DNA of 64,000 nt. It comes from Pseudomonadota bacterium (lineage in GTDB: Bacteria; Pseudomonadota; Gammaproteobacteria; Burkholderiales; Burkholderiaceae_C). The position numbers and the translations under genes were made by a program. The notes beneath the pieces were generated by a model that made no database searches, was not told where the DNA came from, and saw nothing but the letters and a program-made list of their open reading frames with translations. The DNA lies in the NCBI GenBank assembly GCA_021847345.1, contig JAJZTW010000007.1:1-64000 (forward strand), written 5' to 3'. Positions 1 to 64,000 of this stretch are shown here, one piece after another. Numbering within the stretch: the first letter of the stretch is position 1; the number at the start of each line of letters is the position of its first letter.

Positions 1-124
1 CACCTCGCAGCTTGCAGGCTGCTCGGATTCGGCCGGCGCGCTGCTGTGCGCAGGCACAGCAGCTGGTCCGGCCTCATCCCCCGTGGGGGTCAAGCAATCT
101 CGGGGCGGCCCGGCGATTGCTTGA
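1..124 (-). repeat. structured intergenic repeat, copy 1 (possibly truncated by window edge)
   Basis: Positions 1-89 match the reverse complement of 43139-43227 at 87 of 89 bases. Read on the minus strand from 124 downward it forms four hairpins. H1 has 10-bp arms at 115-124 and 90-99 with a 15-nt loop containing GGGCCGCCCC. H2 is five C, two bases, five G at 78-89. H3 has 10-bp arms at 54-63 and 40-49. H4 is a weak 5-bp GCAGC hairpin near 8-23. It lies just past the stop of the NUDIX gene in that gene's sense orientation. The H1 stem sequence differs from the copies near 43.0 kb, but both arms changed together. Function unknown. Confidence 0.8.
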
Positions 125-142
125 GAGCCCGCGCGCCCGGGC

Positions 143-589
143 TCAGCCGGTGTGCGTCGGCCCCGCGTGGGCGCGCTCGTCGGCCAGCCAGCGCAACACG
201 GGAATGGTTCCCGGCAGCACCGGCTGCACCTGCACCGGCAGGCTCTGCCAGGCCAGGCGCTGGCCCTCGCAGGGGCGTGGGTCGCCGCGCCAGCGGCGCA
301 CCTTGCAGAACTGCAGTTCCACGCGCGCGTGCGGGTAGTCGACGAGGCACGAACGCCAGAATGGCGCGTGCTCGATCTCGATGCCGAGTTCCTCGCGAAG
401 TTCGCGCCGCAGCGCCTGCTCCAGGGACTCGCCCGGCTCGATCTTCCCCCCGGGGAATTCCCAGTAGCCGGCGTAGGGCTTGCCGGCCGGGCGGTCGGCC
501 AGCAGGAAGCGCCCGTCGTCGAGCAGCAGCACGCCGACGGCCACCGCCACCGGCGTCCGGGAGGCCTGCACGCAAGCCGGCTGCGACAT
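143..589 (-). CDS. NUDIX hydrolase, MutT-like
   Basis: Predicted 148-residue NUDIX pyrophosphohydrolase, probably sanitising oxidised nucleotides such as 8-oxo-dGTP. The full NUDIX box is present at about residues 48-70 (GGKIEPGE, then RELREELGI), with the metal-binding REXXEE core. Upstream of it is the WEFPGG sequence typical of MutT. The reading frame is open further upstream, but the ATG at 589 is preferred: it overlaps the stop of the preceding ATPase gene by one base (TGATG) and gives the normal MutT length. In Burkholderiales a MutT-like protein commonly sits near argJ and secA. Substrate specificity cannot be read from sequence. Confidence 0.9.
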   Translation of the reverse strand: MSQPACVQASRTPVAVAVGVLLLDDGRFLLADRPAGKPYAGYWEFPGGKIEPGESLEQALRRELREELGIEIEHAPFWRSCLVDYPHARVELQFCKVRRWRGDPRPCEGQRLAWQSLPVQVQPVLPGTIPVLRWLADERAHAGPTHTG

Positions 590-1509
590 CAATCCCGCGG
601 CGCCGGCTTGCGCTTGCGCCCGCAATAGTCGCGCGCGAACTGCCACGCGATGCGCCCGGAACGCGAACCCCGCTCCAGCGCCCACAGCAAGGCCTCGGGA
701 TGCGCGGCACGCGCCTGCTGCTCGCTCAGGCCGAAGGACTGCAGCCAGTGCTCTGCGATGCGCAGGTAGTGGTCCTGGTCGAAGGGGTAGAAGCTCAGCC
801 ACAGCCCGAAACGATCCGACAGCGAGACCTTCTCCTCGGTGCCCTCGCCGGGGTGGACCTCGCCGCTGTCGTCGTGCGTGGCCTGCAGGTTCTCGTGCAT
901 GTACTCCGGCAGCAGGTGGCGCCGATTCGACGTGGCGTAGATCAGCACGTTTTCGGCGGTGCCCGCCACCGAGCCGTCGAGCACCGACTTCAGCGCCTTG
1001 TACCCGGGCTCGCCCTGGTCGAAGGACAGGTCGTCGGAGAACACCACGAAGCGCTCACGCCGGGCGCGTACCAGGTCGACCAGCTCGGGCAGGTCGACCA
1101 GGTCGGCCTTGTCCATTTCGACCAGGCGCAGCCCCTTGGGCGCGAAGGCCTGCAGGCAGGCGCGCACCAGCGAGCTCTTGCCGGTGCCGCGCGCTCCCGT
1201 GAGCAGCACGTTGTTGGCCGGGCGGCCGGCGACGAACTGGCGGGTGTTGCGCTCCAGGCGCGCCTTCTGCTCGTCGATTCCCTGCAGGTCGTCGAAACCG
1301 ATCACGGCCGGTCGCGGCACCGGCTGCAGCCAGGCCTGGCTGCCGCGGCGGCGCCAGCGAAACGCCACCGCGGCGTCCCAGTCAGGCTGCGCCAACTGCG
1401 GGTCGGCCAGGCGCTCCAGGCGGCCGAGCACGCGCTCGGCCTGCTCGAGCAGCGCAGCCAGGCGCAGCCCGAGGTCGGGCAACTCGCCCGCGGAGGTCTT
1501 GCCAGCCAT
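589..1509 (-). CDS. DUF815-family P-loop ATPase
   Basis: A 306-residue AAA-type ATPase of the DUF815 family. A P-loop (LLTGARGTGKSSLV) lies in the middle of the protein and a Walker B-like stretch (RFVVFSDDLSF) follows. YATSNRRHL resembles a sensor 1 region, and the C-terminus contains the conserved FGLWLSFYPFDQ segment. The family is widespread next to argJ and secA in betaproteobacteria, but its cellular role is not established. The ATG at 1509 lies 2 bp after the argJ stop, and the 3' end overlaps the NUDIX start, so the three genes probably share a transcript. An earlier in-frame ATG at 1569 would add 20 poorly supported residues. Confidence 0.9.
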   Translation of the reverse strand: MAGKTSAGELPDLGLRLAALLEQAERVLGRLERLADPQLAQPDWDAAVAFRWRRRGSQAWLQPVPRPAVIGFDDLQGIDEQKARLERNTRQFVAGRPANNVLLTGARGTGKSSLVRACLQAFAPKGLRLVEMDKADLVDLPELVDLVRARRERFVVFSDDLSFDQGEPGYKALKSVLDGSVAGTAENVLIYATSNRRHLLPEYMHENLQATHDDSGEVHPGEGTEEKVSLSDRFGLWLSFYPFDQDHYLRIAEHWLQSFGLSEQQARAAHPEALLWALERGSRSGRIAWQFARDYCGRKRKPAPRD

Positions 1510-1511
1510 GC

Positions 1512-2747
1512 TCAGCTCCGGTAATCGGCGTTGATCGACACGTAATCGTGCGACAGGTCGCAAGTCCACACCGTCGCCGCATGCGTGCCGCGGCCGAGCA
1601 CGATGCGCACCGCGATCTCCGGCTTGGCCATCACCCGCTGACCGTCGGATTCCTGATAGTCGGGATGACGCCCGCCACGCGTGGCCACGTGCACGTCGTC
1701 GAGAAACAGCTCCACGCCGTCGACGTCGAGGTCGTCGACGCCGGCATAGCCGACCGCAGCCAGGATGCGCCCGAGATTGGGGTCGCTGGCGAAGAACGCC
1801 GTCTTGACCAGCGGCGAATGCGCCACCGCGTAGGCCACGCGCCGCGCCTCGCTCACGCTGGCGGCGCGCTGCACCTCGATGGTGATGAACTTGGTCGCGC
1901 CCTCTCCATCGCGCACGATGGCCTGCGCCAGGCGTTGCGCGACGCGCACCAGCGCATCGCGCAACGCCAGCGCCTGGGTCGACACGGCGTCGCCGATCGG
2001 CGCCAGCGCGCTGCGCCCGGTGGCGGCGATGACCAGCGAGTCGTTGGTCGAGGTGTCGCCGTCGACGGTGACGCAGTTGAAGGACGCGTCGGCCACGTCG
2101 CGCACCAGCTGCGCCAGCAGCTCGGGCGCCACCGCGGCATCGGTGGCCATGAAGCCCAGCATCGTGGCCATGTCGGGGCGGATCATGCCGGCCCCCTTGG
2201 CGATGCCGGTGACGTGCACCGGCACGCCGTCGATCAGCACGCGCTCGCTGGCCGCCTTGGGCACCGTGTCGGTGGTCATGATGGCGGCCGCCGCGTCGGC
2301 CCAGGCATCGGCGCGCAGGTCGGCGATGGCGCCCGGCAGCCCGGCGCGCAGGCGCTCCAGCGGCAGCGGCTCGAGGATCACCCCGGTGGAAAAGGGCAGC
2401 ACCTGCGCCGCCGGCACGCCGAGCAGCGCACCGAGGGATTCACAACTGGCGCGCGCGGCGGCGAGCCCCGGTTCGCCGGTGCCCGCGTTGGCGCAACCGG
2501 TGTTGACGACCAGCGCGCGCAGTTCGGCGCAGCGGCCCGGGCCCAGGTGCTCGCGACAGACCTGTACCGGCGCGGCGCAAAAGCGGTTGCGCGTGAACAC
2601 GCCGGCGACCCGGGTGCCGGGATCGAAGGCGAACACGGTCAGGTCGCGCCGGCCCGGCTTGCGAATGCCGGCGGCGGTCACGCCGATTCGCACCCCCGGT
2701 ACCGCGTGCAAGGCCGCTGAGTCCGGAGCTTGCAGATTCACGGCCAT
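1512..2747 (-). CDS. argJ: bifunctional ornithine acetyltransferase / N-acetylglutamate synthase
   Basis: ArgJ, 411 residues, recycles the acetyl group in arginine synthesis: it transfers acetyl from N-acetylornithine to glutamate, and bifunctional forms also use acetyl-CoA. The precursor cuts itself before a threonine in the family motif. Here that is MATMLGF, with cleavage expected between Ala194 and Thr195, which becomes the nucleophile of the beta chain. Other family blocks are VNTGCANAG and TTDTVPK. Length is normal. Its start is 34 bp past the secA stop on the same strand, so cotranscription with secA is possible. Mono- versus bifunctionality cannot be decided from this sequence. Confidence 0.96.
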
Positions 2748-2781
2748 GGCCGTCTCCCCCCTGGATGAAAACGAGCGACGG

Positions 2782-5580
<2,799 letters not shown>

Positions 5581-5666
5581 GGGTCTGGTGGTTCTCGGGC
5601 TCGCGCAAGGCGGCGAGCGCCCCACGCCGGAGGCACGGGCCCTGCAAGCCTTCGCGCGAAAACACC

Positions 5667-5703
5667 ATTCTAGTCACGCCCGGCCGGCGCACGCCGGCTG
5701 GGC
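5667..5703. promoter_or_regulatory. divergent secA / DciA-like intergenic signals
   Basis: The 187-bp gap between divergent secA and the DciA-like gene contains TAGAAT on the minus strand (5667-5672), a plausible minus-10 for secA with no clear minus-35. Beside it is an inverted repeat with 12-bp arms and a 2-base centre (5678-5703, one G-T pair). It could be an operator or a transcript hairpin. This rests on sequence pattern alone. Confidence 0.3.
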
Positions 5704-5767
5704 ACACTGAGCGACAATGGCCCGCCCGGCACGCCTTCGCAGGCCTTGCCGGTGCCGCCACCGCTCC

Positions 5768-6235
5768 ATGAACCGACCCGCCAGCCCCCCTCCCCGCCCT
5801 GCCCGGCGCCGTCCGGCACAGGCGGGGTCGCCCGCGCGCCACTCCGCCACGCTGCGCCAATGGATGCAGCGCACGCCCACGTTGCAGGGCCTGCGCGAGC
5901 AGGCCCGCAACTCGCGGGACATGGCCGGGCTGCTGGCGCAGGCGCTGCCGCCCGAGCTCGCCGCGGCCGTGTTGCCGGGGCGTTACGCCGACGGCAGCTG
6001 GACCCTCAACGCCAGTTCGTCGGCGGTGGCGGCCAAGCTCAAGCTGTTCGTGCCGCTGCTGCTGCGCCGGCTGCAGAAGGAGGGGTGGGTGCTGACCCGA
6101 ATCCAGGTACGGGTGCTGATGCCGGCGGCGGCTCCGGCCGGTGCGCCCGTGCCGGCAACGCATGCGCCGGCCCCTGCCGGGGTGCGCCAGCGACTGCGCG
6201 AAATGCTCGAGCGACGCAAGGCGCAGCAGGACTGA
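5768..6235 (+). CDS. DUF721 / DciA-like protein
   Basis: A 155-residue basic protein with a Pro/Arg-rich N-terminus, a central DUF721-like core (about 75-115, LPPELAAAVLP to VLTRIQVRVL) and a charged C-terminal helix. DUF721 proteins are often annotated DciA, a factor that interacts with the DnaB helicase in bacteria lacking DnaC. Position supports the call: in Burkholderia a DUF721 gene lies between lpxC and secA. The start is the ATG at 5768; an upstream in-frame ATG at 5717 would add a Cys/Arg-rich stretch that looks noncoding. It ends 36 bp from the convergent lpxC stop. The match is moderate and helicase-loading function is inferred. Confidence 0.7.
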   Translation: MNRPASPPPRPARRRPAQAGSPARHSATLRQWMQRTPTLQGLREQARNSRDMAGLLAQALPPELAAAVLPGRYADGSWTLNASSSAVAAKLKLFVPLLLRRLQKEGWVLTRIQVRVLMPAAAPAGAPVPATHAPAPAGVRQRLREMLERRKAQQD

Positions 6236-6271
6236 ACGGGAGCGAGCGCGGCAGGCGCCCGGCGCCGCGGC

Positions 6272-7198
6272 TCAATACAGGCTTCGCACGCTGGCGCGAA
6301 ACCCCTCGGGCGCCTGGCGCTCGTCGTCGAACACGACCATCTCGAAGGCGTCGGGGTCGCTGCCCAGCGCACGCAGCAGCGCGTTGTTGACCGCGTGGCC
6401 GCTGCGGTAGGCGCTGTAGGCACCCAGGATCGGGTGCCCGATGACGTACAGGTCGCCGATGGCGTCGAGCATCTTGTGCTTGACGAACTCGGCGTCGAAT
6501 CGCAGGCCGCCCTGGTTGAGGATTCGCGACTCGTCCATGACGATGGCGTTTTCCAGGCTGCCGCCCTGCGCCAGCCCGATCTCGCGCAGCGCGTCGACAT
6601 CGCGCATGAAGCCGAAGGTGCGGGCACGGGCGATTTCGCGCACGTAGGCGGGCATCGAGAACTCGAAGCTGTAGTCCTGTGCCGTGCGGTCGATCGCCGG
6701 GTGGGCGAACTCGATGGCGAAGTCCAGGCGAAAACCGTCGTGGGGCTCCAGGCGCGCCCACTTCTCGCCGTCGCGCTCCTGCACGCGAACTTCCACCGGC
6801 TTGCGCACGCGCACAAAACGCCGCGGCGCCGGCTGCTCCTGCAAGCCGGCCGATTGCAGCAGGTAGACGAAGGACGAGGCCGAGCCGTCGAGGATCGGGA
6901 TCTCCTCGGCATCGACCTCGATGATCAGGTTGTCCACGCCGAGCCCGCAGCATGCGGACAGCAGATGCTCGACGGTGTGGATCTTGGCGTCGCCGCGGCC
7001 GAGCGTGGTGGCCATGCGCGTGTCCACCACCGCCTGCGGGCTCAGCTCGATGCTCACCGGCTGCGGCAGGTCGACGCGGCGCAGCACGATGCCGCTGTCG
7101 GGCGGCGCGGGCAGCAGGCTCAGTTCGACACGCTCGCTGCTGTGCAGGCCCACGCCGACGGCGCGGGTGGCCGAGCGGATGGAGCGCTGGGCGAGCAT
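6272..7198 (-). CDS. lpxC: UDP-3-O-acyl-N-acetylglucosamine deacetylase
   Basis: LpxC, 308 residues, the zinc deacetylase that commits UDP-acyl-GlcNAc to lipid A synthesis in the cytoplasm. Zinc-ligand motifs are present: HTVEHLLSA near residue 78 and [11 protein letters not shown] near 235. The later [14 protein letters not shown] segment carries the conserved catalytic His. The start at 7198 (MLAQRSIRS) matches the usual LpxC N-terminus and a length near 305; an upstream ATG at 7228 adds ten unsupported residues. It follows ftsZ on the same strand, as is common in proteobacteria, but a 234-bp AT-containing gap suggests its own promoter. Confidence 0.97.
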
Positions 7199-7432
7199 CG
7201 ACGGGCCTCGGGAATCTGCTTTTTTCAATCGAAACCTGCTTTTCTATTGTTATCGTTTATTTTAGCCTGCCGACGACGGGCATGCAGGCCGGGCGCGCCG
7301 CGGCGACGCCAGGGCAGGTGGCGCGCCCGCGAGGCGGGGACGCCGACGCGCGCGGGGTCACGGGGAGACCCTGCGCCGCGGCGCTGCCCTGCCGGGCGGG
7401 CGCTGATCCGGAACGGTCTTGCGCGGCCGCGC
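7199..7432 (-). promoter_or_regulatory. ftsZ-lpxC intergenic region with AT-rich promoter candidate
   Basis: This 234-bp gap separates the ftsZ stop from the lpxC start. Its lpxC-proximal part (about 7210-7265) is sharply richer in A and T than the rest of the window. On the minus strand it contains AAAATAAACGATAAC, which could hold a minus-10 element, and two CTGCTTTT direct repeats on the plus strand (7216-7223, 7236-7243). The ftsZ-proximal part is very GC-rich with no clear T-tailed terminator. I infer a separate lpxC promoter. Confidence 0.35.
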
Positions 7433-8632
7433 TCAGTCGGCCTGCTTGCGCAGGAACGCCGGGATTTCCATTTCCTCCATGCCTCCCTGCATCAGCGCAT
7501 TCACGTGCGCCGACGGCGCGCCGCCACGCGGATTGCGCCAGATCGCCGGGATCTGGCTGCTCTCCACCGCCGCCGCGCTGCCCAGCGCGGCGCCCATGCT
7601 CAGCGGCGCCGCGTCGGTACCGGTGCGCAGCACGGTCAGGGTCGGCGCGACCTTGCCCGCCGCCTTGGCGCGCGACAGCCCGGTGGCCAGCACGGTCACG
7701 CGCAGCGAATCGCCCATGCTGGGGTCGTTGACGGTGCCGAAGATGATCTGCGCGTCGGGCGACGCGTAGGCGCGGATGGCGTTCATCGCCTCGCGGGTCT
7801 CGCTGAGCTTGAGCGAGTCGTCGGCGGTGATGTTCACCAGCACGCCCTTGGCGCCGGACAGGTCGACCCCGTCGAGCAGCGGGCACACCACGGCCTGCTC
7901 GGCGGCCAGGCGGGCACGATCAGCGCCACTGGCCACCGCGGTGCCCATCATCGCCTTGCCCGGCTCGCCCATCACGGTCTTCACGTCCTCGAAGTCGGCG
8001 TTGATCATGCCGGGAACGTTGATGATCTCGGCGATTCCGCCGGTGGCATTCTTCAGCACGTCGTTGGCCTTGGCGAAGGCTTCCTTCTGCGAAATGTCGT
8101 CGCCGTAGACCTCGAGCAGCTTCTCGTTGAGCACCACGATCAGCGAGTCGACGTTCTTCTCGAGTTCCTCCAGGCCGTTCTCGGCGTTGCCCAGTCGCTT
8201 GCTGCCCTCGAACTCGAAGGGCTTGGTCACCACCGCCACCGTCAGGATGCCCATCTCGCGCGCGATGCGCGCCACCACCGGCGCCGCGCCGGTGCCGGTG
8301 CCGCCGCCCATGCCGGCGGTGATGAACAGCATGTGCGCGCCGGCCAGGGTCTCGCGGATCTGCGCCTGCGCCTGCTCGGCCGAGTCGCGCCCGACCTGCG
8401 GCTTGCCGCCGGCCCCCAACCCGGTGCGCCCGAGCTGGATGAAGCGGTGCGAGCTCGAGCTCTTGAGCGCCTGCGCGTCGGTGTTGGCGCAGATGAACTC
8501 CACGCCCTTCACGCCGCTGGCGATCATGTGCTCGACGGCGTTGCCGCCGCCGCCGCCCACGCCGATGACCTTGATGTTGGTCCCGTTGTTGAACGCGGTG
8601 TCGTTCGCGTCCTCGATCATTTCAAATCCCAT
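7433..8632 (-). CDS. ftsZ: cell division protein FtsZ
   Basis: FtsZ, 399 residues, the tubulin-like GTPase that polymerises into the Z-ring at midcell. The N-terminal GVGGGGGNAV binds nucleotide, and the tubulin signature GGGTGTG is at residues 109-115. NADFEDVKTVM carries the T7-loop aspartate region. A variable linker is followed by the C-terminal peptide MEIPAFLRKQAD that binds FtsA and ZipA. The ATG at 8632 has a strong GGAGG site a few bases upstream; the open frame from 8668 has no such site. It is the last dcw gene and is separated from ftsA by 90 bp containing a hairpin. Confidence 0.98.
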   Translation of the reverse strand: MGFEMIEDANDTAFNNGTNIKVIGVGGGGGNAVEHMIASGVKGVEFICANTDAQALKSSSSHRFIQLGRTGLGAGGKPQVGRDSAEQAQAQIRETLAGAHMLFITAGMGGGTGTGAAPVVARIAREMGILTVAVVTKPFEFEGSKRLGNAENGLEELEKNVDSLIVVLNEKLLEVYGDDISQKEAFAKANDVLKNATGGIAEIINVPGMINADFEDVKTVMGEPGKAMMGTAVASGADRARLAAEQAVVCPLLDGVDLSGAKGVLVNITADDSLKLSETREAMNAIRAYASPDAQIIFGTVNDPSMGDSLRVTVLATGLSRAKAAGKVAPTLTVLRTGTDAAPLSMGAALGSAAAVESSQIPAIWRNPRGGAPSAHVNALMQGGMEEMEIPAFLRKQAD

Positions 8633-8684
8633 GATGCACCTCCGTCCTGGATCAAGAAAGTACTGCACCTGCCTGCTGCAACAT

Positions 8685-8704
8685 GCCCGCCGCGAGCGGC
8701 GGGC
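8685..8704 (-). other. hairpin between ftsA and ftsZ
   Basis: A perfect inverted repeat with 9-bp arms (GCCCGCCGC and its complement) around a 2-base centre lies between the ftsA stop and the ftsZ ribosome-binding site. No run of T follows on either strand, so it is not a standard intrinsic terminator. It could act as an mRNA processing or attenuation structure that sets the ftsZ:ftsA ratio. That role is inference. Confidence 0.5.
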
Positions 8705-8722
8705 CCCCGTGAAACACGAACT

Positions 8723-9970
8723 TCAGAAATTTCCCGCGAACCAGTCGCGTACGCGGGTGAAAAGCCCCCCTGCGCTGCTCGTCTTGCCACCGCCGGCCCG
8801 CGCCCCGCGCTGACGCTGGGTCAGCGCCTCGAGCAGCAGGCCCATCGCGGTGGAGTTGCGCGGGCTGCGCACCATGTCCGCCAGCGGGCCGCTGTACTGC
8901 GGCAGCCCCAGGCGAACCGGCTTGAGAAAGATGTCCTCGCCCAGCTCGACCATGCCGGGCATCAGCGAAGCGCCGCCGGTGAGCACGACTCCCGACGACA
9001 GCACCTCTTCATAGCCCGAGTCGCGAACCACCTGCTGGACCAGGGAGAAGATTTCCTCCACGCGCGGCTCGATCACTCCGGCCAGCGCCTGGCGCGACAG
9101 CATGCGCGGGCCGCGATCGCCCAGCCCGGGCACCTCCAGGCGCTCGTCGACGCCGGCCAGCAGCTGCTTGGCCACGCCATGCTCGATCTTGATGTCCTCG
9201 GCGTCCTTGGTCGGCGTGCGCAGGGCCATCGCGATGTCACTGGTGATCAGCTCGCCGGCGATCGGGATGATCGCGGTGTGCCGGATCGAGCCTCCGGTGT
9301 AGATGGCCACGTCGGTGACCCCGGCGCCGACGTCGACCAGCACCACGCCGAGTTCCTTCTCGTCCTCGGTGAGCACGGCGTGGCTCGACGCCAGCGGGTG
9401 CAGCACCAGCGCGTCGACCTCCAGCCCGCAGCGGCGCACGCACTTGACCACGTTCTCGGCCGCGGTCTGCGCGCCGGTCACGATGTGCACCTTGGTCTCC
9501 AGGCGGATGCCGCTCATGCCCACCGGCTGGCGCACCTCCTGGCCGTCGATGATGAACTCCTGCGGCTCCACCAGCAGCAGGCGCTGGTCGGCCGGGATGT
9601 TCACCGCCTTGGCCGTCTCGATCACCCGGACCACGTCGTTGGGCGTGACCTCGCGGTCCTTGATGGCGACCATGCCCTCCGAGTTCTGGCCGCGGATGTG
9701 GCTGCCGGTGATGCCGGTGATCACGCGCGTGATGCGGCAGTCGGCCATCAGCTCGGCTTCCTTGAGCGCGGCCTGGATGGACTGCACCAGCGCCTCGATG
9801 TCCACCACCACGCCGCGGCGCATGCCGGCGGTGCCGGACTGGCCCATGCCGACGATCTTCAACGTGCCGGCGGCCTGGTCCTGCCCGGGCAGGATCTCGC
9901 CGACCATCGCCGACACCTTCGACGTGCCGATGTCCAGGCCGACCACCAGGTCCTTGTACTCCTTCGCCAT
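8723..9970 (-). CDS. ftsA: cell division protein FtsA
   Basis: FtsA, 415 residues, the actin-like ATPase that tethers FtsZ to the inner membrane and recruits later divisome proteins. The actin-fold phosphate 1 motif VGLDIGTSKV is at the N-terminus, and VLVDVGAGVTDVAIY (phosphate 2) and GVVLTGGASLMPG (adenosine) follow. The C-terminus ends in an amphipathic stretch (FTRVRDWFAGNF) consistent with the membrane-targeting helix. The ATG at 9970 directly abuts the ftsQ stop with no intervening base. Confidence 0.97.
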   Translation of the reverse strand: MAKEYKDLVVGLDIGTSKVSAMVGEILPGQDQAAGTLKIVGMGQSGTAGMRRGVVVDIEALVQSIQAALKEAELMADCRITRVITGITGSHIRGQNSEGMVAIKDREVTPNDVVRVIETAKAVNIPADQRLLLVEPQEFIIDGQEVRQPVGMSGIRLETKVHIVTGAQTAAENVVKCVRRCGLEVDALVLHPLASSHAVLTEDEKELGVVLVDVGAGVTDVAIYTGGSIRHTAIIPIAGELITSDIAMALRTPTKDAEDIKIEHGVAKQLLAGVDERLEVPGLGDRGPRMLSRQALAGVIEPRVEEIFSLVQQVVRDSGYEEVLSSGVVLTGGASLMPGMVELGEDIFLKPVRLGLPQYSGPLADMVRSPRNSTAMGLLLEALTQRQRGARAGGGKTSSAGGLFTRVRDWFAGNF

Positions 9971-10816
9971 TTACCGAGCCCCCCTCGACTTGGGTTTGCT
10001 GCCCTTCGTTGTCCTTGCCGCCGCCGCGCCGCGCGCGCTGCCGGAGGCATCCTTGTTGTCATCCACCAGCCTCAGCGCGAAACCATTGGCGTAGCGCAGG
10101 TCGGCCGACGCGATGGCCCGGCCATAGCGCGCCTGCACGCGCGGAACCATCAGAACGAAGCGCCGCAGGCGCTCGGCGAAGGCCTGGGTATCGTCGTCCG
10201 CCCCCAGGTCCACGCTCGGGCCGTCCGCCACCTGCACCTGCCAGTCGCCCTGCGCGCCAAGCCCGAGCCCGGAGATGCGCCAGTGCAGCGAGGCGAACGC
10301 CTGCTGCAGCTGCCTGTACATGGCCGTGACCTGGGCCTGCGTGCCGGGAGGGCCGAAAAAGCGCGGCAACCCCATGTCCTGAACCTCGCCCAGGTTGGCC
10401 TCGAAGGCATCGCCGTCGCGGTTGACCAGGCTCGCCGGGTTGCCGGTGGCGTCGAGCCACAAAGCCAGCGGCTGCTGCTCCTGCAGTTGCACCAGCAGCG
10501 ACAGCGGCCACACGCGCTGCACGACGGCCTTGCGCACCCAGGGCACCTGGTCGAAGGCCTGCTGGACGGCGCCGAGCCTGACCGTGAACCAGTTTCCCTG
10601 CACCAGCGGCAGCGCGTCGGTGCGCAGCGAGGCCGCGCTGACGTGATGCATCACGCCCTGCACGCGCACGCTGCGGATGGCCCACCAGGGACGCTGCAGC
10701 AGCCAGTTGCCGCCAGCGGCCAGCGCGCCGAGCACGAACAGCCACACCAGCGCGCGGCTGGTGAAATTCATCAGCCGGATGTCCAGCGGCAATTCCTGGC
10801 GCAGCGACATGCTCAT
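9971..10816 (-). CDS. ftsQ: cell division protein FtsQ
   Basis: FtsQ, 281 residues, a bitopic divisome scaffold that links early and late division proteins through FtsB and FtsL. A short cytoplasmic N-terminus is followed by one membrane segment (about 20-40, [19 protein letters not shown]). A POTRA domain begins at IRSVRVQGV and a beta domain follows. The C-terminus is a basic, low-complexity tail. The ATG at 10816 overlaps the ddl stop by 4 bp, and the gene abuts ftsA. A second ATG two codons in (10810) is an alternative start. Confidence 0.95.
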
Positions 10817-11796
10817 GCCCCAGCTCCCGCGCCCGCCGCCGTGCCCTGGTCGAGGCGCGCCGATTCGAGCAGGCTCAGGCACAGCTGCTCGTAGCTGATG
10901 CCGGCGGCGCGCGCGGCCATCGGCACCAGCGAATGCCCGGTCATGCCCGGGCTGGTGTTCATCTCCAGCAGGAAGGGCCTGCGGTCGGACGCGCGGATCA
11001 TGACGTCGGCGCGAGCCCAGCCGCGGCAGCCCAGCGCGCGGTAGCTGGCCAGCACCAGCTCGGCGATCGCCGGCTCCTCGCCGTCGGGCAGCTGCGCCGG
11101 GCACAGGTAACGGGTGTCGTCGCTGTAGTACTTGTGCTCGAAGTCGTAGTTGCCGCCGGGCGCCTGGATGCGCACCAGAGGCAGCGCGCGCGCGCCGGCG
11201 CCCTCGCCCAGCACCGCGCAGGTGACCTCGTCGCCGGCGATGAACTGCTCGGCCAGCACCGCGGAATCGAAGCGTGCCGCCTCGGCATACGCGGCATCGA
11301 CCTGCTGCGCGGTGTCGGCGCGCGCCAGCCCCAGCGTCGAGCCCTCGTGGCTGGCCTTGAAGATCAACGGCAGGCCGAGCTCGGCAGCGGCCTCGCGCGC
11401 CTGCGCCGGGCTCCCGACCAGGCGCCAAGCCGGCGTCGACAGCCCTTCGCAATGCCACAGGCGCTTGGTCATGTGCTTGTCGATGGCCAGCGCCGACGCA
11501 AGCACGCCCGAGCCGGTGTAGGGCAGGCCCAGCAGCTCCAGCGCGCCCTGCACCGTGCCGTCCTCGCCGAAGCGACCGTGCAGCGCGATGAACACGCGCT
11601 GCGCGCCGAGCTCGCGCAGACGCTGCAACGGCTGCTCGGCGGGGTCGAAGCCGAAGGCGTCGACGCCCTGGGAGCGCAGCGCCTGCAGCACTCCGTTTCC
11701 GGACATCAGCGAGACCTCGCGCTCGGCCGAGCGACCGCCCAGCAGCACGGCGACGCGGCCGAAGGCGCGCGCATCGATGGCGGCGACGCGGCTCAT
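10813..11796 (-). CDS. ddl: D-alanine--D-alanine ligase
   Basis: Ddl, 327 residues, an ATP-grasp ligase making the D-Ala-D-Ala dipeptide that MurF adds to the peptidoglycan precursor. The N-terminal [19 protein letters not shown] is characteristic. The ATP-grasp core includes [15 protein letters not shown] and ends with [18 protein letters not shown], which holds metal- and substrate-binding residues. The Ala-rich C-terminal tail (AGAGAGA) is unremarkable in this GC-rich genome. It overlaps both murC (upstream) and ftsQ (downstream) by 4 bp. Its place inside the dcw cluster corresponds to ddlB of E. coli. Confidence 0.97.
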
Positions 11797-13214
11797 GCCG
11801 ACACCTCCGTGGCGCCGTCGCGCTGGCGCGAAGCGATCTGCGCGGCGACCTGGCCGATCGAGCCGGCTCCCATGCACAGCACGACGTCGCCGTCGCGAGC
11901 GAAATCGAGCACCGCCTGGGGCAGCGCCTGCACGTCGTCGACGAACAGCGGCTCGGTGCGTCCGGCGACCCGCAGCGCGCGCGCCAGGCTGCGCCCGTCG
12001 GCGGCGACGATCGGCGCCTCGCCGGCGGCGTACACCTCGGTCAGCAACACGGCATCGGCCGTGCCCAGTACCGCGACGAAGTCCTCGAACAGGTCTCGGG
12101 TGCGCGTGAAGCGGTGGGGCTGGAAGGCCAGCACGATGCGCCGCCCCGGATAGGCTCCGCGCGCGGCGGACAGCGTGGCCGCCATTTCCGCCGGATGGTG
12201 CCCGTAGTCGTCGATCAGCGTGAACTTTCCGCCGTCGGCGCAGGCCATCTCGCCCCAGCGCTGGAAGCGGCGTCCGACACCGCGGAACTCGGCCAGCGCC
12301 TTGCACACCGCGGCATCGTCCACGCCGAGTTCGGCGGCCACCGCGATCGCCGCCAGGGCGTTTCGCACGTTGTGCAGCCCCGGCAGGTTCAGACGCACCT
12401 GCAGCGGGGGCAGCACCACGCCATTGCGCCGCAGCACGGTGAATTCCATGCCGGTTCCGGCCGCGCGCACGTCGATGGCGCGCACCTGCGCGGCCTCGTC
12501 CAGTCCGTAGGGCGTCACCGGCTTGGACACGAAGGGCAGGATGGCGCGCACTCCGGGGTCGTCGATGCACAGCACGGCCGCCCCGTAGAAGGGCAGGCGG
12601 GCGATGAACTCGACGAAGGTCTGGCGCAGCCTGGCCATGTCATGGCCGTAGGTGTCCATGTGGTCGGCGTCGATGTTGGTCACCACCGCCATCACCGGCA
12701 GCAGATTGAGGAAGGAGGCGTCCGATTCGTCGGCCTCGACCACGATGTACTCGCCGCCGCCGAGCTTGGCGTGCGTGCCGGCGCTGTTCAGGCGTCCGCC
12801 GATGACGAAGGTCGGGTCCAGCCCGCCCTCGGCCAGCACGCTAGCCACCAGGCTGGTCGTCGTCGTCTTGCCATGGGTCCCGGCGATCGCGATGCCGCGC
12901 TTGAGTCGCATCAACTCGGCCAGCATCACCGCGCGTGGCACCACGGGGATGTGGCGCGCGCGCGCCGCCCGCACCTCGGGGTTGTCGGAATCCACCGCGG
13001 TCGACACCACCACCGCGTCGGCGCCGGCGACATGCGCGGCGTCGTGCCCGATGGCCACCGTGGCGCCGGCGGCGCGCAGGTGCCGCACGGCGGCGTTCTC
13101 GCCCAGGTCGCTGCCGCTGATGCGGTAGCCGAGATTGAGCAGGACCTCGGCGATGCCGCTCATGCCGGCGCCTCCGATGCCAACGAAGTGAATGTGGTGG
13201 ATGGCGTGTTTCAT
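11793..13214 (-). CDS. murC: UDP-N-acetylmuramate--L-alanine ligase
   Basis: MurC, 473 residues, adds L-Ala to UDP-MurNAc, the first step of stem peptide assembly in the cytoplasm. The N-terminal Rossmann segment [17 protein letters not shown] is typical. The ATP-binding loop GTHGKTTTT is at about 112-120, and YGHHPAEM marks the conserved Mur ligase C-terminal region. The start at 13214 overlaps the murG stop by 4 bp. Length is normal for MurC (E. coli 491). Confidence 0.98.
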
Positions 13215-14287
13215 GTCTGGCTGTCCAGCGCTTCACAGACCGCGACGATGCGCTCGACGGCGTCGCTGCGCGCCAGCGCGCGGGCCTTGCAGGCCATCGC
13301 CTGCAGCTCGTCGCGGCGCAGCCCGCGCAGGCGCGCGGCGAGGCCCTGGGCGTCGAGATCGGCCTGCTGCACCAGCATCGCGGCGCCGGAATCGGCGAGA
13401 TAACGGGCGTTCGCGGTCTGGTGATCGTCGACCGCGAACGGGAATGGAACGAACAGCGCGGCCACGCCGGCGCACGCCACTTCGGTGACCGTGGATGCGC
13501 CGGCCCGGCACACCACGAGGTCGGCCTGCGCGTAGGCGCCGGCCATGTCGTCGATGAATTCGCGGCAGTCGGCCTCGACCCCGGCGGCCGCGTAGGCCTC
13601 GCGCAGCGCCTGCAGATGCGCGCGCCCGCTCTGGTGCACCACGCGCGGGCGCTGCTGCGGCTCGATCAGCGCCAGCGCCCGGGGCAGCATTTCATTGAGC
13701 GCGCGCGCGCCCAGGCTTCCACCGACCACCAGCAACTGCAGGGGCCCGCTGCGCTGCACGTAGCGCAGCGCTGGCTCGGCGAGCTCGCGAATGGCCTGCC
13801 GCACCGGGTTGCCGACCCACTCGGCTCCGGGCAGCGCTCCGGGGAAGGCGCACAACGCGCGCGCGGCAAGTCGCGCGAGCAGGCGGTTGCTCAGCCCCGC
13901 CACCGCGTTCTGCTCATGCAGCACCAGCCGGGCACCGAACACGCGCGCCAGCAGTCCGCCGGGAACGGTGATGTAGCCGCCCATGCCGAGCACCACGCCG
14001 GGATGCTCCCGGCGCAGCGCGCGCGCGGCCTGCGCCAGCGCGCGCAGCAGCTGCGCCGGCAGGCGCAGCCAGCGTGCCGCGCCCTTGCCCCGCACGCCGC
14101 CGAAGTCGACCCAGCACATGCGGTATCCCTGCTGCGGCACCAGGCGCGACTCCATGCCGCCGGGCGCGCCCATCCAGGCCACGTCCCAGCCGGCGGCGCG
14201 CAGGCCCTCGCCCACGGCGAGCCCCGGGAAGATGTGCCCTCCGGTGCCTCCGGCCATGATCATCGCGCGGCGCCCGCTCGGCTTCAT
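13211..14287 (-). CDS. murG: UDP-GlcNAc:lipid I N-acetylglucosaminyltransferase
   Basis: MurG, 358 residues, a peripheral inner-membrane GT-B enzyme that adds GlcNAc to lipid I to form lipid II. The N-terminal glycine loop is [15 protein letters not shown] and the second is [14 protein letters not shown]. The UDP-GlcNAc site includes [14 protein letters not shown] and the [14 protein letters not shown] block. The ATG at 14287 overlaps the ftsW stop by 4 bp, fitting functional coupling of lipid II synthesis with the divisome. Confidence 0.98.
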
Positions 14288-15513
14288 GCGTGCCCCCCGC
14301 GCATCAGCACCCGGTTCTCGAAGTCCACGCGCAGCAGCAGCGCCAGCGCGACCAGCGAGATCAGCGTGGCCGAGCCGCCGTAGCTCAACAGCGGCAGGGT
14401 CAGGCCCTTGGTCGGCAGCAGGCCGAGGTTGACGCCGATGTTGATGAAGGCCTGGCCGCCGATGAGCACGCCCACGCCCTGGGCCACCAGCGCCGAGAAC
14501 ATGCGATCGGCCGCCAGCGCCTGGCGCCCGATGTCGAAGGCGCGCTTGGTCAGCCATGCGAACACGCCGATGAGCACGATCACGCCGGCGAACCCCAGCT
14601 CCTCGCCGATGATGGCGAGCAGGAAGTCGGTCTGCGGCTCGGGCAGGTAGTGCAGCTTCTCCACGCTGCCGCCCAGGCCCACGCCGAACCAGTGACCACG
14701 CCCGACGGCGATCAGCGCGTGCGCGAGCTGGTAGCTGCTGCCTTCGGCGTTGCTGGTCGACCACGGGTTGAGATAGGCGAAGATGCGATCCCGGCGCCAC
14801 GGGGACAACACGATCATCAGCACGAAAGCGCCGATCACGACCACGGACAGCGCCGCGAACATGCGCCCGTTGACCCCGCCGAGGAACAGGATCACCATGG
14901 CCACCGAGGCGATCACCAGGAAGGCCCCCATGTCGGGCTCGGCCAGCAGCAGCAGGCCGATGAAGGCCAGCGCGGCCGCCATCGGGGCGAAGGCCTTGGC
15001 GAAGCTTTGCTTGACCTGCTGCTTGCGCACCATGAAGTCGGCCGCGTAGAGCACGATGGTCAGCTTGACCAGCTCGGAGGGCTGGAAGTTCAGCACCCCT
15101 AGCGGGATCCAGCGCCGCGAGCCGTTGACCCCCTTGCCGACGAAGGGGATCAGCACCGCGACCAGCCCGCCGAGCGACAGCACGAACAGATACGGCGCCC
15201 AGCGCTGCCAGAAGCTCATCGGGAACTGGAACGCGACCCAGCCGGCGCCCAGGCCGAGCATCACGGCCACCATGTCGCGCCAGAAGAAGTGGAACTGGCT
15301 CCAATGCGCGAAATGCGGGTCCTCGGGAACCGCCACCGTGGCCGAGTACACCATCACGAGTCCGAAGGCCAGCAGCAACACGACCACCCACAGCAGGTTC
15401 TGGTCGTAGTCGAGCATGCGCGACGCGCTGGGGCCGACATAGCCCACGCGCACCGGCATGGGCATCGGCGACGCGCCGGTGCCGCGTCGACGCAGGAGTT
15501 GCGGCCACTTCAT
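14284..15513 (-). CDS. ftsW: SEDS-family peptidoglycan glycosyltransferase FtsW
   Basis: FtsW, 409 residues, the septal SEDS polymerase working with FtsI. About ten hydrophobic segments are visible after a cytoplasmic N-terminus of roughly 38 residues. Family motifs include [14 protein letters not shown] (the essential extracellular loop), LAEPDMG, and the C-terminal [16 protein letters not shown]. The start at 15513 overlaps the murD stop by 4 bp. The cluster position and adjacent ftsI favour FtsW over RodA. Confidence 0.97.
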
Positions 15514-17036
15514 GCGCCGTGCTCCATCTCGATGCCGCGCTCCAGCGCGAGCTCGGAGACCGCGGCCGCGAACACCTCGGCACGATGCTTGTAGTCGCGG
15601 AACATGTCCAGGCTTGCGCATGCCGGCGACATCAGCACGACCTCTCCGGCCTGCGCCAGCTGCGCGGCGCGACGCACGGCGGCGGGGAGGTCGGGCGCCG
15701 GCTCGCAGGTGCACACCGCCTGCAGCGCCTGCTGCAGCATCGGCGCATCGCGCCCGATCAGCAGCAGGTGTCGCACCCGCCCGGCAGCAGCGGCGGCCAG
15801 CGGCGCGAAGTCCTGGCCCTTGGCATCGCCACCGGCGATCAGCAGCACCGGACGGTCCATGCCGGCCAGCGCGGCGGCGGTGGCGCCGACGTTGGTGCCC
15901 TTGCTGTCCTCGATCCACTCGACCCCGTCGAGCACACCCAGGCTCTGCATGCGGTGCGGCTCGCCACGATACTCGCGCAGCGCGTGCAGCATCGGCGCCA
16001 GCGCCGCTCCGGTCGAGCTGGCCAGCGCCAGCGCGGCCAGCGCGTTGGCCTGGTTGTGGCGGCCGTGGATGCGCAACGCGTCGGCCGGCATCAGGCATTG
16101 CAGCTGCGCCGGGGCCTGCGGCCGCGCCGGCGCGCCGCGACGCGCCGGCTTGCGCGGTTCGTCGTCGTCGACTCGCGCTCGCGCCAGCCAGTCCATGCCA
16201 TGCTCGCGCAGCACGCCCCACTCGCCGTCGCGGCGCGGCGCGTCCAGCCCGAAGGTCTGCACCCGGCGACCTTCGCGACGCATGGCCATGACCAGCGCGT
16301 CGTCCCGGTTGAGCAGCATCAGCCCGGGCACGCCGGGCAGGTTCCACGGCTGCGGCCCGAAGATGCGCGCCTTGTCGTCGGCGTAGGCCTGCAGGCTGCC
16401 GTGCCAGTCGAGGTGATCCTGGGTCACGTTGAGCACCGTCGCCGCAGCGGCCGCGAAATCGCCGGTGCCGTGCAGCTGGAAACTCGACAGTTCGAGCACC
16501 CAGGCCTGCGGCAGGCGCTGCTCGGCCAGGCGCCGCGCCAGCACGTCGAGCATCGCCGGGCCGATGTTGCCGGCCTCGACCGCATCGACTCCGGCGGCGC
16601 GCAGCAGCAGCGCGGTGAGCCGGGTCACCGTGGTCTTGCCGTTGGTGCCGGTGACGCCGATCACGCCGGGCGCGTAGCCCTGCGCATCGCGCAGCTCGCG
16701 CAGCGCGGCGTCGAACAGGCCGAGCTCGCCGCACACGTCGATGCCGCGCGCGCGCGCCTGGCGAAGCAGCTCGCCGAAGGCGTCATCCGCGGGGGAAATG
16801 CCGGGGCTGACGCACACCAGGTCGACGCCTTCGAGCTGCGTAGTTCCGCCGGCGGCGGTGACGACTTCGACGTCGGGAAATTCCCGGCGCAGCTCGTCGA
16901 GCCCGGGCGGCGCGGCGCGGCTGTCGGCGGCGCGCACGCGCGCGCCGCCGCGGACGCACCAGCGCAGCATCGCCAGCCCGGAAATTCCCAGGCCCAGCAC
17001 GAGGACGTTCCTGTCGCGCAGCATCACGGGCGTCAC
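15510..17036 (-). CDS. murD: UDP-N-acetylmuramoyl-L-alanine--D-glutamate ligase
   Basis: MurD, about 508 residues, adds D-Glu to UDP-MurNAc-L-Ala. The Rossmann start [13 protein letters not shown], the ATP loop [13 protein letters not shown], and the Mur ligase C-terminal regions [13 protein letters not shown] and [12 protein letters not shown] are clear. The GTG at 17036 is preferred because it overlaps the mraY stop by 4 bp, the arrangement at almost every junction in this cluster; the ATG four codons later (17024) is a credible alternative. It is longer than E. coli MurD (438), mainly from an Arg/Pro/Ala-rich stretch (about residues 300-330) in the central region. Confidence 0.96.
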
Positions 17037-18211
17037 CGCAGCTTCAGGCTGGCCAGGCCGGCCAGGCACAGCATCATGCTGACAATCCAGAAGCGGATCA
17101 CCACCTGCGACTCCTTGACGCCGAGTTGCTCGAAGTGGTGGTGCAGCGGCGCCATCTTGAAAATGCGCCGGCCCTGGCCGTATTTGCGCTTGGTGTACTT
17201 GAAGTAGGTGACCTGGATCATCACCGACACGGTCTCGGCGACGAACACCCCGCCCATGATGAACAGCACGATCTCCTGGCGCACGATCACCGCGATGGTG
17301 CCCAGCGCCGCGCCCAGCGCGAGTGCGCCGACGTCGCCCATGAAGACCTGCGCCGGATAGGCGTTGAACCAGAGGAACGCCAGGCCGGCGCCGACCATCG
17401 AGCCGATGAAGATCAGCAGCTCTCCGCTGCCGGCGATGTAGGGAAACAGCAGGTAGCGCGAGAACACCGCGTTGCCGCTGACATAGGCGAACACGCCCAG
17501 CGAGCCGCCCACCATCACCGTGGGCATGATGGCCAGACCGTCGGCGCCGTCGGTCAGGTTCACCGCGTTGCTGGCGCCGACGATGACCAGGTAGGTCAGC
17601 ACGATGAAACCGGTGATGCCCAGCGGGTAGCTCACGGTCTTGAAAAAGGGCACGATCAGGTCGGCGGCCGGCGGCAGTGGCATGCTCAGGCCGCTGCGCA
17701 ACCAGGCCGTGAACAGGTGCCAGACCTGCGCGTTGCCGCTGCCCGAGACCGCGAACGCGAGGTAGAACGCCGCGCACAGCCCGATCACGGATTGCCAGAA
17801 ATACTTTTCGCGCGAGCGCATGCCGTTGGGGTCGCGGTACACGACCTTGCGGTAGTCGTCGACCCAGCCGATGGCTCCGAAGCCGAGCGTGACCAGAAGC
17901 ACCAGCCAGACGAAACGGTTGGACAGGTCCATCCACAGCAGCGACGAAGCGGTGATGGCCAGCAGGATCAGCACGCCTCCCATGGTCGGCGTGCCGGTCT
18001 TGATCAGATGGGTCTGCGGCCCGTCCTTGCGCACCGCCTGGCCGACCTTCATCGCGGTGAGCTTGCGGATCAGCGCCGGCCCGGCGGCCAGCCCGATGAA
18101 CAGCGCGGTCAGCGTGCTCATCACCGCGCGGAAGGTGATGTAGTTGAACACCCGGAAAAAGCGCAGGTCGGGCGAGCTTTGCATCAGCCACAGCGCCAGG
18201 CTATGAAGCAT
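17033..18211 (-). CDS. mraY: phospho-N-acetylmuramoyl-pentapeptide transferase
   Basis: MraY, 392 residues, transfers the pentapeptide precursor to undecaprenyl phosphate to make lipid I in the inner membrane. About ten membrane segments are visible. Diagnostic motifs include [20 protein letters not shown] (catalytic aspartates), [22 protein letters not shown] and the LHHHFEQLG histidine block. The ATG at 18211 lies inside the last codons of murEF (11-bp overlap); the downstream overlap with murD is 4 bp. Confidence 0.98.
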
Positions 18212-21146
18212 GTCGGGACTCCCTGGCAGGACTGCCGTCGAGTTCGTTGCCGCAGGAGCTCCAGCGCTCGCGCAGCGCGGCGACCACGCGCTCCATGCGC
18301 ATGAACCGCGAGCCCTTGACCAGCACCGCGTCGGCCGGCTGCGCCGCCAGCGCGTCGATGTCGAGTTGCTCGAAGGCGTCGGCGTGGCGCCCGGGCAGGC
18401 CCGCCGCGCGGGCGGCGTCGGCCGCGGCGCGCGCTGCGCTGCCCACGGTCCAAAGCGCCTGCAGGCCGCGCTGCGCCGCGAGGCCCCCGGCCTCGGCATG
18501 GAATTGCGGCCCCTGGTCGCCCACCTCGCCCATGTCGCCGAGCACCAGCAGGCGCCGGCCGGGCAGCGCGCCGAGCGCGTCGATGGCCGCGCGCACCGAG
18601 TCGGGATTGGCGTTGTAGGTGTCGTCGATCAACAGCACGCTGCTGCCGTCGGCACGGCGCAGCGTGTTTCGCTGCATGCGCCCGCCCACCGGCTCGAAGG
18701 CCTCGAGCCCGCGCACCACCGCCTCCAGCGGCGCGCCGGCGGCCAGCGCGGCAGCGGCCGCCGCCAGCGCGTTGTGCGCGTTGTGCAGCCCCAGCAGGCG
18801 CAGGCGCACCAGCGCCTGACCGGCCGCGCCGCGCAGGCGCAGGCACATGCAGTCTTCGCCGGCTTGCGCCTCGCCCACCCAGCCTTCGAGCTCGGCCGCC
18901 GGGAGTTGCTGCTGGGCGTCGTGCTCGCGCAGTGCGAAGCGCAGCAGCCGACGCGGCGCCGCCAGTTCGGCCCACAGGCCGGCGTGGGCATCGGTGGCCG
19001 GGAAGACGGCGACGCCATGCGCCGGCAGTGCCTGCAGCACCTGGCCGTTCTCGCGAGCCACCGCCTCGACAGTGCGCATGAACTCCAGGTGCTCGCGCTG
19101 GGCGTTGTTGACCAAGGCCACGTCGGGCTCGGCGATGGCTGCCAGGTGGGCGATCTCGCCCGGGTGGTTCATGCCCATCTCGATCACCGCCGCCTGATGC
19201 TGCGGGCGCAGGCGCAACAGGGTCAGCGGGACACCCACGTCGTTGTTGAAATTTCCCTGCGTGGCCAGGCTGGCGTCGACGCCATGCCAGGCCGCCAGGA
19301 TGCGTGCGAGCATTTGCGTGACCGTGGTCTTGCCGTTGCTGCCGGTGACGGCGATCAGCGGCATCGCCGGCTGCTGGCGGCGCCACGCGCGAGCCAGCGC
19401 GCCCAGCGCCTGGCGGCTGTCGCCCACCTGCACGCCGGGCACGCCGCAGGACTGCACGCCGCGCTCGGCGAGCACCGCGCCGGCGCCGGCGTCGGCCGCC
19501 TGCGCGACGAAGGCGTGCGCATCATGCTGTTCGCCGCGCAGCGCCACGAACAGTTCGCCGGCGCCGATGCGCCGACTGTCGGTACTCACGCCCTGCAGCG
19601 CGCGGCCGGGGTCGCCGACGCACTCGCCACCGGTCCATTCGGCGAGCTCGCGCAACGAGAACCAGCCGCCGCCACGGGCGGCCAGCGCGGCGCGCGCATG
19701 GAACACATCGCTGAAGGCGCTGCGCCTGCCGTGCGCCTCCTGGGTCGCCTCGTGGCCCTTGCCGGCCAGCAGCACGACGTCGCGCGCGTCGGCATGCGCC
19801 AGGGTCTGCGCGATGGCCTGGGCACGATCGGCCAGCACCAGCATGCTGGCCGGCGCCACGGCACCGGCCAGCAGCTGGTCCAGAATGTCCTGCGGGGCCT
19901 CGCTGCGCGGGTTGTCGCTGGTCAGCACCACGCGGTCGGCGCAGCCTTCGGCTGCCGCGGCCATCGGCGCGCGCTTGGCGCGATCGCGGTCGCCGCCGGC
20001 ACCGAACACGCACCACAACTGCCCGCCGCGGCGCCGGGTCACGCCGCGCAGCGCCTGCAGCGCCTGGGCAAGCGCGTCCGGGGTGTGCGCGTAGTCGACC
20101 ACGACCAGCGGCGCACCCTGCCCGCCCAGCGGCTGCATGCGCCCGGGAGGCGCCTGCACCGCGCGCAGCGCATCCAGCACGGCCTGCGCGGGCAGGCCGC
20201 ACGATTCCAGCAGGCCGCACACCAGCAGCAGGTTCGACGCGTTGAACTCGCCCAGCAGCGGCAACTCCACGCGGCGCCGCAAGACCCCGCGCGACAGCTC
20301 CAGCGACATGCCGGCGTCGGCATCGCGCAGGTCCTGCGCGCGCCACTCGGCATCGGCGCCGCGGCAGCTCGCGCGCAGGGTGGACAGTCCGCGCTGGCGG
20401 CAATGCACGGCGAGTTCGGCGCCCAGCGCATCGTCGACGTTGAGGACCGCCGCCTGCAGTTGCGGCCAGTCGAACAGGCGGCGCTTGGCGGCGGCATAGG
20501 CCTGCATGCTGCCGTGATAGTCGAGGTGGTCCTGGGTCAGGTTGCTGAACGCGGCCGCGTGCACGTGGAGCCCGGCCAGACGCTGTTCGTCGAGCCCGAT
20601 GGACGAGGCCTCCAGCGCGCAGTGGCGAACTCCGGCGCGCAGCATCGCGGCCAGCTCGGCGTGCAGGCGCACGGGATCCGGCGTGGTCAGGCCCGTGGCC
20701 CGCAACGCGCCCGGCAGGCCCGCGCCCAGCGTGCCGATGACCCCGCAGGCGTGCCCCGCTGCCTGCAGCGCCTGCGCCGTCCACAGCGCCACCGAGGTCT
20801 TGCCGTTGGTGCCGGTGACCGCGAGCACCTGCATGCGGCGCGACGGGTGGCCGAACCAGGCGTCGGCGATCTCTCCTGCCAGGGCCTTCAGGCCGCGCAC
20901 GCGCAGCGCGTGCGGCGGCAGTTCGAAGGCCTCGGCGCCGTCGTGCTCGACCAGCGCCGCGGCGGCGCCGCGCGCCAGCGCGGCGCCGACATGACGCCGC
21001 GCGTCGGCGGCTGCCCCCGGCCAGGCCACGAACACGTCTCCGGCGCCGAGCGCGCGCGAGTCGGTGCCCAGCGCGGCCTGCGCGGGCGCGAGCTCGCGCA
21101 ATGCGTGCAGCACCTCTGCGCTCGACCGGTAGACGCGCTCGCTCAC
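18201..21146 (-). CDS. fused MurE-MurF ligase
   Basis: One uninterrupted 981-residue frame joins two peptidoglycan ligases. The MurE part (about 1-490) has TGTNGKTS at 111-118 and the DNPR motif near 411-414, which marks meso-diaminopimelate rather than lysine addition. The MurF part (about 495-981) has TGSNGKTT at 601-608 and [11 protein letters not shown], and would add D-Ala-D-Ala. The linker is short (around [16 protein letters not shown]) and no internal stop separates them. MurE-MurF fusions are known in Bordetella and other Burkholderiales. The GTG at 21146 overlaps the ftsI stop by 4 bp. The fusion may channel the tripeptide between sites. Confidence 0.95.
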
Positions 21147-22921
21147 GCCTTGCCTCCCGTCGCCGACGACGGCCGCGCACCGGCGGGCGGCACGTCGGGG
21201 CGCACCGGCAGGTCCGGCGCAACGCCGAGGATGCGCAGCGCCTGTCCCATCACCTGCGAGAACACCGGCGCGGAGACCTGGCCCCCGAAGTGGCGCTGGC
21301 CCTCGGGCTGGTCGACCGAAACGGCCATGACCAGGCGCGGGTGGTCGATCGGCGCCATGCCGACGAACTGCGCCCGGAACAGATGCTTGTCGTAGGCCTT
21401 GCCGCGCCAGAGGTAGGCGGTACCGGTCTTGCCCCCGGTGGAATAGCCGGGCACCTGCGCGCGCCGCGCCGTGCCCTTCGCGGTGGTCACCAGCGCCAGC
21501 ATGGAGCGGATGTCGGCGGCCACGCGCGGAGAGATCACGCGTACCTCGGGGGTCGGCGGCCCCTTGAGCAGGGTCGCCGGGCGGATCATGCCGTCGTCGG
21601 CGAACACCAGGTAGGCATGCGCGAGCTGGAAGGTCGATACCGCCAGGCCATAGCCGAAGCCCTGCGTGACCGCGTCGATCGGACGCCAGCGGCGCCACGG
21701 GCGCAGGCGCCCGCTGGCGGCGCCCGGGAACAGCGCCTGCGGACGCTGCCCCAGGCCCACCGCGGTGTACATGTCCCACTGCTCCTCGGGCTTCATGCGC
21801 ATCACGATCTGGCCGGTGGCGACGTTGCTCGAGTACTGGATCACCTGCGGCAGCTGGATCAGCCCGTTGTTCGAGTCGTCGCAGATGCGGTTGCCGTACA
21901 TCAGCATGCAGCCGGGCGCGGTCTCGAAGGTGCTGTGCATGGTGACGATGCCGTCCTGCAGTGCCGCCGCGATGGTGAACGGCTTGATCACCGAGCCCGG
22001 CTCGTAGATGTCGGTCATCGCGTAGTTGCGCATGTCCGCCGCGGTGTAGCCACTGCGCTTGTTGGGATCGAAGCTGGGGTAGTTGGCCATCGCCAGCACC
22101 TGCCCGTTGCTGGCGTCGATGACCACCGCACTGCCGTTCTTGGCGTGGCTGTCCTGCACCGCCTGCTCGAGTGCCTGGTAGGTCAGGTCCTGGATCTTGC
22201 TGTCGATCGACAGCTGCACGTCCTGGCCGTTGACCGGCGGCGTGCCGCCCTCGACGTCCTCGATCACGTTGCCCAGGCGATCCCGCATGACCTTGCGCGT
22301 GCCGGGGTGGCCGGCGAGCAGGTGCTGGTACAGCAGTTCCAGCCCGCTGCTGCCCTGGTTCTCGATGTCGGTCATGCCCAGCAGCTGCGCGGCAGCCGCC
22401 CCCTCGGTGTAGAAGCGGCGGTAGCTCGGCGACATGTAGACGCCCTTGATGTGCAACGCCTCGACCTTGCGCGCCGTGTCGATGTCGACCTGGCGCTTGA
22501 CGTAGACGAACTGGCGGTCCATCGCGAAGCGCCGTTGCAGCTCCCTCGGGTCGAGCTGAAGGATCGACGCCAGTTGGTCGACCTGGGCCGAATCGGCATG
22601 CAGGGTCTGCGGATCGGCCCAGATGGTCTTCACCGGAACGCTCGACGCCAGGATGTTGCCGTGGCGATCGACGATGCGCCCGCGCATCGCCGGGAGTTCC
22701 AGCGTGCGCACGAAGCGCAGCGTGCCCTGGCGCTGGTAGAAGCTGGTGGTGATGCCCTGGATCCACAGCGCGCGCAGCGCCAGCGCGACGAAGGCCAGGA
22801 ACAGCAGGCCCTTGACCAGCCAGGCGCGCCCCGGCGGCAGGCGCAGGTGCAGCAGGTGGCTGTTGCGGCGCTGGGCCGGAATGGCGAAGGGACGCGATGC
22901 GGTTCTCATGGCGCGGCTCAT
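21143..22921 (-). CDS. ftsI: septal transpeptidase FtsI (PBP3)
   Basis: FtsI, 592 residues, the class B penicillin-binding protein that cross-links septal peptidoglycan with FtsW. One N-terminal membrane anchor (about 36-55), a pedestal domain with RGRIVDRHG, and the transpeptidase domain are present. The serine motif is SVIK (in EPGSVIKPF), followed by SSN and KTGTAY. The ATG at 22921 overlaps the ftsL stop by 4 bp; a second ATG at 22909 is possible. The C-terminal Pro/Ala tail is not conserved. Confidence 0.97.
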   Translation of the reverse strand: MSRAMRTASRPFAIPAQRRNSHLLHLRLPPGRAWLVKGLLFLAFVALALRALWIQGITTSFYQRQGTLRFVRTLELPAMRGRIVDRHGNILASSVPVKTIWADPQTLHADSAQVDQLASILQLDPRELQRRFAMDRQFVYVKRQVDIDTARKVEALHIKGVYMSPSYRRFYTEGAAAAQLLGMTDIENQGSSGLELLYQHLLAGHPGTRKVMRDRLGNVIEDVEGGTPPVNGQDVQLSIDSKIQDLTYQALEQAVQDSHAKNGSAVVIDASNGQVLAMANYPSFDPNKRSGYTAADMRNYAMTDIYEPGSVIKPFTIAAALQDGIVTMHSTFETAPGCMLMYGNRICDDSNNGLIQLPQVIQYSSNVATGQIVMRMKPEEQWDMYTAVGLGQRPQALFPGAASGRLRPWRRWRPIDAVTQGFGYGLAVSTFQLAHAYLVFADDGMIRPATLLKGPPTPEVRVISPRVAADIRSMLALVTTAKGTARRAQVPGYSTGGKTGTAYLWRGKAYDKHLFRAQFVGMAPIDHPRLVMAVSVDQPEGQRHFGGQVSAPVFSQVMGQALRILGVAPDLPVRPDVPPAGARPSSATGGKA

Positions 22922-23217
22922 CGCGTGGGGATGTTCACCGGCAGCCCGGGCAGCTGCGCGGCGCTGACGTAGTCGCTGCGCGCCGGCGTGACCGGGACCA
23001 TGCCTAGGCGCCCGCGCGCCAGGGATTCGATGCGCGACGGGATGGACAACGCGCGCAGCTCGACCTGCAGGCGGTCGTGGTCGAGTTCGAGCTGGGCCGC
23101 GCGCACCTGCGCGGCGTCGAGCGCGGCGAAGGTGCGCCGCGCGTCGTACTGCGCGCGCACCAGGCTCATGGCGCACACCATGGCCAGTGCCAGCAGCAAC
23201 AGGTTGGCGCGGATCAT
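22918..23217 (-). CDS. ftsL: cell division protein FtsL
   Basis: FtsL, 99 residues, a small bitopic protein forming the FtsQLB complex that activates septal synthesis. One membrane segment at about 4-22 ([16 protein letters not shown]) is followed by a periplasmic coiled coil rich in Leu, Glu and Arg (about 30-65) and a short Pro-containing tail. Sequence identity within the family is low, so the call leans on size, topology and position between rsmH and ftsI. Both junctions overlap by 4 bp. Confidence 0.92.
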
Positions 23218-24203
23218 GCGCTCGCCCCGGCCGCATGCGCCGGCGCCAGTCGCTCGGCCACGCGCATCACCGCCGAGCGGCTGCGCGGGTTGTCACGCAC
23301 CTCCTGGGCGCTTGCGCGCACACGCGCGAGCACGCGCAGGTCGGGAACGAAGGCCTTCGGCGCCAGCGGCAGCCGCCGCTGCTGCGGGGTCAGCGCCGGC
23401 GCCCGCGCATGGCCCTGCAGGAACTGCTTGACCATGCGGTCCTCGAGGGAGTGGAAGCTGATGACCACGAGTCGGCCTCCCGCAGCCATTCGGCGCATCA
23501 CCTGCGCGAGCGCCTCTTCGAGCTCGGCGAGCTCGGCATTGACGTGAATCCGAAGAGCCTGAAAGGTGCGCGTTGCGGGGTCCTGCCCCGGTTCGCGGCT
23601 GCGCACCGCCTGCGCCACGAGGGCGGCAAGCTCGCCTGTGCGGGTGACGGGCTGGCCCCGTTCGCGGCCAGCCACAATCGCCTTTGCAATCGCGAAAGCA
23701 GCCCGTTCGTCCCCGTAGTCGCGCAACACCCTAGTGATTTCATCGACGTCGGCCTCGCCCAGGAATTGCGCGGCCGTGAGGCCGCGCGTGGTGTCCATGC
23801 GCATGTCCAGCGGCGCGTCGCCGCGAAAGCTGAAACCGCGCTCCATGTCGTCGAGCTGCGGCGACGACACGCCCAGATCCAGCAGCAGCCCGTGCACCTG
23901 TGCGATGCCCAGTCCGTCGAGCACTTCGCCCCAGCGCGAGAACGGGGCATGCACCAGGCTCAGCCGCGGCTCGGCAAGCGCGAGCTGCTGGCCGGCCTCG
24001 ATGGCCTGCAGATCGCGGTCCAGCGCCACCACGCGCGCGCCAGGGGCCAGGCGCGAAAGCAGCTCGCGGGTATGGCCGCCACGTCCGAAGGTGCCGTCCA
24101 CGTACACGCCTTGCGGGTCGCCCACCAGCCAGTCGATGGCCTCGTGCAGCAACACCGTGCGATGCTGCAGCGCGTGTGCAGCGCGGGAGGGAGAGTTCGA
24201 CAT
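23214..24203 (-). CDS. rsmH: 16S rRNA (cytosine(1402)-N(4))-methyltransferase
   Basis: RsmH (formerly MraW), 329 residues, methylates N4 of C1402 in the ribosomal P site. The N-terminal [13 protein letters not shown] and the SAM-binding motif [11 protein letters not shown] are typical. [13 protein letters not shown] and the [16 protein letters not shown] block follow, and the C-terminal [12 protein letters not shown] completes the family signature. The start lies 12 bp past the mraZ stop, and the gene overlaps ftsL by 4 bp. Confidence 0.97.
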
Positions 24204-24215
24204 CGGGGGGCACCT

Positions 24216-24644
24216 TCACACCACGATGTCGCGTACGGCATCGGGCATTCCGGCCTCGATCACCGCTGCTTCGCGCGCCTGATGCGTGGCGCGATCCCAG
24301 ACCTCGAAGTGCGAACCCATGCCGATGAGGTCGATCTCGCGCTCGATGCGCGCCGCTGCGCGCAGTTCGGGCGGAATCAGCACACGCCCGCTGGCGTCGA
24401 TCTCGGTCTCGGTGGCGTGACCCAGGTAGATGCGCTTCCAGCCCTGCGCGGACATCGGCAGGGCGGCGATCTTGGCGCGGAACTCCTGCCATTGCTGGTC
24501 GCCGAACATGAGCAGGCAGCCCTCGGGGCTCTTGGTCAGGGTCAGGCGTCCGGCAGCCTGCTCCAGCAGCATGTCGCGGTGACGCGCAGGCACGGTCATG
24601 CGACCCTTGCCGTCCAGCGTCAAAGCCGATATGCCGATGAACAC
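24216..24644 (-). CDS. mraZ: transcriptional regulator MraZ
   Basis: MraZ, 142 residues, first gene of the dcw cluster and its autoregulator. It has two SpoVT/AbrB-like swapped-hairpin halves: LTLDGKGRMTVPARHR at about 8-23 and IDASGRVLIPPELR at about 82-95. The start is a GTG at 24644, fixed by the conserved FIGIS.L.LD beginning. Upstream at 24678-24717 are four direct repeats with 10-bp spacing that match the geometry of MraZ operators. In E. coli MraZ represses this promoter; the same is inferred here. Confidence 0.96.
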   Translation of the reverse strand: MFIGISALTLDGKGRMTVPARHRDMLLEQAAGRLTLTKSPEGCLLMFGDQQWQEFRAKIAALPMSAQGWKRIYLGHATETEIDASGRVLIPPELRAAARIEREIDLIGMGSHFEVWDRATHQAREAAVIEAGMPDAVRDIVV

Positions 24645-24677
24645 GCGCTTCTCCGATTCAGCCTGGTCCCAGGTGCA

Positions 24678-24717
24678 ACTGCTGCACTTTTACCCACTTT
24701 TCTGCACCTGGCTGCAC
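24678..24717 (-). promoter_or_regulatory. putative MraZ operator, four 10-bp direct repeats
   Basis: On the minus strand, four consecutive decamers begin with GTG: GTGCAGCCAG (24708-24717), GTGCAGAAAA (24698-24707), GTGGGTAAAA (24688-24697) and GTGCAGCAGT (24678-24687). MraZ is known to bind repeated GTGGG/TGGG elements about 10 bp apart upstream of mraZ. The spacing matches exactly; only one repeat has the full GTGGG, the others read GTGCAG. The array ends 33 bp before the GTG start. Confidence 0.7.
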
Positions 24718-24797
24718 TGTATGGGGCAAACCGTGCCCCGTCAATAGCAGGATGAGAATTTCGCTTACCAAACAATGACTTAGCGTGACTCGGCCCA

Positions 24798-24813
24798 CTG
24801 TTTATTTAAACAG
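24798..24813. promoter_or_regulatory. AT-rich palindrome, possible operator
   Basis: CTGTTTATTTAAACAG is a perfect inverted repeat with 7-bp arms around TT. It stands in an AT-rich island in otherwise very GC-rich DNA, between the divergent mraZ and crcB genes. The symmetry suggests a binding site for a dimeric regulator, but no regulator can be assigned. Confidence 0.35.
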
Positions 24814-25027
24814 ATTTCCCCCAAAAAACGCTCTTGAAATAAGGACTTGAAGCCCGGCATGCAAGTAATGGTTTGAATCCCCTGCGGGGACCTGGCGAGG
24901 CCAGCGTCGGGGAAAACCACGCCTGAGTCGTCAGCGACGGGCCTGCTAGCATGCTCCAGACCCTGCGGGGGCCGCAGGGCATGGCTTCCCATCCCGGCCC
25001 CAAGGTACCCATGGCCCCGATCCGGCA

Positions 25028-25408
25028 TTGACCTACTTCTACCTCGGCGTGTTCGCCATCCTGGGCGCCTTCGCGCGCTACGGCCAGTCGGAGCTCGTGC
25101 CGCTGGTGCTGGGCCACGCCTTTCCCTTCGCCACGCTGTCGATCAATGTCATCGGCTCGCTGCTGATGGGCCTGCTGTTCACGTTCACGCTGGAGCGCGG
25201 CAACATCAGCAGCGAGTTGCGCACCGGCATGCTCACGGGCGGCCTGGGTGCCTACACCACCTTCTCGACCTTCTCGCTGGAGTCGCGCGGGCTGCTGCAA
25301 CATGGCCACGTGCTGCTGGGCGCGACCTACATGGTGGTTTCGGCGCTGCTGTGCGTGCTCGGAGCGCTGCTCGGCACGTGGATGGCGCGGCGCCGCGGGG
25401 CGCGCTGA
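25028..25408 (+). CDS. crcB: fluoride channel CrcB/FluC
   Basis: CrcB, 126 residues, a small inner-membrane channel that expels fluoride and works as a dual-topology dimer. Four hydrophobic segments are visible (about 4-20, 33-52, 66-84, 97-118). Family motifs are GAFARYG near the N-terminus, INVIGSLLMG, and GGLGAYTTFSTFS with the Phe/Thr residues lining the pore. The start appears to be TTG at 25028, giving a normal N-terminus; no nearby ATG or GTG fits. Many crcB genes sit behind a fluoride riboswitch, but the leader here matches that consensus only weakly. Confidence 0.93.
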   Translation: MTYFYLGVFAILGAFARYGQSELVPLVLGHAFPFATLSINVIGSLLMGLLFTFTLERGNISSELRTGMLTGGLGAYTTFSTFSLESRGLLQHGHVLLGATYMVVSALLCVLGALLGTWMARRRGAR

Positions 25409-25447
25409 GGATGCGCGCATCGCGAGCGCGCACTGTATAGAAAGAGG

Positions 25448-25778
25448 CAAAGCAAGCCTGTAGGCCGGATTCTGTGCGCCGGTTTCCCGGCGTGGCAGCC
25501 ATTCCTCTGGGCCGCGCGTTACCGTCGCGGCTCGATGCCACCTACCCGCAGGCTCGCGCGGGCCGCGCTCCCGGCGCCTTTCGGCGCCTTCGCCTGCCTA
25601 TTTGGTGTTGCTCCGGGTGGAGGTTGCCGCGTTTCACGTCCGCGCGGCTCGCGCCGCGCATACTCGTCTCTGTGGCCCTGTTCGTCGCGTCGCCGCGCAC
25701 GGCCGTTAGCCGTCACCCTGCCCTGTGGAGTCCGGACCTTCCTCACCGCTCGCGCAGCGCGACTGCCCGGCCTGCTTC
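25448..25778 (-). ncRNA. rnpB: RNase P RNA (bacterial type A)
   Basis: The RNA component of RNase P, which trims tRNA 5' leaders. On the minus strand the RNA starts near GAAGCAGGCCGGGCAGTCGC (25778), then carries the conserved GAGGAAGGTCCGGACTCCAC and CAGGGCAGGGTGACGG. Further on are CTCCACCCGGAGCAACACCA and AAATAGG, and the 3' region CAGAATCCGGCCTACAGGC. The two ends can pair (AAGCAGGCC with GGCTTGCTT) to form helix P1. The 5' end is 12 bp past the pyrC stop, so its promoter must lie within pyrC or it is cotranscribed. Exact ends are estimates. Confidence 0.95.
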
Positions 25779-25789
25779 GCCGCCCGCGA

Positions 25790-26881
25790 TTATGCCTGCG
25801 TTGCCGCCGCGCCGGCCGGCGCGACCCGCCAATGCAGGGTCTCGCCGGCATCGACGGGAACGATGCTGGTGTCCATGTAGTCCAGGCTGAGCGGCACGGT
25901 CCACGCCTGGCGACGAAGCTCGACCCGCCCTGCGTTGCGCGGCAGGCCGTAGAAGTCGGCGCCGAAGTGCGCGGCGAATCCCTCCAGGCGGTCGAGCCGG
26001 CCGGCCTGCTCGAAGGCCTGCGCGTACAACTCCAGCGCGTGCAGCGCGCTGAAGCAGCCCGCGCAGCCGCAGTCGGCCTCCTTGGCGCCGCGCGCGTGCG
26101 GAGCCGAGTCGGTGCCCAGGAAAAAGCGTGGGTCCCCGCTGCAGGCCGCGTCGAGCAGACGCAAGCGGTGGGTTTCCCGCTTGAGCACCGGCAGGCAGTA
26201 ATAATGCGGGCGCAGGCCGCCGCGGAACATCGCGTTGCGGCTGTGCAGCAGGTGGTGCGCGGTGATGGTGGCGCCGAGCAGCGGCGCGCCGCGCGCATCG
26301 CGCGCGTCGTTCGCCAGCACGAAATCCACGGCATGCGACGTGGTGATGTGCTCGAGCACGATTTTCAGCCCCGGAAAATCGCGCCGGATGGCCTGCAGGT
26401 GGCGCTCGATGAACACCGCCTCGCGATCGAACACGTCGACCTGCGAATCGGTGACCTCCCCGTGCACCAGCAGCGGCATGCCCTCGCGCTGCATGGCCTC
26501 GAGCACGCCGTGCACATTGCGCAGGTCGGTGACGCCGCTGTCGGAATTCGTGGTCGCGCCGGCCGGGTACAGCTTGACGCCGAACACCGCGCCGCTGGCC
26601 TTGGCACGTGCGATCTCCTGCGGCGGCGTGCGGTCCGTCAGGTACAGGGTCATCAGCGGCTGGAAATCCGAGCCTGGCACGCGCGCGGCCAGGATGCGCG
26701 CGCGGTATTCGAGGGCCTGCGCGGTATCCACGACCGGGGGCTTGAGGTTGGGCATGACGATGGCGCGCGCGAATTGCGCCGCGCTCCACGGCACCGTGCT
26801 GGCCAGCGCCGCGCCGTCGCGCAGGTGCAGATGCCAGTCGTCGGGGCGGGTGATCGTCAGGGTTTGCGCTTGATCTTGCAT
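25790..26881 (-). CDS. pyrC: dihydroorotase
   Basis: PyrC, 363 residues, a zinc amidohydrolase that interconverts carbamoyl aspartate and dihydroorotate in pyrimidine synthesis. The N-terminal metal motif is [23 protein letters not shown] contains the lysine expected to be carboxylated between the metals. Later ligand regions are VHGEVTD, LEHITT and GTDSAPH. The ATG at 26881 begins MQDQAQTL shortly before the conserved region; the frame runs open upstream into ABC transporter DNA but is not coding there. It is 88 bp past the ABC transporter stop, with rnpB 12 bp downstream. Confidence 0.96.
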
Positions 26882-26969
26882 GGGTGGCGACCGGGCAATC
26901 GCGCCGAAGCGGCGCGCACATCCGGAATGGTAGTGGGCGCGCCGCCCCCCGGGCGCCCGGCAGGGCCTT

Positions 26970-28823
26970 TCAGGCCACCCGCGCCAGGTCGCCGTCGCGC
27001 AGCGGCGGATCGGATTCGTCGCCCTGGCGCTGCAATTCCCACATGCGCGCATACAGCCCGCCGGCGGCGAGCAATTGGGCGTGGCTGCCGCGCTCCTGGA
27101 TGCGCCCGTCGGCAAGCACCAGGATCTGGTCGGCATCGACCACCGTGGACAGCCGGTGGGCGATGATCAGGGTCGTGCGGTCGCGCGCGGCCTCGCGGAT
27201 CTCGGCCTGGATGGCGCGTTCGTTGGCGGAATCGAGCTGCGACGTCGCCTCGTCGAAGATCAGCACCGGCGGATCCTTCAGCAGGGCGCGCGCGATGGCC
27301 ACGCGCTGCTTCTCACCGCCCGACAGCTTCAGCCCGCGCTCGCCCACCGGGGTCTCGTAGCCCAGCGGCTGGCGCTGGATGAAATCGTGAATCTGCGCCG
27401 CGCGCGCCACCTGCTCGACCTGCTCGCGGCTGGCGCCCGGCCGGCCATAGGCGATGTTGTAGGCGATGGTGTCGTTGAACAGCACCGTGTCCTGCGGCAC
27501 CAGGCCGAGCGCGGCGCGCAGGCTGGACTGGGTCACGCCGGCGATGTCCTGGCCGTCGATCAGGATGCGTCCGGCCCGCGGGTCGTAGAAGCGGAACAAC
27601 AGGCGCGACAAGGTCGACTTGCCGGCCCCCGACGGCCCGACCACGGCCACCGTCTGCCCCCCCTCGATCTCGAAGCTCAGCCCCTTGAGCACGTCGTGCC
27701 CCGGGTGATAGGCGAAATGCACGTCCTCGAAGCGCACGCTGCCGGCGCTCACGCGCAAGGGCGGCGCCTGCTCGACGTCGGCCACCTCGCGATCCTGGTG
27801 CAGGATGGTGAACATGCGCTCGATGTCGGTCAGCGCCTGGCGCAGCTCGCGGTAGATCACGCCGAGGAATCCCAGCGGGGCGTACAACTGGATCATGAAG
27901 GCGTTGACCAGCACCAGATCGCCCAGGCTCATCGTGCCGTCGACCACGCCCACCGTGGCACGCCACACCAGCAGGGTCACCGCGGCGGCGATGATCACGC
28001 TCTGGCCCAGGTTCAGCACGGACAACGAGTTCTGCGAAAGCACCGCGGCGTGCATCCAGCGCCTCAGGTTGTCGTCGTAGCGCGTGGCCTCGTAGGCCTC
28101 GTTGCCGAAGATCTTCACGGTCTCGTAGTTCAGCAGCGCGTCCACCGCGCGCTGGTTGGCACGCGAGTCCTGCTCGTTCATGGTGCGCCGCAGCCCGGTG
28201 CGCCACTCCGTGACCACCACCGTGAAGCTGATGTAGAGCACCAGCGCGCCGAGCGCGACGGCGGCGAACCACCAGTCGTAGCGAACCACCAGGATGCCGA
28301 TGACCAGCCCCATCTCGACCAGCGTGGGCAGGATGCTGTAGAGCGTGTAGGAGACCAGGCTCGAGATGCTGCGGGTGCCGCGCTCGATGTCGCGCGACAT
28401 GCCACCGGTCTGGCGCTGGAGGTGATAGCGCAGCGACAGCGAGAACAGGTGCTCGAACACCTGCAGCGCGATGCGCCGCACAGCCCCCTGGGTGACGCGC
28501 GAGAACACCACCTCGCGCAACTCGGTGAACAGCGAGACCGACACCCGCAAGGCGCCGTAGGCCAGCAGCAGCGCCACCGGCACGACCAGCACGGCGCGCG
28601 GGTCGCCGGGCTTGATCTGCAGGTCGTCGACGATGTGCTTGAGCACCAGCGGCACGCCGACGTTGGCCAGCTTGGCCGCCACCAGCATCAGCAGCGCGGT
28701 GATCACGCGCACGCGGTAGTGCCACAGATAGGGGGCGAGGCTGCGCAGCGCGGCCCAGCGCGAGCCGGGGGGCGAAGGCACGGCGTCGACTGGGGCGGCG
28801 GCGGCGCGGGAGTGGTCTCGCAT
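26970..28823 (-). CDS. ABC exporter, Atm1/ABCB7 type
   Basis: A 617-residue half-transporter. The N-terminal half has six predicted membrane segments (about 35-320), and the C-terminal half is the nucleotide-binding domain with Walker [10 protein letters not shown], signature LSGGEKQRV, Walker [12 protein letters not shown] and H-loop IIAHRLSTV. Residues such as [14 protein letters not shown] and the overall layout resemble Atm1/ABCB7, whose bacterial members export glutathione-linked metal or sulfur compounds. MsbA is a less likely alternative. The ATG at 28823 is chosen; the frame continues to 28904 but encodes a repetitive F-R-A-P stretch derived from tandem DNA repeats and looks noncoding. 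Confidence 0.9.
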
Positions 28824-28830
28824 GGGATCG

Positions 28831-28867
28831 GGGGCGCGGAAGGGGGCGCGGAAGGGGGCGTGAAAAG
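28831..28867. repeat. 12-bp tandem repeat upstream of the ABC exporter gene
   Basis: GGGGCGCGGAAG occurs twice in tandem (28831-28842, 28843-28854), followed by a third, diverged unit ending at 28867 and further GCGAA-rich degenerate units to about 28915. It fills part of the 236-bp gap between the divergent exporter and thioesterase genes. It lies just upstream of the exporter start and could vary promoter spacing or the leader. The remainder of the gap holds TACATTATT near 29000, a possible minus-10. Confidence 0.7.
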
Positions 28868-29059
28868 GTACGCGAAAAGGGAAGGCGAAAGGAACGCGAA
28901 GCAAACGCGAAAGCGCCGCCGCAGAAGCGCGAACGTCGACTGCGCGAGCGTCGACTGCGGGGGCGGCGAGGCCGCGATCGGCAGCCGCGCGCCGCGGTTG
29001 CTACATTATTGAGCTTCCGTCCCGTGGCTGCACGGGCGTTCCCGCACCAAGTCTCGACC

Positions 29060-29455
29060 GTGGATTCGACACAAAGCCTTCCCTCTCATCCCGAGCCCAT
29101 CCTGCGCATCAACCCGATGCCGTCCGACGTGAACATGCACGGCGACATCTTCGGCGGATGGATCATGGCGCAGGTCGACATCGCCGGCGGCATCGTCGCT
29201 GCAAGGCGCGCCAAGGGGCGCGTGGCGACCGTGGCGGTGAACCAGTTCGTGTTCAAGCACCCGGTGCTGGTGGGCGACCTGCTTTCGCTGTACGCGAAGG
29301 TGGTGCGCGTCGGGCGCACGTCGATCACCGTGGACGTCGAGGTCTATGCCGAGCGCGGCATCCCCGACACCCAGGTGTTCCGGGTCACGGAAGCCACGCT
29401 GACCTACGTGGCCGTCGGCGAGGACCGCCGCCCGCGCGTGGTGCCGGCCGAGTAG
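29060..29455 (+). CDS. acyl-CoA thioesterase, YciA-like hotdog fold
   Basis: A 131-residue hotdog-fold thioesterase, probably hydrolysing acyl-CoAs. PMPSDVNMHGDIFGGWIMAQVD matches the YciA family, with the catalytic Asp in the HGDIFGGW segment and the VNQFVFKHPVLVGDLL region following. The GTG at 29060 gives the usual YciA length; the frame also opens from a TTG at 29009, adding 17 residues of doubtful value. It is divergent from the ABC exporter and convergent with rplY, from which a strong hairpin separates it. Confidence 0.88.
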   Translation: MDSTQSLPSHPEPILRINPMPSDVNMHGDIFGGWIMAQVDIAGGIVAARRAKGRVATVAVNQFVFKHPVLVGDLLSLYAKVVRVGRTSITVDVEVYAERGIPDTQVFRVTEATLTYVAVGEDRRPRVVPAE

Positions 29456-29477
29456 ACGCGGCCAGCCCTGGCCCATG

Positions 29478-29507
29478 CAAGAACACCGCCCGAGGGCGGT
29501 GTTCTTG
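29478..29507. terminator. bidirectional terminator-like hairpin between thioesterase gene and rplY
   Basis: A perfect inverted repeat with 13-bp arms (CAAGAACACCGCC and its complement) around a CGAG tetraloop lies between two convergent genes. Each strand ends in a short T-containing arm (TTCTTG) rather than a long T-run. Its position 22 bp after each stop codon makes a shared terminator likely. Confidence 0.8.
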
Positions 29508-29529
29508 CTGGTGCCTGCGCAACCCGGGC

Positions 29530-30141
29530 TCAGGCCGCGGGAGCGGCCTCGGCGGCCTCGTCGCCGGCAGCAGCCTCGCCACCGCCCTTGGTCAGCACCG
29601 TGGCGATCGCCGGATTCTCGGCGCCGTGGGTGACCACGGACAGGCCCTGGGGCAGCTTCAGGTCGGCCACGTGCAGCGACTGGCCCTTGTGCAGCGTGCT
29701 CAGGTCGACCTCGATGAACTCGGGCAGGTCGGCCGGCAGGCAGGAGACTTCGAGCTCGCTGACCACGTGGCTGATCATGCCACCTTCGAGCTTGACCGCC
29801 GGGGATTCTTCGGCGCCCTTGAAGTGCAGCGGCACCTTCATCGAGATCTTGCGATCCGCGGCGATGCGCATGAAGTCCACGTGCAGCACCTGGGCCTTGA
29901 ACGGGTGCGCCTGGAAGGCCTTGAGCAGCACCTTGGTGTTGCTTTCACCGACGGTCAGGTCCAGCACCGACGAGTGGAACTGCTCCTTCTTGAGGGCATG
30001 GAACAGGGCGTTGTGATCGAGCTCGATCAACTGGGGCGCCTGGTCCCCTCCGTAGATGATGCCGGGCACCTTGCCGGCTCGGCGCATGCGGCGGCTCGCA
30101 CCGGTACCTTGCGCCTGACGTTCGAACGCGACGACTTTCAT
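29530..30141 (-). CDS. rplY: 50S ribosomal protein L25, long (CTC) form
   Basis: L25, 203 residues, binds 5S rRNA. The N-terminal L25 domain (about 1-92) carries [16 protein letters not shown]. The C-terminal CTC domain (about 95-185) includes [15 protein letters not shown] and [12 protein letters not shown], and the protein ends in an acidic Ala/Glu tail. Long forms are normal in betaproteobacteria. The ATG at 30141 has AGGAG nine bases upstream; an open frame to 30243 is spurious. It is 109 bp past the prs stop on the same strand. The pth gene that often follows rplY is not present. Confidence 0.96.
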
Positions 30142-30250
30142 GTCGACTCCTGCGAAGGGGCCCGCGGGCCCCGAGGTTGAAGGCGCCATGCTCGCGACCA
30201 GCAAGGCACCCGGGATGCCGCGGCCGGGACGGCCACGGCGCAAAGGAACT

Positions 30251-31222
30251 TCAGAACAGGGTTTCCTGTTCGTTGAACAACTGGAGCACCGAGCCGCCCT
30301 GCGCGATTCGCATCATGGTCTGCGCGATCAGCGGCGCCGCCGACAGCTGGCGCACCTTGGGGCTGCCCAGAGCCGCTTCGCGCAGCGGAATGGTGTTCGT
30401 GACAACGACCTCGTCCAGGTCGCTGGCGTTGATGCGCTCGATGGCAGGGCCCGAGAACACGGGATGGGTACAGTAGGCGACGACACGCTTGGCGCCGCGC
30501 TCCTTGAGCACCTCGGCGGCCTTGGTCAGCGTACCCGCGGTGTCGACCATGTCGTCCATGATGATGCAGTTGCGACCGTCGATGTCGCCGATCACGTTCA
30601 TCACCTCGGAGACATTGGGCTTCGGGCGACGCTTGTCGATGATCGCCAGGTCGCAGTCCATCAGCTTGGCCAGCGCGCGCGCGCGGACCACGCCGCCGAT
30701 GTCCGGCGAAACCACGATCAGGTCCGAGTCGCTTTTCTCGCGCAGGTCGCCGAGCAGGATCGGCGACGCGTAGATGTTGTCGACCGGGATGTCGAAAAAG
30801 CCCTGGATCTGGTCGGCGTGCAGGTCCATGGTGACCACGCGCGCGATGCCCACCGTCTGCAGCATGTTGGCCACGACCTTGGCGGTGATGGGCACGCGGC
30901 TGGAGCGCGGGCGACGGTCCTGGCGGGCGTAGCCGAAATAGGGAATGACCGCGGTGATGCGCTCGGCGGACGCGCGCTTGAGCGCGTCGGCCATCACCAG
31001 CAGCTCCATCAGGTTGTCGTTGGTCGGCGCGCAGGTCGACTGCAGGATGAACACCTCGCGCGCGCGGACGTTCTGCTGGATCTCGACCGTCACCTCGCCG
31101 TCGGAAAAGCGACCGACGAAGGCCTGTCCCATGCCGATGCCGAGCTGCTCGACCACCTGTTGCGCCAGCGCCGGGTTGGCGTTTCCGGTGAATACGACAA
31201 AATCGGCCGCGGGGGATGTCAT
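30251..31222 (-). CDS. prs: ribose-phosphate pyrophosphokinase
   Basis: Prs, 323 residues, makes PRPP from ribose 5-phosphate and ATP for purine, pyrimidine, histidine and tryptophan synthesis. The N-terminal [10 protein letters not shown], the ATP-binding [21 protein letters not shown] flexible-loop region, and the PRPP signature [14 protein letters not shown] are all present. [17 protein letters not shown] is also conserved. The start at 31222 (MTSPAADF) gives normal length; the frame is open further upstream across the tRNA, which is not coding. tRNA-Gln lies upstream on the same strand, as in other betaproteobacteria. Confidence 0.97.
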
Positions 31223-31329
31223 GATGGGAACTGCTGCTGGCGCTGAGAGGGTCGCCGAAACCGTGCACCTGGCCTTGCCGCCCCGGCGGCGTGCAAGCCA
31301 CCGGGCGTCGGCCGGACCCTCAAGGGGGG

Positions 31330-31403
31330 CTGGGGAGGAAGGATTCGAACCCTCGAATGCCGGAATCAAAATCCGGTGCCTTAACCAACTTGGCGACTCC
31401 CCA
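31330..31403 (-). tRNA. tRNA-Gln (TTG)
   Basis: A 74-nt tRNA on the minus strand. The 5' acceptor TGGGGAG pairs with CTCCCCA near the 3' end, discriminator G follows, and CCA is not encoded (CCC instead). The anticodon loop reads TTTTGAT with anticodon TTG, flanked by the CCGGA/TCCGG stem. The T-arm GAGGGTTCGAATCCTTC is standard. The sequence closely resembles E. coli tRNA-Gln. It lies between ispE and prs in the same orientation. Confidence 0.97.
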
Positions 31404-31614
31404 ACATCTCTACGCAACCTCGCGACAACTCGCGGGGCCCGCGGAACCTGCCCGGCTTCCTGGCGAACTTGCAACTGCGCAACTCGCAAGGAACCCGAAC
31501 GGCTCCTGAATTCTACGCAATCTCGCGGCGCTTTCGACACGTCGCGGCAGCTGCGTGGCTGCTCCTGCACCACATGGTGCAGCGGCGGCACCCCCATTCC
31601 GGCGACGCCACCTT

Positions 31615-32643
31615 CTACGGCGCCCAGTCCAGCAGCGGATGCCGACCCAAGGCACTGCACACCCTCACCGACCAGGACCGCGGCACATCGCGCGGCAGCT
31701 CATCGGCACTTCCGGGCCACGGCGCGAACATCGCCGAACCCGAACCGCTCATTCGCGCAACACTTCCGCAACGCGCCTCGAGCCAGGCCTTCACGTCCTG
31801 CAACAGCGGCAGCTGCTGCGAAGCCACGCCCTGCAGGTCGTTGACTCCGAACTCCAGCGCCCGACTCATGCGAGAAGCACTCGCGAAGCTCGAGCCGGAT
31901 CCATCTGGCGTACCAGAACCCCCTGCACCCGCCGCCCCCGCCGCTACTGTTGCTCCCGCGCTCAGGCCCTGCGTCGCTTTTTCCGCAAGCGCCCTTTTGA
32001 GGCTCTCGCAAAAGCCCTCCATTGTGCAAGCGGGTGTGTCCCTTGTCAAGGCCGGGCTGCCGAACACCTGCGCGGTCGACAGGCCCGCGCCCGGCCAGGC
32101 CACGAGCACGCGCCAGCGCGGCAACTCGAGCTCGCGCAGGCGCGTTCCCACGCCCTCGGCGAAGGCGTTGCGCCCGAACACGAACACCGGCACGTCGGCG
32201 CCCAGTCCCTCGCCCACCGCCTGCAACTGCGAGCGGCGCAGGCCGAGCCCCCACAGGCGATTGAGCGCCAGCAGCACGCTGGCGGCATCCGAGCTGCCGC
32301 CGCCGAGTCCGGCCTGCGCCGGGATGTGCTTGCGCAGGCGCATGTGCACACCGAGCCGGCAGCCCGCGAACTCGCGCAGCGCGCGCGCGGCCCGCACGCA
32401 CAGGTCGTCGTCCGGAAGCCCGTCGCCGCCTTCTCGCGAGATCCCTCCGTCGTCCCGCAACTCGAAGTCGATCTCGTCGCACCAGTCGATGAACTGGAAC
32501 ACCGTCTGCAGCTCGTGCAGGCCGTCGTCGCGCCGCCCGGTGACGTGCAGGAACCAGTTCAGCTTCGCCGGCGCCGGCACGCCCAGCAGTTCCCGCAGCG
32601 GCGCCGGCGATGCGCTGAAGACGCCGGCCACGACGCCGCTCAC
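31615..32643 (-). CDS. ispE: 4-diphosphocytidyl-2-C-methyl-D-erythritol kinase
   Basis: IspE, about 342 residues, a GHMP kinase phosphorylating CDP-methylerythritol in the MEP isoprenoid pathway. The N-terminal [21 protein letters not shown] and the ATP loop [16 protein letters not shown] are diagnostic, and [12 protein letters not shown] is the third GHMP motif. The protein is longer than typical IspE (about 283-300) because an Ala/Gly/Ser-rich stretch of about 40 residues (near 225-270) interrupts the C-terminal domain. The GTG at 32643 overlaps the lolB stop by 4 bp. The gene is followed by tRNA-Gln and prs. Confidence 0.93.
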
Positions 32644-33278
32644 GACGTCGATTCCGGCGCGCGTTGCGCCGCGGCGCTGGCGGCCGCCGCCGGCCGGCAA
32701 TCGGCACCCACCGACGCGCGACGGTCGATGACCAGGCTGAGCTGTTCGGTGGTGTCGCCCAGGACTCGCGTCAGGCGCAGGATATGCGGCGCGCCGTCGC
32801 GAAGCACCATGCGCACCTGCCAGCCGAGTTGCTCGAAGCCGCCCTGCCCCAGATCGCGCCAAGGCAGCTGCCGCGCCGGGCGCCCGCGCACCCAGTCGCC
32901 CAGGGCCTGGCGCGGCAGGCGCAGCCCCAGCGTGGCCTGGGTCATGTCCTCGAAGGAGTCGAAGGCGCGGCGCGCATGCCCGTCGTCCACGCTGGCCGAG
33001 TCGGCGTCCCAGCTGGCACGCGCCAGCACCTGGCCCAACGGCGAGGCGAGCTCGAGCGAGCCGCGCTGGCCGGAAAGCCGGAGCTCGAAGGAACCGTACA
33101 GGTTGTGCGGCTGCGGTCCCTGCTCGACCACCGAGATGCGCCCGCCGTAGTCGAGCGCGCACCCGGGACCGGCGCCGCCGGGGCCGCGCTGCGTGGCGCA
33201 GGCGCCGAGCAGCAGGGCCAGCGCCAGCGCCGCGCCTGCGCGCGTGCCGCGCAGCGGCATCGCAAGCCGACGGATCAT
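32640..33278 (-). CDS. lolB: outer membrane lipoprotein insertion protein LolB
   Basis: LolB, 212 residues, accepts lipoproteins from LolA and inserts them in the outer membrane. A lipoprotein signal ends LLLGAC with the lipidated Cys at 27. The mature part has the beta-rich LolA/LolB-fold pattern (GRISVVEQGPQPHNLYGSFEL, then GSLELASPLGQVLA). Identity in the family is low; the position upstream of ispE and downstream of a TPR gene is the standard betaproteobacterial arrangement. It overlaps both neighbours by 4 bp. The Ala-rich C-terminal tail is not conserved. Confidence 0.88.
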   Translation of the reverse strand: MIRRLAMPLRGTRAGAALALALLLGACATQRGPGGAGPGCALDYGGRISVVEQGPQPHNLYGSFELRLSGQRGSLELASPLGQVLARASWDADSASVDDGHARRAFDSFEDMTQATLGLRLPRQALGDWVRGRPARQLPWRDLGQGGFEQLGWQVRMVLRDGAPHILRLTRVLGDTTEQLSLVIDRRASVGADCRPAAAASAAAQRAPESTS

Positions 33279-35164
33279 GGGAACGTCAGGTGCAGGCGGC
33301 GCATCGCACCCAGCACGCCCGAATCCGTCGGCGCGGCCTGCCAGGCCTGGCGCAGCACCTCGGTGGCGCGCTGGTGCCTGCCACGGTGCCAGAGCACCTC
33401 GGCCAGGTGCGCGGCGATCGCCGGGTCGTTGCGACCCTCGTAGGCCTGCTCGAGCAGCAGCTGCGCGCGCTCGAGGTGACCGAGACGGAACTCGACCCAG
33501 CCCAGGCTGTCCATCACGAAGGGGTTGCCGGGGCTCAGGCGCAGCGCGCGCTCGATCAGGCCGCGCGCCTGGGCCAGCTCGCGCCGCTGGTCGGCGAGCG
33601 TGTAGCCGAGCGCGTTGAGCGCCGGCTGGTAGCGCGGGTGAGCCGCGATGACCCGGCGCAAAGCGGCCTCCATGCGTCCCTTCATCCCCGCCTGTTCGGC
33701 CGCCATCGCGGTCTCGTAGGCATAGTCGGCCTGCCGGCCCCACGCCCGCATGCCGGACTCGAGCGCCGAGTAGGCGCGCCTGGGCTCGTGCACATCCTGC
33801 AGCAGCTCGGCCAGCGCCAGCAGGCGCTGGCGCCGCGCTGCGTTGGTGTCGCGCGGCAGCGCGCGAACCAGGTCCAGCGCCGCGCCGACCTGCCCCTGCG
33901 CGACCAGCAACTTGGCCCGCTGCAGCACCAGCGCGGGATCGTGAACGCTCGCGGGAACCAGGTCGAGCCACTGCTGCGCGCGCGCCGTGGCGCCTTGCTG
34001 CAACGCCGTGTCGGACAGCGCCAGGTAGACACGAGCCAGTTCCTGACTGGAAAGCGCCTCCGGCGCAACTTCGCCGTCCGCCGGCGCGGCGCCACCCGGG
34101 GCCGATGCCGCAGGCTGCGGCGACGACGATGCGGCGGGCGCCTCGGCGGCATGCGCCCAGCCCGCCTGCCCGATCACGCGCTGCAACGCGGCATCACCGG
34201 GCATGCTCAGCTCGAGGAAACGCACCAGATCGCGCTCGGCCTGCCGTGCCTGCCCCAGCTGCTGGCGCAGCGAACCCATGATCAGCCAGATCTGCGCCAG
34301 CGCGGGCTTGTGCCGGGCCAGCACTTCGCATTGCGCCAGCGCGATGCTGTCGCGCTGCTGCCCGGTGGCGGCATCGACCCAGATCATGCGCAGGGAATCG
34401 TCATCGGGGCGTGCCGTGAAATACCCGCCCAGCAGCTTGTCGGCGCGCACCGGATCGATCCGGTAATGCTGCAGCAGCAGCATGGCGGCCGCGCGCAGCG
34501 AGGGGTCGGCGCGCAGCGCGCCCGCGGCGCGTGCCACGCCCGCGGAGACGTCGCCGGCGCGCACCTGCATGTGGGCGATGACCACCTGCGACTGCGGCAG
34601 CGACGCATACGGAGCCAGGCTGCGACGGGTCAGCGCCAGCGCCCGCGCCGCATCGGGCATGCCCTCGAACATGCCGCCCAGCGCCAGAATCGCCTCGGGC
34701 CGCTCGGGCTGCGGAGTCATCGCGAGCAGGCGCGCGACGGCGGACGCCGCGTCGGAGTCGCGCCCCATGCCCAGCAGCAATTGCACTCGCCAGGCCTGCG
34801 CACGCACCGAGCCGGGCTGCAGGTCGAGCCACACCCCGACGGCAGCCAGCGCCTGATCCGGGTGGTGCGCGCCCAGCGCCACCTGGACCACGCGCTCGAA
34901 CAACTGCGGCGAATTCATGTCGCGCGCGGCCCGCAGCAGCTCGGCGTAGGCGGTGTCGGAATGCCCGGTCAGCGCCGCGATCTCGCCGGTCAGCGTGGAA
35001 TAGAACCAGCGCGCCTGCTGCTCGGCGTCGTCGCGCACGCCGCGCGACGGCACGCTCTGCGTGATCGCGGCCACCGTGGTGGGTGATTCGGCGCCGGCCT
35101 GCCGCGCCCAGGGCGCGGCGGCCAGCGCAACCAGCAGCGAGGCGGCGAGAACGACTGGGCGCAT
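33275..35164 (-). CDS. periplasmic tetratricopeptide repeat protein
   Basis: A 629-residue secreted protein with a signal peptide (about 1-25, ending ARQAGA), then a long array of degenerate TPR helices. The clearest TPR units are near the C-terminus (PRYQPALNALGYTLADQ, NPFVMDSLGWVEFRLG, DPAIAAHLAEVLWHRG). An Ala/Pro/Ser-rich linker near 350-375 divides the array. In Burkholderiales a TPR protein of this size commonly precedes lolB-ispE; its partner is unknown, and an envelope-assembly role is plausible. It overlaps lolB by 4 bp and is divergent from mutM with 79 bp between starts. Confidence 0.88.
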   Translation of the reverse strand: MRPVVLAASLLVALAAAPWARQAGAESPTTVAAITQSVPSRGVRDDAEQQARWFYSTLTGEIAALTGHSDTAYAELLRAARDMNSPQLFERVVQVALGAHHPDQALAAVGVWLDLQPGSVRAQAWRVQLLLGMGRDSDAASAVARLLAMTPQPERPEAILALGGMFEGMPDAARALALTRRSLAPYASLPQSQVVIAHMQVRAGDVSAGVARAAGALRADPSLRAAAMLLLQHYRIDPVRADKLLGGYFTARPDDDSLRMIWVDAATGQQRDSIALAQCEVLARHKPALAQIWLIMGSLRQQLGQARQAERDLVRFLELSMPGDAALQRVIGQAGWAHAAEAPAASSSPQPAASAPGGAAPADGEVAPEALSSQELARVYLALSDTALQQGATARAQQWLDLVPASVHDPALVLQRAKLLVAQGQVGAALDLVRALPRDTNAARRQRLLALAELLQDVHEPRRAYSALESGMRAWGRQADYAYETAMAAEQAGMKGRMEAALRRVIAAHPRYQPALNALGYTLADQRRELAQARGLIERALRLSPGNPFVMDSLGWVEFRLGHLERAQLLLEQAYEGRNDPAIAAHLAEVLWHRGRHQRATEVLRQAWQAAPTDSGVLGAMRRLHLTFP

Positions 35165-35243
35165 GGGCGAACGGGAGGCGAGGCGGCTGGGCACCGCATC
35201 AGTGTAGTGCGCGCGCGGCGCGCGCCTGACGGACAATGCGCGA

Positions 35244-36071
35244 ATGCCTGAATTGCCCGAAGTCGAAGTCACCCGGCGCGCACTGGTGCAGCCCTTGCTG
35301 GGCAGCCGCATCCGCGGCGCCAGCCTGGGCAAGCCGCTGCGCTGGCCGCTGCTGTGCGAGCCGCAGGAACTCGCGGGGCTCAGCATCGATGCGCTGGAGC
35401 GCCGCGGAAAGTACCTGTTGCTGGGCCTGCAGCGCGGGCAGCTCATCGTGCATCTGGGCATGTCGGGCTCCCTGCGCTGGCATCCCCAGGGGGTCGGCCT
35501 GGCGCCGCTGCAGCCGCCGGGGCCGCACGAGCACTTCAGGCTGCTCACCGACCGCGGCGAGCTGCGCCTGAACGACCCGCGTCGTTTCGGTGCCGTGATC
35601 TGGCATGACGACCCGGCGCAAACCCATCCGCTGCTGCGCCGCCTGGGGCCGGAGCCCCTGCAGCCCGACTTCGACGGCGAACTGCTGTGGCGCGCGCTGC
35701 ACGCGCGGCGCGCCGCGGTGAAACTGCTGCTGCTGGACCAGTCGGTGGTCGCCGGCGTCGGAAACATCTACGCCTGCGAGGCGCTTTTCCGGGCGGGAAT
35801 CGATCCCCGCACCGCGGGCTGCCGCCTGTCGCGCGCGCGCTGCGCAGTCCTCGCGCAGGCACTGCGCGAAACCCTGGAGCAGGCGGTGCGGGCCGGCGGC
35901 AGCACGCTGCGCGATTTCTGCTCCAGCGATGGCGCGCAGGGGCATTTCCAGCTCGAAGCCCAGGTCTATGGCCGCGCCGGCGAGCCCTGCAAGGCATGCG
36001 CCCGGCCCGTCGCCCACCTGGTGCAAGGCCAGCGCAGCACGTACTTCTGCCGCAACTGCCAGACGCGCTGA
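35244..36071 (+). CDS. mutM: formamidopyrimidine-DNA glycosylase
   Basis: MutM (Fpg), 275 residues, excises 8-oxoguanine and formamidopyrimidines. The mature N-terminus PELPEVEVTRR supplies catalytic Pro2 and Glu3. LERRGKYLLL has the conserved Lys region. The H2TH domain includes QSVVAGVGNIYACEALF, and the C-terminal zinc finger is CKACARPV with YFCRNCQ. The ATG at 35244 is fixed by the catalytic proline. With mutY 2 kb downstream and a MutT-like gene at 143-589, all three parts of the GO system are in this window. Confidence 0.97.
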   Translation: MPELPEVEVTRRALVQPLLGSRIRGASLGKPLRWPLLCEPQELAGLSIDALERRGKYLLLGLQRGQLIVHLGMSGSLRWHPQGVGLAPLQPPGPHEHFRLLTDRGELRLNDPRRFGAVIWHDDPAQTHPLLRRLGPEPLQPDFDGELLWRALHARRAAVKLLLLDQSVVAGVGNIYACEALFRAGIDPRTAGCRLSRARCAVLAQALRETLEQAVRAGGSTLRDFCSSDGAQGHFQLEAQVYGRAGEPCKACARPVAHLVQGQRSTYFCRNCQTR

Positions 36072-36197
36072 ATCGTTGCGCTGCCGCGCCAGCTTCGACC
36101 ACGCATGGACCCGGCTTGCTCGCCGTCATGCCCAAAGCGCTCGCGGCAGGTTACGCTATGTACGTCGTGACCCAACGGCCCGCATGGCCCGCCGCCG

Positions 36198-38144
36198 ATG
36201 ACCGATCCGATCCGCCCCACCCCCTCGTCGAACAACTGGAGCCGGTTCGGCGCCTGGCGCGACCAGCGCCTGGCACGCCTGTCCGCCCTCGCCGGCTGGC
36301 TGGCAGACAGCTCGCTGGATCCGGGACTGTGGCGGGAGCCGCTGGCCGAACTCGAGCGGCGCCTGCAGCGCGATCAGGCGCAACTGGCCTTCGTCGCCGA
36401 ACTCTCGCGCGGCAAGTCCGAGCTGATCAACGCGCTGTTCTTCGGCTCCAGCGGCCAGCGCGTGCTGCCGGCCGGTGCCGGGCGCACCACGATGTGCCCG
36501 CTGGAGATCTACAGCGAACCCGGGCAGAGCGGCGTGCTGCGCCTGCTGCCGATCGAGACCCGTGCCGAATCGCGCCTGCTCAGCGACTGGAAAAGTCGCC
36601 TGCAGGAATGGCAGGAGCACAGCTTCGCCGCCGACGATGCGGTGGCCATGAGCCGCGCGCTGCAGCGCCTGTGCGACACCATCCGCGTGCCGCTGGCCAA
36701 GGCGCGGGAACTGGGCCTGCACCTGGACGAAGAACAGCCTGACTCGCCCCGCTCGCCGGATGAGCAAGTCGAGATCCCGCGCTGGCGCCATGCGCTGCTG
36801 AGCATCGAGCATCCGCTGCTGGCCCAGGGCATCAGCGTGCTGGACACGCCGGGGCTGAACGCTTTGGGCGCCGAGCCCGAGCTGACCCTGTCGCTGATTC
36901 CGTCGGCCGCCGCGGTGGTGTTCCTGCTCGGCGCCGACGCCGGTGTCACGCGCAGCGACCTGCAATTGTGGACCGAGCACATCGGCGCCGCCGGGCGCGA
37001 GCGCAGCTTCGTCGTGCTCAACAAGATCGACATGCTGTGGGACCCGCTGCGCAGCTCGGCCGAGGTGCAGGCGCAGATCCGCAGGCAATGCGAATCGGTC
37101 GCGCAGACCCTGCAGGTGCCGCTGTCGCGCGTGTTCGCGCTGAGCGCGCACAAGGGCCTGCTGGCGCGAATCCACGGCGACGACACGCTGCTGCAGCGCT
37201 CCGGGCTGCCCCAGCTCGAGGCGGCGCTGGGCGAATGCGCCGATCGCGAGCGCCGCGAATGGCTGGACGGAAGCTGGCGCGCCACGCTGCTCGACACCCG
37301 CCAGCGACTGGAGCGCGACATCGACGCGCGGGTTCGCCAGTCCGACGAGCAGCGCCTGGAACTCGAGGCGCTGCGAGGCAAGAGCAAGCAGGCGGTAGCC
37401 GCGCTGCTGCAGCGCGCGAACGCCGAACGCCACGAATTCGACGCAGCGCTGGGCCTGGTGCAGGCGGTGCAGGCGATCAACACGCGCCAGCTGACCCAGG
37501 TGGCCGAACTGCTCGACGCCAGCCGTGCGCTTCTGCGCCTGGAGAACCTGCGGCGCCAGCTTCGTTCGTCGCTGCTCAAGACCGGCCTGCGCACCGCGCT
37601 GTCCGAGGCCTGCGATGAATTCGGGCTATGCATGAACCGCGCCGAGTCGCTGCTCGAGGAAAACCAGTCGATGCTGGCAGGGGCTTGCATACGCCTGAAC
37701 AACGAATTCGCCTTCTCGGTGCCGCTGCCCAAGGCGCTGCGCCTGGATGGCGCGCGGCTCGACCTGGAGGCCATGCGCGCCGACTACATGCGCTTCGCCG
37801 GCGCCGTACAGTGGCTGCGCCTGCAAAGCACCGCCTACGCCGACCGCGTGCTGCTGTCGGCGCAGGCGCGGCTGCGCGCGATCCAGGAGCGCGCGGTGGC
37901 CGACGCCGAGCACTGGAACCGCGCCGCGCTGGCCAGCCTGCAGGCGCAGACGCGCGAGCGCCGGCGCTCGGTGCGGCGACGCCTGGCCAACCTGCAGCAG
38001 GTGGCGCAGGCCGACGGCGAACTGACCCTGCGCATCGAGCAACTGCGGGAACGAAGCGGCCAGCTTCGCGACTTGCGCAAGCAATTGCGCAACCGCTTCG
38101 AGCTCGCGCTGCCCGGGGCCGAGGCGCTGCCGGCGGCGGCCTGA
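36198..38144 (+). CDS. dynamin-like GTPase
   Basis: A 648-residue large GTPase. The P-loop reads AELSRGKS at residues 67-74, with Ala at the first position where Gly is canonical; switch 1 is RTTMCP near 96-101, G3 is DTPG at 216-219 and G4 is NKID at 275-278. A long helical C-terminal half with Arg/Glu/Gln-rich coiled-coil character follows, as in bacterial dynamin-like proteins. No membrane segment is evident. Such proteins can remodel membranes or organise nucleoids, but the role of this one is unknown. It lies between mutM and mutY, ending 4 bp before the mutY start. Confidence 0.88.
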   Translation: MTDPIRPTPSSNNWSRFGAWRDQRLARLSALAGWLADSSLDPGLWREPLAELERRLQRDQAQLAFVAELSRGKSELINALFFGSSGQRVLPAGAGRTTMCPLEIYSEPGQSGVLRLLPIETRAESRLLSDWKSRLQEWQEHSFAADDAVAMSRALQRLCDTIRVPLAKARELGLHLDEEQPDSPRSPDEQVEIPRWRHALLSIEHPLLAQGISVLDTPGLNALGAEPELTLSLIPSAAAVVFLLGADAGVTRSDLQLWTEHIGAAGRERSFVVLNKIDMLWDPLRSSAEVQAQIRRQCESVAQTLQVPLSRVFALSAHKGLLARIHGDDTLLQRSGLPQLEAALGECADRERREWLDGSWRATLLDTRQRLERDIDARVRQSDEQRLELEALRGKSKQAVAALLQRANAERHEFDAALGLVQAVQAINTRQLTQVAELLDASRALLRLENLRRQLRSSLLKTGLRTALSEACDEFGLCMNRAESLLEENQSMLAGACIRLNNEFAFSVPLPKALRLDGARLDLEAMRADYMRFAGAVQWLRLQSTAYADRVLLSAQARLRAIQERAVADAEHWNRAALASLQAQTRERRRSVRRRLANLQQVAQADGELTLRIEQLRERSGQLRDLRKQLRNRFELALPGAEALPAAA

Positions 38145-38148
38145 CGGG

Positions 38149-39219
38149 GTGGACGCAGCACCGGGAAGGCCGGGCATCGAGCCGGCGGGCTTCGCGCCGC
38201 GCGTCGTGGCCTGGCAGCGCGCCCACGGGCGCCACGACCTGCCGTGGCAGCGCAGCCGCGACCCCTATCGCGTGTGGGTGTCGGAGATCATGCTCCAGCA
38301 GACCCGCGTGGAAACCGTGCTGCGCTACTACGAGCCCTTCCTGCAGCGTTTTCCCGACGTGCGAGCGCTTGCCGGCGCGCCGCTGGACGCGGTGCTGGCG
38401 CAGTGGAGCGGCCTGGGCTACTACCGGCGCGCCCGCAATCTGCACGCCTGCGCGCAGCAGGTGTGCGAGCGCCACGGCGGCGAGTTCCCGCGCGAGCGCG
38501 CCGAACTGGAGGGCCTCGCCGGCATCGGCCGCTCGACGGCGGCGGCCATCGCGGCGTTCTGCTTCTCGCGCCGGGAGGCCATCCTCGACGCCAACGTGCA
38601 GCGCGTGCTGGGGCGCGCCTTCGCCCTGCCCCGCCCGCGCGACGCCGCGTCGCTGCGCGCGATGTGGCAGCTCGCCGAATCCCTGCTGCCGGCCCGGCAC
38701 ATCGAGGCCTACACGCAGGGCTTGATGGACCTCGGAGCCACGGTGTGCAAGCCCGCCGGGCCCGACTGCCGGGCCTGCCCGTTCGCGGCCGACTGCCCGG
38801 GCCCGGCCGACGCCGCAGAGGCTGCGCCGGCGGCACGCGCAAGCCGCGGCGCGGCGCGGCGCACCCGCGAATGGGTGCTGCTGTGGGCGCGCAGCGACGA
38901 GCCGGATGCCGCACGCGTGTGGCTGCAGCGCCGCGACGCGCAGGGCATCTGGCCCGGCCTGTGGAGCCTGCCCGGGCATGACGACGCCGCGGCCGCGCTG
39001 CGCCAGGCGGCCGAACTCGGAGAGGTGCTGGACCAGCAGGCTCGCGAGCCCGTGCGACACGCGCTCACCCACGTGGACCTGCTGCTGCGCCCCCTGCTCG
39101 TGCAGCTGCGGGCACGCCCGCGCGCCGCCGACGAGGCGCAGCACGCCGGCTGGTTCACCGTCGACGAGGCGCTGCGCCTGGGCCTGCCTGCACCGGTGCG
39201 CAAGCTGCTCGGCGGCTGA
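38149..39219 (+). CDS. mutY: adenine DNA glycosylase
   Basis: MutY, 356 residues, removes adenine mispaired with 8-oxoguanine. The catalytic Glu lies in SEIMLQQTRV (Glu46), the helix-hairpin-helix is LAGIGRSTA near 123-131, and the catalytic Asp is in ILDANVQRVL (Asp147). Four cysteines at 200, 207, 210 and 216 (C-x6-C-x2-C-x5-C) bind the 4Fe-4S cluster. A C-terminal NUDIX-like domain follows. The GTG at 38149 is 4 bp after the GTPase stop, suggesting coupled translation. It is convergent with rapZ, with 18 bp between stops. Confidence 0.96.
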   Translation: MDAAPGRPGIEPAGFAPRVVAWQRAHGRHDLPWQRSRDPYRVWVSEIMLQQTRVETVLRYYEPFLQRFPDVRALAGAPLDAVLAQWSGLGYYRRARNLHACAQQVCERHGGEFPRERAELEGLAGIGRSTAAAIAAFCFSRREAILDANVQRVLGRAFALPRPRDAASLRAMWQLAESLLPARHIEAYTQGLMDLGATVCKPAGPDCRACPFAADCPGPADAAEAAPAARASRGAARRTREWVLLWARSDEPDAARVWLQRRDAQGIWPGLWSLPGHDDAAAALRQAAELGEVLDQQAREPVRHALTHVDLLLRPLLVQLRARPRAADEAQHAGWFTVDEALRLGLPAPVRKLLGG

Positions 39220-39237
39220 CTGCGCCGAACGGGCCTG

Positions 39238-40185
39238 TCAGGACGAAGCCGCGGCGTCCAGCTCGCGATGGCGCACGATCACGCTGTACTCGCTCGCGAA
39301 GTGCTGCCCCAGCTGCTCGGCCAGGAACACCGAGCGGTGTTGCCCGCCCGTGCAGCCGATGGCCACCACCACGTAGCTGCGCTGGTCCTCGGCCATCGCC
39401 GGCAGCCAGGTCTGCAGGAAACCCTGCAGCTGTGACAGCATTCGCATCACGCTGGGCTGCGCGCGCAGGAATTCGGCCACCGGCGCATCGCGCCCGTTGA
39501 GCGGGCGCAGCAGCGGGTCGTAGTGCGGGTTCGGCAGCATGCGCACGTCGAACACGAAATCGGCGTCCAGCGCCACTCCGTGCTTGAAGGCGAAGGACTC
39601 GAACAGCAGCGTGATGCGCGAGGCCTCCAGCTGGACCGCCTGGCGCACCCATGCCCGCAGTTGCGCCGGGCGCAGGCCGCTGGTGTCGATGTGCAGGCCC
39701 AGCCCGGCCACGGGAGCGAGCAGTTCGCGCTCCAGTTCGATGGCCTCGATCAGCGCTGGCGCCGAAGCCGGCGACGGCTGGCCCGCTGCCCCGCGCGCGA
39801 GTTCGCCGCGCCGGGCCGTCAGCGGGTGCGCGCGGCGCGTCTCGGAAAAGCGCTGCACCAGGGTGTCGGTGCCACAGTCCAGGTAGATGAAATGCAGGTC
39901 GCATTGCGCGCGCAGGCGCCGCACGAGCTCGGGCAGCAGCGACAGACCCTCGGCGCCGCGCGCGTCCATCGCGATGGCCAGGCGCCGGTAGCCGGCCTGC
40001 TGCGCCACCCGCAAGAGCTCGTCGACCAGTTGCACCGGCAGGTTGTCGACGCAGTAGTAGCCGGCGTCCTCGAGGGAATTGAGCGCGATGGTCTTGCCCG
40101 AGCCCGACACCCCGGACAACAGCACCACGCGCAACGTGCGTGCCTCGCGCGACGCCTCGAGCGGGTTGCATGACCGCGTGTTCAT
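39238..40185 (-). CDS. rapZ: RNase adapter protein RapZ
   Basis: RapZ, 315 residues, an RNA-binding adapter that in E. coli hands the GlmZ small RNA to RNase E and so controls glucosamine-6-phosphate synthase. The P-loop GVSGSGKT is at 25-32, DAGYYCVDNLP follows, and the C-terminal domain has FKHGVALDADFVFDVRMLPNPHYDP and VVAIGCTGGQHRSV. The N-terminal ATG at 40185 gives about 18 residues before the conserved core; a slightly later start is possible. There is a glycine/alanine insert around 150-160. In betaproteobacteria it is often near hprK and PTS genes, which are absent here. Confidence 0.93.
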   Translation of the reverse strand: MNTRSCNPLEASREARTLRVVLLSGVSGSGKTIALNSLEDAGYYCVDNLPVQLVDELLRVAQQAGYRRLAIAMDARGAEGLSLLPELVRRLRAQCDLHFIYLDCGTDTLVQRFSETRRAHPLTARRGELARGAAGQPSPASAPALIEAIELERELLAPVAGLGLHIDTSGLRPAQLRAWVRQAVQLEASRITLLFESFAFKHGVALDADFVFDVRMLPNPHYDPLLRPLNGRDAPVAEFLRAQPSVMRMLSQLQGFLQTWLPAMAEDQRSYVVVAIGCTGGQHRSVFLAEQLGQHFASEYSVIVRHRELDAAASS

Positions 40186-40228
40186 CGAAGGCTCCGGTGC
40201 ACGATGGCGAGGATGTTGCGCCGCGCCA

Positions 40229-41935
40229 TCAGCCCGCGCGGCGCCCGCGCCGCGCACGGGCTCCGCCAGCCCCCTGCGCGGACGGCGCCGCAGCGGCGAG
40301 CATTTCCCGGGCATGCGCCAGCGCCACGTCGGACGAGGCATCGCCGCCCAGCATGCGCGCGATCTCGCGCGTTCGCGCGGGCTCGTCGAGCGGGCGCACG
40401 CTGCTGAAGGTACGGCCGTCGCGGGTGGTCTTGTCCACCTGCAGGTGGTGGGCGGCGCACGCCGCCACCTGCGCCAGGTGAGTGACGGCCAGCACCTGGC
40501 GATCGGCGCCCAGCGCTCCGAGCAGCCGGCCGACGGTGTGCGCCACGGCACCGCCGATGCCGGCGTCGACCTCGTCGAACATCAGCGTGGCCACCGGCTG
40601 CTGCGACGCCGTGGTGGCGGCCAGCGCCAGCGCGATGCGCGAAAGCTCGCCGCCGGAAGCCACGCGCGCCAGCGGACGCAACTGCGCCCCGGCATGGCCC
40701 GCCACCAGCAGCTCGACGGTTTCGGCGCCACCGGCCTGGATCTGCGGCAGCTCGTTCAACGCCACCGCGAAGTCCCCGCCCTTCATGCCGAGCTCCTGCA
40801 TCAGCTCGCGCACGCCGGCCGCAAGGCGCCCGGCGGCGTCGGCGCGCAGGCGGCTCAGCGCCGCCGCGGCGTCGCGCAGCAGCGCATGCGCCGCGCGCTC
40901 GGCGGCCGCCAGCGCATCGAGATCGGCGCCGAGTTCGAGCTGTTCCATGCGCGCGCGCAGGCCCTGCCAATGGGCGGGCAGTTCGTCGGCGGCGACGCGG
41001 TGGCGGCGCGCCTGGCCCATCCAGGCCGACAGGCGCGCGTCGACGTCGGCCAGGCGTTGCGGGTCGACGTCGGCCTGGCGCAGGCGCGCGGCCACTTCGT
41101 GCCCGAGTTCGGCGCCGACGGTGCGCAGTTGTTCGAGCTGGTCGACCAGCGGCTGCAAGGCCGCGTCGATGCCGGCGGCACCCTGCAAGGCCTGCTGGGC
41201 CCGCGCCAGCAGGCGCACGGCTCCCGTCTCATCGTCGTCCAGCCAGGCGCCGGCCGCCTGCAACTGCTCGATCAGCTCGGCGGCATGGGCCAGGCGCCGG
41301 TGCTCGGCGTTCAGCGGCTCCCATTCGTCGGGCTGCGGCGCCAGGCGCTCGAGTTCGGCGAGCTCGATGCGCAGGCCCTCGCGCTCGCGCTGCATCTGGC
41401 CGGCATCGTCGCGCGCCGCGCGCAGGCGCTCGTCGGCGTCCCGCCAGTCGCGCCAGGCCCGCTCGCAGGCCTGGCGCTCGGCGGCGGCGCCCGCGTGCGC
41501 ATCGAGCAGGTCGCGCGCGGCGTCGCTGCGCGCCAGGCTCTGCCAGGCATGCTGGCCGTGAATGTCGACCAGCGCGTCGCCGGCCTGGCGCAGTTGCGCC
41601 AGCGTCGCCGGGCTGCCGTTGAGAAAACCCCGCGAACGGCCCTGGGCATCGATCACGCGGCGCAGCAGCACGGTCTCGCCGGGCTCGAAACCCTGCTGTT
41701 CCAGCCACTGCGCCAGGCCGGGCGGGGTATCGAATTCGGCGGAGATCTCGGCGCGCGACGCGCCCGGCAGCAGCACCGACGCATCTCCGCGCTCGCCGAG
41801 CGCCAGCTTGAGGGCGTCGATCAGGATCGACTTGCCGGCCCCGGTCTCGCCGGTCAGCGCGGTGAAGCCGGGGCCGAACTCGAGTTCGAGCTCGTCGACC
41901 AGCACGAATTGGCGAATGTGGAGTCGGCGCAGCAT
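40229..41935 (-). CDS. recN: DNA repair protein RecN
   Basis: RecN, 568 residues, an SMC-like ATPase used in double-strand break repair. Walker A is GETGAGKS at 29-36, VDIHGQHAWQSL is the conserved Q-region, and a central Glu/Arg/Ala-rich coiled coil (about 150-370) separates it from the C-terminal signature ASGGELSRIALAL and Walker B LMFDEVDAGIGG. The C-terminal tail is Arg/Gly-rich. It lies 57 bp downstream of nadK and 43 bp upstream of rapZ on the same strand. No LexA box was recognised in the gap upstream. Confidence 0.97.
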   Translation of the reverse strand: MLRRLHIRQFVLVDELELEFGPGFTALTGETGAGKSILIDALKLALGERGDASVLLPGASRAEISAEFDTPPGLAQWLEQQGFEPGETVLLRRVIDAQGRSRGFLNGSPATLAQLRQAGDALVDIHGQHAWQSLARSDAARDLLDAHAGAAAERQACERAWRDWRDADERLRAARDDAGQMQREREGLRIELAELERLAPQPDEWEPLNAEHRRLAHAAELIEQLQAAGAWLDDDETGAVRLLARAQQALQGAAGIDAALQPLVDQLEQLRTVGAELGHEVAARLRQADVDPQRLADVDARLSAWMGQARRHRVAADELPAHWQGLRARMEQLELGADLDALAAAERAAHALLRDAAAALSRLRADAAGRLAAGVRELMQELGMKGGDFAVALNELPQIQAGGAETVELLVAGHAGAQLRPLARVASGGELSRIALALAATTASQQPVATLMFDEVDAGIGGAVAHTVGRLLGALGADRQVLAVTHLAQVAACAAHHLQVDKTTRDGRTFSSVRPLDEPARTREIARMLGGDASSDVALAHAREMLAAAAPSAQGAGGARARRGRRAG

Positions 41936-41992
41936 GCCCTGGGCCCGCTCGTTTCGTAAGGTGTGGATGAATCGACCGTGATCGACCGTGGC

Positions 41993-42889
41993 TCAGTCCT
42001 CGGCACCGAGGATCTCGTGCCAATGCAGCTTCTTGCGCAGCGTGGAGAAGTAGCTCCAGCCCGGCGGGTGCAGGAACAGCGCGCGATACGGAGCGATGCT
42101 CAGGTGGATATGGTCCCCACCCATCAGGTCGGCGAAATGCTGCATGTCGAAATTCACGCCCACGTCGCTGCGCGACGCGACCTCGATGTCGATGCGCACC
42201 TGCTCGGGCAGCACGATCGGGCGATTGGACAAGGTATGCGCAGCGATCGGCACCAGCACCAGCCCCGGCAGGCTCGGGTGCAGGATGGGGCCTCCAGCCG
42301 ACATCGCGTAGGCCGTCGACCCCGTGGGGGTGGCCACGATCAGCCCGTCGGCCCGCTGCGCGTACATGGCGCGACCGTCGACCTCGACGCGCAACTCCAC
42401 CAGCCCGGTGGCGCCGCTGCGGTTGACCACCACGTCGTTGATCGCGATGCCGGTGTAGATGGCTTCGCCGTCGCGCAGCACCTGCCCGGACAGCACGGCG
42501 CGCTGCTCGCGCTCGAAATGCCCGGCCAGCATCGACCCCAGCGCCTCGCGCCACTCGGACTCGGCGATGTCGGTGATGAATCCCAGGCGTCCGGAGTTGA
42601 TGCCCATCAGCGGCACCCCCCAGGGCGCGAGTTCGCGCGCGGCGCCCAGCATGGTGCCGTCGCCGCCGACCACGATCGCCACCCAGTCGCCCCCCGCGCG
42701 GCGGCCGATGTCGAGCAGGCTGGCGCTGGCATGCCCCGGCAGATCGCATTGCAGCGAAGTCTGCTGTTCGATGACCGGCTCGACCCCCTGCCCGGCGAGC
42801 CAGGCCGCGATGTCGCCCAGCGTGTCGGAAACGCCGGCCGCCTGGTGCTTGCCGATCAGGACTGCGTGCTGGAAAACGGGTGTGGGCAT
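41993..42889 (-). CDS. nadK: NAD kinase
   Basis: NadK, 298 residues, phosphorylates NAD to NADP using ATP or polyphosphate. The GGDGT motif is at 75-79, SGRLGFIT follows near 99-106, and ND in INDVVVNR plus TPTGSTAYAMSAGGPI complete the active site. The ATG at 42889 begins MPTPVFQHAVLIGK, the normal NadK start; the same frame happens to stay open upstream through the repeat element, but that part is not coding. It is divergent from hrcA across 436 bp and probably cotranscribed with recN. Confidence 0.97.
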   Translation of the reverse strand: MPTPVFQHAVLIGKHQAAGVSDTLGDIAAWLAGQGVEPVIEQQTSLQCDLPGHASASLLDIGRRAGGDWVAIVVGGDGTMLGAARELAPWGVPLMGINSGRLGFITDIAESEWREALGSMLAGHFEREQRAVLSGQVLRDGEAIYTGIAINDVVVNRSGATGLVELRVEVDGRAMYAQRADGLIVATPTGSTAYAMSAGGPILHPSLPGLVLVPIAAHTLSNRPIVLPEQVRIDIEVASRSDVGVNFDMQHFADLMGGDHIHLSIAPYRALFLHPPGWSYFSTLRKKLHWHEILGAED

Positions 42890-43017
42890 GGGCGAAATGC
42901 GGAGGAACACGGGCACGACAGCACGCGAGCTGGCCGTTGAAATACCGCTGGAAGCCGCGCACGCCGGAAGGCGCCCAGGCTCCGGGCCCACCGAGCATGA
43001 CGGCATTACAGCACAGG

Positions 43018-43262
43018 CTCCCGAGAAAACGCAGGGCCGCCCCAAGTTTTCTCGGCCCCCGCGGGGGGCGGGTCGGGCCCCAGGCCCGGCCCTGGGGGCA
43101 CTCCCGAGAAAACGAAGGGCCGCCCCAGTTTTTCTCGGCCCCCGCGGGGGATGAGGCCAGACCAGCTGCTGTGCCTGCGCACAGCAGCGCGCCGGCCGAA
43201 TCCGAGCAGCCTGCAAGCTGCGAGGTGGAACGGGTCGGGCCCCAGGCCCGGCCCTGGGGGCA
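43018..43262 (+). repeat. composite structured repeat array between nadK and hrcA
   Basis: The 436-bp nadK-hrcA gap contains this array and no credible gene. Two 50-bp units (43018-43067, 43101-43150) each hold hairpin H1 (arms CCGAGAAAAC and complement, loop with GGGCCGCCCC) followed by H2 (CCCCCGCGGGGG). Identical 32-bp units (43069-43100, 43231-43262) form a hairpin with 7-bp arms CCCCAGG/CCTGGGG. Between the second H1-H2 and the last 32-mer is an 89-bp block shared with 1-89 (87 matches, opposite strand) containing H3 (43165-43188) and H4. The second H1 has one extra T in its right arm. The array lies upstream of both flanking genes. Confidence 0.85.
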
Positions 43263-43308
43263 GCCATGACCGGCCGCCACGTCGCGCGCGGCGCGCGACG
43301 CCTGCGAA

Positions 43309-43320
43309 GATTTTAAAATC
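43309..43320. promoter_or_regulatory. AT palindrome 5 bp before the hrcA start
   Basis: GATTTTAAAATC is a perfect 12-bp palindrome immediately upstream of the hrcA ATG at 43326, in an otherwise GC-rich gap. No CIRCE element (TTAGCACTC-N9-GAGTGCTAA), the known HrcA operator, is seen here. The palindrome may be part of the promoter or ribosome-binding region. Confidence 0.3.
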
Positions 43321-43325
43321 GGGGC

Positions 43326-44345
43326 ATGGACGAACGAGCCCGCCTGCTGCTCAAGACCCTGATCGAGCGCTACATCGCCGACGGACAGCCCGTCGGCTCG
43401 CGCACCCTGTCGCGCGCGTCGGGGCTGGAACTGTCGGCGGCGACCATTCGCAACGTGATGGCCGACCTCGAGGAACTGGGCCTGATCGCCAGTCCCCACA
43501 CGTCCGCCGGGCGGATTCCGACGCCGCGTGGCTACCGCCTGTTCGTCGACACCATGCTGACGGCGCGCCCGCCCGAGGGAGCCGAGGAACTGGAACAGCG
43601 CTTCCGCTCCGAGCTGGCCGGCATCGAGCCGCAGAAGGTGATCGTCAACGCCGCGCGCCTGCTGTCCAACCTGTCGCATTTCGTCGGTGTCGTGATGAGC
43701 CCGCGGCGCGACGCGGCGTTTCGCCACATCGAATTCCTGCGCCTGTCGGAGCAGCGCATCCTGGTCATCCTGGTCGACGCCACCGGGGGCGTGCAGAACC
43801 GCATCATCGTCTCCGCGCATCCCTACACCCAGGGGCAGCTCACCGAAGCGGCCAACTACCTGAACGCACATTGCAGCGGACTGAGCTTCGAGCAGATGGC
43901 CGCGCAAATGCGCGGCGAGGTCGAGAACCTGCGCGGCGAGATCGTCGCGCTGATGCAGGCCGCGGTCGCCGCTGCCAGCCAGGCCGCCGCCGAACAGGAC
44001 GAGCAGCTGGTGATCTCGGGCCAGCAGCAACTGCTCAAGGTGGACGACCTGTCCAGCGACCTCGCCAGCCTGCGCCGCCTGTTCGACCTGTTCGAGCAGA
44101 AGTCGCTGCTGCTGCGCCTGCTCGAGAGCTCGGAGCGCTCCGAGGGGGTGCGCATCTACATCGGCGGCGAAAGCGAGGTCGTGCCCTTCGAGGAGCTGTC
44201 GGTGATCACCGCACCCTACGAGGTCGACGGGCGCGTGGTCGGCACGCTGGGAGTCATCGGGCCCACGCGCATGCCCTACGACCGCATGATCCGCATCGTC
44301 GACATCACCGCCAAGCTGGTCGGCAACACGCTCAGCCAGCGCTGA
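43326..44345 (+). CDS. hrcA: heat-inducible transcription repressor HrcA
   Basis: HrcA, 339 residues, represses heat-shock genes by binding CIRCE with help from GroEL. The N-terminal winged helix includes [10 protein letters not shown] and [19 protein letters not shown], followed by [19 protein letters not shown]. The GAF-like and dimerisation domains follow, ending in [18 protein letters not shown]. The ATG at 43326 matches the usual N-terminus. No CIRCE element or groESL/dnaK gene is in this window, so its targets lie elsewhere. It is convergent with the pseudopilin-like gene. Confidence 0.96.
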
Positions 44346-44366
44346 ACCACGCGGCACGCGGAACCT

Positions 44367-44900
44367 TCAGGCGTCGCCAGGGCAGTTCACCGGCTGCTCG
44401 CGCACGCGCCCGCTGGCGGCCATGACCAGTTCGCGGCCGTCGGGCCTGCGGGCCGAGGCGCGCAGCGGACACACCCGCCAGCGTCCCATCAGCAGCGCTC
44501 CGGCGGGCTGGCGCGGCCAGCCCGCGGCATCGAAGCCGGCGCCATGGGCCAACGGGGCGGATGCGTCGATGCGCACTCCTGCCAGGGCCCCCTGCACGGC
44601 CAGCTTCACCTCGCCCGGCGACCCCGGCGCGGCCAGCGTCACCCAGCCATGCTCCCAGCGCGCCTGCTCATCGCAGGCGCCGCCATCGCGGCTGGGGCAC
44701 AGGCGAACGTCGCGGGCATGGGCCCGGGCATCGAGACGTGCCAGGCGCAGGGCATCGTTCAAGATCTCGCAAGCTGCGCGCACGCGTTGCGCCTGAAGCG
44801 AATCGCGCCACGCCGGCAGCGCGAGAACCAGGCAGATACCGCCCAGCGCCAGCGCGACCAGGCATTCCAGCAAGCTGAATCCACGCAGGCATCGCCCCAT
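44367..44900 (-). CDS. type IV pilin-like protein, GspH/FimT family
   Basis: A 177-residue protein with a prepilin leader: short basic start (MGRCLRG), then the PilD cleavage site G|FSLLE and the hydrophobic helix FSLLECLVALALGGICLVLALP, with Glu5 of the mature protein present. The rest resembles GspH/FimT minor pseudopilins (DALRLARLDARAHARDVRLCPS region and paired cysteines). FimT-type proteins can bind DNA in natural transformation. The ATG at 44900 is fixed by the leader. No other pilus genes are adjacent, so its machinery is encoded elsewhere. Confidence 0.85.
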   Translation of the reverse strand: MGRCLRGFSLLECLVALALGGICLVLALPAWRDSLQAQRVRAACEILNDALRLARLDARAHARDVRLCPSRDGGACDEQARWEHGWVTLAAPGSPGEVKLAVQGALAGVRIDASAPLAHGAGFDAAGWPRQPAGALLMGRWRVCPLRASARRPDGRELVMAASGRVREQPVNCPGDA

Positions 44901-45014
44901 CGCGGCATTGTCCGCGGGCGCACCGCGCCACGCCCGCGGCGCGCCCGAAGCCCTCGACGCCGCCGGTAGAATCCGCCGCTCGGCTGGCACGCCCGTCGCG
45001 GCGCGCCAGCCCAT

Positions 45015-45090
45015 GGGCCCTTAGCTCAATGGTCAGAGCAGCGGACTCATAATCCGTTGGTTGCGGGTTCGAGCCCCGCAGGGCCCACCA
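45015..45090 (+). tRNA. tRNA with CAT anticodon, probably tRNA-Ile2
   Basis: A 76-nt tRNA with encoded CCA. The acceptor GGGCCC pairs with GGGCCC near the 3' end, the D-arm is AGCTCAATGGTCAGAGC, the anticodon loop is CTCATAA and the T-arm GCGGGTTCGAGCCCCGC. CAT occurs in initiator Met, elongator Met and the Ile2 tRNA whose C34 becomes lysidine. The body resembles tRNA-Ile2 (GGGCCCTTAGCTCA start and GACTCATAATC arm) more than either Met type; elongator Met remains possible. The next gene converges on it 11 bp away. Confidence 0.93.
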
Positions 45091-45101
45091 TGATCCGAGG
45101 A

Positions 45102-46331
45102 TCACTGCAGGGTGATGACGATGGAGCCGTTGCCGCCGGGCAGCAGGGTTGCGCCGTTGGTGCCGACCGTGCAGGTGCTGCCCGGCGGGCCGACGCTGCC
45201 GCCCGCACCTCCCCCGCCGCGGGATGCGTCGCCGCCGCCTCCGCCACCGTACCCACCGCCGCCTCCGGCGCCGAACACCGGAAACGCCGCGACAGGGTCG
45301 TAGCCACCCTGGCCACCGGTTCCGCCGCCCGAGCCCACGCCGCCGCCTCCCGGCAACAGCTGCGGCCCGCCATTGCCTCCGGCGCCGCCGTCGCCGTTGC
45401 CGCCGGCCGAACCTGCAGGAAAGCCCGACGCCGAGACGCCGCCGGCCCCGCCGATGCCCCCGCCGCCGCCCATGGCGGCGGCGGAGCCATGCGGCGCAGC
45501 GAATTCGAACCCGTTGCCTCCGGCGAAACCGTTGCCGCAGCCATCGCCGCCGGAGTCATTCCCGTTGGAGCCATCGGCGTAACCGCCGCCTCCTCCGCCG
45601 GCGATGATCTGCGACGCGCTGCCCGCGTCGACCGTGGACGCGCCGCCGCCGCTGCCGCCGCCATAATGGGTCCCGCCGAGCGCGATGCCCGTGCCGCCTC
45701 CCATCTGCCCGCCACCACCGACGAACAGGTCCAGCACCTGGCCCGGCGACACGGCGAGCGTCGAGGTCACGACCCCCCCGTTGCCGCCGAACCCCTGCCC
45801 GGAGGTGTAGGCGTCGCCGCCGCCCGCGCCGCCGGTGGCGACGACGCGAATCGAGCTCACGCCGGCGGGTACCGTCCACGTCGTCGCCCCCGGCGCAGAG
45901 AACGACACGGTGGCAGCCGTGCAGTTCACCGCGATGTCGGTGACCGCTGCGCTGCCGACCGTGCCGCTGCCGTGGGTCACTCCGCAGAACTGCCCCGCGG
46001 GCTGCTGGCTCACGGTGACGCTGTACGCCGACGCGGAAGCCAGCTGGGAGCCGAAGACGAAGCCGCCATCGGCGAACACCGTGACACTGTCGGTATTGTT
46101 GTCGAGCAGTGTCACCGAGGCGCCGCCGGCCAGGCCGGCGACACTGCCGCCGATGCTGTAGCTGGCGCTGGTCGTGGGGGGCGGGCTGGGCGTGGGGCTC
46201 GGCGCCGGACTCGGGCCAGACCCTGGAAGCGCCGCCGTCGTGGAAGCCGACTCGCCGCCCCCGCAGGCCGACAGCACCAGGCTCAGCGCTGCCGCCGACA
46301 GCAGCAGCCAGGGTAGACGGCTGGGGATCAT
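45102..46331 (-). CDS. glycine-rich surface lipoprotein of unknown function
   Basis: A 409-residue predicted lipoprotein. The signal ends SLVLSACGG with lipidated Cys at 23, followed by a Ser/Pro/Thr linker (about 25-58). A domain with GAASVTLLDNN-like strands follows, then TWTVPAGVSSIRVVATGGAGG, a motif that often introduces glycine-rich repeats in exported proteins. The last 180 residues are dominated by runs of Gly with Ala, Asp and Ser. The start at 46331 is fixed by the signal peptide. Function unknown; an exposed structural or adhesive role is plausible. The 244-bp gap upstream (46332-46575) shows no gene. Confidence 0.82.
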   Translation of the reverse strand: MIPSRLPWLLLSAAALSLVLSACGGGESASTTAALPGSGPSPAPSPTPSPPPTTSASYSIGGSVAGLAGGASVTLLDNNTDSVTVFADGGFVFGSQLASASAYSVTVSQQPAGQFCGVTHGSGTVGSAAVTDIAVNCTAATVSFSAPGATTWTVPAGVSSIRVVATGGAGGGDAYTSGQGFGGNGGVVTSTLAVSPGQVLDLFVGGGGQMGGGTGIALGGTHYGGGSGGGASTVDAGSASQIIAGGGGGGYADGSNGNDSGGDGCGNGFAGGNGFEFAAPHGSAAAMGGGGGIGGAGGVSASGFPAGSAGGNGDGGAGGNGGPQLLPGGGGVGSGGGTGGQGGYDPVAAFPVFGAGGGGGYGGGGGGDASRGGGGAGGSVGPPGSTCTVGTNGATLLPGGNGSIVITLQ

Positions 46332-46575
46332 GGCGATCTTCCGGGGCAGCGGGTCGAGGTGGACTTCCCTTGTCGGCAGGCCGTCGCCGCGGATGCCGAC
46401 GCGCTGGCAACGCCCTGGCCTGGTGCTGCGTCGCACGCCCGAAAAACCCGCGAGCCTGACTTCACGCGCACGAGTCTCGCACACGACGAAGACCTCGCAC
46501 AGCCTTGGTTGCAAATCGATGCGTTTGCACCCCCGCCTGCACGGAGGCAGTCAACGCGCCGCGGCGCCTGCCGAC

Positions 46576-47196
46576 CTACTGCTGCAGCAGTTGCCGCAGG
46601 TCGTGCGTGATGGCCTCGGGCTTGGTCAGGTCGGAGCCGATCAGGATGCCCTTGCCATGCTTGTCGAACACGTAGATGGCCGCGCTGTGGTTGACCACGT
46701 AGTTGCCGTGGGAGTCCTTGTCGCCGTAGCTGAAGGCGACGTGGTAGAGCTTGGTCATCGCCACCACCTCGGGCAGGGTGCCGCGAAGCGCCACCGCCTG
46801 TGGGCTGAAGGCCTGCACGTAGGCCTTCAGGATCGGCAGCGTGTCGCGCGCCGGGTCGACGCTGACGAACAGGATGCGCACGTCGTCGGCCTGCGGACCG
46901 AGGGCGGACACCGCGCTGGCCAGGTGGGACATGGTCAGCGGGCATACGTCGGGGCAATGGGTGTAGCCGAAGTACACCACGGCCACCTTGCCGCGGAAAT
47001 CCTTCGCGCTGACCGGCTTGCCGGTGTCGGCCGAGACCATGCCGAACAGGCGCAGGTCGGCCAGCACGCCGCTGACATTGCTCATGTCCCAGTGCTGGGG
47101 CTTCCTGCCGCAGCCGGCCAGCAGCAGCGCGGCCAGGCTGGCCAGGGTGGCCGCGAACAGCAGGCGGCGCAGGCGATCGATGCGAAGAATGGGCAT
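46576..47196 (-). CDS. SCO1/SenC/PrrC-type copper protein
   Basis: A 206-residue thioredoxin-fold lipoprotein. The signal ends LLLAGC with lipidated Cys at 29. The copper-binding motif is CPDVC (Cys81 and Cys85), with the distal His170 in VVNHSA, so all three ligands are present. SCO proteins deliver copper to or reduce the CuA centre of cytochrome oxidase, or act in redox sensing. Oxidase assembly genes are not adjacent, so the partner is not shown here. The ATG at 47196 gives a normal signal peptide. Confidence 0.92.
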   Translation of the reverse strand: MPILRIDRLRRLLFAATLASLAALLLAGCGRKPQHWDMSNVSGVLADLRLFGMVSADTGKPVSAKDFRGKVAVVYFGYTHCPDVCPLTMSHLASAVSALGPQADDVRILFVSVDPARDTLPILKAYVQAFSPQAVALRGTLPEVVAMTKLYHVAFSYGDKDSHGNYVVNHSAAIYVFDKHGKGILIGSDLTKPEAITHDLRQLLQQ

Positions 47197-47252
47197 GCCC
47201 CGATGGTAGCGGCCCGGCAACACACCCATGTCGGGCAGGCCTTGACGCGGCG

Positions 47253-48119
47253 TCAGGCAACGGCCTGGCTCAGCTGGCGTTCGACCTGGGCGCCCGACAT
47301 GGGCCGGCCGTACCAGTAGCCCTGCGCGAAATCACATCCGAGCTCGGAACTGGCCCGGGCCTGCGCCGGCTGCTCGACGCCCTCTGCCACCACCTGGATG
47401 CCAAGCTGGTGCGCCAGCGCGACCACGGCTCGCGCGATCGCGCGGTGGCGCGGGCTGTCGGGAAGGCAGCGGGTCAGCGAGCCGTCGAGCTTGAGCAGGT
47501 CCAGCGGAGCGTGCCCCAGCATGGCCAGGTTGGAGTAGCCGGTGCCGAAGTCGTCCAGCGAGATGCCGAAACCGGCCTCGCTGAGCTGGCGCAGGTGCTC
47601 GAACATGTCCTGCGGACGCTCGCTCATCACGCGTTCGGTGATCTCCAGGGTCAGTGCCTCGGCGGGCAGACCGATGTCGTCCAGGTGTTGCAGCCACAAG
47701 CGCAGCGCCGCGCGCGACGCCAGTTGCAGCGCCGACACGTTGACCGCGATGCGTACCGGCAGGCCGGTGGCGCGCCGCAGGCGCCGGCATTCGTCGGCCG
47801 CTGCGCGAAACACCCAGTCGCCGATGTCCAGGATGAGCCCGTTGCGCTCGGCCGTCGCGATGAAATGCTCGGGAGCCACCGCGCCGAGCACGGGGTGCTG
47901 CCAGCGCAAAAGGGCCTCGAAGGCCGGCGCCGCGGCATCGCGCATGCTGCAGATGGGCTGGTAGACCAGCCCGAACTCCCCGCGCCGGCAGGCGCCCGCC
48001 AGTTCGGCCTCGTATCCACGCGGCGCAGGCGCCGGGGCCCGCGCGCGCGCGCCGGCGGCGGCCGCCGCCACGGCGCGCGGCAGCACGCGCCGTGGCGTCG
48101 AGCGCCGTGCCTGTCGCAT
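47253..48119 (-). CDS. EAL-domain cyclic-di-GMP phosphodiesterase
   Basis: A 288-residue stand-alone EAL protein, predicted to hydrolyse c-di-GMP. A basic Ala/Arg-rich N-terminus of about 35 residues precedes the domain. Catalytic features are intact: EALLRW at 68-73, NVSALQL, LEITERVM, DDFGTGYS at 189-196, LKLDGSL and VVAEGVE. There is no GGDEF, PAS or receiver domain and no membrane segment, so input must come from a partner or expression level. The ATG at 48119 overlaps the stop of the upstream lipoprotein gene by one base (TGATG), indicating translational coupling. Confidence 0.93.
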   Translation of the reverse strand: MRQARRSTPRRVLPRAVAAAAAGARARAPAPAPRGYEAELAGACRRGEFGLVYQPICSMRDAAAPAFEALLRWQHPVLGAVAPEHFIATAERNGLILDIGDWVFRAAADECRRLRRATGLPVRIAVNVSALQLASRAALRLWLQHLDDIGLPAEALTLEITERVMSERPQDMFEHLRQLSEAGFGISLDDFGTGYSNLAMLGHAPLDLLKLDGSLTRCLPDSPRHRAIARAVVALAHQLGIQVVAEGVEQPAQARASSELGCDFAQGYWYGRPMSGAQVERQLSQAVA

Positions 48120-49903
48120 CAGTGGTCGCCCTGCGACATGGACTGCTCGCCGTCGGAGGAATTGCGGCTGGACTCCGACAACTGCGACAGGAAGCGCCCC
48201 TGGATGTTGAGGATGGCGCTGCCCGGGTTGCTCGCGCCGGCGAGCGGCGACACCACGACCGAGCGGCTACCCAGCACGTAGTAGGCGCTACCGGAGATCG
48301 GCGTGGCTCCCGAGGGAGGAGTCAGGGTGACGTTGTCAGCCTGCATCACGTAGCTCGGGGTCGGCGAGGAGCCTGCGTTCCACACCACGGCGCCACCGCT
48401 CTGGCCGGTCTGCGTCAGCGTCGCGCCGTAACCGGTGGTCAAGGCGCTGCCGTTGTATTCCTCGAAGGACATTCCGGAGGCGGGGCTCATGGTCCACGAC
48501 GTGTTGCTGCCGACGGTCGGCGCGACGCATTCGGCAAGCGCGGAGAAGGAGTCGTCCGACATGTTGTTGCGGGCGAACATCGCGCTGAGGTCGAAACGCA
48601 CCGGCAAGCTGCCCGACAAGCATCCACGTACTCCGCTGTCCTCCGAGCCCATTTGCTGGTACATGGTGCCGTTGCTCCAGTATGCATCCCACTGCGGCTG
48701 CGCCGGGGTTCCGGCGCTGGTGGGCACGAGGTCGGCGCTGAACATGGTCAGCGCCTCGTTGCCCGTGTTCACGCCACCGCCCTGCACGTTGTAGGCCTGC
48801 TGGCCACTGCTCAAGGCGGTGGGCAGCGAGCCCACCTTGGCGCGCAACTGATACGTTCCCGTGCCATCGTTGATCTGCAGTCGCAGCAAATTGCCGTACA
48901 GGGTACCGCTGACGGCGTTGTCGGTGGACGTGACGTTGCCGCTCGCGTCCACGGTGACGTTGTCGACAAAGACCTCGGCGGGGTTGATGGTCGACACCGT
49001 CGGCACGCTGCCCGACTGCGTGGTCTGGGTGTTGATGGCCTGCGACACCGGGGTCTCGGCGATCACCGATTGCAGCGAGTAGGTGCCCGGCAGCACCGCC
49101 TGCACGTTCGCCTCGATCAGGTCGCCCAGGTCGAGCTCGGGGCCGAAGCGATCGTCGGCCAGGATCGCCGTCTGCAGCGCCGGCAGCACCGTGGCGCAGT
49201 TGCCGCCGAGGGTGGCGGCGGCGGTGGCCAGCGTGGTCGACGCGGTGTTGGTCGCGCTCAGCGTGGCGTTCTGGGCGATGGTCGCCGCCAGGTCCGTGGT
49301 CGAGGTCACCGGGGTCGCTGGCGTGCACAGGTTGTCGCCCACGGCCTTGATCGCCGCGGCGATCGCCAGGATGTCGTTGCGGTAGGTGGCCAGCGTGGTG
49401 GCGTAGCTGGCCGGGGTCAGGTTGTTGAAGTTGCCACCGTTGGTACGGGCGAACACTGCCAGCGCCGCCGTGCTCACGGGGCTGATGTCCAGGTCGGGCA
49501 GGTTCGACGTGGTCAGCGCGCCGGCCGCGGCCAGCGCGTCGGACTGGCCGAGATAACTGCTCAGCTCCAGCGTGGTGCCGGCGCTGCTGTTGGGCGCGAC
49601 GGCGTTCGCGAAGATCGGCACCGACCCGGTCGGCAGGTTCACGCTGATCGTGAAGCCACCCTGCGAATTGGCGGTGATGCTGCCGATGCTGGTGCCGCCG
49701 TCGACCAGCGGCGCGCCGGAAGTGATGGTGATCGTGGCGCCGGCGATCGGGGCGTCGATCGCGGCTCCGCTCAGCGACGTGGATGCCGCGCCGAGCGACG
49801 GTCCGCCGCCTCCGCCGCCGCAGCCGGCAAGCGCCAGCGCGACCGCCGCGGCCGCGGGAAGCAGGACGAAGGTCTTGCGCAGTTTCAGGGAACGATGCTG
49901 CAT
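48119..49903 (-). CDS. large lipoprotein of unknown function coupled to an EAL gene
   Basis: A 594-residue lipoprotein whose signal ends ALALAGCGG (Cys28), followed by a Gly run. The next part, SLSGAAIDAPIAGATITI, resembles a carboxypeptidase-regulatory-like or other Ig-fold module, often found at the base of exported proteins. The remainder is Ser/Thr/Asn/Ala-rich and beta-prone with no catalytic motif I recognise. Two Cys pairs (near 190/230 and 420/455) could form disulfides. The gene is coupled to the EAL gene by a TGATG overlap and is divergent from the DUF6502 gene across a palindrome-bearing 193-bp gap. Function unknown. Confidence 0.82.
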   Translation of the reverse strand: MQHRSLKLRKTFVLLPAAAAVALALAGCGGGGGGPSLGAASTSLSGAAIDAPIAGATITITSGAPLVDGGTSIGSITANSQGGFTISVNLPTGSVPIFANAVAPNSSAGTTLELSSYLGQSDALAAAGALTTSNLPDLDISPVSTAALAVFARTNGGNFNNLTPASYATTLATYRNDILAIAAAIKAVGDNLCTPATPVTSTTDLAATIAQNATLSATNTASTTLATAAATLGGNCATVLPALQTAILADDRFGPELDLGDLIEANVQAVLPGTYSLQSVIAETPVSQAINTQTTQSGSVPTVSTINPAEVFVDNVTVDASGNVTSTDNAVSGTLYGNLLRLQINDGTGTYQLRAKVGSLPTALSSGQQAYNVQGGGVNTGNEALTMFSADLVPTSAGTPAQPQWDAYWSNGTMYQQMGSEDSGVRGCLSGSLPVRFDLSAMFARNNMSDDSFSALAECVAPTVGSNTSWTMSPASGMSFEEYNGSALTTGYGATLTQTGQSGGAVVWNAGSSPTPSYVMQADNVTLTPPSGATPISGSAYYVLGSRSVVVSPLAGASNPGSAILNIQGRFLSQLSESSRNSSDGEQSMSQGDH

Positions 49904-49989
49904 GGTGCACTCCTCGGGGTGGGATCGGCAGCGCCGTGCCGAAAGGCCGCGCTGGGCGAAAAGGGGTGTTGCTTTGGCGCAATCATAGA

Positions 49990-50004
49990 TGGGAAAAGTT
50001 CCCA
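49990..50004. promoter_or_regulatory. palindrome in the divergent lipoprotein / DUF6502 promoter region
   Basis: TGGGAAAAGTTCCCA is an inverted repeat with 6-bp arms around a 3-base centre, in the 193-bp gap between two divergent transcription units. It lies 87 bp from the lipoprotein start and 93 bp from the DUF6502 start. The rest of the gap (49904-50096) contains no gene. A binding site for a dimeric regulator is likely, possibly the adjacent DUF6502 protein; this is inference. Confidence 0.45.
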
Positions 50005-50096
50005 GTCAATAGCCTTTGCTGCTAGAGTTCCGTCAGCGTTGCTTTCCCGCGATTCGAATCCCTGCGAGCATCCCCTTCCCCCTGCTTCCGCACACC

Positions 50097-51038
50097 ATGG
50101 CACGACCCAGTTCCCGGTTGTCGCAGGCTCCCGCGTCCCGGCTGCCCCCGGCCGCCTCGCAGGACGTGCTGCGGGCGTGGGCCCGCGTGCAGGCCCCGTT
50201 GTGCCGCCTGCTGCTCGGCGCAGGGGTCGACTTCCCGCAGGCGACGGCAGAGCTGCGCCGGATCTTTCTCGAACAGGCGCACGCCCGCATCGTGCGCAGC
50301 CAGTCGCCCGACACCGATTCGGCGCTGAGCCTGCTGTCCGGAGTTCACCGCAAGGAAGTGCGCCAATGGCGCGAGCAGGGGCCGGGTGAGCGCGGGCGCA
50401 CCCAGGTCTCGCTGAGCACCCAGGTGTTCGCGCTCTGGAGCTCGCTGCCCGGCTACCGCGGTCGCGACCGCCGCCCCAAGGCGATCCCGCGCAACGGGCC
50501 GGCACCGTCCTTCGAGGCGCTGGCACGCCAGCTCACGCAGGACATCCACCCCTTCAGCCTGCTGCAGGAACTCGTGCGCCTGGGCGTGGTCGAGACGAGC
50601 CAGCGCAAGGGCATCGAATTCGTTCTGCCGCGCGCCGACGGATTCGTTCCCGACGGCGATCTCGAGCAACTTCTCGACCTGTTCGGCATGAACCTGGCGG
50701 ACCACGCGGCCACCGCGGTGGCCAACATCGTGCAGGAGGGGCCTCGGCTGGAGCAGAGCGTGTTCGCCGACGGGCTCAGCGAAGCGTCGATGGCGCGCCT
50801 GGACGAGCTCGCTCGCGAGCTGTGGGCACAAAGTCGGGACCGCATGGTCACGGAGACCCTACGATGCCTGCAGGCCGACAGCGCGGACCGCGCCGCCACC
50901 GGGCGCATGCGCTTCGGCACCTATTACTGGAACGCGACGGACGAGGCCCTGCCCGAGCCGGGCGCCGGAAAAGGCCGGCGCGGCAAGGCGAAACCCGACA
51001 ACCATCGCCCCTCTCGGACATCCAAGGAACGGTCGTGA
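50097..51038 (+). CDS. DUF6502-family protein with HTH-like segment
   Basis: A 313-residue cytoplasmic protein that I assign to DUF6502 from its overall pattern. Residues 70-95 (SPDTDSALSLLSGVHRKEVRQW) look like a helix-turn-helix, suggesting a DNA-binding regulator. The C-terminal half is helical and ends in a basic Arg/Lys tail. No signal peptide or enzyme motif is seen. The ATG at 50097 is preferred over an upstream in-frame ATG at 50016. It overlaps the DUF5666 lipoprotein gene by 4 bp (GTGA), so the two are translationally coupled. Its function is not established. Confidence 0.7.
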   Translation: MARPSSRLSQAPASRLPPAASQDVLRAWARVQAPLCRLLLGAGVDFPQATAELRRIFLEQAHARIVRSQSPDTDSALSLLSGVHRKEVRQWREQGPGERGRTQVSLSTQVFALWSSLPGYRGRDRRPKAIPRNGPAPSFEALARQLTQDIHPFSLLQELVRLGVVETSQRKGIEFVLPRADGFVPDGDLEQLLDLFGMNLADHAATAVANIVQEGPRLEQSVFADGLSEASMARLDELARELWAQSRDRMVTETLRCLQADSADRAATGRMRFGTYYWNATDEALPEPGAGKGRRGKAKPDNHRPSRTSKERS

Positions 51039-52675
51039 GCAATTTTTCGCGAATGAGCATGCGCCGCGCACTGCTGCTGGCAGCCTCGGCGTGCCTGAGT
51101 CTCGGGCTGGCGGCCTGCGGCGGCGGCGCCGCGGCGGTCGCGCTGGTGGGCGGCGGGGTCGGCACCGGCGGCACCGGCATGGTGCTGGGCACGGTGATCG
51201 GGCTGGGCAGCGTGATCGTCGACGGCCAGAGCTTCAGCAGTGCCACGCCGAGCTACTTCCGGGCCTCGGGAAGCAGCGGCGAGACGGCGAGCAACTCGCA
51301 GGCCGTCGAGGTGGGCGCGCGCGTCGACCTGCAAGTCGGCTCCAACCAGCAACCCAGCAGCGTGCTGATCCAGCCGGACCTGGAAGGCACTCCGCAAGTC
51401 GATGCGTCCAACACCCTGACGGTCGACGGCGTGCGCGTGCTGACCAACAGCGACCCGACGCGTGGACCGGTGACCTTCTACTCCGGACTCAGCGGGCTGG
51501 CTGCGGTGGCCTCGGCCTCGCGCATCGAGGTCCACGGCGCCTACGGCGAGGACGCCTCCGGCCCGTACATCCAGGCCTCGCTGATCGAGCAGTTGCCGGC
51601 GTCCGACACGACCACCCGCATCACCGGGGTGGTCAGCGCGCTGAGCTCGCAGTCGCTGACCGTCGCCGGCCAGAGCATTCCGCTGGGTGCGAACACGACC
51701 GTCGTCGCCGGCCCGGGTGTCAGCCTCGCAGTGGGACAGCTGGTACATGTCTGGAACAGCGGCCCCGGCTGGGTGGTCCGCGTGCAGGCCCTCGGTGCGT
51801 TCACCGGGCCGGTGCAGATGAGCGGGCTGGTCTATGGCCTCAGCGCCACCGGCTTCACGCTGTCCGGAATTCCCGTCGACACCCGCTCGATGAGCGGCGC
51901 CGTGCCGGCGTTGCAGGCCGGGGACTACGTGGTGGTCAGCGGCCACGGCGACGGACAGGGCACGCTGGTGGCGCAGTCCATCCAGGCCGCGCCGACCACG
52001 GTGACCATCCGCGGCACCATCACCGGCTATGTCAGCGCGTCGAGCTTCCAGGTGCGCGGGGTGCCGATCGATGCATCCCAGGCCAGCTTCACCGCGGGCT
52101 CGGGCGCCAGCCAGCTGGGCAATGGCGCCTACGTGGTGATCCAGGGAGCGGTGTCGACCACCAGCCCCAACGTGATCTCGGCCGCGCAGGTCAGCGTGCT
52201 GTCGGCTCCGCAGGCGGGCGAGACCGTCGACCTGCAAGGAACGGTGAGCAGCGTGGGCGACGCCAGCCACTTCACGCTGCAATGGCAGACCGAGCAGGAA
52301 AACACGCTCGTCAGCAACAACACCACGCAGGTGAGCATCGCCGCCAACTGCGCCTACGTCAACGGCAGCGCGGCGAACATCGCGTTGAACACCGCCGTCG
52401 AGGTCGAGGGCACCTACCAGAACGGCACCCTGAGCGCTTACACGATCAAGTTCCTGCCGGCGAGCGAATCGAGCGGCACGCAGGAGATTTCCGGGCGGGT
52501 CTACGGCTGGACCAACGGGGGCTCGAGCTTCTTGCTCAACGGCATCACGCTGGTCGTGCCGCAGGGCATGGCCCTGCCCTCCGGCTTCGACAATGGCGTG
52601 TCGGTCGAGGTGAGCTTCACGCCTTCGGGCTCGGGCAACACGGGAAACGTGCAGAAAATCTCCATCGACAATTGA
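51035..52675 (+). CDS. lipoprotein with repeated DUF5666 domains
   Basis: A 546-residue lipoprotein. The signal ends LGLAACGGG (Cys28). The mature part is a series of about six to seven beta-rich modules of roughly 65-75 residues. Recurring elements are a strand with G-x-V (ITGVVSAL, MSGLVYGL, IRGTITGY, LQGTVSSV, ISGRVYGW), then a hydrophobic strand and a V-x-V-x-G-x-Y strand. These are DUF5666-like OB-fold repeats. No catalytic residues are evident. The GTG at 51035 overlaps the DUF6502 stop; a later ATG (MSMRRALL) is an alternative. A periplasmic or surface scaffold role is plausible. Confidence 0.82.
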   Translation: MSNFSRMSMRRALLLAASACLSLGLAACGGGAAAVALVGGGVGTGGTGMVLGTVIGLGSVIVDGQSFSSATPSYFRASGSSGETASNSQAVEVGARVDLQVGSNQQPSSVLIQPDLEGTPQVDASNTLTVDGVRVLTNSDPTRGPVTFYSGLSGLAAVASASRIEVHGAYGEDASGPYIQASLIEQLPASDTTTRITGVVSALSSQSLTVAGQSIPLGANTTVVAGPGVSLAVGQLVHVWNSGPGWVVRVQALGAFTGPVQMSGLVYGLSATGFTLSGIPVDTRSMSGAVPALQAGDYVVVSGHGDGQGTLVAQSIQAAPTTVTIRGTITGYVSASSFQVRGVPIDASQASFTAGSGASQLGNGAYVVIQGAVSTTSPNVISAAQVSVLSAPQAGETVDLQGTVSSVGDASHFTLQWQTEQENTLVSNNTTQVSIAANCAYVNGSAANIALNTAVEVEGTYQNGTLSAYTIKFLPASESSGTQEISGRVYGWTNGGSSFLLNGITLVVPQGMALPSGFDNGVSVEVSFTPSGSGNTGNVQKISIDN

Positions 52676-52709
52676 ACCACCACGCACGCGCGCAGCGCAG
52701 CGCAAAACG

Positions 52710-53666
52710 ATGATCCGAAGCCTTCCCCTTGCCGCGGCCAGCGTCGACGACCCATGGGCCGATTGGCTGCTGCACGAGCGCAGCGCCGGCGACCCGGAAT
52801 TCGAGATGCGAATCCAGGCGCGCGTCAGCGAGTACATCGACCGCGCGCTGCGCCCGCTCGAACTCCCGCCCGGCGCCACGCTGCTGGATTTCGGCTGCGG
52901 CGACGGCGCGCTCGGACTGCGCGCGCTGAGCCTGCGCGACGACCTGCGCGCGGTGTTCGCCGACACGTCCGACGAATTGCTGGATCGCGCCAACGAACGT
53001 GCCGAAGCGGCCGGCGTGGGCGCGCGCTGCCGCTTCGTGCTGCTGACCGGGGGCGACCTCGCCGGCATCGCCGACGCCAGCGTCGACGCGGTATGCACGC
53101 GATCGGCGCTGGCCTACGTTCCCGACAAGCCCGGCATGCTGGCGCATTTCCACCGCGTGCTGCGCCCGGGCGGCATGCTGTCGCTGGCCGAGCCCGTGTT
53201 CCGGGACGACGCGCTGGTGTGCTGTGCCGAGCGCAGCGCGCTCGAAGGCCCGCAGGCACCCGAACTCCCGGCTGCGCTGCACCTGCTGCACAAATGGCGC
53301 GCACGTCAGTTCCCCGACACCGCCGACGCGTTGGCGGCCTGTCCGCATTGCAACTTCTCCGAGCGCGACCTGATCGCCTGGGCCATGCAGGCAGGCTTCG
53401 AGCGCGCCCACCTGGAACTGCACATCGACAGCGGCCCCGCGCTGGCACCGGACTGGGAAAGCTTCACGCGCCACACGCCGCACCCCTTCGCGACCAGCCT
53501 GCGCGACGTGCTGGACTGGGACTGCAACCCGGCCGAGCGCGACTGGCTGGAGAGCCTGCTGCGCCGGCAGTGGGAGCAAGGCGCGATGATCTCGGTCGAT
53601 CGAATGGCCTACCTGCAGGCACGCCGCCCGGGGGCGCCCGCGCCGGAGCCGCCGGCACCCGGCTAA
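52710..53666 (+). CDS. class I SAM-dependent methyltransferase
   Basis: A 318-residue methyltransferase with the Rossmann-fold SAM motif LLDFGCGDGALGLR (near 58-71), an acidic motif II (AVFADTSDELL), and the later HRVLRPGGMLSLAEP typical of Methyltransf_11/25 domains. A helical C-terminal extension includes CPHCNFSE, a Cys pair that is not clearly a zinc site. The substrate cannot be predicted. It starts 34 bp after the DUF5666 gene on the same strand and may belong to that operon. Its stop codon lies inside the first half of the tandem site at 53661-53681. Confidence 0.87.
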   Translation: MIRSLPLAAASVDDPWADWLLHERSAGDPEFEMRIQARVSEYIDRALRPLELPPGATLLDFGCGDGALGLRALSLRDDLRAVFADTSDELLDRANERAEAAGVGARCRFVLLTGGDLAGIADASVDAVCTRSALAYVPDKPGMLAHFHRVLRPGGMLSLAEPVFRDDALVCCAERSALEGPQAPELPAALHLLHKWRARQFPDTADALAACPHCNFSERDLIAWAMQAGFERAHLELHIDSGPALAPDWESFTRHTPHPFATSLRDVLDWDCNPAERDWLESLLRRQWEQGAMISVDRMAYLQARRPGAPAPEPPAPG

Positions 53667-53681
53667 GTCGAGGCTAAGTCG
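53661..53681 (+). promoter_or_regulatory. tandem half-site upstream of the efflux operon
   Basis: GGCTAAGTCG occurs twice with an 11-bp period (53661-53670, 53672-53681), giving CTAAG-N6-CTAAG. Tandem half-sites about one helical turn apart are the standard target of OmpR/PhoB-type regulators such as PmrA and QseB. The operon beginning 40 bp downstream encodes exactly such a regulator at 59428. The site overlaps the methyltransferase stop codon. Autoregulation of the efflux operon is the likely meaning. Confidence 0.5.
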
Positions 53682-53720
53682 CCGGCCGTAGGCTGGAGTC
53701 CTGTCGAACCGGATCCAGCC

Positions 53721-55202
53721 ATGACCCCAGGCCCGAAACCACCGCGAGCTGCGCCTGCTCGCTTCCCGCTCGCCCGCTTCGTGCTGCTCGCACGCGAACA
53801 GCAGCAACGCGCGCGCCGGGTCAGCCGCAGCGCCACGCTGGCCGCGCTGCTGCTGGCGCTCGGCGGCTGCGCAAGCTACAGCCCGCGGCCACTGGCCGCG
53901 CACGCCGACTCCGCGACGGCGCTGGCGCAGTTGCGGGTGAACGTGCACGACATCCCGCTGCCACGCCTGGCGGCGCAGCCGCTCGACCTGGATCGCCCGC
54001 TGCCGATGCCGGCGGTGGCGGCGCTGGCCGTGCTCAACAACCCGCAGCTTCGCCTGGCCCGCGACCGCCTGGGAATCGCGCAGGCGCAGGCTTTCGCCGC
54101 CGGCCTGCTGCCCGATCCGCGCCTGTCCGCATCGCGTGCCTTCGCGGGCAACAGCGCGGGGGCGACCACCACGGCCTTCAGCTACGGGCTGGACTTCGAC
54201 CTGGGCGCGCTGCTGACGCGTCCCGCCGCGCGTGCCGCGGCGCGCGCCCATGTGCGCAGCGTCGACCTCGATCTGCTGTGGCAGGAGTGGCAGACGGCCT
54301 CGCAGGCGCAGCTGCTGTACGTGCAGCTGGTCGGGCTCGCGCGGCGCCAGCAGCTGCTGGGCGAGGAAGCGGCGCTGGGCACGTTGCGCCTGCGCCGCCT
54401 GCGCGCCGCCGCGCTGCGCGGCGAGCTGCCGCGCACCGATGCCGACGCGCAGCTCGCGCGCCTGCAGGCACTGCGCCAGAGCATCGCCGACACACGCCGA
54501 AGCCGCCTGAACCTGCAGGGGCAGCTGCACACCCTGCTCGGGCTCGCTCCCCACGTGCCGCTGCGCCTGGCAGGCATGCCGCGCCTGCCTGCCAACGATG
54601 CAGCGCAGGTGCGCAGCGCCTTGCAGCGCGTGGCGCTGATCCGCCCCGACCTGCTCGCGCTGCAAGCCGGCTACCGCAGCCAGGAGCAGAACCTGCGTGA
54701 AGCCGTGCTGGCGCAGTTCCCGTCGATCAGCGTGGGCCTGACGCGGGCGCGCGACAACACCGACGTCAACACCATCGGCTTCGGCGTCAGCTTCAGCCTG
54801 CCGCTGTTCAACGGGGCGCGCGGGCGCGTCGCCGTGCAGCGCGCGACGCGCCGGGAGCTGTTCGATGCCTACCAGCTGCGCCTGGACCAGACCCGGGCCG
54901 ACGCCGAGCAGGCGCTGCGCAACCTGGGCCTGCTGCGGCGCGAGGCGACCTCGATGCAGGCCAGCCTGCCCGATCTGCGCAGCGCGGCACACGCCGCCGA
55001 GCTCGCGCTGCGGCGCGGCGAGATCACGCTGCCGCAGGCGCAGGCGCAGCGCCAGGCACTGCTCGACCAGCGCCTGGCGCTCCAGCAGGTCCGGCAGCAG
55101 CAGGCCGAACAGGCCGTGGCCCTGGACCTGCTCACCGGAACCGGCCTGTACCGCACGCAGCCCGCCGGCGCTGCCGACCACAAGACCTCAGGACGCGATT
55201 GA
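53721..55202 (+). CDS. outer membrane efflux factor (TolC/OprM type lipoprotein)
   Basis: A 493-residue outer membrane factor, the trimeric exit duct of a tripartite pump. The lipobox LALGGC places lipidated Cys at 50, after an unusually long 33-residue preamble; a GTG at 53781 would give a more normal signal. Two OEP domains follow, rich in long Ala/Leu/Gln/Arg helices (about 110-290 and 300-480), with FSYGLDFDLGALL and FGVSFSLPLFNGARG marking the beta strands. It is the first gene of the operon and ends 7 bp before the adaptor gene. Confidence 0.88.
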   Translation: MTPGPKPPRAAPARFPLARFVLLAREQQQRARRVSRSATLAALLLALGGCASYSPRPLAAHADSATALAQLRVNVHDIPLPRLAAQPLDLDRPLPMPAVAALAVLNNPQLRLARDRLGIAQAQAFAAGLLPDPRLSASRAFAGNSAGATTTAFSYGLDFDLGALLTRPAARAAARAHVRSVDLDLLWQEWQTASQAQLLYVQLVGLARRQQLLGEEAALGTLRLRRLRAAALRGELPRTDADAQLARLQALRQSIADTRRSRLNLQGQLHTLLGLAPHVPLRLAGMPRLPANDAAQVRSALQRVALIRPDLLALQAGYRSQEQNLREAVLAQFPSISVGLTRARDNTDVNTIGFGVSFSLPLFNGARGRVAVQRATRRELFDAYQLRLDQTRADAEQALRNLGLLRREATSMQASLPDLRSAAHAAELALRRGEITLPQAQAQRQALLDQRLALQQVRQQQAEQAVALDLLTGTGLYRTQPAGAADHKTSGRD

Positions 55203-55209
55203 TACCCCG

Positions 55210-56325
55210 ATGATCCGACCCATCTCCCTTTCCCGCGGCCACGGCCTGCCCCTCGCACGGCGTGCCTGCCGCAACTCGGCCTCGGCCGCGCTGCTGCTGG
55301 CCATCGCCATCACCGCCATGCCCGCCGCACGCGCGCAGGCGCCGGTTTCGGCGCGGGTGAGCACCCAGACCCTGCGGCAGGGGCAGCTGGTGCGCAGGCT
55401 GCAGGCGCTGGGCAGCGTGCGCACGGCGGCCGGGCAAAGCCTGCAGATCAGCTTCGCGCGAGCCGTGGTGGTCAGGCGCGTGCTGGTGCATGCGGGCCAG
55501 CTGGTGCGGCGCGGACAGGTGCTGCTCGAGGTCGCGTCGACGCCGGCCGGCCAGGCCGCCTTCACGCAGGCTCGCAACACCTTGCGCTTCGCCCAGGCCG
55601 AGCTGGACCGGATCAGCGACCTGGCACGCCGGCAGCTCGCCACGCAGTCCCAGGTCGGCGCCGCGCGCAAGGCCGTGGCCGACGCGCGTGCCGCGCTGGC
55701 AGCGGCGCGCGCGCAGGATCTGGGCAGTTCCCTGCAGCGCGTGCGGGCGGCCTTCGACGGCGTGGTGGAGTCGGTGACGGCCTCGCCGGGCGCGCAACTC
55801 GCCGCCGCGACCACGGCGCTGAGCCTGGCGCCGAGCGCCGGGCTGCAGGCCGTGATCGGCGTCGACCCGCTCGACGCCGGCCAATTGCGCCCCGGCACCA
55901 GCGTGCCGCTGCGCTCGGTGTTCGACCCGGGACAGCGCACGCTGGCCACCATCGTGGCGGTCGCCGGACGCGTCGACCCGTCGACCGGGCACGTGGAGCT
56001 GACACTGGCGCTGCCGGCGGCCGCGCGCTGGGCGATTCCCGGGCTGGCGGTGCAGGCCGAGCTGCCGCTGCGCTCGTGGCACGGGTGGGTGGTTCCGCGC
56101 CAGGCCGTGCTGCAGGACGCTTCGGGACAGGCCTACGTGTTCCAGGACGATGGCGGCCATGCCAGGCGCGTGAACGTCAGCATCGAAGGGGACCAGGGCG
56201 AGCACACGGCGATCTCCGGCCCGCTCGCGCCTGCGCTGCCGCTGGTGGTGCTGGGCAACTATGAACTGCACGACGGCATGGCGCTGCGCACCCAGGCGGG
56301 CAACTCCGCGGCGGAGGCCCGATGA
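55210..56325 (+). CDS. RND periplasmic adaptor (membrane fusion protein)
   Basis: A 371-residue adaptor. A long N-region ends in a signal peptide (cleavage near AARAQA, about 43). A barrel-sandwich/lipoyl half begins with VVVRRVLVHAGQLVRRGQVLLEVAS, followed by a helical hairpin (about 117-175) and the returning half RVRAAFDGVVESVTASPGAQL. Beta-barrel and membrane-proximal domains complete it. It connects the RND pump to the outer membrane factor. Its 3' end overlaps the pump gene by 4 bp (ATGA). Confidence 0.92.
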   Translation: MIRPISLSRGHGLPLARRACRNSASAALLLAIAITAMPAARAQAPVSARVSTQTLRQGQLVRRLQALGSVRTAAGQSLQISFARAVVVRRVLVHAGQLVRRGQVLLEVASTPAGQAAFTQARNTLRFAQAELDRISDLARRQLATQSQVGAARKAVADARAALAAARAQDLGSSLQRVRAAFDGVVESVTASPGAQLAAATTALSLAPSAGLQAVIGVDPLDAGQLRPGTSVPLRSVFDPGQRTLATIVAVAGRVDPSTGHVELTLALPAAARWAIPGLAVQAELPLRSWHGWVVPRQAVLQDASGQAYVFQDDGGHARRVNVSIEGDQGEHTAISGPLAPALPLVVLGNYELHDGMALRTQAGNSAAEAR

Positions 56326-59300
56326 ACGCGTCGCTGTGGCTGCAAAGGCATCGGCGCTCGGTGCTGTTCCTGCTGGCGCTGCTGGCCACCGGAGGCGTGC
56401 TGGCGGCGTTCAAGCTCCCGGTGGGACTGTTCCCGAACGTGAGCTTCCCGCGCGTGGTGGTGTCAGTCGACGCCGGAGTGCGACCCACGCGCCAGATGGT
56501 GCTGCAGGTCACGCGCCCGCTGGAGGAGGCCATCCGGCGCGTACCCGGCGTGGTCACGGTGCGCTCGCAGACCAGCCGCGGAAGCTCCGACATCTACGTC
56601 ACCTTCCACTGGGGCAGCGACATGAACCTGGCGGCGGTGCAGGTCAACGAGGCCGCCAACCAGGTGCTGCCGATGCTGCCGCCCGGGACCACCATCCGCA
56701 GCAAGCGCATGGACCCGACGGTGGACCCCATCATCGCCTACAGCCTGACCTCGTCGCGCCTGAGCCCGGTGCAGCTCTACGACGTCGCCGAGCTCGAGCT
56801 GCGCCCGCTGCTGTCGGGCATCGACGGCGTCGGGCGCGTGCAGGTGCAGGGGGGCGAGCAGGCGGAATACCACGTCATCGTCGACCCGGCCCGGCTGCAG
56901 GCGCTGAACCTGAGCCTGGGCGACGTCGAGCGCACGCTTTCGGCCGACAACGGCGTGAAGGCGCTGGGGCACCTGGAAGACCGCTACAAGCTGCTGCTGG
57001 CGCTGGCCGATTCGCGCCTGCACGACGCGGCGCAGATCGCCGACCTCGTGGTGCGCGCCACGCCGGCCGGCGTGGTGCGGGTTCGCGACGTCGCCCGCGT
57101 GCTGCGCAGCACGGTACCGCTGTGGACCACGGTGACCGCCGACGGCAAGCCCGCCGTGCTGCTCAACATCTACCAGCAGCCAGGCGGCAACAGCGTGAAG
57201 ATCGCCGGCGAGGTGCGCCGCCTGCTCAAGGCCACCCGGCTGCCGGCCGGCGTGCACCTGGCCAACTGGTACGACCAGAGCCAGCTGGTGGTGGCCTCGG
57301 CGCTGAGCGTTCGCGACGCCATCGTCATCGGCGTGCTGCTCGCCGGGCTGGTGCTGCTGCTGTTCCTGCGCAGCCTGAAGATCACGCTGATCGCGATGAT
57401 CACGGTGCCGGCGGTGCTGGCCGCCACCGTGGTGCTGCTGTACACGCTGGGCATGAGTTTCAACATCATGACCCTGGGCGGCATGGCGGCGGCGGTCGGC
57501 CTGGTGATCGACGACGCCATCGTGATGAGCGAGCACATCGTGCGGCGCATGCGCGAGCGCGACGTACGCACCGAGGCGCAGCAGAGGGCGCGGCACAGCC
57601 GCGTGATGCGCGCGGCGATGGAATTCTTCCAGCCGCTGGCAGGCTCCAGCGCGTCGACGGTGATCATTTTCGTGCCCCTGGCCTTCCTGTCCGGGGTCAC
57701 CGGGGCGTTCTTCAAGGCGCTGGCGCTGACCATGGCGGCGGCGCTGCTGATCTCGTTCTTCGTGTCGTGGCTGGCCGTGCCGCTGCTCGCCGACCGGCTG
57801 CTCGGCGCGCGCGACATCGAACGCGAGCATGCGCGCGAGCACGGCAGGCTGCTCGGCGCCTTCCAGCGTGGCTATGCCCGACTGCTGCCGCGGCTGCTGC
57901 GCCGGCCCTGGCTGGCGCTGGCAGGAGTGGCCCCGCTGCTGCTGGCCGGCTGGGTGGCCTACCACGCGGTGGGCAGCGGCTTCCTGCCGCACATGGACGA
58001 AGGCGGCTTCGTGCTCGACTACCGCACGCCGCCGGGCACCTCGCTGGCCGAGACCGACCGCCTGCTGGCGCAGATCGAGCAGATCCTGCGCACCACGCCG
58101 CAGGTGCAGACCTTCTCGCGGCGAACCGGGCTGCAACTGGGAGGCGGCATCACGCACGCCAACGAGGGCGACTTTTTCGTGCGCCTGAAGCCGCTGCCGC
58201 GCGAGCCGATCGACCAGGTCATGGAACAGGTGCGCGCGCGAATCCACGCGCAGGTTCCGGGAATCGACATCGACACCGCGCAGCTCATGCAGGACCTGAT
58301 CGGCGACCTCACCGCGGTACCGCAGCCGGTGGAGATCAAGATCTTCGACGACAATCCGCAGCAGTTGGCGCGCCTGGCGCACAAGACGGCGGCGGCGATC
58401 TCGAAGGTGCCCGGCATCATCGAGGTGCGCAGCGGCATCCGGGTCGCCGGCGATGCGCTCGACATCCGGCTCGACCCCACGCGCATGGCGCTGCTGGGGG
58501 TCGACGCGCAGCAGGTGCGGGGCCAGCTGGCGGCGCTGATCGGGGGCCGCGTGGCCACGCAGATCGAACAGGGACCGAAGATGATCGGTGTCAGGGTGTG
58601 GGATGCGCCGTCACTGCGCCGCACGCCGCAGGCCATCGCCGCGCTGCCGCTGCGCGCGCCCGACGGCCGCGTATTCCGACTGGGCGACGTGGCGAAGGTC
58701 TCGGTGCTCACCGGACAGCCCGAGGTGATCCGCGAGAACCTCAAGCGCATGGCCGCGGTGACCGCTCGCATCAGCGGCCGCGACCTCGGCTCGACCGTGG
58801 CCGCGGTCAAGCGCATCATCGACGCACCGGACTTCTACCCCACCGGGGTCTACATCAAGCTCGGCGGCCTGTACAAGCAGCAGCGCATCGCCTTCGCCGG
58901 GCTGCTGCAGGTGCTGGCGGCCGCGGTGCTGCTGGTGTTCTTCCTGCTGCTGTTCCTGTACGAGCGCTTTCGCGTGGCGCTGAGCATCCTTGCGATGCCG
59001 CTGCTGGCGCTGCCGGCGGTATTCGTCGGCCTGTGGGTCGGAGGCATCGAGCTCAACATCTCGGCCATGATGGGCATGACCATGATCGTGGGCATTGTCA
59101 CCGAGGTCGCCATTTTCTACTTCAGCGAGGTGCAGGAGCTGCTGCGCGAGCACCCGCAGATGCCGCAGCACGACGCGCTGGTGCAGGCCGGCGTGAATCG
59201 CATGCGCCCCATCGCGATGACCACCATCGCCGCCATTCTCACGCTGCTGCCGCTGGCGCTGGCCATCGGCCAGGGATCGGCCATGCAGCAGCCCTTGGCG

Positions 59301-59447
59301 GTGGCCATCATCGCCGGGTTGGTGGTGCAGCTTCCGCTGGTGCTGCTGGTCATGCCTGCGCTGTTCCAGGCATTGCGCGGCAATCTCGCGCAGGAGCTCG
59401 CCAGCGCGCCGATCCCGGAGACCGCCCATGAGAATCCTGCTGGTTGA
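56322..59447 (+). CDS. RND efflux transporter
   Basis: A 1041-residue inner-membrane proton-driven pump of the AcrB/MdtB superfamily. It has twelve membrane segments in two halves with two large periplasmic loops. The TM4 proton-relay pair is present as Asp397-Asp398 in GLVIDDAIVMSEH, matching AcrB Asp407-Asp408. GDVARV- and GDVAKV-type strands in each half are typical of porter domains. Heavy-metal (CusA) and multidrug (HAE1) subfamilies are both possible; the paired Asp and absence of an obvious Met cluster favour small organic substrates. The 3' end overlaps the response regulator start by 20 bp. Confidence 0.94.
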   Translation: MNASLWLQRHRRSVLFLLALLATGGVLAAFKLPVGLFPNVSFPRVVVSVDAGVRPTRQMVLQVTRPLEEAIRRVPGVVTVRSQTSRGSSDIYVTFHWGSDMNLAAVQVNEAANQVLPMLPPGTTIRSKRMDPTVDPIIAYSLTSSRLSPVQLYDVAELELRPLLSGIDGVGRVQVQGGEQAEYHVIVDPARLQALNLSLGDVERTLSADNGVKALGHLEDRYKLLLALADSRLHDAAQIADLVVRATPAGVVRVRDVARVLRSTVPLWTTVTADGKPAVLLNIYQQPGGNSVKIAGEVRRLLKATRLPAGVHLANWYDQSQLVVASALSVRDAIVIGVLLAGLVLLLFLRSLKITLIAMITVPAVLAATVVLLYTLGMSFNIMTLGGMAAAVGLVIDDAIVMSEHIVRRMRERDVRTEAQQRARHSRVMRAAMEFFQPLAGSSASTVIIFVPLAFLSGVTGAFFKALALTMAAALLISFFVSWLAVPLLADRLLGARDIEREHAREHGRLLGAFQRGYARLLPRLLRRPWLALAGVAPLLLAGWVAYHAVGSGFLPHMDEGGFVLDYRTPPGTSLAETDRLLAQIEQILRTTPQVQTFSRRTGLQLGGGITHANEGDFFVRLKPLPREPIDQVMEQVRARIHAQVPGIDIDTAQLMQDLIGDLTAVPQPVEIKIFDDNPQQLARLAHKTAAAISKVPGIIEVRSGIRVAGDALDIRLDPTRMALLGVDAQQVRGQLAALIGGRVATQIEQGPKMIGVRVWDAPSLRRTPQAIAALPLRAPDGRVFRLGDVAKVSVLTGQPEVIRENLKRMAAVTARISGRDLGSTVAAVKRIIDAPDFYPTGVYIKLGGLYKQQRIAFAGLLQVLAAAVLLVFFLLLFLYERFRVALSILAMPLLALPAVFVGLWVGGIELNISAMMGMTMIVGIVTEVAIFYFSEVQELLREHPQMPQHDALVQAGVNRMRPIAMTTIAAILTLLPLALAIGQGSAMQQPLAVAIIAGLVVQLPLVLLVMPALFQALRGNLAQELASAPIPETAHENPAG

Positions 59448-60141
59448 GGACGATCGCATGCTCGGCGCCGCCACCCAGCAGGCGCTGCGCGACGCCGCCC
59501 ACGCGGTCGACTGGGTGCACGACGGCGAGGCCGCGCTGCTGGCCATGCGCGCCACACCCTACGAGGCCATGCTGCTCGACCTGGGCCTGCCCGGGCGAGA
59601 CGGCCTGGGAGTGCTGCAGGCCGCGCGGCGCGCCGGCTACAACCTGCCGGTGATCATCGTCACAGCGCGCGACGGTGTCGACGAACGAATCCGCGGCCTC
59701 GACCTGGGCGCCGACGACTACCTGATCAAGCCCTTCGCCACCGACGAACTGCTGGCCCGCCTGCGCGCGGTGGCGCGACGCCGCGGCGGCCACGCGCAGG
59801 GCGTGCTCGACACCGGCACGGTGCGACTGGACCCGGCGACGCGCGAGGCCAGCTTCGGCGGCAACACGGCGCGCCTGTCGGCGCGCGAGTACGCGCTGAT
59901 GCATGCGTTGCTGCTGCGCCCGGGCGCGGTGTTGTCGCGCGCCGAACTGGAAGACCTGATCTACGGCTGGAACGAGGAGGTCGAGAGCAACGCCGTCGAA
60001 TACCTGATCCACTGCATCCGCAAGAAGCTCGGAACCGGGGCAATCAAGAATGTGCGCGGCGTCGGCTGGGTGGTCGACCGCGCGCTGCCGCAACAGGACG
60101 CGTCGGCGGGCGAGCCCGTGTCGCCGGCGCGCCCGGCATGA
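59428..60141 (+). CDS. OmpR-family response regulator
   Basis: A 237-residue regulator. The receiver domain has EDD at 7-9, phosphoacceptor Asp51 in LLDLGLPG, conserved Thr in VTARD and Lys in LIKPFATDEL. The C-terminal winged helix (about 125-225) includes LSAREYALMHALL and NAVEYLIHCIRKKLG. Closest in style to QseB/PmrA/TctD regulators. Its start lies within the pump gene and its end overlaps the kinase gene by 4 bp, so it is made with the efflux system it presumably controls. Confidence 0.95.
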   Translation: MRILLVEDDRMLGAATQQALRDAAHAVDWVHDGEAALLAMRATPYEAMLLDLGLPGRDGLGVLQAARRAGYNLPVIIVTARDGVDERIRGLDLGADDYLIKPFATDELLARLRAVARRRGGHAQGVLDTGTVRLDPATREASFGGNTARLSAREYALMHALLLRPGAVLSRAELEDLIYGWNEEVESNAVEYLIHCIRKKLGTGAIKNVRGVGWVVDRALPQQDASAGEPVSPARPA

Positions 60142-61577
60142 ATCCGCTCGCGAGCCTGCGCCGCTGGTCGCGTCGCTCGCTGCTGCGACGCCTGTGGCTG
60201 TGGACCACGCTGATCGTGGGGCTGGTCGGCGCCAGCACCGCGGCGGTGTCGTACCTGCTGGGCTACGTCGAGGCCAACCGCCTGCAGGACACGCAGCTGC
60301 GCCAGGTCGCCGCGCTGGTGCATGCGGGCGGGCAGCTCCCCGACGCCACCTTGCTGGCCCGCGCCGCCGAGCGCGACCGGGACGCGCGCATCGTCGTGCA
60401 GCGCCTGGGGGTGCCCGGCGGGCTCGCGCTGCCGGCGCAGCTGGCGCCGGGCATGCACGTCGTGCGCGCAGCGGGAGAGCAATGGCGGGTGTTCGTGCGC
60501 GCCGACCCGGCAGGCGCGATCGCGGCGGCGCAGCGCACCGACCTTCGCTCCGACGCCGCCGCCGACAGTGCGCTGCGCACCTTGTACCCGTTGCTGGCGC
60601 TGATTCCGCTGCTCGCGCTGCTCGCCGCCTGGGTGGTGCGTCGCGCGCTCGACCCGGTACTGCGCCTGGCGGCGCAGGTGGACGCGCGCAGCGAGCTGCG
60701 CCTCGACCCCTTGCCCATGCGCGAGGTGCCACGCGAACTCGTCCCCTTCGTCGAGTCCATCAATCGCCTGCTCGAGCGCGTCAGCGCGCTGCGCGAGCGC
60801 GAGCGCCGCTTCGTCGCCGACGCCGCGCATGAGCTGCGCACGCCGATCGCGGCGCTGACCCTGCAGGCCGAGAACCTGTCCCATGTCGAGCTTGCGCCAC
60901 AGGCGCGCGAGCGCCTGCGCGGAATGCTCGCCGGGCTCGCGCGCACGCGTGCCGCGGTGGAGCAATTGCTGAGCCTGGCGCGCGCGCAGTCGGGTCGCTT
61001 CGGCGCGCCTCAACGCGTCGAGCCCTCGAGCGTGCTGCGCCACGTGCTCGAGGACCTGCTGCCGCTGGCCGAGCAGCGAGGCATCGACCTGGGAATCGAT
61101 CACAACGACGGCCGGACGATCCTGGCCGACCCGACGCAGCTCTACACCCTTTTGCGCAACGCCGTCGACAACGCGCTGCGCTACACGCCTCGCGGCGGGC
61201 GCGTGGACCTGGGATGCCACAGCACGCGCGACGCCGACGGCACATGCTGGACCCACCTCCAGGTGGAGGACGACGGCCCCGGAATCGACGCGTCCTGGCT
61301 GGAGCGCGCATTCGAGCCCTTCAACCGCCTGCAGCGCGACGGCGACGAGGCCGGGACCGGGCTCGGCCTGACCATCATGAGCCACATCGCGAGCAACCTG
61401 GGCGGGCGCCTGCTGCTGGAAAATCGCGCCGCCGGCGGCCTGCGGGTTCGCTACAGTCAGCGCTGCGCGCCCGACGCGGCTGCAGGCACCAGCCAGCGCA
61501 GCAAGGGCAGCAGCGCCAGCGAAAGCACGCAACCCAGCAGCGCCAGCGACGACAGCCGACCGAACAGCCCGGAGTAG
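60138..61577 (+). CDS. sensor histidine kinase with antisense-overlapping C-terminal tail
   Basis: A 479-residue QseC/PmrB-like kinase. Two membrane segments (about 20-43 and 149-168) flank a periplasmic domain of about 105 residues. Phosphoacceptor His231 lies in HELRTPIAAL. The ATPase domain has NAVDNALRYTPRGG, EDDGPGID and GTGLGLTIM. The normal kinase fold ends near LRVRYSQ (about 441); the last 38 residues are hydrophilic, Ser/Gln-rich, and encoded by DNA that on the other strand encodes the POT transporter C-terminus. The tail is probably dispensable. The input signal is unknown. Confidence 0.93.
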   Translation: MNPLASLRRWSRRSLLRRLWLWTTLIVGLVGASTAAVSYLLGYVEANRLQDTQLRQVAALVHAGGQLPDATLLARAAERDRDARIVVQRLGVPGGLALPAQLAPGMHVVRAAGEQWRVFVRADPAGAIAAAQRTDLRSDAAADSALRTLYPLLALIPLLALLAAWVVRRALDPVLRLAAQVDARSELRLDPLPMREVPRELVPFVESINRLLERVSALRERERRFVADAAHELRTPIAALTLQAENLSHVELAPQARERLRGMLAGLARTRAAVEQLLSLARAQSGRFGAPQRVEPSSVLRHVLEDLLPLAEQRGIDLGIDHNDGRTILADPTQLYTLLRNAVDNALRYTPRGGRVDLGCHSTRDADGTCWTHLQVEDDGPGIDASWLERAFEPFNRLQRDGDEAGTGLGLTIMSHIASNLGGRLLLENRAAGGLRVRYSQRCAPDAAAGTSQRSKGSSASESTQPSSASDDSRPNSPE

Positions 61578-63139
61578 GCGTGCAGCGAGGCCTGCGCGCC
61601 GACTTCGGCGCCGACAGGCTGCTGCGCCATCGTGGCCAGGTAGCTTCCGATGTACATCGCCAGGCCCACCGCGGCGAAATAGCCGCCCATGACGAAGCCC
61701 GAGATCCGAGCTGGCACATAACGCGCCATCACGGCCAGCCCCAGCCCGCTGATCAGCAGCTCGCCGAGCGACAGAAGGCCGTAGCACCCCACCATGTACC
61801 AGGCCGACACCAGGCCGTGCTCGCCGAGATCGCAGCCGACGACCAGCAGCGCGAAGCCGGCGGCTACGCTGGCGAAACCGAGGGCGAACTTGACTCCGAT
61901 GGGGAGATCGCCGGGCCCCCGCGCCAGACGAACGTAAATCCACGCCAGCGGCGGCCCCAGCACGATGACCCAGAGCGGGTTCAAGGCCAGGAATTGCGCC
62001 GGCAGCAATCGCCCGAGAGGCAGCCCGGCCAACTGCAGGTGGCCGTCGACGTTGCGCAGCGCGAACAGGGTCAGCGACGTGGACATCTGCTGGAAAAAGA
62101 CGAAATACAGCGCGACGAGCAGCGTGAGCAGCGCGGCCGCGGCCATGCCCCGCCGCTCACGCTGCGGGCTGCGCCATGCCAGGCACGTCCAGGCGACGAC
62201 GACGGTGCCGCCGACCGCGACCATGCAGGCCGCGGCGAGGCCTTCGCGGCTGAGCAGCAGCGTCGCCGCGACGGCTAACGCGCACAGCCCCGCGATGATC
62301 AGCAGCAGCTGCGCCGGTGGCGTGCGCGGCCGATCGCCGGTGCCGCCGACCGAACCGAGGGCCCGGCGCATCAGCGCATAGTTGAACAAGCCGCAGAGCA
62401 GGCCGACGGCGCACACCGCGAACGCGGCGTGCCAGCCCCACACCTCCTTGACCCAGGGTGTCGCCAGCATCGACACGACCGAGCCGACGTTGACCGCCAT
62501 GTAGTAGATGGTGAAGGCGCTGTCGATGCGTGCCGGATCGCCCTCGTAGATGCGTCGCACCAGGTTGGCCGCGTTCGGCTTGAACAAGCCGTTGCCGATG
62601 GCCACCAGCGCGAGCGCGCCGAACAGGGCCTGCGGGGAATCGAAGGGAATCGCCAGCAGCGCATAGCCGCAGCCCAGCACCACCGTGCCGGCCAGCATCG
62701 CGCGACGCGTGCCGACCCAGCGATCGCCGAGCCAGCCGCCGAGCGCCGGAACCGCATACACCAGCGCGCTCATGGCACCCCACGCGAGGTTGGCGCGGCG
62801 GTCGCTGTACCCCAGGCCCTGCACCATGAACAGGACCATCAGCACCGCCATGCCGTAGAAGCCGAAGCGCTCCCACAGCTCGATCATGAACACCACGGCA
62901 AAGGCGCGGCGGCGGGCGGTCGGGCTGGCGGGGCCAGGACCGGCGCCAGGCGGCTCGGCAGCGAACGGCACGCCGGAAGCGAACGGCACGCCGGAAGGCG
63001 CTGTGCCGGAAAGCGGTACGGAGCCGGACGGTACGGCACCTGCTGCTTCGGCTTCAAGCGCTCCGGTGCCAGGCGGCCGGGCGGCAAGCGCTCCGGCGGC
63101 TGCCGGAGCGCTTGATGCTGACGTTTCGTGCGTGGTCAC
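61457..63139 (-). CDS. POT/PTR2-family proton-dependent peptide transporter
   Basis: A transporter of about 560 residues with 12-14 membrane segments. The POT signature MIELWERFGFYGMAVLMVLFM opens the first helix, and GDRWVGTRRA, GNGLFKPNAANLV and FTIYYMAVNVGS are further family motifs. These proteins import di- and tripeptides with protons. The start is uncertain: a Pro/Ala/Gly-rich tail of about 80 residues precedes the first helix, built partly from short DNA repeats; the GTG at 63139 is used, an ATG at 63247 is possible. The 3' end is antisense to the last 121 bp of the kinase gene. Confidence 0.88.
   Translation of the reverse strand: MTTHETSASSAPAAAGALAARPPGTGALEAEAAGAVPSGSVPLSGTAPSGVPFASGVPFAAEPPGAGPGPASPTARRRAFAVVFMIELWERFGFYGMAVLMVLFMVQGLGYSDRRANLAWGAMSALVYAVPALGGWLGDRWVGTRRAMLAGTVVLGCGYALLAIPFDSPQALFGALALVAIGNGLFKPNAANLVRRIYEGDPARIDSAFTIYYMAVNVGSVVSMLATPWVKEVWGWHAAFAVCAVGLLCGLFNYALMRRALGSVGGTGDRPRTPPAQLLLIIAGLCALAVAATLLLSREGLAAACMVAVGGTVVVAWTCLAWRSPQRERRGMAAAALLTLLVALYFVFFQQMSTSLTLFALRNVDGHLQLAGLPLGRLLPAQFLALNPLWVIVLGPPLAWIYVRLARGPGDLPIGVKFALGFASVAAGFALLVVGCDLGEHGLVSAWYMVGCYGLLSLGELLISGLGLAVMARYVPARISGFVMGGYFAAVGLAMYIGSYLATMAQQPVGAEVGAQASLHAYSGLFGRLSSLALLGCVLSLALLPLLRWLVPAAASGAQR
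62961..62996. repeat. 18-bp direct repeat in the POT gene N-terminal tail
   Basis: The 18-bp unit GCGAACGGCACGCCGGAA occurs twice in tandem (62961-62978, 62979-62996). In the POT frame each copy encodes SGVPFA. Being a multiple of three, copy-number change would alter tail length without breaking the frame. Confidence 0.75.
63085..63114. repeat. perfect 12-bp inverted repeat near the POT gene start
   Basis: CAAGCGCTCCGG (63085-63096) and its exact complement (63103-63114) flank a 6-base centre, and a third, direct copy lies at 63055-63066. They fall just inside the proposed GTG start, in the low-complexity tail-coding DNA. They may form an mRNA hairpin early in the message, or mark the region as a leader if the true start is farther downstream. 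Confidence 0.7.
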
Positions 63140-63303
63140 GGCGTGGCTGCCCGACCCGGGGCCGGCTGGAGTGTGGACAAGCAGTTGGACACGCGGCGAG
63201 CCCGCAGGTTCCCCGCATGTCGAAAGCGGGTATCGCGACCCCGCCATGTTCAGGGTTTAAGCTTGCACGCGTTGCGCGGCCCATCGAGCTGCGCCGCAAT
63301 CCG

Positions 63304-64000
63304 ATGCAGAAAATGAGCTCCTTTCGTTATGTCTGGGCGCCGCCCGAGCCGGCCTCGGTGGCCGTGCAGGGCAGCGACGCGCGCCTGCCGGTGCAGCGCC
63401 TGTTCTTCGTCGGGCGCAATTACCTCGCCCACGCGGCCGAGATGGGCCGCCCGGTCGACGCCACGCGCGACCGGCCCTTCTATTTCACCAAGTCGCATTC
63501 GGCGCTGCTCGACTCTGGCGCGAGCGTGCCCTATCCGCGCGCAACCTCGAACTACCAGCACGAAATGGAACTCGTCGTGGTGCTCGGGGCCGGCGGCGCC
63601 GACGTGCCCGCGCAGTCCGCGCACGAACTCATCCACGGCTACGCCTGCGGCCTGGACATGACCCGCCGCGACCTGCAGCTGGCGGCGCGCGACCAGGGCA
63701 AGCCCTGGGACACGGCGAAGGATTGCGAGCACTCGGCCGTGGTCTCCGCGGTGCTGGCGATGCCGGGCAAGGTGCTCGAGCGGGGGCGAATCGAGCTGCG
63801 CGTCGACGGCCAGACCCGCCAGGACTCGGACTTGTCGAACATGATCTGGGGCGTGCGCGAGCTCATCGCCGACCTGTCGCGCCTGTACCACCTGCGCCAG
63901 GGCGACCTGCTGTTCACCGGGACCCCGGAAGGCGTCGGCGCGGTGCGCGCCGGTCAGCGCATCGACGGCAGCATCGAAGGCGTGGGCTCGATTTCGCTGC
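63304..64000 (+). CDS. FAH-family hydrolase, fumarylpyruvate hydrolase-like (partial, runs off window)
   Basis: At least 232 residues, cut by the window end. The fold is that of fumarylacetoacetate hydrolases. FVGRNYLAHAAEMG matches the fumarylpyruvate hydrolase/NagK branch, metal ligands Glu87 and Glu89 sit in HEMELVVVLG, and the next ligand Asp is in GYACGLDMTRRDLQ. KPWDTAKDCEHSAVV and LLFTGTPEGVGAV are also conserved. The likely reaction is cleavage of fumarylpyruvate in gentisate or salicylate breakdown, or a related acylpyruvate. ATGs at 63304 and 63313 are both possible starts. It is divergent from the POT gene. Confidence 0.9.
   Translation, partial: MQKMSSFRYVWAPPEPASVAVQGSDARLPVQRLFFVGRNYLAHAAEMGRPVDATRDRPFYFTKSHSALLDSGASVPYPRATSNYQHEMELVVVLGAGGADVPAQSAHELIHGYACGLDMTRRDLQLAARDQGKPWDTAKDCEHSAVVSAVLAMPGKVLERGRIELRVDGQTRQDSDLSNMIWGVRELIADLSRLYHLRQGDLLFTGTPEGVGAVRAGQRIDGSIEGVGSISL

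Follow-up and report, generated by a model that had tools for sequence, protein, structure and literature searches.

A dispersed hairpin repeat with a constant tip and variable, matched stems in a Thiomonas-type genome and its relatives

Background

The IS200/IS605 elements insert beside a short target that is retained at one end, and hairpin structure is what is recognised. REPINs and BIMEs, which are linked to RAYTs, form mosaic and tandem arrays. In the parts of the REP literature available to us, REPs are tagged hairpins associated with RAYTs, and those that lie near stop codons stall ribosomes (PMC3733652, PMC12306157, PMC2267715); a CGTC-tagged class has no dedicated transposase (PMC3733652). 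The beta-proteobacterial repeat element (BRE) is described, in the available part of its account, as a mostly intergenic tandem repeat of 75–91 bp with a GC content of 63.7–78.9%, present in Bordetella, Comamonadaceae and Azoarcus with variable copy number and context and with mobility suggested (PMC3110155); this 2011 description is the only literature that we found under the name BRE.

The repeat analyzed here was noticed in a stretch of 64,000 nucleotides of a Thiomonas-type genome (called "the window" below). Its tandem spacing in the source genome (78–85 bp, most commonly 81 or 83), the 83-bp length and 78.3% GC of its unit in the window, and its betaproteobacterial host range fit the BRE criteria as far as these are available to us; the species in Table 2 of the BRE description are absent by name from the set of genomes tested. 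On the other hand, the available part of that description makes no mention of a fixed tip, of stem exchange, of a target site, or of empty sites and stop codons (PMC3110155). Judged by description, the repeat may be the little-studied BRE itself. It shares with the GTAG- and CGTC-tagged REPs, as they are presented in the available text, the form of short, tagged, multi-copy extragenic hairpins, some of them close behind stop codons (PMC3733652, PMC12306157), and with the CGTC class the lack of a dedicated transposase; it differs in its CTC tag, in a constant 15-nt internal loop and tip combined with many stems, and in having a second hairpin, a C/G tail and a unit of about 83 bp. The GTAG tag at the hairpin foot that marks REPs with a RAYT is absent, the foot being most often CTC, and the repeat qualifies as a REP in the broader sense of a mobile, palindromic, extragenic sequence present in many copies. 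Like REPINs and BIMEs it forms mosaic and tandem arrays and has an inverted two-unit form; unlike them, it occurs in a genome with no match to Y1_Tnp, and its copy number does not track Y1_Tnp. The short target at one end and the hairpin recognition proposed below recall the IS200/IS605 ends, but neither a transposase nor a gene-bearing copy was seen here.

Results and Discussion

Architecture of the repeat

Read in the direction of its first hairpin (H1), the unit consists of CTC, H1, the tail CCCCC-NN-GGGGGG (written out, CCCCCNNGGGGGG), a second hairpin (H2), GGGGGC[G/A] and CTC, with an optional internal block between tail and H2 (Table 1). Five stretches folded as DNA gave for H1 a stem of 9–10 bp, an internal loop and a GGG-CCGC-CCC tip; the tip region is GCN-GGGCCGCCCC-AA, in full GCNGGGCCGCCCCAA. 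Direct reading confirmed the three H1 hairpins of the original prediction, each with GGGCCGCCCC followed by CCCCC-NN-GGGGG. Four of ten stem positions do differ between TCAAGCAATC and CCGAGAAAAC, and each of these differences is compensated on the opposite arm in the 43021 copy; the 43104 copy, which had been given the same stem, is not an exact twin (its loop starts with GAA and its innermost pair is broken). The 87/89 identity first given for the flanking block is corrected to 77/78, over the 78 bp of block visible at the window start; the remainder of the third-copy block is missing because base 1 of the window is base 1 of its contig (C73). The folding energy of window positions 43015–43262 lies below that of all 200 of 200 shuffles (z -4.6), so the fold is not due to chance.

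Table 1. Parts of the repeat copies in the window
Feature	Position	Strand	Remark
Unit 1: CTC foot, H1 hairpin 43021-43055 (stem CCGAGAAAAC), CCCCC-NN-GGGGG tail	43018..43067	+	
Unit 1 end: H2 hairpin and GGGGGCA	43069..43100	+	Exact repeat of 43231-43262
Unit 2: CTC foot, H1 hairpin 43104-43138 (innermost pair broken), tail	43101..43150	+	
Internal block GATGAGG...GTGGAA, tail to H2	43150..43230	+	In 19 block-found copies (18 in the source genome, 1 in G015)
Unit 2 end: H2 hairpin and GGGGGCA	43231..43262	+	
Third copy: CTC foot, H1 hairpin 90-124 (stem TCAAGCAATC), tail	78..127	-	
Third-copy internal block, truncated at contig start	1..78	-	

Two open reading frames cross the repeats, 41993–43267 (-) and 42459–43154 (+). 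A 424-aa frame through the repeats prolongs the NAD kinase, and such frames are a source of false proteins and wrong starts. The window also contains a class A RNase P RNA (25445–25778, -) and two tRNA genes (31330–31403, -, and 45015–45087, +).

In a symmetric relative of the repeat, a pair of inverted units that share this tip flanks the inverted repeat GCCGCCTGCGGCGGC at a spacing of about 220 bp. This form is present on contigs C15, C71, C102 and C111 of the source genome (loci L154, L158, L159 and L164); in several cases the flanking gene ends face the element, and several of its places are common to the source genome and a relative, G015.

Copy number and distribution

A covariance model built from 29 distinct hairpins of the source genome finds at least 136 matches there (E≤1; 150 of 4330 first-look candidates were scored), the weakest of which duplicates another match on the reverse strand, and blast with a 251-bp query finds 61 places at E≤10. 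The search of the whole genome and its relatives that had been proposed at the outset thus reveals a dispersed family that is larger than three copies. Thirty-six of 60 genomes have model matches at E≤0.01; these are the source genome, all 27 of 27 congeners, 7 of the 8 further genera in the family and 1 of 24 genomes from other families. When the order was drawn evenly, 40 of 399 genomes matched (E≤0.001), representing 28 of 159 genera and ten families. A pattern scan of named genomes gave at least 112 stretches, and the named hosts among the matches listed are Thiomonas, Xenophilus, Curvibacter, Piscinibacter, Ideonella, Pelomonas, Zoogloea, Aromatoleum, Burkholderia and Trinickia. The source genome and its relatives are for the most part drafts or MAGs; because assembly breaks at repeats, the copy number is probably an underestimate. 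Draft contigs start or end within repeats at window positions 1–127 and elsewhere, for example on C8, C29, C15, C104, C110, C117 and C97. A search for carriage by phages gave no phage match, and plasmid carriage was set aside, the one match in the plasmid collection being partial, in a Burkholderia arboris replicon.

Orthologous places in related genomes

HrcA was found in 26 of the 28 genomes of the genus (identity confirmed by Pfam), and among these loci the element lies upstream of hrcA only in the source genome and in G015, which is its nearest relative by HrcA (99%). This window array (42890–43325) is atypical in that it lies between the divergent starts of nadK and hrcA with no stop codon before it; the other genomes of the genus, G015 excepted, are without it. 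Behind ligA in the source genome the element follows the TGA directly, and the corresponding place in G015 is empty, with continuous flanks; in the 230 nt downstream of ligA, none of the 28 genus genomes but the source genome has the element. Similarly, among 26 engB loci it lies behind the gene in the source genome alone. When 26 further gene ends of the source genome were queried in G015, the flanking gene of 21 distinct arrays was located there (one of these, L144, was compared by eye). None of the 21 arrays is present in G015 (no hairpin tip within 260 nt), and 14 of the 21 places are clean empty sites in which both flanks align to within 9 nt of the junction; that of ligA is a further clean empty site. 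Many copies in the source genome are therefore recent, being absent at the matching places in G015. Some family-1 places are common to the two genomes (L319 and L320, and L321 with L050 of the source genome), and at L144 and L360 the element lies behind the same gene in two species, the stem being chimeric in one. Thus the repeat has dispersed and formed tandem arrays, and many of its copies are missing from the nearest relative; the mobile REP-like unit offered in the original prediction is well supported by the empty sites in G015 and by right ends at stop codons.

Target site and stop codons

We counted 220 distinct right ends, leaving out 82 inner units and another 36 ends that were short or unread, and accepted stop codons only for frames open over at least 100 codons. 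In 111 of the 220 a stop codon lies within 4 nt of the right end, 76 of them at exactly 2 nt, as against 15 of 1055 random positions nearby and 4 of 161 left ends. An A follows the right CTC at 67 of the 80 stop sites and at 28 of the 45 remaining sites (one has N), so that the target reads CTCA, or TGAG in the gene direction. The element lands at (C)TCA (TGAG on the other strand), and within a stop codon the TGA is restored. Of the 39 tolerated TGAG sites in the window, 14 coincide with stop codons and 25 are intergenic (by rough gene calls), which predicts 36%; over all genomes 80 of 125 CTC ends (64%) are at stops. The target together with tolerance therefore explains much of the stop-codon placement, not all of it, and that placement is weakened as proof of function.

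A clean 3-bp target duplication, suggested by ligA, was dropped. The left-end foot triplet is CTC in 120 of 247 cases, TTC in 17 and GTC in 10; at L074 and L144 it equals the triplet of the G015 empty site (GTC and TTC, respectively), and only this left triplet follows the target. Because the right triplet at both is CTC, unlike the target, the right CTC seems to be supplied by the element itself, a reading of the junction that rests on two sites with a non-CTC target triplet, L144 by eye. The left triplets at L120, L009, L018 and L042 match the target less simply.

The position of right ends within 4 nt of stop codons, and its excess (64% against an expected 36%), would also suit an RNA element at the 3' end of the message that stalls ribosomes, protects mRNA or terminates transcription, RNA selection then keeping both pairing and position; in E. 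coli, ribosomes do stall at REPs that lie no more than 15 nt from a stop codon, according to the available part of one report (PMC12306157). Several observations make this explanation unlikely, in our opinion. Much of the position is accounted for by the TGAG target, many copies are recent, and the two window units occupy the interval between the divergent genes nadK and hrcA, with no stop codon before them. As an intrinsic terminator the repeat was rejected: region 42850–43400 has a single weak site, not clearly above the shuffle mean of 0.5, and its T-run is the stem itself. Deviations from Watson-Crick pairing on the H1 strand comprise 25 G-T and 11 A-C (p 0.03; 31 others fit neither), or 18 and 11 when collapsed by group (p 0.26), a weak hint that the strand that must fold is the H1 strand, which is antisense to the abutting gene; the bias therefore speaks weakly against an mRNA role. 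Neither the repeats of the window nor six loci gave a match over the Rfam gathering threshold, the scan of the six loci yielding four weak matches to microRNA models only, on the symmetric form, so the structured RNA of the original prediction finds no positive support here.

Constant tip and variable stems

Searches by covariance model or pattern build the constancy of the tip into the copies they find; anchoring on the tail or on the block tests it independently. Among 76 copies of the source genome anchored by tail only, exact GGGCCGCCCC is present in 71 and GGGCCG[CT]CCC in 75; among 19 copies anchored by block (18 in the source genome and one in G015) the tip is present in 18; the leftover copy in each set has an extra base. 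In 17 block-bearing rows the arms are 75–76% identical, the 15-nt tip region 92% and the block 99%. The statement that the stem evolves faster than its surroundings thus holds as a measurement; as a process, exchange of stem types looks likelier than point change.

The stems are widely variable with matched arms around this fixed tip and tail. In 338 hairpins (121 from the source genome, 94 from six relatives and 123 from named genomes) all nine counted stem positions are paired in 250, G-T allowed. Fifty-five of 108 distinct arm combinations are fully paired (shuffled mean 4.7, maximum 11), and at least 35 different stems are fully Watson-Crick. In alignment A1, pairing holds in 95.8% of cells (shuffled mean 85.8%), and both sides have changed in 36 cells (shuffled mean 11.7). 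Because the copies are related by descent, these counts cannot be taken as independent events. Matched change on both arms is nevertheless real and general across the hairpin set. The further claim that such change directly demonstrates selection on base pairing is too strong: selection is not established, since copies multiply and recombine, so that one change is inherited many times, and since template switching within the hairpin could keep the arms matched (a process described, in the available part of its source, for RNA hairpins; PMC8794818). Moreover, uncompensated mismatches, which the original prediction took to speak against a selected structure, are present in chimeric stems that have one arm from each of two stem types (L134, L140, L144 and L149 in the source genome and L367 in G014). 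In a fixed register 88 of the 338 hairpins are incompletely paired, and some of these have the stem in another register; in the source genome 27 of 121 have at least one of the nine positions unpaired, 16 of them at one position.

Stems also differ at a single orthologous place. At hrcA the source genome has CCGAGAAAAC/GTTTTCTCGG and G015 has TTGAGAAAAC/GTTTTCTCAA, and the pairs L001/L319 and L352/L363 have different stems with the tip unchanged. L352 (G009) and L363 (G014) share 90% identity across 1.6 kb and have the stems CGAGTCGAC and CGAGAAAGC, in which several neighbouring pairs differ together; survival of different array units could also have produced this difference. Joint change of adjacent pairs is what would be expected if mutation itself keeps the arms matched, one arm being copied onto the other by template switching whether or not the stem matters. 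Such switching can generate and maintain hairpins in the RNA case described (PMC8794818), and chimeric arms would supply its raw material. We regard this as a serious possibility, somewhat short of an even chance: G-T and A-C intermediates occur, as in stepwise change, and switching leaves the spread, the target and the fixed tail unexplained. It is compatible with a mobile element of the kind favoured below, as a source of new stems.

Could each stem instead belong to a separate subfamily with its own recombinase, as in REP and RAYT subfamilies? Relatives do have common stems of their own (for example TCAAGCCATC in G012), and stem type and H2 type are partly associated (by eye). However, tip, tail and block are constant whatever the stem, and different stems are mixed at one orthologous place and within one tandem array (L003, L033 and L035; L367), so we consider many separate subfamilies improbable.

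How the repeat may move

No match to Y1_Tnp (PF01797) was found in the source genome. It is present in 10 of the 28 genus genomes, where repeat copies number from 1 to at least 100 in genomes with it and from 4 to at least 100 in those without it. This distribution is unsupportive of a RAYT as the mover (rank correlation between copies and Y1 count -0.29, p 0.14). A scan of 381 hairpins revealed no longer copy bearing a gene.

The repeat is probably a short, non-autonomous mobile element of the REP type, whose tip is recognised and whose stem needs only to pair. Such an element would be moved by a recombinase that acts on one folded DNA strand and reads the fixed tip (GGG-CCGC-CCC with its GCN/AA internal loop) and the foot CTC. 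The stem would have only to pair and would change by exchange of arms between copies, and mismatched hairpins would then be removed or repaired. More speculatively, and rather doubtfully, this may be a class of mobile DNA whose non-Y1 recombinase reads tip and foot only, with insertion at TGA|G rebuilding the stop codon and the stem being rewritten as matched arms during or between moves (by hairpin-primed copying, for example); the stem would then be a free label and no signal.

Conclusion

Taken together, the large size of this hairpin family, the constancy of its tip across many matched stems, its recent insertions behind stop codons and the lack of a matching transposase point to a mover that is not a RAYT. 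More than 100 natural variants form a set that bears on whether tip, pairing or stem sequence is the recognised feature, and on whether selection or copying within the hairpin is the origin of the matched stems. In the annotation of these genomes, the repeat accounts for broken contigs and spurious open reading frames.
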